From Cloeon dipterum (lineage: Eukaryota; Arthropoda; Insecta; Ephemeroptera; Baetidae): DNA of 64,000 nt. Position numbers and translations under genes: made by a program. The DNA lies in the NCBI RefSeq assembly GCF_949628265.1, contig NC_088788.1, positions 31,048,335 through 31,112,334 of the forward strand, given 5' to 3'. Shown piece by piece: positions 1 to 64,000 of this stretch. Position 1 is the stretch's first letter. Every line of letters begins with the position of its first letter. The notes below the pieces were generated by a model. The model was given only the letters and a program-made list of their open reading frames with translations, had not been told where the DNA came from and made no database searches.

Positions 1-3000
1 AACCTGCTTTTATGATTAAATTGGTTTTTTATAAATGCGCAAAAAATATTAAACGTCTGACAGTGCATTATCCACGCGTGTATGTTTCGAATAAAAAATT
101 TGTTCCGCTTGTTGGAAGTTGGAAACAACCCCAAACAAAGCAGAGAGAGATTATTCATTTATCCAACTAGGCGTCACAATTGCGTAGCCGCTTTTTATGT
201 TATTTACCCAGTCTCGCGCAGTCTAGCCGGTGTCAAGCTCATTTTTATTAATGCATGAAAATGTGGCACACAAGCCGAGAAAATCGATACGCGTGTGTGT
301 TTGTGCTGTGCGCGCCTGAGGTGACTTTGTTTTTCCTAATGGAGATATTAAAAGCGCGCGGTCAGTGTTCTCCGCAGCCGGCCAGCGTCCCCACATAGGG
401 ATTGCTCGCCTCATAATCATTTACTCAGTCTGCCGGCGTATGAATCACGATAGGCAATCTTGTTGAGATTCATTTGGGCGTCCGGCTGACCGCCTAGATT
501 TATGAGAGTCCTTTTTTTCGTGTCACGAGGTGTAATTGATTTCACTCCGAGATTCATTCATCATGCGCGCATGTGGCGACGCGAGGCACCGCTTTTGTGC
601 TCCGCAGACGGCGGCTAATGTAATTAAAGATTAGACACCGAGGCCTCAGACTGACTCGTTGCTTGCTGGCAGCGTCACTTTTCTGGGTTGGAATAATTTA
701 TTATTGCCACGAATTTTCCGTCTCAGCTAGGTTGGCCAACACTGATAAGAAAAACGAAACTAATTAAACCAAAGCCGATTATGCGGCAAAATTAATATTT
801 CCCAACGAGCGTAAATAACGAGCCTGAAACGTTATACACCGAGCTGTGGTACGCACTCTGGTTTCATTTGATAAAATTGTTGCCTTTATATAGAAAGCAA
901 ACTGCCCAATTTGCAAATTGCTTCCATTTGCCCTTTTCCCAAGAAAAAAGCAGCAACAGTCGAGCGCCAAGGAGAAAATCGACTCCGCACACATCCATGC
1001 AAAAAGGGAAAAAAGCGATCTTTTCAGAGACCAAGAAACAAGCTCGTGCTGGCATCGTTTCGGCGGGAAGTGCAACAAGGTCGCTATTTTCTCACAAAAA
1101 ATGGGTCCTTTGCCAGCTTCTTTAAAAATCTATCTGTTGGGCTAAAATACATGGAGCTGTTCCCCAAAATTGACGAATTGCAATTATAATCTGAGGCGAG
1201 ACGTGTGGAGGCAAATCGTGTGTGAAAACGCGTCCTTCACGCCTCTGCGTCACGGCCCTATCTATGGAAATCATCCCCCGCACACGTTCCACCGCGTGCG
1301 TTCGTCAACCGGTCGCACACGCACTGCTGCTCGATATTAAATACGTGAGGCGGACTAATTTGCCTGTTTGCTGGCCGACGGTGCATTGCATTGCCGATCT
1401 ATACGTACATACGTGCACGGCAGAGCACAGAGAGAGAGAGCGAGGGTTGGTCGGTGCTGCCGGCGCAGTTTGTGCCGCTTGATCAATACCGCCACTCGGG
1501 CCGGCTCCGTTGCGAATTTTCGCTCTTCCGCTCTGCGAGCTCGCGAAAACGCACCGTGCGTGTATAAATAAATGTGTGCTCTGACCGCAGCCGACACCGT
1601 TCCCACTGCTTTTGGGCTCTTTGCGATGTTGTTTTATGTGCGTGCCAGAAAAAGCTAGTAGTCGTCTGCTCGTTACGTCTGCCATGGTGATGGTGGCAGC
1701 CGTAATTGCACGATTGCAAATGGACTTGTCGTTGAAAAGGCGTTTTTGCTGCCGGGTCGAGTTGATATCCGTCGATGCTGCATTAAAACCAAAAGTCTTG
1801 GGTAATTAATGTTTGATGTTGCAATGCAGGCGGTTCACCTTTTCATCAAGGAAAGGCGTTGCGGTAGAAATGTATATTTTTAAATATTCAACCGCAACGC
1901 AATGCATACGAACAACCTATTTGGCTAGAATTTAACATATTAAAATTAAAAAGAGGCAAAAAATATGCCTTCTTAAGCTTTTTGAAGATTCCAACAGGTT
2001 AATTTTTGTTGATGCTTATTTGAAATATGTAAAATCATTGATGCTTAAACAAATGTTGTATTTTCATTGGAAAATTATGCTTGACTCAAAACAATAATGT
2101 TGAAAAGCTATAATTTGCTCAAATCGCAATAGGAGTACTCGCAAAACACATTTTTCAAGGTATATTTTACCTTATTGCAAAATCTAGCAATTTCGGCGCG
2201 AACCCAAAATTCCAATACGATATTGACATAAAAGTACTTGCGAAACAAATTATATTGACGTCGAAAAGTTCGATCACTCCATATATGCCATTAAATTTGA
2301 TCGGAGTTCAACTTTGGCCGATAATTAATAGGGTAAACCACAAGCTTCGCTGGTTTGGAAGGCCAATAGTCGATATTCTATAATCCCTCCTTTCCTTGCA
2401 AGTTGAAAGCGGCGTCTACCCTCGAGTCTGATTTTATCCTCTCACAATTCCCGCGTCGTGAAAAGAGCGAATACATCACATGAAAAGACGTGGGTTGCCA
2501 CTCCCATGGTATATAAAAAGCCCCAAGGCAAGAGCGTGTACTTTTATTTTCCACATTTCCAAGTGTGTCATTTGTAAAATAAAATACACCTTCGCCGGTG
2601 GAAAACAACGCACGTACGCGAGCTTCGCACTGTTCGCGTCCGAGACGAAATCGAGCCCAGCAGTTTCCTTTCCTGCTCGAATTTTTGCCCGCCAACTAAA
2701 ATCCATAGCTCGGCTCACTCACTCTTTCACGGCAGCATCATGAATGTATAAAATGTGTATGAGCACAGCGTGGTGGCACTTTTACATTACGTCCGCTCGG
2801 AGAGTAGCAAATTTTGCCTAAATTATGTAGGGAAAAGCTTGAAAGCTGCTCTCGCACAGAAAGTTGCCAACGCGCACCACCGACAGATATATGCTGGCTG
2901 CGCGGACGAGAAATGGCTTCTTCACTTTTTTCGCCGGGTTCATGAATTCGCGTTTTAAATTGTGAAAGGCGCACATTTTCGGCTCTTTGAGCCACTGCTG

Positions 3001-6000
3001 CGTTGCGATGTGATTAAAATCGAGCGTGCGTCCCTTCTCGGGGCTGCTGCTGCGTGCCTAAAACTCGGGGACTCATTAATATTGCGCTCGGTCCGGGCAC
3101 AAAAGACGATGGAGGAAGCAGTTCCAATCTGATAGGGCTCCTTGCAAGAATAAATAGACCGGCCATTCATTTGTTTGCACAAAAAGTTGCTCTTGGCCCG
3201 TTCCCGTGATAAAGATAGCGTGTGTTCGTACATCTTAACTATCATCAGTCTTCCTCCCTCTCATTCCACGCCACAAAAGTTTCATTGTTGCTCAGGAGGG
3301 ACTAGCCAAAAGTCTTCCCCTGTTTCTGACTTCAGACGCAAGGAATTTGGGGCAAAAAACACCTTTTTGCAGGGGTGTGCTGTGCATCCTTGTAATTTGC
3401 AGAGAAACTTCCCATCTGTCATTGGAGATGCTCTTTTCATATGTAATTAAACATTTCAAGCGTGCAAATTCGATTCTGTCAAGTGCTACGGGCGTGCAGA
3501 GAAAGTTTAAAAATGAATTATTGAAATATTTGAATCAGGCCTCGCGCAAAAATTCAACAAAGAAACTCTCCGCTTTGATTCCGTGCGAAACGACTATTAA
3601 TCCAAGGTCAGAGGTTGAAAAGGCACCTATCGACCGTGGCCGCTTATACACATCCTCCAATCACGGCTTAATTAGGCAGAAACCTCTTCAACGCGGCCGT
3701 CAATAAAAATTGAAAAACTGAAGTGGAAATTTCACGCGCTCAAAGCGCAATCTACCATTCCGATCTGCGGCCGGAGCTGCCAAGAGGTCACGGCACGGCG
3801 ATTGTTCAGCTGGCCATTTTTGCTCTCTCGCTTGCAAGAAAAGTGCACGCGGCATTAAATTAACAATAATACACAGGCCATACATATCCACACACACAAT
3901 CACTCAGCGTTTGCTTTATGAGGCCTGTTCCGTGTGTATGCGCCGAGATTATTGACCCCATTAATGATCACGACGCCGCCACGAAAAGTGGACGAGAATC
4001 TAATGGAAATAATAATATAATGGAATGCTTTTACACGCCGCTCCCTCGTGCCGCGCGATAAGGGATTTTATTTCCATATTCACCGTCGATCGACGCCGCG
4101 CAGGGTGTTACAGCCGATTCCATTCTCTCCCTCGTCAATCGCGTAATGGCGAGAGAGGTCAATTAACGTAGACTCGCGAAATTCCTACTTGATTGATTTT
4201 TTTCCACGCTGGCAGATGATTCGCTCCTGCTTGTGACATAAAATATTTAATGGCAAATTTTGTGCACACTGCTGACACTGACAGATTGAGGTCGCCTGAC
4301 TCGTTATTATATGTGCGCAGAATCTGTGATTGCGAGTTTCGAAATGGAACAGACGTTACATGGCATGCCCATTAATAAAATCATGTTTATATTTTCATTG
4401 CTACCTGTCACTTTAGATTATTACGACAGGGGAAATTATCGTGTTTGATAGACGATTTTGGCGAGTTTCAAGAAATTATGTTATTAAAGTCGTTACTTAA
4501 ATAAAAACGACTCAAATTATTTTATCCTACAAACGGTAAATTTAATAAGTTAATGTAATGAAATTTCGGCTTCCATTATCATTCAAATTTATCGCTACAC
4601 TATATCAATTAACTTAAAAAAATGCATCAACGAGACGAGTTTCAGGCCTATTAACCTAAATAAAGAAGAATTACAAGGAGAGATAAAAGTCTCCCTATTT
4701 TTTGAAGTCAAACGCCAACTTTTTTTTGGATCAGCAGTGCCAATTTACTCTTTTGGTGCACCAAGCGAGCACGACTCCAAGACGCTTTATGTGTGTGCTA
4801 GTTATTTATAGATCTGCATTCCGCGCGAGTAATAATTGGAACCGTTGTTTCGTAATGCAGCATCGCGAAAATGTGCCGTATTCAAATGCGGACCCCTCCC
4901 GACGCCAGATGCAGTCATTCCATTACACACAAGAAAAGGTGATTACTTTTAACTGCAAAAACGAGCTAGTTCCATTTTAATGCTGTGACGGGTGAATTCA
5001 GGCCAAGCAAAAGAATCACAAAACGTGTCTCGAGTCTGCCAAACGCAGAGAATTCGTCTAGCAATTGCAAACCTGCGGGAGGCTGATTGGATTTCGCGTT
5101 GCCCACCGTGCACCCCCGTCGGCTGGAGCTAAAATCGTTAATTAACGCGGAACTACTGACTGACTGACTGCTTGGATGAACGTAATTGGCGCCCCTTTCG
5201 TTGCGAGTCGAAATTGCGCGCATTCGCCGCCCACGATAATTTGGCCAAATTGATCTACTGCCAGCGGCTGTATTGCTGTAATCCGACTTGCCTGCGTCGC
5301 GAATTTGCATTTCTGTGGCCGCAAATGACGGCTCGAATTTATTGATCAACCGTTTCAAATTGACATTACTCCACAAAACGCCGTCCTTGAAGGGTCGAAT
5401 TAAGGGCAACTCCTGCATTATGCCTTTTTTAAGGCAATTTAAAACTCAATTATATGATGTTTGAATAGTACGAAACTTGAAATAAGAGACACATCCAAGT
5501 TGACAATTTAATTTAAACTTTCAAACATTATGTGTTAAATGAAATGAAAGCGCACCTCACTGGTCTGATTGAACATGAAAGCTGCCTCGCGGACGTTTTC
5601 TTTCATTCGCCGAGACCTGTCAGTGCCATTTCGCCGACTGATTAGCATATCGCATTCGACCCATCGTTATATTCCTGACAGAGTCAGTGGCGGGCAAAAA
5701 AGCAGCCTGCTCTGCTCGCTCCATCGTGGCTAAATCCAGCCTGCTCGGCAAATGTATAAATGTAGATTGAATACAAAATAAAGGGCAGCAGACCTCGCTC
5801 TTATTCATTTCAGCCTGCATTGATCCCATCTGCGTCAGACGAGCGATTCAGTGTCAGTCCGAGTACTATTAAATTCGCCGATATACGCCGTGATTTGATT
5901 TATTTATTAATTCGCTGAATAATTTAGCCGCCGTCGGGAAAGAGACGCACGCCGAGTGAAGGGAAATTTCAACCTGGATCACTTTGAATTAATAAAACAT

Positions 6001-7500
6001 CAGGTATGATTAAATTTTCAATGGTTTCGATTTCAAATGCCCCTTGAGCAAAATCGTTTATTTGAATTACAATTGCGGAGCACTCCAACAAAGGCAATAA
6101 TTAGAGGATGGAAACTTTATTAAGAGGTCGATTGTGCTACACTACACTGAATTGCTAGAGAGCACTTGACCCCAAAACCAATTAAATCTGGAACGTCTGG
6201 CAAGGGAGGCGCTTTTACTCTGCTCGCCCGCTTTAATTGATTGTTATTTTTTAAATAGAAGGAAAATGAAGCTGTATTTCCTCACTGTCTGTTTTTTTTG
6301 ACAGAGGGGTTTGCAAGAATCATCAACATCTTATATATGTCAGATTTCAACTAATGACATTCTTGACACACTTTTTTAAGTGGCCTCCCTCGCAGTACGT
6401 GGCATTTTGACTGAACACTGTTTTGAAGCTTTTGATGCAAACAAACATAAATCTTTCAAAATGAGAGAGCTCCAAAACGCAGCCAAGCATGTTCGTGTGT
6501 TCACTTTGAATACAGGATTAAATAGGAAGCCGGCCTACTGAGTAGCTCGGCCAGGCATAATTAGTTCCCCACTCGCAGGAGAAGCACTATTATATAATGC
6601 AATATTAAAGCATGTTTTAATCTGCGCGAAAGCAATCGGAGTGCTCGCGCAACTCGTGTGAGTGGATGCGCGAATAAAAAAAACTCCATGGAAATTATTT
6701 GTGCAGGCAGCGTCAGAAAATGCCATTTAATGCGCTGTTTGCGTATTTTCGAGACGCAAGATAAGAAGATGGGAGAAGTTTGTGCCAGCTCACTGTTAGT
6801 GTGGAAAGCATCTAGCATTATAATGGTATGTGGACATATCGTTACCGAGCATGATGGTATTTTACTGATTTCAGACGCTTCAACCTCTCATTATTTGAAG
6901 TTTGCTGAATTGCTCTCAATGGATGCACGTTTTTTTATCTTAATTGGCAATTAGAGTAATTTTTCTCCTGTTACAACTTCTACTTGCAAAAAAAAATTAA
7001 ACGAGTTTAGGAATAGCTTTTGGAAAAAATTGTATGAATTGTCGCACAATAAATGGATAAATAGATTAAAATTTGCTTGTGTCTGCCTATATGATTCAAA
7101 GTCATGACGCCATTGAGTGATATTACCATCAACAAAAACTGATGCTAAGCCCGGTATATTGTTAGCATTAATACATTTACTGTGTCTCCATTCTGCTGAA
7201 TGAAATAAAATAATTTCCAATGACGCAGCAGCAAAATCTGACGAGATCGACGGGTCTCTTTACACAAATCAGATTCTGCGGAAAAATTCGCACACGACCG
7301 CACCGAAAAGCAATCAAGCGTCAGTGCAACGCGACAGCCGGCCGCAACACGCAATCAAAGCTGGCTGATTATGCACAAAAGCGATCGGCTTGCCATCGAG
7401 TCATCGGTCCGTGAAATGGACACGCGGCGGCAACAGTGAAAAATCGAAACGCGCGCACTGCGTGTCAATCATCGGGCGGTTGGCACACGCACTCGACGTG

Positions 7501-7540
7501 TATAAATTTTAACTACGCTCCCCCACCCGCCCACCCACCC
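7501..7540 (+). promoter_or_regulatory. Candidate core promoter: TATA box followed by a G-quadruplex motif
   Basis: TATAAAT at 7501-7507 is followed at 7520-7540 by five C-runs of three to five bases separated by single bases. On the minus strand these are G-runs with one-base loops, the tightest class of G-quadruplex motif, placed where a start site would fall. The local sequence is GC-rich and a donor-like GTATCG follows at 7684. No downstream exon could be connected in frame with the known Kazrin exon, so the promoter role is inference. Confidence 0.25.
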
Positions 7541-10066
7541 ACATGCACTTACATTGGAATCCATCCATAGGCACGAGTGTAGCGCGACTTCCGTCGAGTG
7601 CCCTTCGATTTTGTTACTGCCGGCTTGGCGAGCAGCAATTTTTGCGCCTCCCTTCTGTGGCCGGCACAGGCGTGAAAATAAAGGTATCGCATTTTTGCTT
7701 CCGACCTTTTTTAACTCTTGTATACGTGTGCGCGGAATTTATTGGCATGCAGCACGCGAATTTTTCCACGGTATTTCGATTACAAAATGCTTTGTGATTT
7801 GTTGAAATCCTTTCAACAGAATAGCACGAATTATTACTGCAGAGAGCAGCCGCGGATTGATCAGGCGAGCCCGCATGCCGTGAATTTGATATTCTAAAAC
7901 AAACAAAGTAGAGGCAAATTGGATTGTCGAGTGAATCGTGCAGGAATTTCAGCATTCTCTTGTTTCTCGATTCTAATTGAATAAACAATAAATTAATCAA
8001 ACACGAGACAGTGAAATAGACTCAAAGTTCATAAAAAAATGTTTTGTAATAATAGTATATATGGAGGTTATGTCATGCCAGAGATAGTGGTTACTGAAAA
8101 TAATTAAATGATGCCGAACTTTCCATATATTTATGTGTCTGCAACAACATTTTACTATAATTGGGCGAAACAAATTTGCAAGTCCGTAAAGAGTCACAGG
8201 CCTACAAACAGAGTTGGTGAAATTATTACTGGAAATAAATCATACTCGTTTACTTTATTTTGCGCAGCCAAAATCAGACAGGATTCTCATTTGCTCCAAG
8301 TTAGCGTAAAACTTTCACTTGTATAAATATAGCAAATCTAACCATTCATTTATATGTGGCAACTTGATTATCGTACACGTCTATAAAATAAAATCCAAAA
8401 GAAAAATGTGCATTAATAAAAATCTTGCTGGTATAGAACAAAAATATTTCCTTTATCGTTATGACTATTTTTCAAGTTTTTTACTGCGCACCCTCTCTAA
8501 ATTCCGACGCTCCATAACTGGATGTGCACAAAGCCATATATTAAAACACAAAAGGAGCAAGTAGTTCTGCTTCTCGGCATGAAAACGCCATAAAATAACT
8601 AACTCTCGCACCCAAGCATAGGAAAACATACGAAAATGGCATCAAGATAGGCGCCCTTTGGAACCGCTGCAGAGGGATAAAGTTCGCATTTGATCGCGCT
8701 TCAGCGGCGGGCCAAACAACGCGGGGGGTGGGTGTGCACCAAGCATCGGAACGTGCACTTTGCCGGGCTGACCCTCGGGCGTGCCAGCCATGCTGAGATC
8801 GGCGAGGGGAGCCGCGCCGCAGACTAAATTCGTATGCGTTCGCTTATTTGTCAATTGGCGCATGCAATTTCCAACAGCGCCGCGCCGACGTATCAAATAT
8901 TCAGAATGTCCGCAGGCATGAAGCTATATTCAATTACCCACATATATGCAGTTTGCTCTCTTTTGCGAACACCGCCGAGAGGGAAAAAACATGGCGGGTA
9001 ATGCTTTTAAAAGTGCAAATGCACTATGCAGACAAAATTTCCGCCTTCTCGGAAGAGACGTGCGAGCGTGCAGTGTGTTGGTTCTGGTCGTCGCTTTGGG
9101 AAAATCAGCAGCTGTATTTGATTAATTAAACTCGCTGGCTGGAACGTCGGCGCAATTGGATCTGCTGCTGCTGCTTGAAAAGTTTCATTCCCTCGGCCTG
9201 CACTTCTGCGTTAAAGACCGTGCTGTCTGAACGAACAAGAGATTGCGGGAATTGGGTTGCCAGGAGCTTGATTTTTATGCCTTTGAAGCGAAAATTAATC
9301 TTGTTAAAGCAACTAACCGATTGCGAGAATGAGTAGAATGACGCACGAGCAGTTTTTCCCACAAAGGTTTATGATCGAACAAATAAATATAAAGTTTGTT
9401 TGAAGCGGGAAAATAAAACTTGGACACTTTATACACAATGCATACAATCTAAACTGAAATTGCAGTTAAAAAGTTGAATAATTAAACAAGATTTCATAAA
9501 AACAATACCATATACTTCCATAATTGCAGGTATTGATTAAACAGATTGGGTTTTGCGAAGCTGAAATTTTGAAATTTGATAATTCGCGCCTTTTCCCATG
9601 AACTTCTCACAGTGAAAACACAAATTGTAGTGTTTCAAAAATCGATCAACCCTTTGTCGGGAGGATACTGGGAAAAGGCGCTGCCACGGATACTATTAGC
9701 TAGGAATATTACCCCTATCCTTACTCAAAATCTCATGACAATGGTCATAGGACATAGCTCAACTCTTGCAAAAAAATTCGTGCATCAAAATGTTCTCAAA
9801 TTTTAAGTTTGTTTCGCATATGCAACAGATCTTTGACATTTACAAACGAGAGCAATTCACTGCAACCGCAGTGCGTCCTCGATCTGCAGTATTTTCCAGC
9901 TCCCCCAGAGCATCTTCACGTTCAAAGACTTCATTGTCACTGGTAAAAAGAGTCGTAGTCACGAGAGAGTGCCAATTTCCACAAATAGAACCCGGCAGCG
10001 TTATTTCACAGTCTGCACTGGCACTCGTAAAATCCGTCATGCATTCAAATCAGTCCGCGAGGGAGT

Positions 10067-10093
10067 ATACACATACACACACACACACGCACA
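10067..10093. repeat. (CA)n microsatellite
   Basis: Imperfect CA dinucleotide run of about 27 bases with a few interruptions, in otherwise unique non-coding sequence. Confidence 0.85.
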
Positions 10094-13000
10094 AATAATC
10101 CGGGCTGTCTGAGCGTGTGCTTACCCTTGAAGGCGTCAAACCTTGTTATTCGTCGGTCTAACGCGCCGCCGAGTGATAAGTACGCATTCCGACTGGCTGG
10201 CACTCTCTTTAATTTGCATCGATCGGAATTATTAATCGCCTCTCGCGTGATGGATTTAAATATGCACAAGCGATGCAGCCCGCACGAGAGGCCCGGCCCG
10301 TGACGGTGAGTCACTCGTAAAGCTGGAATCGCGGCGCAGAGTGCTTCTCTATTGTGCACAAACCAGCATAATGGGCCGTGTTTACATTTTCAGACATAAT
10401 TGCAATCATAAAACTCTCATGCACATAACACGCCTCACTCAGATCTGGCTGCGCGCGAGTTTTCGTGCTGTGTCATGCGAGCCGGGCGGTGACTCACCCT
10501 CTTCATCCCCCAAGGAAATAAAGCGGCCACCCCCGCTGCCGCCGTCTCGCACTTGGAAATGCAACTATTGCTTCCGTCTTGCACTTTTCGTAATTTCGCT
10601 CCCCTCGTTCGGCGCGCCAACAAGATTTGTCTGCGACGGCAAGCCGAATTATTGATGAGTTCGGGTCGCCATCTCGCTTGGCTAGGGGTCGACCGCCGCT
10701 CGCCCGCCAGTTCTAATTAATTACCGCACCCTGATTGCGCTACCTGCTGGCCGCTTATCGAATTTCGCACAAGACTGCTGCCGCTGCGGTTGGACAGCAA
10801 ACTTTCCATATAATACATAATGCCGAGTTTAATAAACGCTTTTGTTGGCGAAAACTTTGCTTAATTGCTTTCTCCTAAGTTTTGCCGCTGACGATTTCAG
10901 ACGTTACCATTTGATGTGGCTTGATCCGACCACCGCTCGTCATTTTGGACGAGCGTTGTGTGGGCGACTCTAATTGCCGACGCGAGCATTACATAATGAG
11001 CTTTCCTGTCCCATGACGACAAATTGTGACCAAATATTCTAGTTAGTTGATGATACAGCGGAAAATGTTATTGATGGAAATTAATTTTCAGTAATTAGTG
11101 GCACACTCCAAGTGTTAAATTAATTATTCATTGATATCCAATAGAAGCGCGATGAGTATTTTATTTTTCGTACATATGTAAATTAAACACATGACTTATT
11201 AAAATGGACATGTTCTAATTTGTATTAAGTCATCGATTTTTATTTCCCTCGACTATTTCTCATTTTTAAAAACATTTCTTATAGTTAAGGATGTCATTAA
11301 TGAACTAAAATCAACAAACGATAGTTATGAAAACTATCATTTTCCTGTCATTATCTGATCAAAATTAAAATTTTAAAATGAAATTAATTCTAATTATTAT
11401 TCTTACTTACCAGGGAAGGCATTCACATGCAAAACAAACCAATATGAAAAATTGCAAATTAAATTAAATAAAAATACTCCTTTTCTGGTCATATCCAATT
11501 ATCCAGCAAGCTCTGAAACGAACCGAGAAAATATTGTTTTTTCTATTAGTGTGAGTACCCTAAACCATTATAAAGAGATTATCATCTGGTATATTTATTG
11601 TTCTTCAATAGACGTGCACATAACCCGACGGGCCTGCAAGATGAGGCCAAGCAAATATAAGTTGGAAAGTCTAAAGCGCGAGAGTTTTTATAACAATGTT
11701 GGCTGCTCCCATAAACCCGACCTTCTGCATCAGGTTAAGGTGATTCGATGTAAGTGGCAATTGATTTTTTTATTATTACAAACTGTTTCGGGTATTGAAC
11801 CCTCATAAACTTAACTTTGGTGCACACCTATTTCGAGCATGCATCTCTGATGCAGAGAGAAAATACTGAAAAAAGAACGTTGTATTTACATACGCCAAAG
11901 AGAAATCTTATTTATCTATTTACAGGCAAAATAATGATCATCAAAAGTCATACAGTTATGACCTAAAAATATATTTCAGTATATATTCTCAGGCCCATAA
12001 ATGAGGATGTGAAATTTCCACATCGCATGTTTTAAAGAGGCTTGAAAATGAAAAAAAATCCATCTCTCCCTGGAAATTTATGAAGGCACGTAAACCATAA
12101 ATTTTTCCCTGGCTATCCAGAGGCGATTTGCCTGCAAGAAGGATAATATACTGCATTGATATAGATATCAAGGCTCCTGCAGTGCGGACGAAAAATACCA
12201 TCAAAGAAAATCGCCAACTTCGCGTTGGGGAACAAAAATGTCACACTGCTACTTCTCTCGCGTTCGTAAAAATACATATTGCACGCTAGATGCATCGCGC
12301 GCGAGAAACACAAAATTGCGTTTTCTTTCTTCCCAATCTTGGCCTTGCGAGAAGAGGTGGCGAAAGGTTTGAGTTACGACCCTTTCTTCCTCTTTTCTCC
12401 CGCTCCTAACAAAAGGAAAACTTTCGTTTGGCAAGCTACCAACGAAGGAACGATCTCTGCGGGAGTAGATATTTTTCTTTCCCACTCCGGCGGTGGCAAC
12501 AAATTCTCACAACAGGTATACCTAAAAAGCTCCAAAAGCGAATATTTTCGGTTGCAGAAGGGTGACTAAGGTGGGCGTACAGCCATCGGCGAAAGTCGTT
12601 GGACTGGAAGCGAGCCGGCTCTAATAAACATTTCCACTCGACGAATGATTTCACACGCGAATCAACCCGTGCAAGGTTGTCTTTCAACGAGTTAATCAGT
12701 GCGAGCGCAGGAAATAAGGTTCGATTCGACTCAACAAAGGGATTTTCTTGTCCAATAAGCTGTTATGAGGGCATTCAAACGTTTACCTCTATTGAAAATA
12801 TATGTTAAATGGTGCAACCTATAAATGCCTCATCAAGCACTGACAGTTTCAGAAGAAATATTATTATACAAAAATATATGTATAAAATCAGTGCAATAAT
12901 AAAAATATACGCACGTAAACATATTTGGTTAATAATCCTTACATTTATATAGTTTACTTGTAAAGTCTTAAAGTTCATAATTCTTTAATACGTTTAATAA

Positions 13001-13504
13001 TTATTTTTTGTTTTGATTTTTAAACAAAGACTATTACGATTGTTTGGCTACTTAATTTTTACGCCATAATTTAAAACGCATTACTTCACGGAATCTATTC
13101 AATATTAAAACCTTACCTTCAAACCAGGAGTAATATATTATTTTTCATAGCTTTTAGAAATAATTTTTTTGAATTGATATAAACCTTTTTAAGGAAACAT
13201 ATTAATCACCACCTGAAACTAATAGGATATATAAGGGAGGAGAAATTTTTGAATTAAAATGCCGGACATGAATCAAAGGTCCTCATTAGGATTTTCAGAA
13301 AAGGAGAAATTTTATTCACTGCGGCTGATAGAAGTAAAAGGCTTTTCCTCGCTTTTTCAGCTACCCCACGAGCTGAAAAAAGGCTAGCCCGAGCAATAAA
13401 TAGGGCCGAGGCCCGCCCGACCTCTTTCTCCCTGTTGCTCGTTTCGACCTAAATCGTTTTCGCACATGCACAGAGGCTAATTCGTTTTCCCATCGTTTTC
13501 GCAG

Positions 13505-16500
13505 CGTTGCGGTGTCTGGACGCCCTCCATGAACAGATCGGGCAGTCCCTGGAGGCGGGCCGACCCGCTGATGTTCATTTGAGCAACCCGTCCTCTGTCT
13601 GCGACGATGGCTCCGAAGATGGCGATCGGAACCAACAGGCCTTCTCCTCCTCCATGGCTCTGATGAGGAGGCTCCTCGAAGACGCACAGGTAGGAAACAT
13701 TTTTTCTCCCACGACTCAACGACCTAAAATTCTTTTTCAGAGCACTTCAATTAACATTTGATTTCGTTGGACTGCCTGTAGTACACATTTGTCGCTGCAA
13801 AATGAATTTGTGCCTTTCGTTCGCTTGCAGAAATTGCCTAAAAATTGTTCATGCGAAGGAAGTCACAAATTTCATTTCTGAAGCCAACGTTTAATTTTCG
13901 TGAGCGTCCTATTCGATACGAAATTTTGATTTAAATAATATTTTACGCCAGCATGCTTTGCTGCGGATCTATTTAATTGGAATGTGGGTCTAAAACTAAT
14001 TTTGGCTGATCATGCAAAGTAGGTTGGTGATTTGGCTCATTGGCTGCTTGCAAATTAGACTTGATGAAATGATTGTGTTTAGAATTGTCCTTGCTGACTA
14101 ACCCGAACTTAATTATTTCTCTCATTCTTGCAGATCTCTCTTTTCTGAATGCATTGATTTTGGTACCTTCTCTTCTGTTCTTTGTGTTTCTGTGTGTAAA
14201 CACGTCAGGGTGGTCAAAAAGTGTAAATGACAGGACGGGAGTTGGACGAAACTAACCAGGTTACTGTTGAACAAAACTCTACCACAAAGACTACACAGGT
14301 GACCTATATTGCTTTTTATTACGCCCCTTTTTACTAGCCCACCCCCTCCTTATAGTGTGTTCGCCCACCCAACCCGCTTGTGTTTGATTCAAAGCCTCCA
14401 CAATTGCAATCTCTGTGTGTTCCGATTGGTTTCGAGCCCTGCCAACAACTCGGCCCGCGCGCTACAAAGTGTGTCAAATCGCGCGAGCAGCATGTTTTCC
14501 TCCCTGAATGCGTCGTTTGCACCCTGTACCATATTTCCCCGATGGCAATTCTCACGTTCGCCATGCTCTTCAAGCCGCTCAGATGACTTACTCGCCTGAG
14601 TGTGCTCTAGCTATAATATTGCTTCATTACGACACTCGTGTAATTAGTTTTCATTCCGGAGAAGAAACCCTGCAGCAGCTTTTGCGCCACCCGCAGCCTG
14701 TGCTCCGCTGCCCCGGCGGCCTCGTCTTGCTCGCCGTACTTATTCTAAACCTCTTCCTCGCTCTTGTCGGGCCGTTAAAAGAAACGGCCGCCTCCACGAC
14801 AGTAAAGTGCGTCTGCCTTCGAGTCGAATTAGGCAGAAAGCCCAACTCCCAACTCGGCGTGCGCTGGGCAAGGAAAGAACCGAATAATTAAAACGGGGTT
14901 CTCTCTGCAGTAAGAAGATACGCCTCCTGGCAAAAATTTATGAAATTTCCATCGTGTTTTTTAATCTGGGTTGGGATTTAGTAGGATTTGGAATTGAAAT
15001 TTATTTGCGCATATGTTTGGTACAACGCCCCTTATAAATTTAAATGCCGTTATGATCCATAGATCACGCATCGCAACAAAAAAATCAAAAAAAATCGGAC
15101 AATTTCCCAGTTTTTAATTTTAATTAATGTGCAGCACCACTTATTTGAGAAGAACACTCTTAATTAAAATTTTTAGTCCTCCAACCCTTCTGACAAATTT
15201 TCATTCCCTCTTCTTTTACCCACCTAAGTTCCATGGGTATTTTATTTTTTCAAAGGAATCGGACAGACCATCTTGGATAATTTATCCGCAGTCTTCTTTA
15301 GGATTAATTTAGTCCCATAGTGATATGGTAAATGAGGCACAATAAAGCCACTACAAAATTGTTTTTTATTCATTAAAAAATAAACTCTTTATTAATAATA
15401 ACATGTTGTCTGATAAGTTAATCATCAATAGTTCTATTTATTGAAATGATGCACTTTTCCGATATATTAAATATATCTGTTGGATGGGCATGGCCAATAC
15501 TAACGGTTAACCCACCTTTTTCAATTATTTATTTTTGTTTTAGAGCATTTCTCCAGTAAGTTTTTATTAGTTGAGCATTTCACCATTTTGATTGCGATAG
15601 TTTCAATCATTATGATGAAATATTAATACGTCTGGGAGATTGTTTGCTTCTCAAAACATGCTTGGGTGAACAAAAGGAAATCGACCGCAACTTATCGGAA
15701 AATGTTTCCTGCGGCGAAAGTAGGTCACAAGACAGACGTCTACTTTTTCATCAGAGCACCCAACACGGTACAGAGTCAAATTCTTTCGATATATATTGAT
15801 AATCGGCTGCTGGGTAGCAAGATACCCTGGGAAGAGAAAAAATACACGGCTGCACTCGGCGTTCGGTCCGCATGAGCAGGTGCATTTCCTCGGCGGCACT
15901 CTCGAGATATATTGGATTCGGGCGGTGCTTCCGGAGCAAAGCAGTCGGTAACACAACCTGGCGTTTGCATCGGGAGACAGCGGCAGATTCACGAGATGAA
16001 AAAGCAGCAGCAAAACGTGTTCGGTGTTTACTTTTCCAGACTTTAGCACACAGCAGAAATTGGAGGCCCTAAGTGACGTCATTATTTTATTGACTACGCC
16101 GCAGGGCTGCATAAATGAAATGTAATGTTTAAATCGATACTCCAATAAAATGTACCAGTGTGCGGCGGCTCTAATTCGTAATTCACCGTCGCAAACCCAG
16201 AAAACGAGCAGAGCTATATAGGGTGTCTGTGGGAGAAGAATTTCGCCAATGAATGCAAATTTCAGTCATGCTTTTGTAGTGGTATGTAGCAAGCATTTTT
16301 GCATTTCAAATGTGCAGTCCTTTCTAATGGAAATATTTTTATATTATTTTGACAAAAAGAACTCGTTTGAACAAGCGTTCATGCGTGTAATTATAAAATC
16401 TTTTGAATGTATTTCACGTCGTTATACATAAATTTGTATGCGGAAATTTCACAAAAGCTATACTAATTGAATCATCTTTTTGCACGAAGCAACGCGAAGC

Positions 16501-19500
16501 TGCTAATTGAGCACGCTCACCCAGTCATTGGCGTAATACGAAGCGAAGCCTTGTTGTTCTGAAGTGGGGTTCGCGAAAGCTTCTGCAATTAAAATACAAA
16601 TGAACGCGCACGAGTGTTGTGCCTTGTCAGGCCGCTGCTGCCAGCTCTTGAAAACTATTGTTCGCGCCATCAGATTCGCCAAAGTGCCCAATTTCCATTC
16701 AACAGCACCGCGTTTGCAGCCGGCAGCGCATTTTCTTAATCGCCGAAGCTCTATATATTAGCATAACAATGGCTTTCCAAGAAGAAATCTTTCTTTCTCC
16801 TCTCGCAAATTGCGGGGCGCCTGCAAAAATAGTAAGTATGCAACCTCTCGTGCGCGAGCGTTGCGCCGGTTGCATAACGAGTTCGGATAAATCACGGCGA
16901 CGGGACTCGTCAATCAGCTGCGGCGTATTAAATCGATGCGGATTTATTAAAAAGCTCTTTCTTCTCGCGGGAGGGAGAAAAATGCCATCGCTTGAAGTGA
17001 GTCGAGCGGAAAAGGGCTCGAGAGAGGAAGGACGAAATGCGAAACAGACGGGTGGCATTATTTCGCCGCTCGCTAATATTCCAGCTGTTGGGTTGCCGCG
17101 CCGGCCATTTCTCTCTTTAATCGCGGTCATACGTCGTGCCGCTGGGTCGATATTATGTAAGCGACTCAAGGAACTGCTGCTGATGTCAGTTGCCACTCAC
17201 GTGGTCTCAGCCTGTGGCGTTTCATTTTAAAAAAGCGACATGAATGAATGCAGTGCAGAGCGTAATAAAAAGCAAACTGCAATGCAGGAACTGGAATTGC
17301 AACCGATCACCCTGCCAGATAGCGTGCAACAATTGGTCGACCAGAATCAGAGGAAATTGAAGTGCCCTAGGGTGTGGTGTTCTCCGGCTTTGGAGATATT
17401 GACTGCTGGGAAAATGTCTGGTTGCAAGTTTGGGATTAATTGGCTCTCGCATCGTCGCGATGAGTGAGGCCGAGTGACACTGACACATCGAGCCGCGAAC
17501 GTGACCGAGTCCTCGCTGCGTTTCGTCACCATCAGCTCTCCGAGAATAGCTCTGCCAATGGAAAAAGTGTCTATATGTGCACGGCACACACGGGTGCGTG
17601 AAGCTTTTCAAGGGCTAATTGCGATCGACCGGCTGTGGCGTGAGACACGTGAAAATCGGCGTGTTTAGCCAAAATAAATTTCCTCCCGCGCACGGGTGTT
17701 AAACGTGAGGGGCGGAGACGGAAGAGGCAATATATTTTTGTTGCGCGACTCTGTGGTGTGGCACCAAAATTTATATTATGTTTTTCTTGCTTGGAACGAA
17801 AGAGCGAAGTTTTTCCTTAATTGGTTCCAGTTGACTCACATATGCTCAACTTTGCTGCGTGCTGGAAAGCAGTTTAACGAAACACAAATATTCGTCATTA
17901 CGGAGTGCGTATAAAAAGCTGCATTTTCCTTTATCTTTCTTTCAAAAGCGCCCGCTTCGCAAACAGGGTAACGGAGATTACAGAATACGTGTACATTTCA
18001 AGCGAGGCCAGTGTACTAATAAAAAGAAGTAAAAAGCACTCAAAAAATCCAGCCAGTCTACTGCAAACGAGATTCAATCGGGCTTTTAAACCAACATTAA
18101 ACATACAAAAACTAAAATGCATAGTAATGGTCTGGTTAAAAACGCCTCGATTCGGCGTCACGAGATCAAAGGCAATCACGCGTGATAATGCGCCGTCTAA
18201 AATAACCCTTTTCTGGTAGCAGGCTGTTGCACTCGCGTCGGGGCCAGTGGCGGCGCCGTCATTTTTCATGCGGTACGCACGAAATCTCTTAATTTTATGC
18301 TAGAGTGCACCGGCACCAGCAGTCATTTCATAAAATTTAGCCGCGCGCGAGAGAGACGGCCCCGGCTTAAAATACACGTGCGGATATAATGCGACGAGCG
18401 AGAGAGACTTTTTAAATCTCTCGCGGTCCCTATTAGAAATTTAATTTACGACGCCTATTTAGCTGCCGGAAAAAGTGGCGGCCCGAATTTATTAATCATA
18501 ATGACCGTTTCTAAGGAGAAAACTGCTCGGATCTTATCTCCGTGTCGGCCGTTTTTGCCCCTTAATGACCACACCGAGCACCGTCCGCCAGTTGAACATC
18601 CCTTGCACGCCAGTTACACAGCTCGAGATTACGCTGTATTTTTTTAGCTCTGTTGTGGCTGTTTTCCACAATCTTTAAACTTGCTTCATGGCAGGAATTA
18701 ATTTCTACCCGCCAACACCTAAAATTCACCTGTACACGTCGAGATCATGAGTACACGTTTGCAAATAGAAAGTTCCGTGCTGCCATTTTTTTCTCATTAA
18801 ATTTATTTATTTTTTAAAGTAAATGTGTCCTACTGGATTAATAGATTATGTTAAATCAAGTGTCCGAGTTCGATTTCATCCCTCTTCCCCTAAATATACC
18901 TTACATACCGTTTGAATTCACACACAGTTTGCAATAGGTGGCATTTTTCAGAGTATTTTTGACCGGTGAAAATGACAGGATAGGTTCCTCCTTCACTTTT
19001 GAGCAGGGTTTGTCGAATGTTTAAAAAATAGGCTCCTAAAATCTTGCACGTTTACAGGACATATTTCTTAATCTAAACAACAAAAAATGGTTTTGGCTTT
19101 TTTATTGTATTTCTTGATTTCTCTGACCTACCGTCCAAAAATCCATAATTTTATGCTGGTTTCTTACACAAAGATTATTCCTGCCAGCAGATTTTTTCAA
19201 ATGAAAACGAAGATAATCTAACCCTGCTCGCTCTCCGCAAAAACTGAACTAAATTAGCTTTGAGTGTAAATTTCTTGAATGCATGCGAATGATTAATTCT
19301 AAATCTAAGAAATCCTTCACTGTGCAATGTGTTCTTTCTACTTTTCACAGGATCATAATCTGGCATAAAGTTGATTTCACTGTCACACTTTTCACTCGTC
19401 CTCATAAGAAACTATCTGAATCTGAACCAACCCCCTCATAATGTTCATCATGCGTGTGTGACTGTTCTATCCCTCTCACCGTAAATAAAATCTCCTCCTA

Positions 19501-22500
19501 AAGTAGTGTAAAGCGGCAAGAGTGTGCGGAGACTGACTGCGTGCGTCGGTGTTCGCAGGCAAAATTCCGCAGGATGGTGGATGAAAACAAGACTCTTGCC
19601 ACGCGCATCGACGGCGACCTGCAGGCGGCCCAGGAGGACGTGGGCGTGCTGCGCGGCGAGTTGGCCGACGCGAACCGCCGCCTCGAGGAGCTGGCCGTCG
19701 CCCCCAGCTGCGAGGCCGGAGGCGACGCCTCGCCCCCGGAGCAGGCCCCCAAGATCCCACCAAGTCCACCTCCGAGACTGCACGTGCCCGCCGTGCCCGT
19801 CGCCGGCAGCTGTCCGTCCGCCGTCCAGGAGCAAACAGAGCCGGTCGCCGGCTGCAGCTCCGCCCCCGCAGAAGCACACCAACCTGTTTCGCACGGTTCC
19901 ATAGGTGAGTTTTTTCATTTGATTTTCAATTTGTGGGGAAAAAACATTCGAATTTGGGAATCTCTGAGCTTGATTCTCTTTTGCTTTCTGTACGAGTGTC
20001 GTGAGTGTTTTTTTATTCGAGGTCCGTAATTAATTCATGTTGTATAAAAATTATGTCAAAAAAGTTTGTCAAAACTCGCTTCTTAACCACGTATTCATTT
20101 GCCTGTCTCAAAGCGCTGTACTTCAGCCGACGCCATACCTGCGCGTCGCGCGAATCTGTCGCCGGTGCTATTCATTTAATGTTCGTTTTATTTTCGCTCA
20201 GGACAGCTGGCTTAATTCTCTTTATTGAACAATTCAATTATTTCTTGTGCCAATAATACTTAAATTTTATGGTAAAATTTAAAATTTATAGTTATTTCTT
20301 TACTCGACCTTTTTTTCATTTAATTTTCACATGTACTATAAAGGGAAGATAATGTATAAACCACTTTTACCACGCAGACCGTGCGGTCAACACCCGAGCA
20401 CGCGCTACAGCTATATTAGTTTTTCCATGAATGAATTTTTCATTTTCTTGCGGCTGATGTGGTGTGGCTGGAAATTCCGTTTCGCCATTATAATGGCGCG
20501 CCCGTTGTGCGAAATTGGCGTAATTTCGCCCGCCGTCGATTGAATCGTGAATAAAATTTTTGCAGAGACGGACCCGGGCGAGGGTAGCAGCAGTTGCGGC
20601 GGAGGCAGCGGCAGCGGCAGCTTGGCAGAATTGCGCGACGAGAACGCGCGGCTGAAGCGAGAAATCGCCGAGCTGAAATGCCTGCTTGGTCCTGAGGCCC
20701 TGGCGCTGAGCGCTGAGCTGGAAAGCACGAGGGACGCGCTCGCTGGTGAGACGCAAATCCAATAAGGCCGACTGACCTAACGCGCCACTTTTTTCTCAGC
20801 TGTGAAAGCCGACAGGAAAAGGCTCAAAGCCGAGAAGTATGACCTGCTGAACCAAATGAAACAGCTTTACAGCACCCTCGAAGACAAGGAAAAGGAGCTG
20901 CGCGATTTCATCAGGAATTACGAGCAGGTAAAAAGTGGAAATTTCGTCTGTGCACGGCCTAGCAACTAATAATATCGCCTTTGCGAGACGAAGCAGAGCG
21001 TCGTCATCCCTTTTGCAAAAGCCTCTTTCCTCAGGCAACCTCGTTAGAGACGTGAAAGGCCTTTTTTAATTTGATTGTTAACTCGCTCTCTTCATGTTAC
21101 CAGCAACGAGACTTGACTCCTAAAGTTCCAAGTTGGTTGAAACCGATAGAAAAAGTGGCCACTTAAAAAGTTTCGAAGTTTGGCGCACTGCTCTAATTTG
21201 ACTTTAAATTAAATCCAAGCAATTAAATAATTCAGAATAATTACGAAACAAATATATTCATTTAAAATTTCGTTCTCGATAAATTTATAATTTTAGTTGG
21301 CTGGAAAAATGAAGAAACACGTGCTCTTCGTGGTGATATTATTTATTTTTAAATTGTTATACCCTAAGTCAGTATTTTAATTTTCTGATTTTAATTTACC
21401 TTTAGCTTCAATGGTGGATATTTTGAAGAGCCAGCCCGTTGGCTCGTATAATTAAGGCATTGTTAATAGGGTCAAGGCATTATTGGGAGATATTTGAATA
21501 TTTGTCCGCTCCTTGTCAAATAAATCACAAATATTATTATAATTAAAAATATTTTGAAAATTATGTCTAGATGCGGGACACAGAGGTGTCAACTCAGCAG
21601 CTGGCCGCCGAAAGGGAGGAGCGCGAACGCGAGCGCTGGACCCTGCTGCGGCACGCAAGGGACGAGGCGGAGCGCAGCCTGGCCCTGGCCGCGCAACTCA
21701 CTGCCAGGGAGACGCAAATCCAACAGCTGCAGGAGCACATTTTGGAGGTCAGTGCAAATGGAATTTCAGTCTGGATGCAAGCCAAGTGGATTTTATCGCG
21801 GCGAAATCTTAATTAACGGTGTGCGAGAAAACTGCTGGGACTTGTGCAAAAGCTGCCGCTGAGTTGAAAGGACTGTCTGCTGCTTGCAAGAGATAAGGAG
21901 GGTGCTGACTCGCCTGCTCAGTCTCGTGCGGTGGACGTGCTTCGTTATTTGCTCCCAGCACTCTTGAAACATTTCTTTACAGCATTTGTCTTAATTAGAC
22001 GGTCTGGATTCAGATTAATTGAATAATTGAGATGTCAAAATTAATTTTTAAAGGAGCTCGCCGCTTTTGAATTTTCTCAAAAGAAGCACGTCGAATTTCG
22101 CTTTGAAAAAAGAGTTTCATATTTTTAAAGTGTTTGATTTGAGTCACGAATTCAATTAAAAGATAATGCCTATAAAAGCCCAAGTATAATATTCCATACT
22201 CTAATTTATCAGATCAAACGCGCCACTGGCTTCATGACCGAGCAAGACTGTCGCGTGAACGGCTCAGGGACGCCGACCAGCAGCGGTCTGCTGAGCAGTG
22301 GCGGCGTCGCCGGCCTCGTGGGCACGGGGTTGCCCGGCGACCGGGGCAGCAGCGCCGACTCGGGCGTCCGCGGCAGCTCGGACCGGGAGAGCGGCGCCAC
22401 TTCGGCCGGTGGGGGCAACCTGTCCGACTCGAACACGGACGGTGAGTGATACATTGTCTCTGTGTGTTGTGCGATTGTGGGCCTCCTGTAGTCACCTCAT

Positions 22501-25500
22501 GGTCTCTTGGTCTCACAGGCACCCCCACCATCACCGTGGAGACGGGCGGGGGCGGCAACATCGACATGGACTCGATATCGGTCGTTTCGTCCATCATCGG
22601 ACAGCACACTTATCAGAGTGAGTTTCATTTCCGCTCTTTTTCCACGTCTAACCCGAATTATTTTGCGTATTACTTGTTTAGATAGGTTTCACAACCGTAC
22701 AAACAGATATGGTAACGCGTGATTGATTTGCTTTTATTTTGACGCGTATGAATACTATCTTTGCAGCTGTAACAACACCAAAAGACAGCCCAACCCTATC
22801 GCCAATGAGCGCTAATCCCTTCGCCAGAATGATTCAGGACAACAACGTCTTGTCTAGGTGAGTGCGTGCGTGTGATTCTGCAATCCAGGGGTCAGCAAAA
22901 GATCCTGATGATTGGCATATGCAATTGGAAAATTAGATTTGGTTCCATGGAAACATGTAGTTAGACCTAGGTGTTGTAAATCTGTCATCAAAATTATTCC
23001 TTCAAAAACCTGAATTCCGACAAATTGCCTGCTGAGCCCTGGATTGGGTTCAAAACTCAAACAGTGGCGGACATGCCAAAAACTTCAGAATAAATTATAT
23101 AATAGACTTTACCTTGCATGAAGAAAGAAAAATACGAAAGTTTAAATAATACTTGATTTAATTTATTTAAAAATATTTATCTTCCTTATATTGATTTTAA
23201 ATAAAAAAAAAAAAATACAGACCATCTAGCACGTTTTCTAGTTTTTTTTCAGATGATTTGGATGGTTTTAGACAACTTTAAAGGAAAGTGAAATGAAAAA
23301 GCAGGATATACCCTTAGCCACCCATCCTAGTAACAGTCAATCTGCGCAGATTTAGAGTTGCATCCTTTACAAAAACCGTCGGTAGTCTGAAATTCCCAAT
23401 CCTTTTATCCCTTGCATCCACATTTAAGAAACGCAAAAGTAGAAAACATTGTGCTGTTTCTTTTGTATCTAAGGTAACAATTGAATTGGGACTATTTGAA
23501 GTTCATGGCCTGTCTCCGCCACTGTTTAAACTCTCCAAATGAGAATGGTGCCACTGTTTTGATCAGTCCGCCGCCGCGCGGTGCTTGCAGGTCCGTCGAG
23601 CAGCTGCAGGATTCGTCCGAGCCGCCGACCGGCCGGAGAAAGGGTACCGGTCGTCTGGGCCGAGGGGGCACGTGGGGCAGCATTTCCAGGGTGTTCGCGC
23701 GCAGCAGACACCGCAAGATGACCAGTCCTAGTCACGAAGGTGAGTGCGTGACGCCGCCGTGGCGTCGCGGATCGATGCCGCCGCGACGCCGCTCTCGTTG
23801 CCTTTATTGAAAAACTTTGCCGCTTTTAAGCATGCCCAAGCCGCCTCATATCTCCGTGCACAAATCGTTTCGCGTGCTTGGATATGCATGGGTGTTTACT
23901 CAAAACTTTGTATCCGTAGCGGAACAGCTAAACTCTATCCCAACGTCAAATCAAATGCGAAAAAGAAGCCAAAGTTTTCGTTCCTCTTTTATTATTAGGA
24001 AATACATTTAGATGTAAATATGCGACGAGTTCTAAATGAAATGGATGGGATTTTTCTTCCTTCTAAAACAAAATTTACTGTTGATTGCAAATTAACTGTC
24101 ATTCTTCACTTTATTCCTAAATTCAAGTTCAAGTGCACCAGCAAATTGCTAGACATACAATTTTTGCCGTTTTCCTGCAAGAAATTCGATTTTTTTTATC
24201 GAAACAATAATTTTTAGGCGTTTTCCTAGCTTGTTTTCATAGATAAATGATATGCATTTGTTTTTTACCTCTATAGTTGCTTCTTTCTCGTCCTTTAGAT
24301 AGTTAATAATTACCATTTAATACAAAAATATTTTAATTTTGGCTTCGGTTTCAAAATTAATTATAAATGTTGTTTCACATTTTGCTACATTTTGATTGTT
24401 TTATGACCCAATTTTTAAAAAATATTTTTGATAGGTTTTGAAAGTAAATCGTTAGTTACCCCATCTACAGAGCTCCTGGTGAAAAATCCAACTTGTTGAA
24501 AATTACCGTGTATTTAAATAAAAAAAAATAATAATAATAATCGGACACTTTTGGACGGTAGCAGTGGACCCATACCGCAGCTGGTCGCCTCTGACCGAGG
24601 AGGGCTACGCCGAAAAGCTGCGTCTCCTGCGGGAGGCGTCGACCATCCCCATGGAGCGGTGGCGGGCGCCGACCGTGCTCGCTTGGCTCGAAATCGCCCT
24701 TGGGATGCCGCAGTACGGGCCGAGGTGTGCGGAGAACGTGAAGAGTGGCAAGGTGAGAGCGATATACGTGCTTAATCCACCCTATGCAACAAGTCAGGCG
24801 CCGGTTGCCTAACCCAGAGCATGTTTGGGCGCTCACTCACTCGCTCGCCACGCTCGGTGCGCAAACAAAAAGTCGTCCGTGCACGTTCGCTGAGCATCTC
24901 CATCATTTCGTATTCTGTTCGAGCGACAGATAACCATCATTGTTGATTTATGATGCTGATTTTTTTATTGGGTTAAACAGAGCATAACTTTTTTTGCCGC
25001 AGCACTAAGCGTTTTTAAGTGTCTTTATCCTGACTAAAAAATGTACTCGGCTAATTAAATTATTGACATACTCTAAAAGGTGCTTCTTGAACTGAGTGAC
25101 GTGGAGTTAGAGGTTGGTTTGGGCATCACGCACCCAATGCACCGCAAGAAATTGCGACTGGCCATCGAGGAGCACCGTCATCCCTCGTTGGTACGCTACC
25201 CGTGCATGGCTCAGCTCGGACACACATGGGTGTCTAGTGAATGGCTCCCAGACTTGGGTCTCGCTCAGGTACCGACGAGGAATACGTTAAAATCAGCGTA
25301 AATTTCTTAACTTTCGTTCTGCACGCAGTATTCTGAAAACTTTGCCACCAACATGGTTGACGCCAGGATGCTTGACCACTTAAGCAAAAAGGAGTTGGAA
25401 AAGTTCCTCGGTGTCACCAGAAAATTCCATCAAGCCTCTATAGTTCATGGAATACACCTGCTCAGAATGATGAAATACGACCGACAGGTAATGAAATTTT

Positions 25501-28500
25501 CGTATTTTTTTTGTCGTCTGACAACCTGGTTTCCAGGCTTTGGCGGTGAGGAGACACCAATGTGAGAACATCGACGCCGATCCAATTGTGTGGACCAACC
25601 AACGCTTCATTCGTTGGGCCAGGAACATAGACTTAAATGAATATGCAGATAATTTAAAAGGTATATTTACGTTTTAGCTCTTGAGCCAATATTTAATGGC
25701 AAATTTTAATGAATTCCAGACAGTGGCGTTCATGGGGCGCTAGTGGTGCTGGAGCCATCATTCAACGGTGAGACGATGGCCTCGGCGCTGGGCATTCCGC
25801 AGTCGAAGAACATCATCCGGCGACACCTGACCACCGAGCTAGAGGCGCTCGTCCTGCCGGCCAGGTACGTCATCTTCTGTCAAGTGGATGCAGATCCGCC
25901 TGTCGGTGGACCCCACCATCCACCCGATTTCTTGCAACTGCAACCCCTGCTATGCAGTCCCAAATGATGAAGATTTGTTCCACGCCTCCAAACGTTCAAC
26001 GACCTGTACACTGAGAGGCTGCTTGTTTTGACACGAGTTTAGTTTGAAATATTCTGAAAATAATGTGGATTGGCTAACACAGCAACCGCTGATTAATTCG
26101 TGTGTGTTGTTGTTAGACACCCCCAGTGAGCAGTCTTCCTTGTTCTCTTTGTTTCGTTCACCAACCAGGCTATATTATATATACATCTCATATATATCTT
26201 ATGTGCAATGATGTTTGAGCTCCACAAACTAGAACCAAAAACCACACACACATTTTACTCCCGTCATTATACGAAATACAATGACGTCGTGAAACATTCG
26301 ATGTTCCCTGTCCACCCACCATATCAGCACATATCACCGCAATTCGAAACGTGCAAATGCAAATTCATTCGCCGCATTCAATTATTACATTGATTAGTTT
26401 ATGCTTTTTATAATTGCGTGGTTGATAAGTTTTTTGGTAGATATGCCCTCCTTCTCTTTTACTTTTAGCCTCTTAGACAAAAGAGCTTTTTTATAAATAG
26501 TTATACCGCTGGGATCTGCTTGAGAACCTGATCTGTCCCGAAAAAGGCGAGAATGTTTCAACCTTCCCTGAGTTAAAAATCGAATTTCATATTTTTAACT
26601 CTCCGAAAGTTGTCTATGATTCACCGTCGGGTCGGACGAGGCTCTCATCAGCGTTACCCAGCGTGTTGCACTTGACAGAAAAGAAATGTTAGTTGCAGTG
26701 CGTGTGCTCCATGTTTGTTTTTCTCTTTGTTCTCGTTGCTGTCCTCTCTTCTTACCCAAACTGCCTGTGGCTTGCGCGATAAACAGAGCCGCCGTGGAGC
26801 ATTACATGAAAATTAGCAAGGCCGAGCGACGCCGCTACGAGAAACTCATGAGCGGCGGCAGTTTAGGTAGGAGTTTCTCGCGCTCGTACGCCGGCGGTCT
26901 GCAAGACCACCACCACCACCAGGACGGGGCCTCGATTGCAGAGGGCAGCGGCGCCGAACTGGCCGCCGACAAGGACCGCAGCCGCAGGGCTAGTTTGCGA
27001 GTAAGCATTGCATCACACTTCACGCCCTCCCCCACATAACCCAGTCAAAGAGAGCTAAATTTATTATTATTTTTCGCTCTGCCACTTCAAAGGAAGGAAC
27101 TTTGAATTTAATTACTTTCACCTGAATCTCAAATCAAATTCAAAATTCCAATCTGAATGAAGTGGTATATTTTTCAAATTTTTACTATACACACTATAAA
27201 GCAGCACTTTTGATCGTATTTAAATTCATCACACTGCGTGTTCAATGTTTTGATCTCTGTATTAATTTTTTATCGTTTTGTTTGCAATATAATTTTTATG
27301 TGTCATTTTTTCATTATACTGTACATAATTTTAGCGAATCACGAATCGCACATCACTCACTTTTGCACTCACACTTCTTTGATGTACCAATTACAACTTA
27401 AAAATGCTCACCACTCCACAACTAAATCATAGAACAGCAACTGCAACTCACACTCACATTAATTCACAAAACTATATCGTGATCTTAGCTCCAAAAAAGT
27501 CACAAAACCACAGATTGATACAATTTGCTAGCGCAAAATGTGTGCGTTTTGTGGCAAAAATAATTACAAAAACTAGCTGTAATGTGTAAATAATACTGAT
27601 CGGTTTCAATCAATTGATAGACATTATTACAGTATACATCAAAAGCGAACTGCTGCCGATATGCCAATAAATTGCAATCAAAGGTTTCCGTTCGCTCTTA
27701 ACAATCCTACACTTAATTGTCAGTTGCATCTTTGTTTTTACCAAATGATTGATGTCTCAAATTATTTCCAAACTGTATAAAAAGTAAAAAAATGAATTAT
27801 GCAATCATATATATTATATGTCTGTAATTATATATTTTTCAATTAATCATTTGTATATTTGATGTGAGTACCACGTTGTTGCTGGTTGTGTGTAGCCACG
27901 TGGAAAAGGACAATATGCTAGAAGTAATGACAACATTGTAGACTTAAATTTGATTTTATATTAACATTTCCAGATCTAAATATCAATAACCTATTTATAT
28001 TCACCAGTAATAACTCAAAGTGAGAGTCAAATAATTGCGTTTCTATTTTATTTTCGTATTTTTTACTATATTTATTAGTTTAAACTTTTTTTATTGAAAT
28101 CCGTGATATTTTTAAATAAGAAGGCTGTTGTGTCCAATTATCCGAGTAAATTTTTAAAATTGAGTGTCAAGCTTGACTGACCGAATCTCTTTTCCATCTA
28201 TTGCTCCCCAATCTGTTCTCCCCGTCGCGGGATTTTTCAATGAAGAGCAACAGTCTCCAATATTTGAAGAAGGTTTGATTACAATTATTTGCCTTCAGTA
28301 GTCTTTCCCTTTTTTCAATTTATTTTCTTTTTAAGTTTGACGTGTGTCTTTTATATTTACTTTTAGTAAAACATTTCTTATATTTATTTTTTAAATCACT
28401 ATAATCTTGAGCAATATCAACGTGGTTACTGGACAATTTTACTTGCATGTGTTTTCAAGCATTTGAAACCCGACAAATATAATTCAAATTAAAAAAAAGA

Positions 28501-30122
28501 ATTTTGGGACTGTAACCAAAAATTTACAAATTTCTTCAGTTTGGTAATCTTGTGCATTTACCATAAAATGTATCTCCAAACCGGTAGTTTGACATTAAAA
28601 TCATCTCCTGGAATGAACTTTTGAGACCGATTTATTACTTAGGTAGTTGATTGACCTTTTACACAAAACGCAATTAATTACTAACCAAATCTAACGCGTG
28701 TGGATCGATTTTCTTTCTTCTATATAGTTCTCATCATGGAGAAGCTCTCAGGTAACTAACCGAACTTGCATGGTGGACATTTTGCAAATTTTAAAGCAAC
28801 CCACGTTATGATAATTTATTATATATAAAAAAGCAAGCAAAGTTTGTCAGTCACTGGACTCTTCATCAGTGATCATTTGTGAAAAACAAAATGTGCAGCA
28901 TGACAGTTTAAACAAATCATTGTGAATATATTTTCAACACGAAAACAATACCCTGTATATATAAAATATATCATACAAAAACTGAAACTATTGTGTCGTC
29001 TTCACACCGTAGAGGAGATTGTTTTTTTCTACACAACACGTTATGCTCTGTAATCTTTCCGTCAAACAAGACGATTTAAAAGAGGATCAGACAAGGTTTT
29101 GTCACATGGCGCAAACCTTTCCTTTGCATGACTGAATATGTGTCGTTCAATATATTTCTGTTAATTGTTTCGACTCACAGCATGTCTATATCTAATAATT
29201 CACATTTCTTTGAATGAATCAAAACCTTTTCTTGCTGATAATCCATAGATATGAACTTTTACTGTCGTTGTGATACTTTATTTCACTCTTTACAATTTTG
29301 TACATATATCAAATTAGGAATATATTTTGTGCATTTAGTGAATGTTATGTTGATACCACTTTTAATATTTAGATAAGGTAGTACAGCAAAAAGGGTAATT
29401 TTATTTGGCTAACAAAGGCGTTAGTTATTTTAATCCTACTGCAAAAAAGATTTATTGAGATTTTTAATTGGCAGTAAATGGACAAAAAAATGAAAATTTT
29501 CAGTTTTTTATCTATGGCTAAATTTAGCATTTTCAATGAAATGCTAGAAACAACTAACTGTAAAAATATAAAAAAATTGTAAATCATCCAGAGAAAGTAT
29601 CTATTTCGAATTGCAGAAAATATGGTGATTCGTTTAAATGCTTCAATTTTAGCCTTAATTAATTGTGAAACATAGAAATCATTACAGACGCCAAAATTTT
29701 TCATCCTGTAACTAAACATAAAATAGTTGTACAAAAGTGCATGATAACATAAAATGTCACTAATAACAACTTTTCTTCTTTAGCACTCATTGCAAGAACA
29801 TAATCAAATTAAATGCTGAAATAAAAATCTCGCTCACCTTTCGCAGGGCTCCCTCAGCAGGGCACTCGGCCTGCGGGTAAAGCAGGAGCTGCAGCGGCAA
29901 CAGCATCAGCTGTATCACCACCACGAGGCCGCCTCTCCGGAGAGTTCGCTGGCGTCGCCGACCTCAGAGGCGCCGTCCTTCCTCGCAGAGTCTGAGCCGC
30001 ACGGCCTGCCAGCGTCGTCGTCGTCGACCTCGTCAGGGTCAGCCCGCCAGCAGCAGCAGCACCACCGTCGAGTCAGGTCGATCGGTGACATAGAGGCGGT
30101 CAGCGCCGTGACCCCTGTGTGA
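13505..30122 (+). CDS. KAZN: Kazrin (coiled-coil, triple SAM-domain scaffold protein), 16 exons, N-terminus missing
   Basis: Coding exons: 13505-13689, 19559-19904, 20566-20745, 20800-20927, 21571-21747, 22213-22441, 22519-22617, 22767-22857, 23591-23739, 24565-24752, 25080-25268, 25329-25487, 25537-25660, 25720-25864, 26787-27000, 29847-30122. They total 2879 nt (about 958 codons) and every junction keeps frame. Exon 2 carries the Kazrin N-terminal signature (DENKTLATRIDGD, ANRRLEEL); exon 4 carries LLNQMKQLYSTLEDKEKELR and DFIRNYEQ; exon 9 the conserved GSISRVFAR; exons 10-14 the three SAM domains. The last two exons hold low-complexity His, Gln and Ser stretches and end in VTPV, a class I PDZ-ligand type terminus. 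Kazrins are cytoplasmic scaffolds at cell junctions and recycling endosomes. An internal ATG in exon 2 matches the start of the vertebrate protein, so a shorter isoform is possible. Introns are large (up to 5.9 kb). Confidence 0.93.
13690..19558 (+). other. Large Kazrin intron (5.9 kb)
   Basis: Bounded by donor GTAGGA after 13689 and acceptor TTCGCAG before 19559. It contains no exon I can support. A GC-rich block at about 16650-17230 is open on both strands, but the translations look like arbitrary sequence; AT-rich DNA fills most of the rest. Confidence 0.75.
21439..21500 (+). repeat. Possible truncated copy of a retroposon head with tRNA-like sequence
   Basis: About 60 bases beginning TTGGCTCG and continuing with TTAAGGCATT, GGTCAAGGCA and GATATTTGA. 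They match, at roughly 70 percent by eye, the first 60 bases of the poly(A)-tailed insertion at 35151-35580 in FBXL4. Only the head is shared. It lies in the Kazrin intron just upstream of the exon at 21571. Confidence 0.35.
22880..23047. mobile_element. MITE-like element with 18-bp terminal inverted repeats
   Basis: The left arm at 22880-22897 (GCAATCCAGGGGTCAGCA) and the right arm at 23030-23047 are reverse complements with about two mismatches, enclosing some 130 bp of non-coding sequence. The inner CAGGGGTCAGCA resembles the CAGGG-type ends of hAT-superfamily elements. I could not see a clean 8-bp target duplication, so it may be an old copy. It lies in the Kazrin intron 22858-23590. Confidence 0.45.
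24520..24541. repeat. Poly(A)/(AAT)n low-complexity tract
   Basis: A short A run followed by AAT repeats directly upstream of the acceptor of the first SAM-encoding Kazrin exon. Confidence 0.7.
24565..25864 (+). other. KAZN: Kazrin triple SAM-domain exon cluster
   Basis: Five closely spaced exons encode three sterile-alpha-motif domains. SAM1 spans exons 10-11 (WRAPTVLAWLEIALGMPQY, ENVKSGK, LSDVELEVGLGI, HRKKLRLAIEEH). SAM2 spans exons 11-13 (TWVSSEWLPDLGLAQYSENF, DARMLDHLSKKELEKFLGV, KFHQASIVHGIHLL). SAM3 spans exons 13-14 (DPIVWTNQRFIRWARNIDL, EYADNLKDSGVHGALVVLEP, LGIPQSKNIIRRHLTTELE). These are the most conserved parts of the protein and the firmest basis for the gene call. SAM domains act in homo- and hetero-oligomerisation, as in the related liprins. 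Confidence 0.93.
25865..26786 (+). other. Kazrin intron 14, no further feature seen
   Basis: AT-rich intron between donor GTACGT after 25864 and acceptor AAACAG before 26787. It includes a TA-rich run near 26170-26200. No exon or repeat is supported. Confidence 0.7.
27001..29846 (+). other. Kazrin last intron with a candidate 27-nt micro-exon
   Basis: A very AT-rich intron of 2.8 kb. One GC-richer, pyrimidine-rich island at about 28190-28275 stands out. Within it 28246-28272 could be a phase 0-0 micro-exon (AAG acceptor, donor GTTTGA) adding nine residues, SNSLQYLKK, without changing frame. Nothing else in the intron resembles coding sequence. Confidence 0.3.
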
Positions 30123-31130
30123 CCCACGCCCTTGAGGTCTCTAAGCCCGGACGATGAGGAAGACTTCGAGCCACTTAGAGAGTCGATCGTGTAGAGAATC
30201 CGATGCAAGGCTGTGCGTCCAACGGGGTGCAACAAAAGGATCTGATTGATTGAGTCAGGGTGTCCAGTCCCCTCTAGCTACCGGCAGCGGAGCCTTTATA
30301 TTATTTGCAGTGAAACACTCGAGTGCTACTCCTTGATTCCCATGCCAAATTCCTCTGTCACATGTGATACACACATATAAACACTTATAACTGCCGACCA
30401 ACTTCGGATTTTGAACAGAATTTCGTTCCCTGTGCTTGAGTGACGCCCGCGTTGGATTTTCCTAAGTAAGAAGAGTGTTGGATGGCGTATCATATTGTGT
30501 AATTTGAGATTTTGATTAGGAAAGAAATGTACGTACATATCTTCTCGAGAAATGTATCACTCAATCACGGATCTCTGACCAATCTCTGTTTATTATGCAC
30601 ACACTCACCTCGATCAGACTCGAGAAGTGTGGTTTCGGTTGGAATTGTATATTATACTCGTCATGCATATGAATGTAATCGAAAAGCATGTTCAAGCACC
30701 AAGTAATGCTCAAAAAGTTTTAACCACGCAATTTAGAGATCATCAGTCCCCTCCCCATAGTCGGTCTCACAACAGACGAACAATCAACTGTCTCTATCGC
30801 AAAATTAAGCTAAAGTAACCTATTATTATGAGTAGCATACGACGTCGTTCTTGTTGGGTGCATTTTGTGTGTTGTTGACGAATTGAGAATATTATACTCT
30901 CCGACTCTTATGAAAGAAAAGAAAAACTGAGAAGCATTAATATATAATAGTATTAATCTCGCATTCGTAAAGAATGGATGTGTATAATCATCAACCTTTA
31001 TCGTGACCTGTAACAAAAATGAAGATTTTCGCGCCGTGGCTGTTGGCGTTGAAATGTGAGAATCGTGTATTATAAAATGATAATATATTGTAATGCAATA
31101 TCGAAAATAAATTATTATCTTCACTGTTCT
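30123..31130 (+). other. KAZN: Probable Kazrin 3' UTR
   Basis: Follows the Kazrin stop codon. The first clear AATAAA on this strand at a sensible distance is 31106-31111, giving a 3' UTR of about 1 kb. The 3' end lies a few hundred bases from that of the opposing SSR3 gene. The extent is inferred from the signal alone. Confidence 0.45.
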
Positions 31131-31534
31131 TCAGTGAAAAAGGAGTTAAAAAATAGTGAAAGTAGGTTTCTTTACATCACCGTGATTAATGCAACCAGCC
31201 AAGCATTGACGACTAACTCTAGGGACAGACTTAACAGTCGCGTATTTCTCAGATAATATCCAAAATTTAGTTAATTTGAAAGCTAAGCTGTTCGAGTTCA
31301 TCAGCTATTTTGAGAGCAAAAATTCTGGAAGAATATCAAAATGCGAGGAGGGATAGATGGTGTATTTATCAGAAAGCCCAAAAATTTAGTAATAAAAAAA
31401 CAATGTTTTATTTAAATTCACACATCCAGTTATTGCAAAACATAACTCGTGACGGTTACACCTTAACGTTGTCTTTCAAGCCACAAACACGAAGTTTGCG
31501 CGGATATATTTTAAGTAGTGATGTTTATTGGCAC

Positions 31535-32373
31535 TTACTGAGAGCCAGTTGAGAGCAGAGCAAGCAATCCTCCAGCAGAGAGAACGGACAACGTATAGTT
31601 CCTGAAAACATTGTCAGTACCAATTATTGTCGATTTCGATTTTAACCAAGAGATAAAGTTTGCAAAAATTTGGTTATAAAAATATATATTGCTTGAGAAA
31701 GATCCTTACACAGCAGGGGTGAAAGTGGTGAGAATATAGAAGCTGCACACGATGATCAACGCCAGGAAGATAGCGTTGTTGTAGAAGATGGAGAAAGTGG
31801 TGGCTTCGTAGTCAGCAACCTCGTTCTTCTTCCACAGGATTCTGTGAAAGAACAAAATATTCCACGTTGCCGTCTACATAAATTCGCATGTGAATTTTTG
31901 TACACACCTCTCGTCCTTTTCCTTCTTACTCATTTTCTTGTCCTCTGCAAGTTTCTTGGTCATTTCCCTAGTCACAGCCTCCTCCCGCTTGACAGCAATC
32001 TGGTCAAAATGAGCTTATAATAACGAATTTTTGTGGTCCATGTCACATTTTCACTGACCTTATGCTTCAGCACGAACTTGGTATTTTTATAGGCAAAAGC
32101 CACGAGATAAGTGCTCGCGCATGTAATGAGGATGAAGAGGAAGAAAGTGGAGTACAGGTCCATCATATGGATTCTCCAGAAGAGCCCTGCGACAGGTTAT
32201 TTTAACTTCCAGTAAGTCCTGTTATGGTGAAACTCACAGATCGGAATAGCCGACACGATGAAGGCATTTCCGTAGAACAAGGCCGACGACTTGGTCGATA
32301 CATTTCGGCTGAAATCTTGCAGCAGCAACTCCTCCTCCTTGGTGAAAGCGACAGGTTCCTTTTTGGCAGACAT
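31535..32373 (-). CDS. SSR3: Translocon-associated protein subunit gamma (TRAP-gamma / signal sequence receptor 3)
   Basis: Five exons read in frame on the minus strand: 32373-32238, 32186-32059, 31999-31908, 31841-31710, 31601-31535. They give 184 aa, close to the 185 aa of vertebrate SSR3. The start [20 protein letters not shown] is followed by [20 protein letters not shown], the first membrane segment. The next exon gives [21 protein letters not shown] (second segment and start of the cytosolic loop), then a Lys/Glu-rich loop ([11 protein letters not shown]), then [20 protein letters not shown] and two more hydrophobic segments, ending [10 protein letters not shown]. The family is a four-helix ER membrane subunit of the TRAP complex bound to Sec61. 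Candidate poly(A) signals (AATAAA, minus) lie at 31524-31529 and 31407-31412. Confidence 0.96.
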
Positions 32374-32941
32374 TTTCGGCGGTTTTCAGTGAACAATCTG
32401 TCCAAGTGTGTGAGCTCAAGTGACAGCGTCCAAACAGACCAGACGGCGAGCACTCTGCGAGTTGGTAAGACGTGGAAGAAGGTGTGCCGAGCAAAGAAGG
32501 CGTGCCGTTGCCACGACCATCTGTCGCCCCTACAAGTGCGCATGTGTGCGCAGCAATTTGTTTTGAAAATAAACCTCGTACCTCTGGCTCTCAGCTCTGG
32601 CCAGCTCTGGCCTCTGGGGTGAGCGAAAACGTCGTATCATAGTTGACAGGTGCGAAGTGCGAATGCGAACCCTCGGCGTGATGCGCCTAATTAATTGGAT
32701 TGGGTTCGCCAGCGGGGTGTGATCAGTGGAGCATGATGGAATCCTTTCAAAGTACAAGAGCAGACTATCGGAGCTGGGTAATATGAGCACCATCGCCAGT
32801 TGAAAGGACACGCACGACGGTAGTGTGATTTCACATTTTATGCTGTCACTGCCGTGATGTAATTAGGCTGGTTTTAAGGGCTCAAAATACAAATTGCATT
32901 GCATGTATAGTAACAGGAATTTCACTGCCTGCAGAGACAAA
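32374..32941. promoter_or_regulatory. Bidirectional promoter region between SSR3 (-) and FBXL4 (+)
   Basis: The two genes are head to head with 568 bp between start codons. Just upstream of the FBXL4 start is an acceptor-like CTGCCTGCAG ending at 32934. A plus-strand donor GTAAGA follows 32464, so a spliced FBXL4 5' UTR overlapping the SSR3 5' UTR is possible. No TATA box is evident, as expected for housekeeping genes. The promoter role is inferred from gene arrangement. Confidence 0.5.
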
Positions 32942-35900
32942 ATGATCGCTCACAGAAGGAAGCTGTCTGAGCTCCAGGACAAACAGGACGACGAAAACGG
33001 TGACAAGTATTTCATCGAGCAAAACGCCCAGGACGTCGTAGATTTTTCTTCCCAGTATGGAAGCGTTGACAGTATTTCATATACAGCTCATAATTTAACT
33101 GGGCCAAGCAGAGTCTTCCCGGCGTATGGGGATCATGCCGAAGCTTATAGCATGGTAAGGATTGGTTTATGAATATTATATTTATTGAAATCATTATGGA
33201 TTTTCCTCTTAATGATTAATAGAGAACGTATGGAAAGTGGTGGGATCAAGCTCCTTCTGGAAGGAAAGAGATCCAGGGTCTTAACTGCAACCCAGTGCGC
33301 AGTCAAGATTTTGTTGGTATAATTTAATGATAATTATTTTAACGTTTGATATATGCCCATGAAGGCAGAAGCACGCGAGGTTGTCTAATTGTCTGACTAT
33401 CAAATAATGCTGATTCCTCTCATTTATGCTGACAATAATGAGAAGCCTTCCAATTTGTTTTTTAAATGTCAACAAAATTTTCAGATGTTTCATTTGAACA
33501 CAAAGTATATCCTTCGAAAATTACTTTGTATGAAGTCTACAACCCCGGAGCGCTTGTCAGAATTTGGGCAAAAGACCTGCATTCAAAATGGACTCTTCTC
33601 TATGAAGTCGATGTTCTCGAAACTCCACCACCAGCAGCTCGAAAATTTTCCCCACCATTGAACGAATGCCCTTTTCAAACCAGGTTTGTTTTGACTGTCA
33701 TATTTTAGCTTTTTGTAAAATTTAATGGAATTATATGTAGTTTCATAAGGCTTGAATTTAACCACGAGCACTTGGAGTCTTACTATGAAATTGAGAGCAT
33801 AGTTCTTGAAGGCTACACACGTCAAGTAGCAAACCAAAAGGTTAATCCATTTGCAAGGAAGCCGATCGGCGATATCACCAGAAAAGTGCTTAATTTGGAC
33901 CTAGCCCAACTTTTGTCGTCAAGTGAATATTCCTCCAACACTAGTAGTGTTACAAACAGCTCATCTGAGGAGGATGAAGATCAAGAACTAAATGCTTTTG
34001 AAACTTTGCCAGTAAGGCGCAGATTCAAGGCTATGTTTAAACTTGAAATGACGTGTTTCTTATTCCCAGTATGAGGTGGTGATTAAAATATTCAGCTATT
34101 TGGACTTGAAATCGCTTTGTCGTTGCTGCATTGTCAGCAAGAGGTTTGAATCTGTTGCAAAGGACCTGACACTTTATTCTGCAGTGAATTTGAAAGTAAC
34201 AAGAGCATTTCCATGATGTTTTTCTAGCAATCTCAATTTCTATCTTATCACAGAGTCACTGGAATTTGGTAAATGAGTCAGCCTTGCGATGCCTGGCGCT
34301 TCGATGTACCCGGCTGCAGGCGTTGGACTTGTCTTGGTGCAATAGCAAAAGCAACTTTGAAATGGCTTTTATCAAGTAAGCTAAAACTTGTTTTGACCAT
34401 TTATCCACCAATAAAAATGCATGTATTTCCTTAGACTTATCTCCCATTGCGGAGTGACATTAAAAATTTTGAGACTGAACTCGTGCAAATTCATCACTTC
34501 ACACTGCTTGGCTGAAATCGCTGACACTTGCTACCAACTCGAGGGTTCGTTTTTGTCCTGCTAATCCAATTAAGGTAAACCATTTTGTTCTTCTTCAGAG
34601 CTGAGCTTGCGAAAAATTCTTCCACCGTACAAGAGCCTGACGGGTTGGCATGTACTCTCCGAACTGACCGCTTTGAAATATCTGGACTTATATCATGTAC
34701 CAATTAACACTCAAGAACTGATGTCGTTTTTGCCAAGCTTGACAAAATTGGAGCACTTGAATCTTGGTAGGCTCAGAAATTGACAATTGGGAAATAAAAC
34801 CCTTTTATGTGTCATAACATAGGATCCTGCGCTGCCTCTCGCTTGACTCAGTTGAATATGGATATTGTAGCAGAGAGTTTGGCGAAAAACAACAGGAACC
34901 TGCGTTCGATTGATATGTGGAGGTCTCACTTGAGCATCACATCCATAGGTATAAAATACCTATCGAGGTGCAACAAACTCGAAGAAGTGGATTTGGGCTG
35001 GGCGTAAGTATTAAGTTTTTCATTGTTAAAGTGCTATGAACAGGGAAACACACTGAACTGCACTGGATTTTTAAGTTAGACACATCATGAATATGAACGA
35101 AAATCATCGCAAGAAAATTCAAAATTAGATTATTTTTTGTTGGTCTCAATTGGCTCGCATTGTTAAGGCATTCTCACGAGTGTCAAAGCAATAGGAGGTA
35201 TTTGAGCAGTTCGGAGATCTAATACTGGCCACCCAATGTCAGAGATGGCAAAAAGTGGTTAGTTTAGTGACTCGAATTGCTCAAATTGCTCAACGGGCTG
35301 GGAGGCGCACCGGCGCCGACTCGCTACTTGCTGGTTTGCACTTTTCCAGCATGCGTGATTTGGCTTCACGGGACAAATGTCTAGCGTTTCAATGCAGTCC
35401 TCGGTGCGGAGGCAAGTGGCCCTTGAGTGGGCTGGGTCCCTGTGCGGCCTGGTGCGCCCATGTTATCCGTTCGCGGTGTTATTGGGACCCGGGTTTCAGC
35501 ATTCGTGCTAGTGCAGTGCGCGCCCTTCCCGGTCCTAGGACAGGGATAAAAAGAGCAAAAAAAAAAAACAAAAAAAAAAATAAGCCAACAGTGACGCCAA
35601 ATCAAATTACCACACTACTTGTCATTAATGAAATTTAGAATTGAAATTTGACTGGTTTTTTGCTTGATTCAGATTAATTTAAAAAAATCCTCATTTTTGA
35701 AATAGAAATGGTCAAATGTAGAAATTGTGGAATCAAACAATGCGAAAAAAATTATTGTCTCAAAAGCGCGTGGTATTATTTTTCTTTGATTTTTTTTTCA
35801 ATTTTTCAATCCCTTGTTTGCTTATGGTCGTAGACATTGTACAATTAATATGAATAAGATTCATTGAAAATATTTACTGAATCTCAGTATTTTCAACTGC

Positions 35901-36384
35901 AGATTCGAAGTAATGAAATCCCAGAGGTGTGTTTGACTTTGACATAAAATGTATTCCCTTGGATGATTTATACAGGGAGATAGAAACTTTGGGTGATTGC
36001 ATTCAGGAGTTAGCAAAACACTGTCCAAAACTGAAGAAAATATTCGTTCCTGCAATGAGGGGATTGACTGACCGTGACATCAACGCTCTGATCAACAACT
36101 GCCCTCTGCTTGAGCAAGTTGACGTTCTAGGAATCAGAAATATTTCCCCTGAAATATGCTTCAGGTAATTGAAACTCGGTCCATAAAACTAAATCCTCAT
36201 TGTATCTTAAAATTGCACTGTTTTCAGACTGTTGACCCAGTGCCACAATATGCGGCTATTTGATGTTAGCTACTGTGATAAAATTACTAGAGCACACGTC
36301 GCCCTGTGGAGAGTTCAGTTCCCGCACGTCAGCATTAAACAGTGTACTTATTCCAGGCCAGATTCTATTGAGAATTTCATCTGA
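32942..36384 (+). CDS. FBXL4: F-box and leucine-rich repeat protein 4
   Basis: Eleven exons: 32942-33154, 33223-33316, 33485-33683, 33741-34011, 34070-34195, 34254-34375, 34435-34544, 34599-34766, 34823-35003, 35976-36164, 36228-36384. They total 1830 nt, 609 aa, close to 621 in human. The N-terminal half is the FBXL4-specific discoidin-like region (VVDFSSQYGS, RTYGKWWDQAPSG, SQDFVDVSFEHKVYP). An acidic Ser/Glu linker leads to the F-box (FETLPYEVVIKIFSYLDLKS), then leucine-rich repeats (LQALDLSWC, LKYLDLYHV, RSIDMWRSH, EEVDLGW, LLEQVDVLGIR, MRLFDVSYCDKI). FBXL4 is the substrate receptor of an SCF ubiquitin ligase on the mitochondrial outer membrane that restrains mitophagy. The start at 32942 has good context (AAA before ATG); an in-frame ATG at 32903 is an alternative. 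The vertebrate mitochondrial presequence is not apparent. A poly(A) signal lies at 36709-36714. Confidence 0.95.
35151..35580 (+). mobile_element. SINE-like retroposon inserted in FBXL4 intron 9
   Basis: A GC-rich block of about 430 bp that stands out from the AT-rich intron and ends in a 24-bp A tract (35557-35580, one C). The head, TTGGCTCGCATTGTTAAGG, resembles the D-arm/A box of a tRNA, and AGTTCGGAGATC about 55 bases on resembles a B box. This is the layout of a tRNA-derived SINE in plus orientation. Its first 60 bases are similar to 21439-21500 in the Kazrin intron. Target-site duplications are not evident. The open frame across the block is not coding in my judgement. Confidence 0.55.
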
Positions 36385-36708
36385 TGTAGGATCTCATTAT
36401 GCACTTGACATTGATAACCATTCCAAAGAAATTATCAATGTGTGTGAGTGCTGATTTGAAGCAGGGTTTATTTTTATATTGGAACAAATTTTAGGGAAAA
36501 AACTTAGTTTTGCTCCATGCTGTTTTTCTAACAATTTTATTTATACGTTAAGTGTCATAAAACGATATTCTCTTGTCTGAATTTACTAGATTAGATCTTA
36601 CTCATTGTCAGCAATTTCACACCCATCGTGATATCAATACAATATTGTGTACCTGTTTCCATTTTTCAATTAGAAAAATATATTAATCACTGGTCTAAAT
36701 AAGGTTGT

Positions 36709-36750
36709 AATAAATGACTAGATTTAAACTTTGGAATCCACCTTTTTATT
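36709..36750. terminator. Facing poly(A) signals of FBXL4 (+) and TMEM19 (-)
   Basis: AATAAA on the plus strand at 36709-36714 serves FBXL4, about 325 bases after its stop. AATAAA on the minus strand at 36745-36750 is the first good signal for TMEM19, about 470 bases after its stop. Cleavage 10-25 bases downstream of each would make the two transcripts abut or overlap by a few bases. Confidence 0.55.
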
Positions 36751-37219
36751 TTTGTGCTGACAAACATAATCATAATGCAGATGAATGTAATACAACAATT
36801 ATTTAAAAAAACGCTACCAAGAAAGGTAACAATTCTTTACACAAGTTTTGAACGAATGTTAATTAAACTAGCTCATTTGCGATACCCAGTAGATAATCCC
36901 AAAGAAGGATGTTTTAAATCACAAAGGAATGTTGCCATAAGCCTCAAATGTAGTTTTCACTATCTGCCAAAGGACCAAGATACAAAATTACATTGTAGAA
37001 AACTAGAATATGTGCAAAACTTATCTTAAATAAGGTAAAAAATAAGCACTTGTTTTTCCAAAATTGTTTCTTAGAAGCTGCATGTAAATCTCAAATTTTC
37101 TCAAGAGAATCTTTGTTCTGCAATAGTGATTTCGGTTTTTAAAACTTTCGTTTGTACTTTGGCACAAAAACGAGCATGGTTGCTACAGAACATGCACAGA
37201 GGTGTGTACATACAACGCT

Positions 37220-38529
37220 TTACACCCACAAAATATTCGCAAGCCAAGGAGTCAAAAGACCCATGATGATGCTGGAGATTAAATTGACACTGTGGTTGTC
37301 TAGAATTGGCACGCCGCTGATGTGCTTCACACCACGGCCCGGGCGTTCAACAATGCAGCCAGTCTTTTCTTCGACGCCTGGATTGCACAGTTTATACATG
37401 ACCTAATGATTACTTTGAGTAATAATACCTGAGTATTGGAGGGTTGCGCCCAAAAGAGAGTCAACAACGCTTCCGACCAAGCCGGCTAATCCTCCAGCAA
37501 TGATTAGAGGCCATTGGGGCGGACTCGAGAGGAGCGAGCTCGAGTCCACAAGCTGCACAACCGAAATGTAATACGCTACTCCAACCATCAATCCACCAAA
37601 AAAGCTAAAAAGCAAGCCTCCAACAGTCACGCCGCCGTTTGTACCTGCACCAGTATAGTTTAAGTTAGTGGAGTTGATGCTTTTCTCAACAAAGTTTTCA
37701 CCTCTTGGTACTTTCTCTCTGGTGGTGATGAGGAAGGGGTTGGTGTTGCCTATTACTGAACCAAGTTCTGAGGCCCAGGTGTCACCATTGCAGCAGGCGA
37801 ACGCTCCAAGGACACCCATACTCAGCCAAGAGGCCCTGTAGTCTCTGGAGAAGTCTACTGTTCGCTCTCCGCAGCCAGAGTCGATCAGGTAGAGGAGCGC
37901 AAGTTCAGTGGCCATGCCTCCGTTGCACAACACCTGGATCCAATTGCGCTGGCCACCTACCAATATTTCATTTCAGCAAATATTACTTTCAAATAAGTTA
38001 TCAACGACCTTCTTTAAACTCTTTTTCAATTTTCCTTTTTTTATCGCTCCTATATTTAGTAGCTTTGGAGGAGGTGACAAAAAAGGTCATCAGACAAGCT
38101 AGAAATGAGTAGCTGCTGAGGGTAAGGACAAAGCCTACAATGAGACCTGAAAATAAAAACAATGTGCTTTAGACTCTCATAACAACATTTTCTTGCGGTT
38201 TACCTAGCACAGCTCCTGAAGTGTTCAAACTCCTTTTTTTCAAACCCCAGGCCACGAAAGCCAAAGGAATGACCATGGACATGAGCCACCGAGTAGGCGG
38301 AATTACAGAGCCACCTATCAATATCATTAATGAATTTAAGCCGATTATTTCATCATAAATGCTTCTAAAGCTTGTTAATACCTTCTCTGTGCATTTCGTG
38401 GCTTCCAGTGAAAAATGAGAGAGCCATATTTCCGATCCATAAGAACATAGACAGTGGAACTGCGACGGCAGCCAGGAGTATTGGCATTAGTGCAGACAGC
38501 ACGGATTGCTGCTCATCCTTATTTCCCAT
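37220..38529 (-). CDS. TMEM19: Transmembrane protein 19 (DUF92 family integral membrane protein)
   Basis: Six exons on the minus strand: 38529-38382, 38314-38204, 38146-38009, 37956-37702, 37644-37429, 37377-37220. They total 1026 nt, 341 aa (human 336). Conserved stretches in order: PPTRWLMS and [89 protein letters not shown]-like [44 protein letters not shown]. Several hydrophobic segments indicate a polytopic membrane protein; the DUF92 family also includes phytyl-phosphate kinase-type proteins, but the animal function is not established. For the last exon, the inner acceptor at 37378 is used because the nearer-donor AG would give an immediate stop. The intron 37645-37701 is 57 nt and free of stops. 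Confidence 0.95.
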
Positions 38530-39172
38530 CTTCAGTGAAATTACCAAAAAAAGCCTAGAACAAATTACAATAATTAATACAAATTTTAACTTGGCATTGT
38601 GATTATATGTATTTTATTTCTGAAAATACGAAATGATTAACACTTCATTTAAAAGCATTTTTGTTTTAAAATGATAAGATTACCGTTCATTTGCTAATGA
38701 AGGTGAATAGTATTACTCAAAATATGATTCACAAGTACGGAAAATATTTCCATAATATCAATTTTTACCTAAGACTCAGACAGCAAAAGCTTTTCAAATC
38801 TTGATTTAACAGTCTATCATTCCAGGAGATTTTGCTGATTGTCCAGGTGACAACGCCAAGAAGATTTTTACAGGGACAATAAGAGAGTCTAAAACAAACA
38901 CAGTGATAGGTTTCTAAATTTCTCAAGACAGCACCTGCTCGAAGAAAATAAAAGATGCGAAATTCCAAGCAAAATTTATGAGCGCCTCTATCATTCCTAT
39001 AGGGTTAAGCTTAAATGGGCGTGGCCACTTTCGTATCCTTTCTTTTTTTGCTGCTGCCTGGATGGGCGCTACCACTCCCCTCTCCAAAAATGATCGAAAT
39101 GAAATGATGATTCAAAACGCTGCTGTGACCAGCTGACGAACGATAGTAAAATTAGTAAACACAACCACGAGG
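38530..39172. promoter_or_regulatory. Bidirectional promoter region between TMEM19 (-) and RPP38 (+)
   Basis: The start codons are 643 bp apart, head to head. A minus-strand acceptor (GTTCTAG ending at 38558) just upstream of the TMEM19 start implies a separate 5' UTR exon further right, so the TMEM19 start site is probably near 38990-39120, close to the RPP38 start site. No TATA box is evident. The promoter role is inferred from arrangement. Confidence 0.45.
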
Positions 39173-40700
39173 ATGGAGTGCGATGAGGGAGCTGATAAAA
39201 CTCGGGATTTAAACTCGTCCACTGTGTCGACAACACCGAAATTGTCCAAGAAAGAACGAAAAGCTCTCTTGGCCAGCAGAAAAAGCTTTGAGAAAAGTCT
39301 GAAAAATGTCATCACTAACCCTTATCCTGTGTATTGGTGAGCGAAACAATTTCATCGAGCTAGATCAAAATTTCTTTTGTACCTATGTATCTACATATTA
39401 TAATATGTATTATGTATGAATATACATGATTTACTTACGCATAGTATGTAAATTACAAATATGTTTTATGCTTAATACATACGCTTTAGTTTAGCATGGT
39501 ATATAAGCACAAACTGATTAACACCTATATGTAATTATTGTGGTGTATCTATCTACAATAACTGTCATATTTATTTAAGTATATCGAATACCAAACTCGA
39601 AAATTAAAAAGTTTTCCACAAAAATTTCCTGAAACTATAGAGAGATAAGAAATAATATGTATTATAATGTGATTAATATTTCTAAGCCACTATTTTTATT
39701 TTCAGGCCACTGGTAGAAAAAACTGAAGACCTGTTTGAAGCCCTGGAAGTGTAAGTGACCTATATAAATTGCTCCTATTAAAAAAAACATTTTTGAATAC
39801 AATTTAAAATAATTTGATAAAAGCCTACATTTGCGTAGAATAATACACTTTAACATTTTTTTATCGTTGTAGACCACTCAAAACTTGCTGGATACCAATT
39901 GCGAGGTTGCAATTATCAGCTATAAAAGGGAAAAGCAGAGAGGAGAGGCAGGCTTTGAGGAAAAAAGTCGTAGAAGATGCTCAGCCAAATGTTGAGGAAG
40001 CTCGCAAGTGCAGGTCAATGTTGGCCATAGGCTTAAATGCTGTGTTCAGAGCTCTGGAAAGACAAGAGGTGGAAGCTGTATTGGTAGCAAATGACATTGA
40101 TCCAAAATTCATGGCTCAGCATCTCATTCATCTTGCCTCACAACAATCCACTGTGATTGTTGTTTGCAACTTACGACAGCTAGCAAAATCTACAATTGGA
40201 GCAGAGTCAGCCGCTTTGGCGTTCAAGGTTTTTATTGTTTTAATAATTTTTAAAACCAATTAAATTCTGACTGTCCATTTTATCAGTGCTGCACAAGGTG
40301 TGAAGATAATCCATTCTTCAGTGCTGTGCAACTTATCAAAGAAAAAGCCTTGAGAGTGCCTAAACCAGCGACATTGCCTGATTTGTCAGCCAAAGTGAAC
40401 AAGGAAGAACAACAAGTGGTGCCCAATACTGAAGACCTAGAGCTTAAAGAATGGCAGGAAAAGGTGGTAAGCATTAATTGGAACTTGAAACGGCCACTCT
40501 CCGGAGGCAAAGCGTTCTATCCTCGCGGTGATGAAACGAAATCGAAAATGGAAGACGCAGGTGAATTCATTCCCCTCAGCCAAGACAGTGCATTCCCTGC
40601 TAGTTTGGACAAGAGTGCGTATTTACCGCTTCGCGTTAAGAGGGTTCAGCCAAACAAGGAAAAAATGGCATTAAAGAGAGCCAAGAAACTTAAAAAGTGA
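39173..40700 (+). CDS. RPP38: Ribonuclease P/MRP protein subunit p38 (L7Ae-type RNA-binding protein)
   Basis: Four exons: 39173-39336, 39706-39750, 39873-40227, 40287-40700. They total 978 nt, 325 aa (human 283). The start MECDEGADKTRDL is in good context. An early NPYPVYWPLVE motif parallels NPYIIRWSALE of vertebrate RPP38. The L7Ae/L30e/S12e/Gadd45-type core lies at about residues 125-200 (RSMLAIGLNAVFRALERQEV, AVLVANDIDPKF, HLIHLASQQSTVIVVC, GAESAALAFK). The C-terminal third is Lys-rich and less conserved, ending KRAKKLKK. The protein binds the K-turn region of RNase P and RNase MRP RNAs in the nucleolus and serves pre-tRNA 5' processing and pre-rRNA cleavage. The first intron is AT-rich. 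A poly(A) signal lies at 40750-40755, about 50 bases after the stop. Confidence 0.88.
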
Positions 40701-40749
40701 ATTAATGTGGGAGTGATGCCCAAGACAATTTTTTTCAGTGATTGTTTTG

Positions 40750-40866
40750 AATAAATCAAAGAGATATGCTTTGATGCAGTAATACTATTTTATTTACAAA
40801 TTAAGTTCTATAATAAGTTAGTCTAGCACTAAAACTCGCAAATGATTATTATGAAATGGATTTATT
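40750..40866. terminator. Converging poly(A) signals of RPP38 (+) and the ZP-domain gene (-)
   Basis: AATAAA at 40750-40755 (+) serves RPP38. On the minus strand AATAAA occurs at 40861-40866, 38 bases after the ZP gene stop, and again at 40789-40794. The mRNA ends therefore lie within about 100 bases of each other, and use of the second minus-strand signal would make them nearly touch. Confidence 0.6.
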
Positions 40867-40903
40867 GGCATTTACTTCAACTTGTAACATTTACAGACTC
40901 CTG

Positions 40904-43900
40904 TTAGCGTGATTTGACTTGGTCGTCATTAACATGGAGACCTTTGAGACCCATAGTCAACGAGACTATTTGTGGGCTTTGATCTTTAACTTCTCGTTTG
41001 CTGATAGACCTCTTCCCAAAAGGGCGTTTATGACCTGGACCTCTTTCGAATTGCCCTGAAATTTGAATTAAAATATTATGAATCCGTTAATAAACCTCTT
41101 GCGATGAAAGCACTTACACATGTGGAAGGGATGGTTTTCTGGGATTCCACTGTGTGTGGGTTTGTTGGTTTGAGGGCGTACAACATTTGGCTTTGGTTGA
41201 GAACTTTCTTGGCACCGCGGGTCATTAGAACCGGGGAAGCACCTAGGGGGCAGCGCCAGTGATGGGTCGAGGGCCGATGCATCGTCCTGGCACGTCACTC
41301 CGCCAACAGGATTAACCGAGCACCCTTCTGGCAAATCCTCTTGAACAATCGGTGGTGAAGGGTTGCAGGACGGGTCATTAGGGCCGCAGGCTGGGAGGTA
41401 GCCAGGGGCGGGAGTGGACGGGCGGTTAGTGGTTGGACGAGGGCAACGGGGGTCGGCACTGCCAGGGTAGCAATTCGGAGGACACCTCAAGTCAGTGGAA
41501 CCTTCAGGAAGAAAATTCAGTGTTTCTATTCACTCGCGGTTCCCGGAATTCATTACCTGGCGTGCAAACAAACTGCGTTGTTGGCCTAGGCGTGGTTGTG
41601 GTCGGGCACCTCGGGTCCCTGCTTCCTGGATAGCAGTTAGGTGGGCAGCGTGAATCAGTGGAGCCAGGTGTGCAAACAAATTGTGTGGTTGGTCGTGGTG
41701 TCGTCGTGGTTGGACACCGTGGATCGCGGCTCCCGGGAAAGCAGTTCGGAGGGCACCTTGGGTCGGTTGAACCTAGTACAGCAATTTAATTAATTTCCCC
41801 CTTTTTGCTTTTCGATCTCAATCCATACCAGGTGTGCACACAAACTGGGTTGTTGGCCTTGGTGTCGTCGTGGTTGGACACCTTGGATCGCGGCTCCCGG
41901 GAAAGCAGTTTGGTGGGCAGCGTGGGTCAGTTGATCCTACACGATATAATTGAATTTTATTTACATGTTTTTTATTATGCAATATTTACCAGGTGTACAG
42001 ACAAATTGGGTCGTTGGCCTAGGTGTAGTTGTGGTTGGGCACCTCGGGTCTCTGCTTCCTGGGTAGCAGTTAGGTGGGCAGCGTGGATCAGTGGAGCCAG
42101 GTGTGCAAACAAATTGTGTGGTTGGTCGTGGCGTTGTCGGGGTTGGACACCGTGGGTCGCGGCTGCCTGGAAAGCAGTTTGGCGGGCACCTAGGGTCGGT
42201 AGAACCTAAACAAAATATTTGCAGACTGCTTTTAACGATAGTAAAATTTCAATTTTACCAGGTGTGCAAACAAATCGGGTTGTTGGTCTTGGTGTAGTTG
42301 TGGTGGGGCACCTGGGATCTCTGCTTCCTTGAAAGCAGTTAGGAGGGCAACGTGGGTCCGTGGATCCTACACAAAAATTTTAATCAATTTAACTCCATTT
42401 AATACGGCAATTATAAAGAAACTTGGTGGTATTTTTACCGTGATAAATTGTCTTAGATTTTATCAACTTTTACCTGCCGTGCAAATGAATTGGGTCGTTG
42501 GTCTGGGCGTCGTAAACGTTGGAGTCGGTCTGCAGCTTAGATCGTTAGGTCCACAAGCAGGCAGATAACCTGGGGCGGGGGTTGATTTAGGGCAACGAGG
42601 ATCTACAGAACCTGGTGAGCAAACAGGGGGGCACCTAGGATCAGTTGATCCAGGCGAGCATCTAAATTGAGTTGTTGGCCTAGGAGTTGTTGTAGTGGGA
42701 CACCGTGGGTCTCTACTTCCTGGATAACAGTTTGGTGGGCATCGGGGGTCATTTGAGCCTGTAGCAAAAGTAGCATGGATTATTTCATAATTTCTCCATT
42801 AAATTAATGAAAAATGTATTTATCATATTAATCCAGATTATTTTTTTAAATTTTACCTTGAGTGCAAACGAACTGCGTAGTTGTCGGCCTAGGAGTAGTA
42901 GGTGTTGGGCACCTTGGGTCTCTGCTTCCTGGATAGCAGTTTGGTGGGCATCGGGGGTCAGTTGAGCCTATAGCAAAATTGGCATGAATTATTTCATAAT
43001 TTATCCATGATATTAATGCCTAATCAGTCAGATTTTATTATTATTAATATTTTAATTTTACCTTGAGTGCAAACAAACTGCGTAGTTGTCGGCCTAGGCG
43101 TAGTGGGTGATGGGCACCGTGGGTCTCTGCTTCCAGGATAGCAATTGGGTGGGCAACGAGGGTCAGATGATCCTATAATCGCAGTCAATTTTTAATCATC
43201 ATCTCTGCGCAATACTTAAAATCTTTGAGTATGTGCCTTACTCAATAGGCTCTTTATTATATCAAATTTTAGAAAATTTTGTTTCTGTAAGCTATAATAT
43301 TTAAATAATATCATGTGTCTGTATTACCTGGAGTGCAGACGAACTGTGTAGTGGTTCTACGAGTAGTTGTGGTTGGCCTTGGCGTAGTGGGGGTTGGGCA
43401 CCTTGGGTCTCTGCTTCCAGGATAGCAGTTTGGCGGGCATCGAGGATCGGTGGATCCTAGAATTTCAATCATTTGAAATTGCTTTTCAATAAAACTTTTC
43501 TGATTTACTATCCTTTTTGTAATTTAAATGATAACTTGCATTGCATATTGATTTATGGTTTTATATGATTTACCTGGAGTGCACACAAACTGTGTAGTGG
43601 TCCTTCTAGTGGTTGTGGTTGGTCTTGGAGTTGTTGGCGTCGGGCACCGCGGGTCTCTGCTACCAGGGTAGCAGCTAGGCGGACAACGTGGATCGGTGGA
43701 GCCTGCAAAATGTAAAATTTTAATTTCATCCATAGCATAAATATGCTATTTTTATTTCGTCATTTACCTGGAGTGCAAACAAATTGTGTCGTGGTTCTAC
43801 GGGTAGTAGTGGTTGGTCTTGGTGTAGTGGTGGTAGGACACCGCCGGTCTCTGCTTCCAGGGTAGCAGTTTGGTGGGCAACGAGGGTCAGTGGAGCCTGT

Positions 43901-46900
43901 GTGATGGTAAAATTATGAGTTCTAGTTTCAAACATTGCCCTTCTCTAGCTCTCACCAGGAGTGCAAACAAATTGAGTGGTAGCCCTGGGAGTTGTTGTGG
44001 TAGGACATCTAGGGTCGCTGCTTCCAGGGAAACAGCTTGGTGGACAACGAGGGTCAACTGAGCCTAAAATATTTTTCTCAGAATTTGTTTCTTTTTCAGT
44101 GTTCAAATTACCTGGAGTGCACCTGAATTGCGTCGTTGGTCTTTGAGTAGTAGTCGTGGGACATCTGATGTCACGGCTGCCAGGGTAGCAATTTGGAGGG
44201 CATCTTGGGTCAGTAGATCCTATTGAGAGGTCAATTTGATTTAAAGATATTATTAATTTTAGAAAGATTGTATGTACCTGGAGTGCAGACAAATTGAGTT
44301 GTGGGTCTTGGAGTTGGCCTGGGTGTCGGCCTTGGTGTTGTAAACTCTGGTGTTGGTCTGCAACTGGGGTCGTTTGGCCCACAAGCAGGCAAGTATCCCG
44401 GGGCAGGGGTGGTTGGTCTGGGACATCTGGGATCAGTTGAGCCGGGAGTGCATCTAAATGGCGTGGTAGGTCTCTGAGTTGTCGGAGTTGGACAGCGAGG
44501 ATCCCTGCTTCCAGGGTAGCAATTGGGCGGGCAGCGAGGATCAGTTGAGCCTAGAATTTTGATTCAGTTATAGCTACTTTTAATTTCTGGGTTTTATTAT
44601 TTTTTGCAATATAGCTGTTTCCGATATATGTCGCTTTCTTTACTTAATTAAAATTTGCTCTATATCTTAATTTTCTACTATTTTGAACGGATTTTTAAAA
44701 AAACCTGAGGGTCAAGTATTACCTGGTGTGCACACAAACTGAGTTGTAGTTCTTCGAGTAGTTGTGGTAGGCCTAGGTGTAGTGGTGGAAGGACATCTAG
44801 GATCTCTAGAGCCAGGGTAGCAGTTTGGCGGGCAACGAGGGTCAGATGATCCTTAAGAAGGAATTATTTATAAAAATAATTCCATTGCGCCACTCAACGT
44901 TATTTACCTGGTGTACATCTGAACTGAGTCGTAGTTCTTTGTGTTGTTGTTGGTCGCGGAGTCGTTGTTTGCGGACACCTGGAATCGCGGCTTCCAGGAT
45001 AACAGTTAGGTGGGCATCTCAGGTCAGTTGATCCTTTTATCAATTGATGAGCAAATATTATAATCTCCATATAATGAAAGATTCGTTGCTTTATACTTTA
45101 AATTTCTACGTTTAATGTGTTAGCAATTATAATTTTGTGCACATACTTTAATGTGTCTATAGCCTCTAGACGAAATGAAAATAATTGTTCAATCTGTATA
45201 TCAGAGGCATATTCAAGGTGCAGTAAAAACAGAGCTGCTCCCAGCCACAAATAAATATTTTGCATGCTGCATAATCATCCGAAAAAACGTTCTATAGAAC
45301 ATACCTGGAGTGCAAACAAATTGTGTTGTTGGACGCGGCGTTGTGGTTTGTGGGCATCTAGGATCACTGCTTCCTGGGAAACAGCTGGGCGGACAGCGAG
45401 GATCAGTTGAACCTTAATAATAAATGAGTTAGTGATATTGTAAAATTTTTATTTTTCTATTAAATAATACCTGGCGTGCATCTGAATGGGGTTGTTGTCC
45501 TTTGCGTTGTTGTGGGTCTAGGAGTGGTTGTCTGCGGACATCTGGGATCCCTACTTCCAGGGTAACAATTAGGGGGACACCGAGGATCACTAGAACCTGC
45601 GAATAATGAAAAATTATTTGTATTATTTTAGACTGATTTATTTCACATTTTTTTAATTATCTAGATTTTATAGACTACTCCACAGATGAAATAGTATTTT
45701 TAGAAAATTTAATTAATTTTATAATATATTATTTTACCTGGTGTGCATCTAAACTGTGTTGTAGGTGGCCTCGTTGTTGTAAATCTCGTTGTAGTAGTTT
45801 GCGGACATCTGGGGTCTCTGCTTCCAGGGTAACAGTTAGGAGGGCAACGTGGATCGTTTGATCCTTTACGCGACAGCAAATTCAGTAAATTGCAAGTAGT
45901 TTAAAAAAAACGTACCTGGCGTGCACGCAAATTGAGTTGTTGGCCGTCTCGTCGTCTGAGTCGTTGGAGGCCTGCAGCTCAAGTCATTTGGTCCGCAAGC
46001 CGGCAAATATTCTGGTGCAGGCGTGGATTTAGGACAGCGGAGATCAGTTGATCCGGGGAAGCAGTTTGGTGGACACCGAGGGTCAGTCGATCCTAATTTG
46101 AGATTCACGCTATTGTAATTCAGTCCCATACAAATGTATTATTAAAATGCTTGCCTTGAGTGCAAACGAATGTAGTTGTCGGGCGGGGAGTCGTTGTCTT
46201 CGGGCATCTAGGGTCACTGCTGCCAGGGAAGCAGCTTGGGGGACACCTGGGGTCAGTTGAGCCAGGAGTGCACCTGAATTGTGTTGTTGGCCTCTGTGTA
46301 GTTGGTCGTGGAGTTGTTGGCCTTGGCGTTGTTGGTCGTGGAGTGGGACAGCGGACATCCCTACTGCCGGGGTAGCAGTTTGGTGGGCAGCGAGAGTCGG
46401 TTGAACCTATGCAGTTAAATCATTTTTATTTAACTTAAATATTAAAAAAAGATGAAATGGGTTTTTTTAATTTTCACTCTCACAAGATTTTTTTTCTTTA
46501 GTTACTTTTTTCTATTTAGTTTATAAGAAAGAATATTTAACAATCAATTTTCATATCCATGACAAACGAGTTTTACTTGGTTGCATTATATTGTTTTTCA
46601 TTTTCGTATCAAAAATGAATTTTTATGTTTGAAAGCAACTTTATTTTCTGTAACGCAGAAATGAAAAAAATTGAAGTTTTGTCCAATAATGGCGCATATT
46701 TTTTTGCGCGTCTGGGATTTTTGCGATCAAAACTAAAAAGGGTTATGATATTTGATAAAATTATATCTCATATTCATATATATTTATGTAAATTAAAGTA
46801 GTAATTTTAATTTAAAAGTTTTAGCAGAAAGTAACCAAATGAAGAAAAACTAATCTTTTAGACTCGCTCACCTTGAGTGCAAACGAATGTAGTTGTCGGG

Positions 46901-49900
46901 CGGGGAGTCGTTGTCTTCGGGCATCTAGGGTCACTGCTGCCAGGGAAGCAGCTTGGGGGACACCTGGGGTCAGTTGATCCAGGAGTGCACCTGAATTGAG
47001 TTGTTGGCCTCTGCGTTGTTGGTCGCGGAGTTGTTGGGGCAGGGCAACGAGGATCTCTACTGCCAGGGTAGCAATTGGGTGGGCAGCGAGGGTCGGTTGA
47101 GCCTACGGTAGTTTATGGATTTTGAGGAAATTAATAAACTTGCAAAAGGAGAAATTGAAAGAACAAAGCTTAATTTAACGATTGAGTGGTCCAACTTTAC
47201 ATAAAAAATGTTATAAGAATTATGCGATTGTTTTTAACAGCTCTGATTGAATGAACTAAAAATTTCCATCCCGTGTCAGATCCGAACTGATGTAATAAAA
47301 TATATTGTTGCTAATAATTCACCTGAAGTGCAAACTAATTGCGTCGTTGGACGGGGAGTTGTAGTCGTGGGACACCTGGGATCTCTACTTCCAGGGAAAC
47401 AGCTAGGGGGACACCTAGGGTCGGTTGAACCAGGTGTGCACCTGAATTGCGTTGTTGGTCGTTGAGTTGTCGGAGCAGGGCAGCGAGGATCTCTACTGCC
47501 AGGGTAGCAATTGGGTGGGCAGCGAGGGTCGGTTGAACCTGCGGTAGTTTATTGATTTTGAGTATATTAATGAAATTGCAAAACGAGAGATGGAAAGAAC
47601 AAAGCTTAATTTAAGGATTCGGTTCAACTTTACAGAAAAAAATGTGTTTAAGCAGTATGATGCGATTTTTTTCTCAAAACAGTTTCAGCTCGGATTTAAT
47701 TAAAATTTTCTTCCCAACAGATCTGAATAGATGTACAAAATACATTGTTGCTAATAATTCACCTGAAGTACAAACAAATTGCGTCGTTGGACGGGGAGTT
47801 GTAGTCGTGGGACACCTGGGATCTCTACTTCCAGGGAAGCAGCTTGGGGGACACCTAGGGTCGGTTGAACCAGGTGTGCACCTGAATTGCGTTGTTGGTC
47901 GTTGAGTTGTTGGAGTAGGGCAGCGAGGATCTCTACTGCCAGGGTAGCAATTGGGTGGGCAACGAGGGTCGGTTGAACCTGGCAATGAGTAAAATAATAT
48001 TTAGCGACAAAGTTTTTAGTGTGATGGATTCTATTTATTATTATAATTTTAACCTTTTTTCATTTTTCAAACGAGCATGATCCTTTTAAATCTCTGCGAT
48101 TTACCGTGAGTAAAAACTTCTGACTCTACAATTATTATCTTAATAATTATACTTCACTCCTTTTTGACTGCGTTAATTGGAAACAGGAGTTGCGGTCGAG
48201 GGTGTAATTTGTAAATTTAAAGGAATGTATTGCTCTTTATGTGAATTGACTCACCAGAAGTACAAACGAATTGAGTAGTCGGACGAGGTGTTGTGGTCGA
48301 TGGGCATCTGGGGTCGCTGCTGCCAGGGAAGCAGCTCGGTGGGCATCTGGGATCAGTTGAGCCAGGAGTGCACCTGAATTGTGTTGTCGGCCGCTGCGTT
48401 GTTGGTCGTGGTGTGGTGGGGGTGGGGCAACGTGGATCCCTGCTGCCAGGGTAACAATCGGGCGGACAGCGCCGGTCGGTGGAGCCGGGCGTGCACCTGA
48501 AGACGGTCGTTGGCCTCACGGTCGTTGGTCGAGTAGCTGGCCTCGTGAACTGCGTTGTTGTCACCGAAATGCACGCAGGGTTGGGCGACCCCGGATAACA
48601 AGGTTGCGGAGTTGTTACCGTGATGGGTATTTCGTTGGAAGAAGAGCAGCTGCCATCGCATCCTCCAGAGCAAATCTCGATGTTGCATGTCAAATAAACT
48701 TGGGGCGTATCAGGGAACTTGAAAGCGGTTAGGTTGTTGTAGGCGATGATCGTGTCACCTTCTGAAGTCTTTTGCCAGAAGTGAATGAACTTGTGCCTCC
48801 TATGTTAAAATTTGAATAGAATTTTTAACTTTAAATATATTAAACTTACTTAGGACAACCCTCAGAATCCGAGAGCTGCAGACTTGAAGTTTCAAGCGCG
48901 TCATATTTATCGCTGTCGTAAGCCCAGCAATCTCTAACACGCAGATCGTATTGGTTCGCCTCGTCCTTCAAGTAAACCAGGACTGTCAGCGTCTCGCCAA
49001 TTTTTATATTATCTTCCAGCTCGGCAGTCTGTAGATAAATTCACGAATTAAAAAAAAATCCAAAAGGCTTCACCGACGCCTTCTTACGTTTGGGTACTGC
49101 CCTTTGCGAATGTCCATCCAACAGTCGACCGACTTGCCGCCTGCGGTCGGGACCGAAACCACCTCCAGCATGTCAACCACGAAGGGCTTGAAAATGACCT
49201 TCTTTTGCTTGATTGCCGCAGCAGTCGTCGCGCAGGACAACTTGCGAGCTGTGTCCCAAACTTCCTGCACGACGCCGTCCGTCTGGATGACGATGACGTT
49301 GTCCACAGTGGCTCCTTTAGTCGTGCCACAACCACTTGTCGGAATTGTGAATTCAAACGAACTCCTGCCTGAATTTTCCGCGACATATCTATAAGAAAAA
49401 TTTCCATTCAAGCGTCGAATGAGAATATGTTGCAAATAGGCACCTGCACTTGGGGTCATTATAGTACCCCTTGCTGAACACTACTCCGTGGAAGGGAGCA
49501 TCAAAATCTAAGTTAACTTTTATGGCGGCGTCTGTGCACGCAACATCTAAGCGAGAGATGTGTGTGTGATGGTGGTGCTCGCGTTCCGGGCGCCTTGCTT
49601 CCTTTGGAACTTGTAGCTGGTTCAGCGACCTTGAAAGCTCCTCCACTTCATCTTGGAAAAGCAGTTGGCTTTGAGCTGCCTAAAATTTTAATTATTATTT
49701 CGGATTTTGTCGTACCGATAATAAGATGAAAAATTTATTTTATAATTCCTCTGAATATTTTGTGTAGCCTTCCTTAGTTGGGGCGAATTTTTAAAATTTA
49801 TTTCCAAAATTAAATGAAAGGAAGTGTGATCTTCTAATTTATTAGCTTAAAATGTATTAATGTCTATAGTAAGTTATAAATTGGAAAGTAACAACGATAG

Positions 49901-50486
49901 AATATTGCCTGCATAAAATTAAGAAAAATCACAGTTTCAACACTAAAATAATAGGCCTTTACACAACTCTGCTAATATCGGCGCTTCAGAAGTGACGCCA
50001 AAATTCCATAACTCCACAACAGGTTGCCCGTGACCCTGTGTTTCTATTAGATTGTTTGTGAAATAGCCATAAAAATCGCAGCAGGCGTAGGTTTTGTAGT
50101 GAAAGATCATATCATATATGCGAGAGCGATATGGGATGCGCTAACGTGAAGGAGACGTGTTGTTGTACGCGTGCCTTTCTAATTGCGCGGCTCGACCCAT
50201 GCGGATGGATCGGCAGACGCTGGATGGCCAGGTCGGGGAACATCTCTTTCACTATCTGTGTCACATATGCACAAGTTGCACAACAAGTGTCAAGAAGGCC
50301 GCCTTCTTCTATCATTAATTGGCAAACATTCACTTTGTGTAGCTCATAAAAGGTCAGCTCAAAGATACCGAGAGTGACCCGACGCTGACCCCATGGGAAT
50401 CGAAATTAAAATAGCGAGCAGTGACTTTTGCGAGAACTTACCTGTAGGGCAAACAAGCCGAGCAGACACACCTTCCAGCCTAACAT
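40904..50486 (-). CDS. Secreted ZP-domain protein with a long Cys-module/Thr-Pro repeat tail
   Basis: Thirty coding exons on the minus strand sum to 5580 nt (1859 aa) with an unbroken frame. N-terminal exons: 50486-50442 (signal peptide MLGWKVCLLGLFALQ), 49679-49444, 49388-49088, 49028-48850, 48799-48255. Residues about 42-300 form a zona pellucida domain: paired cysteines, PFHGVVFSKGYYNDPKC, SFEFTIPTSGCGT, VVQEVWDTARKLSC, RVRDCWAYD, YLTCNIEIC. The next 24 exons are the repeat array (separate entry). The last exon, 41055-40904, encodes a short basic tail with dibasic sites (FGKRSISKRE) and no membrane anchor. ZP domains polymerise extracellular proteins; in insects such proteins line apical matrices and cuticle. 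The order here, ZP first and repeats after, differs from typical ZP proteins, where the domain sits next to a C-terminal furin site and membrane helix. I do not recognise a specific ortholog. Confidence 0.88.
46155..47102 (-). repeat. Near-identical exon segment pair within the ZP array
   Basis: The 3' about 125 bases of exons 46406-46155 and 47102-46872 are almost identical (one or two differences), encoding the same TPG, CFPGS, KTTTPRPTTTFVCTQ stretch. The flanking introns are unalike, and the upstream halves of the exons differ in linker length. This looks like a recent local copy or gene conversion. Confidence 0.8.
47103..47978 (-). repeat. Recent tandem duplication of about 440 bp including introns
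   Basis: The segment 47103-47538 and the segment 47539-47978 are near copies: the two 216-nt exons differ at only a handful of positions, and the flanking intron sequence is also shared (GTAGTTTAT, GAACAAAGCTTAATTTAA, ACATTGTTGCTAATAATTC-type matches with small indels). This places the duplication breakpoints in the introns, so a complete exon with its splice sites was copied. Confidence 0.85.
49680..50441 (-). other. ZP gene intron after the signal-peptide exon
   Basis: Donor GTAAGT after 50442 and acceptor TTTTAG before 49679. It contains a GC-richer patch at about 50100-50400 with short open frames on both strands that do not resemble any family; nothing else is seen. Confidence 0.7.
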
Positions 50487-50493
50487 CGTACTC

Positions 50494-52564
50494 CTGAGGA
50501 AAACCGAAAATCAATTATTGGAATTTTGATTTTCCAGGAAATGTAAATTTTAAGCACCTAACTTAAAAGCACAGGCTGAAGGTAAAAAATCAGTTTTAAT
50601 TTTTATCACTGAAACCATGCAAAACTTAAGAACAACTTTGCTTACTTCTGTTACATAAAATCAACATTTTTAACTTGAACTAACTTTGATATAATTGTTA
50701 ATTTTCTGTTTTTAAAAATAATAGTTTGGAAACGCGTGGAAGAATTCCTTCATTTAGTCATGATTGAGACCTATGAACTTTAAAGCGTTAACAAGATGGG
50801 CTTCTGAGTTTTTTATATAAATTTAACTCGCGGTTATTAGGTCTTTAGTGAGCGTAAAACGACACTTATCGTCACTCGTATCTTTGTACTGTATAAATTT
50901 ATTATATTCTTTGTTTGCGTAGGATAAACAGCCAAATTAAAAATAGTTTATTGCATGGCATGACCTTTACTCTTTGAACAAAGGTAGTAAATCGTGTTTA
51001 AGTCTGTTTTTGGTTTATCAAAACTGTTTGTAAAAAGTATGCTGAAAATTGTATAAAGACATTGTAAATAGATTGAGAAGTAATCTACCCCAATTTTTAT
51101 TTTATGAGCTGTATTGTAGCCACCCTTCCTTTATCAAGAAAACTAATCAATGTCCTTAATTTTTACAGTAAGATTTTAATTTTATTCTCTTAATTTGACT
51201 TTAATGGATAAAAAGAATGAAACTCTAATTTATAAAGCAAATAATTCAGACAGTGCAGAATATTGATATGTGATCATTTGCTGCGCTTCTGGTTATAAGC
51301 TAAGAAGCGTAACAAGTCGTTAAGCACTTTTATGCTATATATGATTGATAGTTCTCCCTCTTTTTATGGCTGATATCTCTTTTAGCTAGCTTACAATTAG
51401 TGATAATCGTGTTTCTATGCACAACATACAGTAAGAGATGTTTTTAATGTTTCCCAAAAGTTTAGTAGGGAAAACTATTATTTTTCGTCAAAATAGAAAT
51501 GCGTAAGTGATACCATGGGTTAATAACAAATATATATTTTTTACAGAAAATGTAATTTATTAATTTTTTTCTCATTCACTCCTATTTTTCCTAACCATTA
51601 CATTTTACTGGTTGTGCATGGCGTTTAAATTTAGCTCAGTGCTTACTATAATAAATTCTTTTATACCAAATAAATGTTATATATATGCAGCCTATACTGA
51701 GCTGTATGCAATAGAGCGGATGATTATGTGTGCGCGCGGGTTATGTTACTGTTAACTTTTAATATGCGCTTTGCAATAAAAAATTTTCATATTAGATCAA
51801 AGCAAAATAATGACGACGAATATTTTATACTATGGTTGAGAAAAAGGAAATTTTTGAAATAATTTATTTTGTACATTTTTTTGTAAAATTGGAGGTGATA
51901 ATTAATTTTACCCGTTTATTCACGCGCGAAGTTAGGAAATGATGTCTGTGTACCGATTAAGAGTTTTATTGATTGAGATATATTCCGGATGGAGCTGGCA
52001 ATTAAAGATTTCATTTAAGACCAGGAAATAAAATTGTAAATAAGCTGTGCAGAATCAATTGTAGCGACACAAGCCAGTGCTACAATATAATTGATTCTGT
52101 TATTCGTATTTCTGCATAATTTATTTAAATTTGGATTTCCAGGCAGTATAATAAGCAAACAGAAAATGTCCAGCTCTATCAAGAATTTTTCCAATTAATA
52201 TCAATTTATTTTTATCATTAATTTTAATATGTTGGTTGTTTGAATTTTAACTTTGTTTCTTGTTTGAAGTCATATAGACTGAATCAATATGGAATTATAA
52301 TTGCCAACTTAAGTTCACACATTCATTAAATACCTGAGTGAATACTTAGGATAAAACAATAAATTTTATAAAGCATTTTTGATCCTCATAATATCACGAT
52401 CGAAAAAAAAACATTAGTATCAAGGGCATTCATTGCTAAGTCTCGGTGAAAATTGCGACCGATTATTTTAAATACCAGAAAATCTGCACACACTAATCAA
52501 AAAGCAATACGCACGGATGATAAAGTCAATTCTATTAGCACTGAACGTGTAACAAATTCCGTAC
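50494..52564 (-). other. First intron of the ZP gene, no feature seen
   Basis: A 2.1-kb very AT-rich intron between the 5' UTR exon (donor after 52565) and the short exon carrying the start codon (acceptor TCCTCAG before 50493). No coding, RNA or repeat signal was found. Confidence 0.6.
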
Positions 52565-52694
52565 CTGTGTAGGTGGAGACTCCCTTTTCCAGTGAACCGT
52601 CTTCCTCGATGTCCCAGCAGAAAATTGGCGCACAAAATCACAGAATCCGAACTACATGAATGTCTTGCTAGTCCAGCGGCCCTAGGGATTTATA
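52565..52694 (-). promoter_or_regulatory. TATA box and 5' UTR exon of the ZP-domain gene
   Basis: On the minus strand TATAAAT at 52694-52688, preceded by a GC-rich stretch, lies about 25-30 bases upstream of a likely start site near 52664. The sequence then runs about 100 bases to a donor (CACAG/GTAC) at 52565. Splicing to the acceptor at 50494 puts seven untranslated bases before the ATG at 50486. A TATA promoter fits a regulated tissue-specific cuticle or matrix gene, unlike its TATA-less neighbours. Confidence 0.6.
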
Positions 52695-54181
52695 GTGGGG
52701 CGGGGATGGACTGGGCTGCAGCATCTTGCAGACAATACAGGTGGGGACCGGCGACTTCTTCGCACATCCCGCCGACCAAATAAGTGAACGCACAGCCTGC
52801 AGTATAATTGCCTATGGCCTACCTTTCTTTCATTCAGCAAATCGTTTATGCGTTGCATAAGTGCAAATCTCCCCTTGCATCGCATGAAATTATATCGCTA
52901 CGAACGAATATGTCAGCAATTTTATTGCATTCTCCATAAATCAATTATAAGAAATATCAAACCATAAAAATTAACACAAACTTGTTAATTGTCAGGGTTG
53001 AATGCTGCCTGTTCTTTCATTAATCATTTCCTGGAAGATTCAATATTTGCACAATCATTACGCACAATCTTGCAGGGATTTTTGCACCATTTATTTGCAG
53101 TGAACATGAAAAAAATATTTTACTATGAATATTTCAGTCTTTTTTTCAAAATTCGATTCGAATTAAGATTTAAATATCAGTTTAAGTGATTTACACTTGT
53201 GCGTTGAGCTCGCCGATTTTCCTAAAGTTTCCCCCAAATATACTGCAAACATCGGTTTTACTTTTAAGTTTTTACTGCTATTCCTTTTTGCTCAGGTTAA
53301 TCAGTTCAGTCAGCCTTTTAAAATGTAAATAAATTTATTTTTTATTAAAACTGATGCACGTGGTCGCTCTACTGATTAAAGCATATAAATGCAACCCTCC
53401 AACTCGTACAGATTGGCTTTTGTTATTTTTGAGCCTGTCTTCTTCAAGGTTGATTATGCACCTTTGACGAATGTTTTCTTAAAAATTGAACCTGGTTTGC
53501 TTACAATCCTTCTTACTTTATTATTTTTCGGTCATATATTATCATGTTATTCTTGTAGAATATAAAAATTTGTCGACGAAAATCCGCTAAAAACCTAAAA
53601 CTTTTGGTTCCCTAAAAAATATCAAAAAAGCGGAGGAAGATTTTATAAATCCAATTTAATGGGAACGGTTTCATTTACATTACAGCAAAGTTTTAGTCTG
53701 GCGCGCAACTCCCCGGTTTAGAAAATTACATGGAGTGACCTATTATTACTATATTAGGTTTGATTCAAATATTTTTATTTGCATGAAAATGTTTACATAA
53801 TAAAATATTTTGACATCATTTCGATATTACACAAATGTTACTCCTTTTTCTTTTAATTCTTGCAATTAAAATCAGCACAGAAGAAACTCGTTGTTGATGA
53901 CATATGTCACCAGTGATGCTTTTTTTCATAAGATTGCGGGAGCATTAAATATTCATAAAGGTAAACACTTAACCTGATGCGCGTGTGCTAATACAAAGCC
54001 TATTTAAACGATGCAAGCAAAAATAATCGCTTATTTATGGTAAAACAAGTGTTTTTAATATCTTTCACAATCAGACGACGTAACGCAGTTATGCAGTAAT
54101 TTAACGAGCAATTTGAGCACGGAAAATTTCTCCGACGCTGTATTAATGAATCATGATTAAATCTTTGACTTTCATATATTC
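52695..54181. other. Intergenic DNA upstream of the ZP gene
   Basis: AT-rich sequence with no exon-like frame. The first few hundred bases left of the ZP TATA box in transcription terms (52700-52900) are its proximal upstream region. Upstream exons for the open frame at 54182 would have to lie here, but none is visible. Confidence 0.6.
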
Positions 54182-54613
54182 ATGTCGGAGGTGCGTCCTT
54201 TTACTTTTTCACTTTTCAGGAAAATTTTGCTACGCAACAATATATTCAAATTGAAACAATATAAAGAGTACATATTTTGTCACTACACAGGGAAGCTTTT
54301 TTGGTATGATGTGTGGCTGATTGTGAGACATCTATTCATCCTTCCTTATTATCGGAGTCAACACCCTCGACATTCTTCCAAAATCGTCCTTAACAACTTT
54401 CTAATTAGCGCTGTTGCCTTTATTACGCTAAAACTAGCCGACATTCAAAGTTGGCATTTAATTGTGGTAGCGCACGGTTGTGCAGCCAATTTGTCATGCT
54501 TTGACCTGTGCTTTCATTTGGTGATCCTTAAGGAAAGTGCGGTAATGTTGAGCGCGTACGCACAAGTAGCGCGCATTACTGTGCAAGAAGCTCCAAAATT
54601 AATACGCTGCTGA
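54182..54613 (+). CDS. Unrecognised 143-aa open frame, possible terminal exon of an unannotated gene
   Basis: The longest frame in the interval between the ZP and dynein genes. It starts MSEVRPFTFS and ends EAPKLIRC. It contains two hydrophobic stretches (about residues 75-90, FLISAVAFITLKLAD, and 93-115, HLIVVAHGCAANLSC) and is rich in Tyr, Phe and His, as a membrane protein might be. Twenty bases after the stop is AATAAATAAA followed by a T-rich run, a credible poly(A) site. A strong acceptor (CTTTTCAG at 54213-54220) lies inside the frame, so the real exon may begin at 54221. I do not recognise the family; chance openness is a serious alternative. Confidence 0.25.
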   Translation: MSEVRPFTFSLFRKILLRNNIFKLKQYKEYIFCHYTGKLFWYDVWLIVRHLFILPYYRSQHPRHSSKIVLNNFLISAVAFITLKLADIQSWHLIVVAHGCAANLSCFDLCFHLVILKESAVMLSAYAQVARITVQEAPKLIRC

Positions 54614-57091
54614 AAGAAAGAGCACTCGCTGAATAAATAAAGAGTGGCAAGTCCTTTTTTGCTACTGGAAGAAAGGACCTCTTCACTGTTCAAAATACCA
54701 ACGTGATCGTTAAAAGTGAAAAGGTCTCTGGTTCAAAGCAAAGAAAACGACCTGGTCCACAATCGGATGGGCATCTTACCTTGACTCTAATCCTTTCTAA
54801 CGCAGGTGACTATGACTCTTTTGAAAGACGCGCTTGTTGCCAAAATAAAAACCACGCGCATCACAAGTCGCACGCAGGTGACAAATGTGCCCTTTGGCCG
54901 CCACAAAAACCGACACCCACGCACAGAGAAGTTCGGAGTGGTTTTCGCTTTTAGAACCAGGAAACAGACACCCGCCGGCGTTTGGTCACGCTTGACAGAG
55001 ATGGATTTCGCACATCTTTTTTCCGCGGTGATAAAATTTATTGTCATAGCACGTTTCCTTTATCTGTGTTTGCAATCAACAGAGATTTCCACCTGCGTTT
55101 TCCTCGCATTTTATATGCTAAGTTTGATTCATGAGAGCTGATAATGATTTTGTATCACAATCATGATTATTTGGAATCGTTCATTACTATAGTCGTGCGG
55201 CAATCCCGAAGAGGTTTTACCAAACAAAGTATTAAATTAAAAGATCCTGTTTGACCAGCAAGTACAATGTTGACTGTTGAACTTTAAAGTCACGTGTTGA
55301 ACGTGTCTCCAATTCAATTTATGAACACATTCAAGCGAAACAAAATCGCACGGCCGCATCTTTGAATTTCCCCATTAATTTTTTTTTTTTTTTTTGCCAC
55401 CAAACACCTCTGCAGGTGTGCTCGAATCCTGGTCACCAATCATCGCGTCGCGGATTTGCATAAATCTATCAGCTGTAAACATTCTGCGGCGGGAGGACGA
55501 GTTGGACGAGAGAATTTCACAAATCATAATGGCAAACAGACATTGGGGCAATTATCGAGTGCAGCAAACAGGGAAATGCCTCCCACATCTCGACCTCTCC
55601 AGCGTGGAGAAGGAGCGAGCCGGTCTGTCTGCGAATCTCTCGCTCACTCGCTGCGCTAGTGCCGGCGGCGCCTTTTGACATTTAGCCTCGCAAGGCCGGC
55701 CGGAGAAAACGAAAGTAGTGAACAATGCTGAGACGCTGTGCCGGCCCTCTGGAGCATCTCTGCGTGTCGTCACACAGCATCATCTCTCTCTATAATATAA
55801 GAATTTTGGGTGCGTACGCGGATGACAAATTCGCGACCGGCGGCCACTGAGAATTAACACACGGCGTGTACTTGAACTGCGGTTGGCACACCGCAAACGC
55901 AGGCGTTCATTTGCGCAGTCTTAGAAATGGGAAAGTGAAGATTGCTCGTTAGATGTAATTTTTCCGACTTTATTGCCCGTCGGCCTTTAACTGTGATCTT
56001 TTAGTTGTTCAGCCTCGCTCGTTGATGTCTCCATATCGCACCGAGTCAATCGAAAGATCATCGAAAGGCGAAAGATGATTGCCGGGTGTTTCGAGATGCT
56101 GCTGTAATTTATTGGCTTCTGGTGTCTTCTTCTTGCATTCCAGGTTTTACAACTTTACCTTGGATTTGCAATTATCATAAGCGTTAGAACTTTGCGGAAG
56201 TTAAAAACTCTATTTCTGATGAAGTGATATGCAATCCTTGATCACTTAAAAAGTACATGGTCAAGAGGAATATTATTATTTTCTACACGTCAAGATTAGG
56301 ATGAGAATTACTTATTAATACAAATCTATGACTTTAGAAACGTTTTAAATTTAAAAAAAAATCATCTTCTTGAACCTTGAGATTTTCAATGAATAACCAC
56401 GATGATCACAAATTTTAATAATTATTTTCCTTGTCCGCTGCACCCAAAAAGGAGCGAGACCTGACCTAACTCTTATAGTGCTACTTCAGCTTGGATCTCT
56501 TCAAGTTAAAAATTAATGTTGCGTATTTTGTAGATGTCACCGCACTTGGTGAAACTCGTAATAGAAGTGTCAATTTTTCTTTGAATGCCTTTAGCAAAAA
56601 GCCAACAAATACATGGATTTTATGTACGTGAGCGCCTCTCAAAAGGTCTTCTTGTGTGTTGCCTAACACGCCGGTAGCATAATACCGCAGAAATATTATT
56701 TATATAAAAAAGCAATTAACAAACTGACACACTCATCCAACCAGAGGCATCTTACTTTTCTCCGCGACGACTTGTTGGGAAACAAGAACTCGTCTCTATT
56801 TCTGTTAGTCATGGGGGCTTGCGATGATTTGTAAACTGCCATCATATTTCGTAGCCAGCGCGTTAAATTGCAAATTATACCCCTGGTACACGCACAACTG
56901 TTTGTTCTTAATTAACCTTTACAAGGAGTGAATGGCAACTGTTTTCAGAAATAATCAAGAAATTTTTCAAGGATATTTTTCTCCCTTTCCAAGTTACTTC
57001 TCAGAACAATACTCCTCAGTCATATCGATTATCTGGTATATGTTTATTACATGTTTCTGGTTGAATTACAAAAACGCCACTAATAATACGT
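54614..57091. other. Intergenic DNA downstream of the dynein gene
   Basis: Mixed composition with GC-richer patches at about 54800-55000 and 55440-55930, a 17-base T run at 55379-55395, and no supported coding exon. The likely dynein poly(A) signal (AATAAA, minus) is at 57043-57048, about 45 bases past its stop. Confidence 0.6.
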
Positions 57092-60000
57092 TTAGGATCT
57101 CCTTTTTAAAAATATTACAACACCTCGTTTAGTCCAGACCTTTGCATCTCCGCCTGCTAACCAAATTGAGCCAATGCTGTGGCGCTTAGCCTCTTCGCTG
57201 TAAATCGGGCACTCGAATTTGTTTTCATTTTCTGGTGTTGATGTTGCGCATACAGATATTGGAGGCAGCTCTGTTGGCCCGCCTTTCTGCTCCACTAATA
57301 ACCCACTGGAACAGGTAAAAATGCAGCTAGTTAAATGTTTGTTGATTTTTTCAAAAATAATATCGTAAGAAAATCTGCTCTGTTAATGGAAAATAGATAA
57401 TTTAAAAGTCATTTTTATTATGTTGAGCAGATGGTTAGTCCTCTTTGCCAGAGATGACAAAAAATCGTAATAAAATTACCAGGTAATTGGTGTCAAAAGA
57501 AATAATAACGCAGGCATGACTTAAAAGGCTGTCACTTCTAAAAAAACAAGTATCATAATATTCAACACATAATATCTGACACGGAGCTATTAATAACGGC
57601 TCTAAACAAACAAATTTCCAACACCTTTTGATGTCGAAGTCGGCGCCGTCCAGCCACAGGCCGCATACGGTTACCACTCTGAATTTTTTGCCAGGGTCGA
57701 TCTGCAGTTGGAGCGACACTTCAGAGAGCGAAACCCCACGAGACCGGCTTTCTATTTGAATCATAGACGCGAACAAGGCTTCGGGTCGCTCCATGCCGGG
57801 CATCCACAAATGGTGCGAATCATCTCGAGGCCAGGTCTGTTCGTGCCAGGTCACACGGGTCAAAACAATTAATTTACTTTGAGATAAAAATGCAACACGT
57901 CTCCGACATAAATTTTCCATCGCTGTTGTGATTTTGATTTGGGTCTCGGACGCATTTAGAGAAAAAGAATGCTCTTACCAAGGTGTGTAACTTTGCATTG
58001 ACAAACGCGAAGTCTTCAAGGGTTGCCTCGACCTCTGCAGAAGGCATCCACTCGCGAGGAGCAACGCCTCTGGCCACCAAATTTGCGTCCTCCACCATGG
58101 CCGGGGGCACGAATCCGTCCGTCATCGCCTGCTGCAGCGTTTTCAGACATTTTCGCGCAGCCTCGATCCTGCTCGCTGCCCTCGTTTGCTCGTAAATCAG
58201 GGTTAACGCCACTGCATCGTTCTCGTCGGCAACAACCTCCTTTGGCGTTGGCAGCGCCTCCAGCATAGCGTCGAGCTGACCTTTGAAAGAATCTGAGCGA
58301 AAAACCTCTTCCAAAGTTGCCCCTGCCTGAATTTTCGGCCCGAACAGTTGTGGGTCATCGAAGTCCAAAACCCCCAGCCAATCGGAGGTGGCTTTGAGGG
58401 GCATCAACGACGCCCTTTGGAGACAAGCTGCTAAAGTCGGAACTTGTGGCGGAAGTAGGGGCGCCGTTCCGACCCGGGTCAGCTCGAAGTTGGCAGTGGC
58501 GGTGAGGAGAACCGAATTGATGCACTCTTTCAGCAGCAAGTCAGCCAGCCTCAAGTCCCAAGGGTCAGTCACGTGGCCCAAAAAGCCACACTCGCCGACC
58601 AAGCACAATGCTGCCTCCAGAGGAACGCGTCTTGTCGTTCGACAAAGTTCCTGAGATTTGATTCATTACTTATTGCACTGAAGAAAAAAAATATTTTTCT
58701 ACCCAGAGGTGCCGCGAGGCTAATCGAAAATCGCTCTCGCCAAGGGTGATGGTCTTTGTCCATGACCGGCCGAGGAGGAGCGCGTAAAGGAAGGACAAGC
58801 CGTAGACCAGTCGGCAGTAAGGCGCCTCTCGACCATTGCACCCTTCCATTAGATCCTCCTGCCTCTTGAGAGCCTCTTTCATGGCTTCACTCAGAGCTAC
58901 CGGCTCCTCCAAAGCTACTTTCACTGAACTTTGAACCAGACCGATTGGAAGCTGAAAGTGCATGCGTTATTACAAATAATCGCCATGCTTGCTATTTTAT
59001 AGTTTGCAATACCTGCGCCTCAGGACTGCAGGTGAGCCACAGGCGGAAGGTAGGGGCCGCGTCTTCAAAAGACATTCTCTCGAGTTTTCGGAGCCAGTCG
59101 TCAGTCAAGTGGCAGTTGTTCAAGCACACCCATGTCCCGGAGGCCATCGCCTTTGCTATGGCCTCCTCGGCGTGGCTCGTTCGTCCAGGAGCAATGCTGA
59201 TGGCGCTTATGTCCGCCATTTCCTTGACGGCGAGCGCGAAAAGGGCGCGTGACACGTCTACGCCAAAACCCAAAGTACAAATTATCGGATTTTCAAAAGT
59301 AGAATTTTCTAGGGCGATTTCCAAACGGCCAGCCTCCAAATGGCTGTCAAAGTGCAAAACGTTTTGAATGAGATCTTTCGCACTTTGCTCGATGATCGCA
59401 TTGCTTAAGAAAACGGTGCTAATTATGAGCCGCTCAAAAGGAGGGATTGCGTTCCATTTTTCATTCGCGTCTTTGTTCAGCTCACTGAAATTTTTCCATT
59501 CATCCCAATTTTCTTCAAAGTTAGTGATTATTTCTGTAACATTTATTGGAATTAATTAAATCTGTTCAGTTTGCATGTAAATAAGCAAACTTACGCGCAA
59601 AGCGTGGAAAGTGCATCATTTCAATTTTATACTTTCGCGTTTTGCCATTATACAGGAAAGTAACTTCGTCCAGTGTAATATCCTTTCTAGCCCTGAACAA
59701 AGAGAGAGTAACTTTTATAAAGCTCACATTCGGGTCAGTGTGGAATTTCCATTTACGTAATGCGAATTTACGCGCGCATTACTAAGATTCATTTTAAATC
59801 TCCACCGTGCGTGAAAATTTATTTCCATAAGACATTTATTTTATACACTACCTAAGCAGGTCCAAAGAGAGACGCAATAAATATGCCAGATGGTGTCTGC
59901 GAAATAAAGCGGCGCATACGTGCTCGCAGAGCGTCTTCAAAAACGCATCTGTCAAGTTGTCGCTCAGGCCCATTTTGCAACTGCACACAAATCAAAGTAA

Positions 60001-63000
60001 TTGCCCAGATCGCAGGAAAATCCTCTCTAAAACAAACCTGAGTCTGACCGACGTGCTGAAAAGCTGCAAGAACCACGCGTGCGAGAAGTGGTACGTGCTG
60101 CCCAGGGTCGGCAGCCAGATCAGGGTGGCGTAGGCGGCGGCCGCGTCCCTCGCCAGGGTGCGGTGCTTGGCCTTGAAATCGGCGATCTGGCCGAGCGTCT
60201 TTTGAGCCTCCAACTGCCTCTGGGCCAGCTCCAGGGACATGGCCCTCGAGGTGTCCAGCACGTCCACAGCGGCCTCGTCCTCCAGCAGGTTGCCCTGGCT
60301 CGCCGAAAGAGTGCTCAGAATGCGGTCCTCGGTCGCCTGCAGGGCCGCCTTGTTAGCCGCACCTTCGCGCACCACTTGCTGCCGCGCCAGTCGCAGAGCA
60401 GGGTGCTCCGCTGCCATCACCAAGCCCAATAGCTCTTCCTCCAACCCTTCGGCGGGCAGCGTGAAGTCCACTAAGGTGACGCAGGCCAACAGCTCGCGGC
60501 CCACTGAACTCCGGGTCGTGATGTACACCCGAAATTCAGAATCGCTTCAAAAATTATAGGTCAGATGCATTTAAAAATAAATTGGAAATCTTTAAAATTG
60601 ATGCATAAATGCTAATTTTACGCAGACGGTTTGCCAAATTAGTTGAATTCGTGTAAACTGTCATGATCTAAAACCTCATTCACTGGTCACAATTTATGCA
60701 ATTTATTAGTCAACAAATTCATTGGTCTGAAAATGTATTAAAATTGTTTTAATGACATTTTTCACTCGTAAAAATTTGGCCAACAGACAGAAATGGGATC
60801 CAGAAGTAAAGAAATTGGTTCATAAAGGTTTGTTATGGGCTCTACTATACTTTCTGTTACAACTAACCTCTAAGCTAAAAACTATACCCACAAATTTCCA
60901 GATACAACGTGTAGACCAAATTCTTTGCAGATTTTGCCAAAAATAAATAAAACAACTACTGGAAAATGAATTCAATGTGATGAACATGGAGCTGGGTGTT
61001 GCTTGTCAAGTTAACTAAAGAAATAGCAATAATATCGAGCAATAAATTAGCTCTTCGCGATTTTTCTGACCTAAATAAACCCTTATAGAGATAAAAATTA
61101 CGCATCGATCGATTTTCTATAAACCGCCTTCAAAATCTGATTACCCGTAGTTTTAGTTTTCATCACTGATTTGAAGAGTTTGTTAATAACAAGTAAAATG
61201 TATCTCCTAATCCTAACATTATTTTATGGAATCTACTCATTCTCCGCGCTGGAGAGTAGTTTGATCAAATAAGGACTCATCAGCAAGGTTTCTTCTCGTG
61301 TTAATTCTCCTCTCTCGGCCGATCCATCGTAGTAAAATACTAGCTTATTTATAAATACTGAATTATTACTTTCCAATCCACTTTAAAAGAAATTCAAGGC
61401 GATAACATTCATTGCTGTACATTTTAGGATTAAAACAGAAGTGCAACTCATTCTTACGCAATCTCTTACACACCAAAATAGCTACTCAAATGGTGACAAT
61501 GCATGTCTTAATCTCCTTTGCATGGCATTTTCAAGTGGCCATATAATTTGTAATCTAAGTTTTTAAATTACCTCGATCGCAAGGGCACAGCTCGCAGCGC
61601 TTCGAGCAACGCGTCTGGCTCTTCAATGTCCTCGAACAGAAGGGGCTTCCCGTTGCGAAGGCATGCAGCGTAGAGCTGCTCGTCCCAGTCCTTGCTGACC
61701 CGCAATTCAGGCTCGGCGCTCTTGATCCACGCGTTCGCTTGCCGCTGCGGGTCCAGGCAGACGCAGGGACGCAACGCGTGGCGCGCGATCACTGCGCTCT
61801 GCGTGGACGCCGCGTCGCGCTGCAGACCGCCGATGTGCCACGCCTCGGTCTCCAGCTCCGAGCTGAGTACCAGGGTCACGTCCAGGTCGGCCGAGAAGGC
61901 GACGCCCTCCTCGTGCAGAAGGGCCATCCACTCGCTGATGCAGCGGGCGCGGCGTTTCGCCCTCAGCGGGCCCAGGTAGGTGGCGGTCGCGCTGCCCAGC
62001 AGGGCGTCGCCCTCCAGGCACGCCAACGAGTCCTCCAGCGAGGACGCGGTGGCTGCCCAGTGCTGGCGCTCGCCGCCCAGCCCGCCGATCAGTTTCTCCG
62101 CGCGTACCAGCTTCCGTTCGCACGCCTGCAATCAGTACAGCGAGGAGGGTGGTTAGGCAGCCGGCGGCACGTACGTGCAGCGCGGCGTGCCTACTTGGTT
62201 ATTTCAAGGTTCTCTATAATTAAATTGTGTTAAAAATTATATATAATTTCGAATAAAAAATTTAATTTAAACAGAACGGATTTTTACTTATTTCTTCCAA
62301 TTTTAAAATAAAATATATAGAATACTTAATTTCTTTTTAACATGTTTGCAATTTTTTAAATTTTGCAAAATTGCAATGTATTCGGACTATATTTATATTG
62401 GTTTTATATTTTTATTTTAGCGTTGAGCTTAAATTTAATTTATTATACGGCATTATACCTACTTTAAATTGAAATTACTTAATAATTGATTATTTTTTTG
62501 TGGATTTTTCAAAAATTTCTGATATTAAAATATTATTTATTCTAAATTTTAATTAGAGAAAAGTTTTAACTTAATAAAATTTGAGATAATTTCGGTTGCT
62601 TTGAAAACTTCATGCCTGTTGTTAATGTCATTGTTTTTTTATGGATTTGCTGGTGTCAAATATTAAATGAAGATCCATTTTCTAATTAAATCAGACTTTA
62701 TCCTCGTTGCTTTAAAACATCCTACTATTAATTAATCTTTCTTTTTTTCCTCTTGTTTGTTTTATTTCAAAAATGGAACAAACAACCTCGAGTGTCGGCA
62801 TACTAACTAACATTAAATGAAGAATCAGAAAAGTATTTATGCTATAATAAGTACATAGTTATTTCCTGTATTAAAAAACCAAAAATACTCTAATTGGATA
62901 TAACTTAATTTTGGCACCATTCTTAACTAAATTTAACTTTTTTAAGCATTGGAAGAGTATTCACAACAACTGATAGTTGGTTTAATGCACCTCTATGTGC

Positions 63001-64000
63001 TGGTGTAATTTTTTTGCTGTTTTTATGCATTTTTTTACAATTATGCAATTGTTCATTCTTTCTGAATGTCAAACACTATAAAATCTTTATTAAATTTTAA
63101 GTTTAATTTTTTAATGCTGTTGCATCAAATTGCAAAATTCCCCTTGAAAATGCTCCTCATCTTACTTGAAACTCAGACTCCAAAGTCCTTTTATGCGAGT
63201 TGGCAGCGTCGAATTGCGCCCGCAACTCGGCAAGTTGCTTCTCCAAGCGGCGGACTTGCGCCCTTTTTTCTTCCAGCACTGCGAGCGTGGCCGCGTATTC
63301 TTGTTGCGCTATCTCGAGTTTCGCCTTCTTTGGTGCCACCTCTTTGGCCACCGCGTCGTACATGTCCATCGCCCGCACCCACTTGCAAAGCCCCTCTGCG
63401 GCGCTTGACGCGTTGGCTACCGTCTCAGGTCGAAAGTCGGGGTGCGGAATGAATTCTTTGCGGATTTTTGCCATCACCGACGCCGGAATATTGTCTTTAT
63501 CGAAATCCTTGAGCTGCTGCAAAAAGGCAATGTCACCGAGAAGTTTTTTGCTCGGTCCCCAGTAGTCTAATATCTAAAACAGACGAACATAAATTATTTA
63601 TTTCCCTTAGGTGACAGTTATGAGGTGTTGAATAAATAAATATATGCTTGACCTTTCCTCGTACGATTTCACGGAGGAAAAATAAGAATAGCACACATAT
63701 GGCATTGAAAACTGAAGATGGGGTTTCGAACAGGACGCGGAAATGAAATGCACTCTGCGAAAAAGCAAAAGTCACATTCGTAACAATTTTACGCCTGGCC
63801 GCTCGCGAGCCAAAAATAAAAACAAACATCTGCTGGGAGAGTGAGCGTTTTAAACAGCGAAGATCAAGGATTCACCTTTGCGTGAGCTATTAAAATAATC
63901 GAATCGTTACCTTTCTTCCTGTAGAGGCGTCATTTAGCCTGTCGGGTTTTATGTTCCGTATAACACACACAGCGGCCATTACCATTTTGATTGGCTCAGG
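57092..64000 (-). CDS. Axonemal dynein heavy chain, C-terminal part (5' end beyond the window)
   Basis: Eleven exons in frame: 64000-63911 (partial), 63573-63166, 62125-61572, 60544-60038, 59980-59852, 59692-59595, 59533-59013, 58951-58703, 58650-57979, 57836-57625, 57305-57092. They give 1217 aa plus stop. In order: microtubule-binding region (IKMVMAAVCVIRNIKPDR, ILDYWGPSKKLLGD, DFDKDNIPASV), stalk coiled coil 2, AAA5 (RAEKLIGGLGGE, LDPQRQANAWIKS, RVYITTR), the ASQGNLLEDEAAVDVL linker, AAA6 (SGTWVCLNNCHL, FRLWLTCSP), and the C-terminal domain (GHVTDPWDLR, FECPIYSE, VWTKRGVV). Inner-arm, single-headed chains such as DNAH3/7/12 are the closest remembered pattern. Dynein heavy chains are minus-end motors of cilia and sperm tails. 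The copy is divergent at several usually invariant positions. Confidence 0.93.

Follow-up and report, generated by a model that had tools for sequence, protein, structure and literature searches.

In Drosophila, the apical-matrix ZP protein dumpy is encoded by 78 coding exons. The internal exons are divisible by three, with one exception, and skipping of exon blocks was seen by RT-PCR (PMC2930355). Abalone VERL is a ZP protein that has been enlarged by tandem repeats, which are ZP-N domains followed by a ZP-C domain, and its role is in the egg coat (PMC13361971). For nematode epicuticlin, the number of repeats was found to differ among clones, and the repeats of Asu-epic-1 are all found in one exon (PMC9612446). 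In uromodulin and ZP3, polymerisation is prevented by a C-terminal propeptide that contains a hydrophobic strand, and the block is lifted when a protease releases the propeptide; uromodulin is GPI anchored and has EGF and D8C domains ahead of the ZP module (PMC7737619).

The gene described here belongs to the mayfly Cloeon dipterum and was found in a window of 64,000 nucleotides (RefSeq assembly GCF_949628265.1, NC_088788.1, positions 31,048,335 to 31,112,334). Similar to dumpy, it appears to encode an apical-matrix ZP protein from many frame-neutral exons of repeated Cys modules (PMC2930355). It also resembles VERL in being a ZP protein enlarged by tandem repeats, and uromodulin, a related protein, offers a model for polymerisation after propeptide release (PMC13361971 and PMC7737619). 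In contrast to Asu-epic-1, its repeats are spread over exons. Dumpy-type proteins carry their repeats ahead of the ZP and have a membrane anchor, whereas here a four-Cys Thr/Pro module follows the ZP and no anchor was found. Judged from the sequence, the exon design recalls dumpy and the repeat unit is distinct to this gene. Five module peptide strings did not occur in the literature searched. A separate gene at C4:18.505-18.510 Mb of the same genome was named dumpy-like from its EGF/DPY pattern. The reading which we consider probable is that the window holds a working gene for a secreted arthropod apical-matrix ZP protein, forming a filament with an exon-duplicated and probably O-glycosylated arm.

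Gene structure and ZP domains

The gene was modelled by hand and by script on the minus strand of the window, using splice sites and reading frame (Table 1). It extends from an ATG at 50486 to a stop codon ending at 40904 and contains 30 coding exons, with a CDS of 5,580 nt that encodes 1,859 aa without internal stops. All of the 29 introns are GT-AG except for intron 9, a GC-AG intron found inside the array at 46093-46154. The array introns (5-28) range from 48 to 465 nt with a median of 79.5, and 12 of the 24 are 70 nt or shorter. Their G+C content is 26.5%, compared to 56.2% in exons 6-29, a contrast that speaks against a chance pattern.

Table 1. Coding exons of the ZP gene, in positions of the window (a slash marks an intron).
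Feature	Position	Strand	Remarks
Exon 1	50442..50486	-	putative signal peptide MLGWKVCLLGLFALQ, by eye
Exon 2	49444..49679	-	His-rich segment and ZP-N start; ends in phase 2 (RCR/Y)
Exon 3	49088..49388	-	remainder of ZP-N and linker
Exon 4	48850..49028	-	ZP-C, part 1
Exon 5	48255..48799	-	phase 2-1; end of ZP-C; single loop CYPGSPNPAC; modules 1 and 2
Array exon 6	47763..47978	-	216 nt; second uncut module
Array exon 7	47323..47538	-	216 nt; close copy of exon 6; second uncut module
Array exon 8	46872..47102	-	231 nt; second uncut module
Array exon 9	46155..46406	-	252 nt; second uncut module; GC donor
Array exon 10	45916..46092	-	177 nt; module and CGPND cassette
Array exon 11	45738..45863	-	126 nt
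Array exon 12	45471..45596	-	126 nt
Array exon 13	45305..45412	-	108 nt
Array exon 14	44908..45033	-	126 nt
Array exon 15	44723..44851	-	129 nt
Array exon 16	44278..44550	-	273 nt; one full and one half module, CGPND cassette
Array exon 17	44112..44219	-	108 nt; followed by a 48-nt intron readable in frame
Array exon 18	43956..44063	-	108 nt
Array exon 19	43768..43896	-	129 nt
Array exon 20	43574..43702	-	129 nt
Array exon 21	43328..43456	-	129 nt
Array exon 22	43062..43172	-	111 nt
Array exon 23	42857..42967	-	111 nt; introns 22 and 23 homologous in part
Array exon 24	42474..42758	-	285 nt; second uncut module and CGPND cassette
Array exon 25	42259..42366	-	108 nt
Array exon 26	41990..42205	-	216 nt; second uncut module
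Array exon 27	41829..41936	-	108 nt
Array exon 28	41557..41772	-	216 nt; second uncut module
Array exon 29	41118..41501	-	384 nt; remainder of the final module; CGPND cassette; single loop CFPGSNDPRC; NHPFH
Exon 30	40904..41055	-	basic C-terminus with candidate furin-type sites, read by eye (HKRPFGKRSISKR); hydrophobic QIVSLTMGL

Pfam searches recovered ZP-N (30.0 bits against a cut-off of 24.7, E 6.9e-7), ZP-C (46.5 bits against 24.6, E 5.1e-12), and CUT_N (35.6 bits against 27, E 1.4e-8). The CUT_N match is shared with the nematode cuticlins (CUT), from which the gene differs in that CUT_C (18.3 bits) falls under its cut-off of 30. No EGF or DPY modules were found ahead of the ZP, as the first 435 residues gave only ZP/CUT-type families in Pfam. 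Among solved structures, a search of the ZP region up to E 1 found uromodulin as the sole relative (E 0.0033).

A 19-residue hydropathy scan after the ZP found no transmembrane segment in the window gene or in two paralogs, C4a and C4b, where the maxima were 0.47, 0.32, and 0.37, respectively, whereas two ZP genes with an anchor from this genome reached 2.97 and 3.16. The basic stretch and QIVSLTMGL of exon 30 were identified by eye, and the C-termini of both paralogs are likewise basic, with hydrophobic residues at the end. Exon 29 contains non-repeat sequence in addition to its repeats, and its NHPFH motif is common to the paralogs. The whole protein has one N-glycosylation sequon, at residue 276, N-terminal to the array.

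Other genes are found on both sides. Exons of a dynein heavy chain gene occupy the minus strand at 57000-64000 of the window (MT stalk 2.4e-18, AAA_9 1.1e-13, Dynein_heavy D6 3e-23), and an open frame at 37403-37963 on the same strand belongs to a gene for a DUF92 integral membrane protein (1.6e-45). On the plus strand, a Lys-rich open frame at 40326-40700 ends opposite and near the 3′ end of the ZP gene; a Pfam search of it up to E 0.01 gave no match.

The Cys module, the exon array and its relatives

The sequence-only reading had described 24 consecutive exons of one phase with lengths divisible by three. This was confirmed for exons 6-29, which are all phase 1-1 and measure 108-384 nt, each a multiple of three. 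Its proposal that exons could be lost or copied without disturbing the frame also stands, as all 24 are frame-neutral by phase and length. It had further assigned one Cys module to each of the 24 exons, and here the motif proved real while the count did not: the protein contains 33 four-Cys modules (C-x8-C-x3-C-x8-C), seven of the 24 array exons (6, 7, 8, 9, 24, 26, and 28) carry a second, uncut module, and two more modules are found in exon 5. Moreover, exon and module are offset as a circular permutation: an array exon carries Cys 2 to 4 of one module and Cys 1 (CTP) of the next, and whole modules result even if an array exon is skipped or copied. An intron is found inside 24 of the 33 modules, always after nucleotide 10 (CTPG/S), and the other nine are intronless.

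Over its 1,406 residues the array consists of 23.5% Pro, 21.3% Thr, and 10.2% Cys. An extra CGPND(P/L)SC cassette is found in exons 10, 16, 24, and 29. In its longer form, PAP(G/E)YLPACGPND, this cassette recurs four times in those exons at a spacing of 6 to 9 modules, which possibly marks larger duplicated blocks. Comparison of the modules with one another gave a mean pN of 0.088 against a mean pS of 0.79, with synonymous sites saturated and pS over 0.6 in 88% of module pairs. Constraint on the amino acid sequence of the modules is strong on average. AlphaFold2 was run on exon 28 using a 24-row alignment made up of array exons 6-28 and part of exon 5, and returned a pLDDT of 59 and no secondary structure, giving no structural support for loop pairing.

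The two halves of the module resemble each other, and a single loop is found outside the modules at either end of the array (exon 5, CYPGSPNPAC; exon 29, CFPGSNDPRC). Further evidence on the repeat came from the same genome. A genome search with the repeat returned, among the matches listed, the window gene and, weakly, C4b on contig C4 (E 3.9e-4). C4b and C4a are tandem ZP genes at C4:10582970-10590476. They contain 10 and 6 single-loop C-x10-C repeats, respectively, within one exon that extends from ZP-N to the C-terminus, so that repeat numbers across the three genes are 6, 10, and 33. Both share with the window gene a His-rich stretch, the ZP, Cys/Thr/Pro repeats, an (N/S)H(A/P)FH motif, a basic C-terminus, and the lack of an anchor. 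Their 5′ introns are kept, and intron 2, at the end of exon 2, has an identical place and phase. Unlike the window gene, they lack introns 3 to 29 altogether and have simpler repeats. The older doubling within the module that had been suspected from the two halves is borne out by the C-x10-C loops of the paralogs and the single loops flanking the array; judged from these sequences, the four-Cys module seems to have arisen by internal doubling of a single-loop repeat.

Alignment and tree building included seven of the ten other ZP loci (L031, L033, and L047 were left out), with intron places in five of the seven taken from open frames. Introns 3 and 4 of the window gene were found in none of the seven, and in one of these genes an intron lies at a distance of 7 columns from the intron 3 position. 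Path lengths place C4b and C4a closest to the window gene, and no supported branch groups them with it; therefore gain of introns in the window gene and loss in the paralogs are inseparable on this tree. Five pattern matches in viral contigs gave no confirmed relative. In the same genome no exact (TTAGG)5 was found by a search that may skip simple repeats, and Ephemeroptera are reported to be without TTAGG (PMC8977481).

Growth of the array and evidence for splicing

Homology between introns was found in two cases. Introns 6 and 7 align over almost their full length (171 of 204 aligned bases identical, with 33 mismatches and 16 gap positions), and introns 22 and 23 share 41 of 47 bases. Among introns 5-29 (25 introns), 14 of 300 pairs scored above the best of 30 shuffles, where 9.7 were expected. 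The third best pair, 16/29, is a possible further case that is short and A+T-rich (22 identities, 2 mismatches, 1 gap, z 6.7). Only 6/7 and 22/23 were accepted as homologous, and the other pairs are near chance. Because synonymous sites are saturated, old copied introns would be expected to be unalignable, and a separate origin is not thereby shown. A blastn self-comparison of the region at lax settings gave long matches that were mostly exon-driven, and these were not used.

Growth was not confined to whole exons. The two-module exons without an intron between their modules indicate that the array also grew inside exons. The second modules of exons 8 and 9 are nearly identical (pS 0.06), unlike the first ones (pS 0.49), a pattern that points towards partial copying or gene conversion. 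In the best module tree the presence of the intron changes 4 times, or 5 without the junction columns. This tree is weak: of its 30 inner branches 20 are open, and no more than one intron change is required by the supported ones; a single clade of intronless modules was not rejected (p 0.07). The proposal that the array arose by serial exon duplication is therefore upheld in part: the copied introns 6/7 and 22/23 record two duplications of a symmetric exon with its intron, and more such events are likely, whereas the growth inside exons and the 4 to 5 intron changes on the best tree depart from it.

The bases next to the intron site were also compared. An A two bases before the site was found in 19 of 24 intron-bearing modules and in none of the nine intronless ones (Fisher 5e-5), and for Pro codons alone the contrast was 12/16 against 0/9. 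Such an excess is as expected if the sites are really spliced and may be the trace of splicing constraint. At the matching Pro of the second module half CCA was found in 7 of 32 cases, and the other Pro codons of the array are 40% CCA. Against this 40% background the 0/9 at intronless sites gives p 0.011 if the sites are independent, and this CCA deficit means that part of the A contrast is not explained by splicing. The contrast is also tied to descent: supported branches yield one independent pair and the whole best tree five, numbers that do not suffice for a test.

Donor sites were compared with 20 control donors called by eye, 11 from the dumpy-like gene and 9 from the dynein gene (a dynein candidate near 58700, non-AG and without +5G, was left out). 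A G at +5 was found in 7 of 24 array donors and 13 of 20 controls (9/11 and 4/9, respectively). This overall gap results from an excess of AG-type (AG/G) donors in the array, since among AG-type donors alone the values were 4/19 and 2/9. Weak donors were considered as a hint of exon skipping and rejected, the array donors being ordinary for their type in this small control. Intron 17 (44064-44111), at 48 nt, is divisible by three and open, and is the only one of the 24 array introns that could be retained in frame.

The intronless repeats of the paralogs raise the alternative that introns were mostly gained, by repeated insertion at a proto-splice site (CAG/G) in the modules of an array that was first intronless. 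This would account for the single repeat exon in the two paralogs nearest by tree distance, for the absence of ZP introns 3 and 4 from the seven other aligned genes, for the repeated changes of intron presence on the best module tree, and for the failure of most introns to align. However, introns 6/7 and 22/23 are copies, old copied introns would be equally unalignable at this level of synonymous saturation, and loss of the 3′ introns in an ancestor of the paralogs is as simple. Moreover, with most inner branches open only one change is forced, and the intron of another ZP gene close to the intron 3 position makes sliding possible. We consider predominant gain unlikely. The fuller proposal, in which about 27 introns were gained relative to the intronless-array paralogs, many separately at one proto-splice site, and repeat growth produced the exon-intron ladder and not the reverse, is more doubtful still. 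The array might also be a decaying or misassembled tandem repeat that is no longer a used part of the gene. Long tandem repeats are prone to assembly error, and near identity is seen between the modules of exons 6 and 7 and between the second modules of exons 8 and 9. This explanation is very improbable in view of the lack of stops, the intact splice ends, and a pN far below pS over 33 modules, and the high pS of most module pairs rules out false duplication for the array as a whole.

The frame symmetry of the array could also reflect a cassette system, in which tissues or stages skip blocks of frame-neutral exons and so produce arms of varied length. The neutrality of all 24 array exons and the block skipping seen in Drosophila dumpy (PMC2930355) would agree with this. 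Tandem duplication of one exon is nevertheless sufficient for the symmetry and needs no function in splicing, the modules are under strong average constraint, and array donors are no weaker than comparable donors of the genome when AG-type sites are matched. Regulated skipping is thus possible, and we hold it to be somewhat unlikely. That tail length varies within the species is a fair hypothesis.

A proposed filament with a long side arm

The reading preferred over these alternatives is the working gene for a secreted matrix protein with an exon-duplicated arm. According to this model, all exons would be joined and the protein would act in the cuticle or in the tracheal or gut lining. The ZP module would polymerise the protein into filaments once it has been cut at a basic site close to the extreme C-terminus, as is suggested by the propeptide mechanism of uromodulin and ZP3. 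Because the basic and hydrophobic stretches of exon 30 lie after the array, the array would be positioned between ZP-C and the cleavage site and would remain attached to the mature filament, forming a side arm about 1,400 residues long. This arm would consist of small disulfide loops, spaced by Thr/Pro linkers that are probably O-glycosylated. Pairing of C1-C2 and C3-C4 is inferred from the existence of single-loop forms. In this reading, the arm was lengthened by duplication of a phase 1-1 exon together with its intron, in addition to copying within exons.

Within this gene, homologous junctions occur both with an intron and lacking one, a setting in which intron gain and loss in repeats can be tested. 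Moreover, its array is a clear case for asking if exon number sets the length of a matrix arm.
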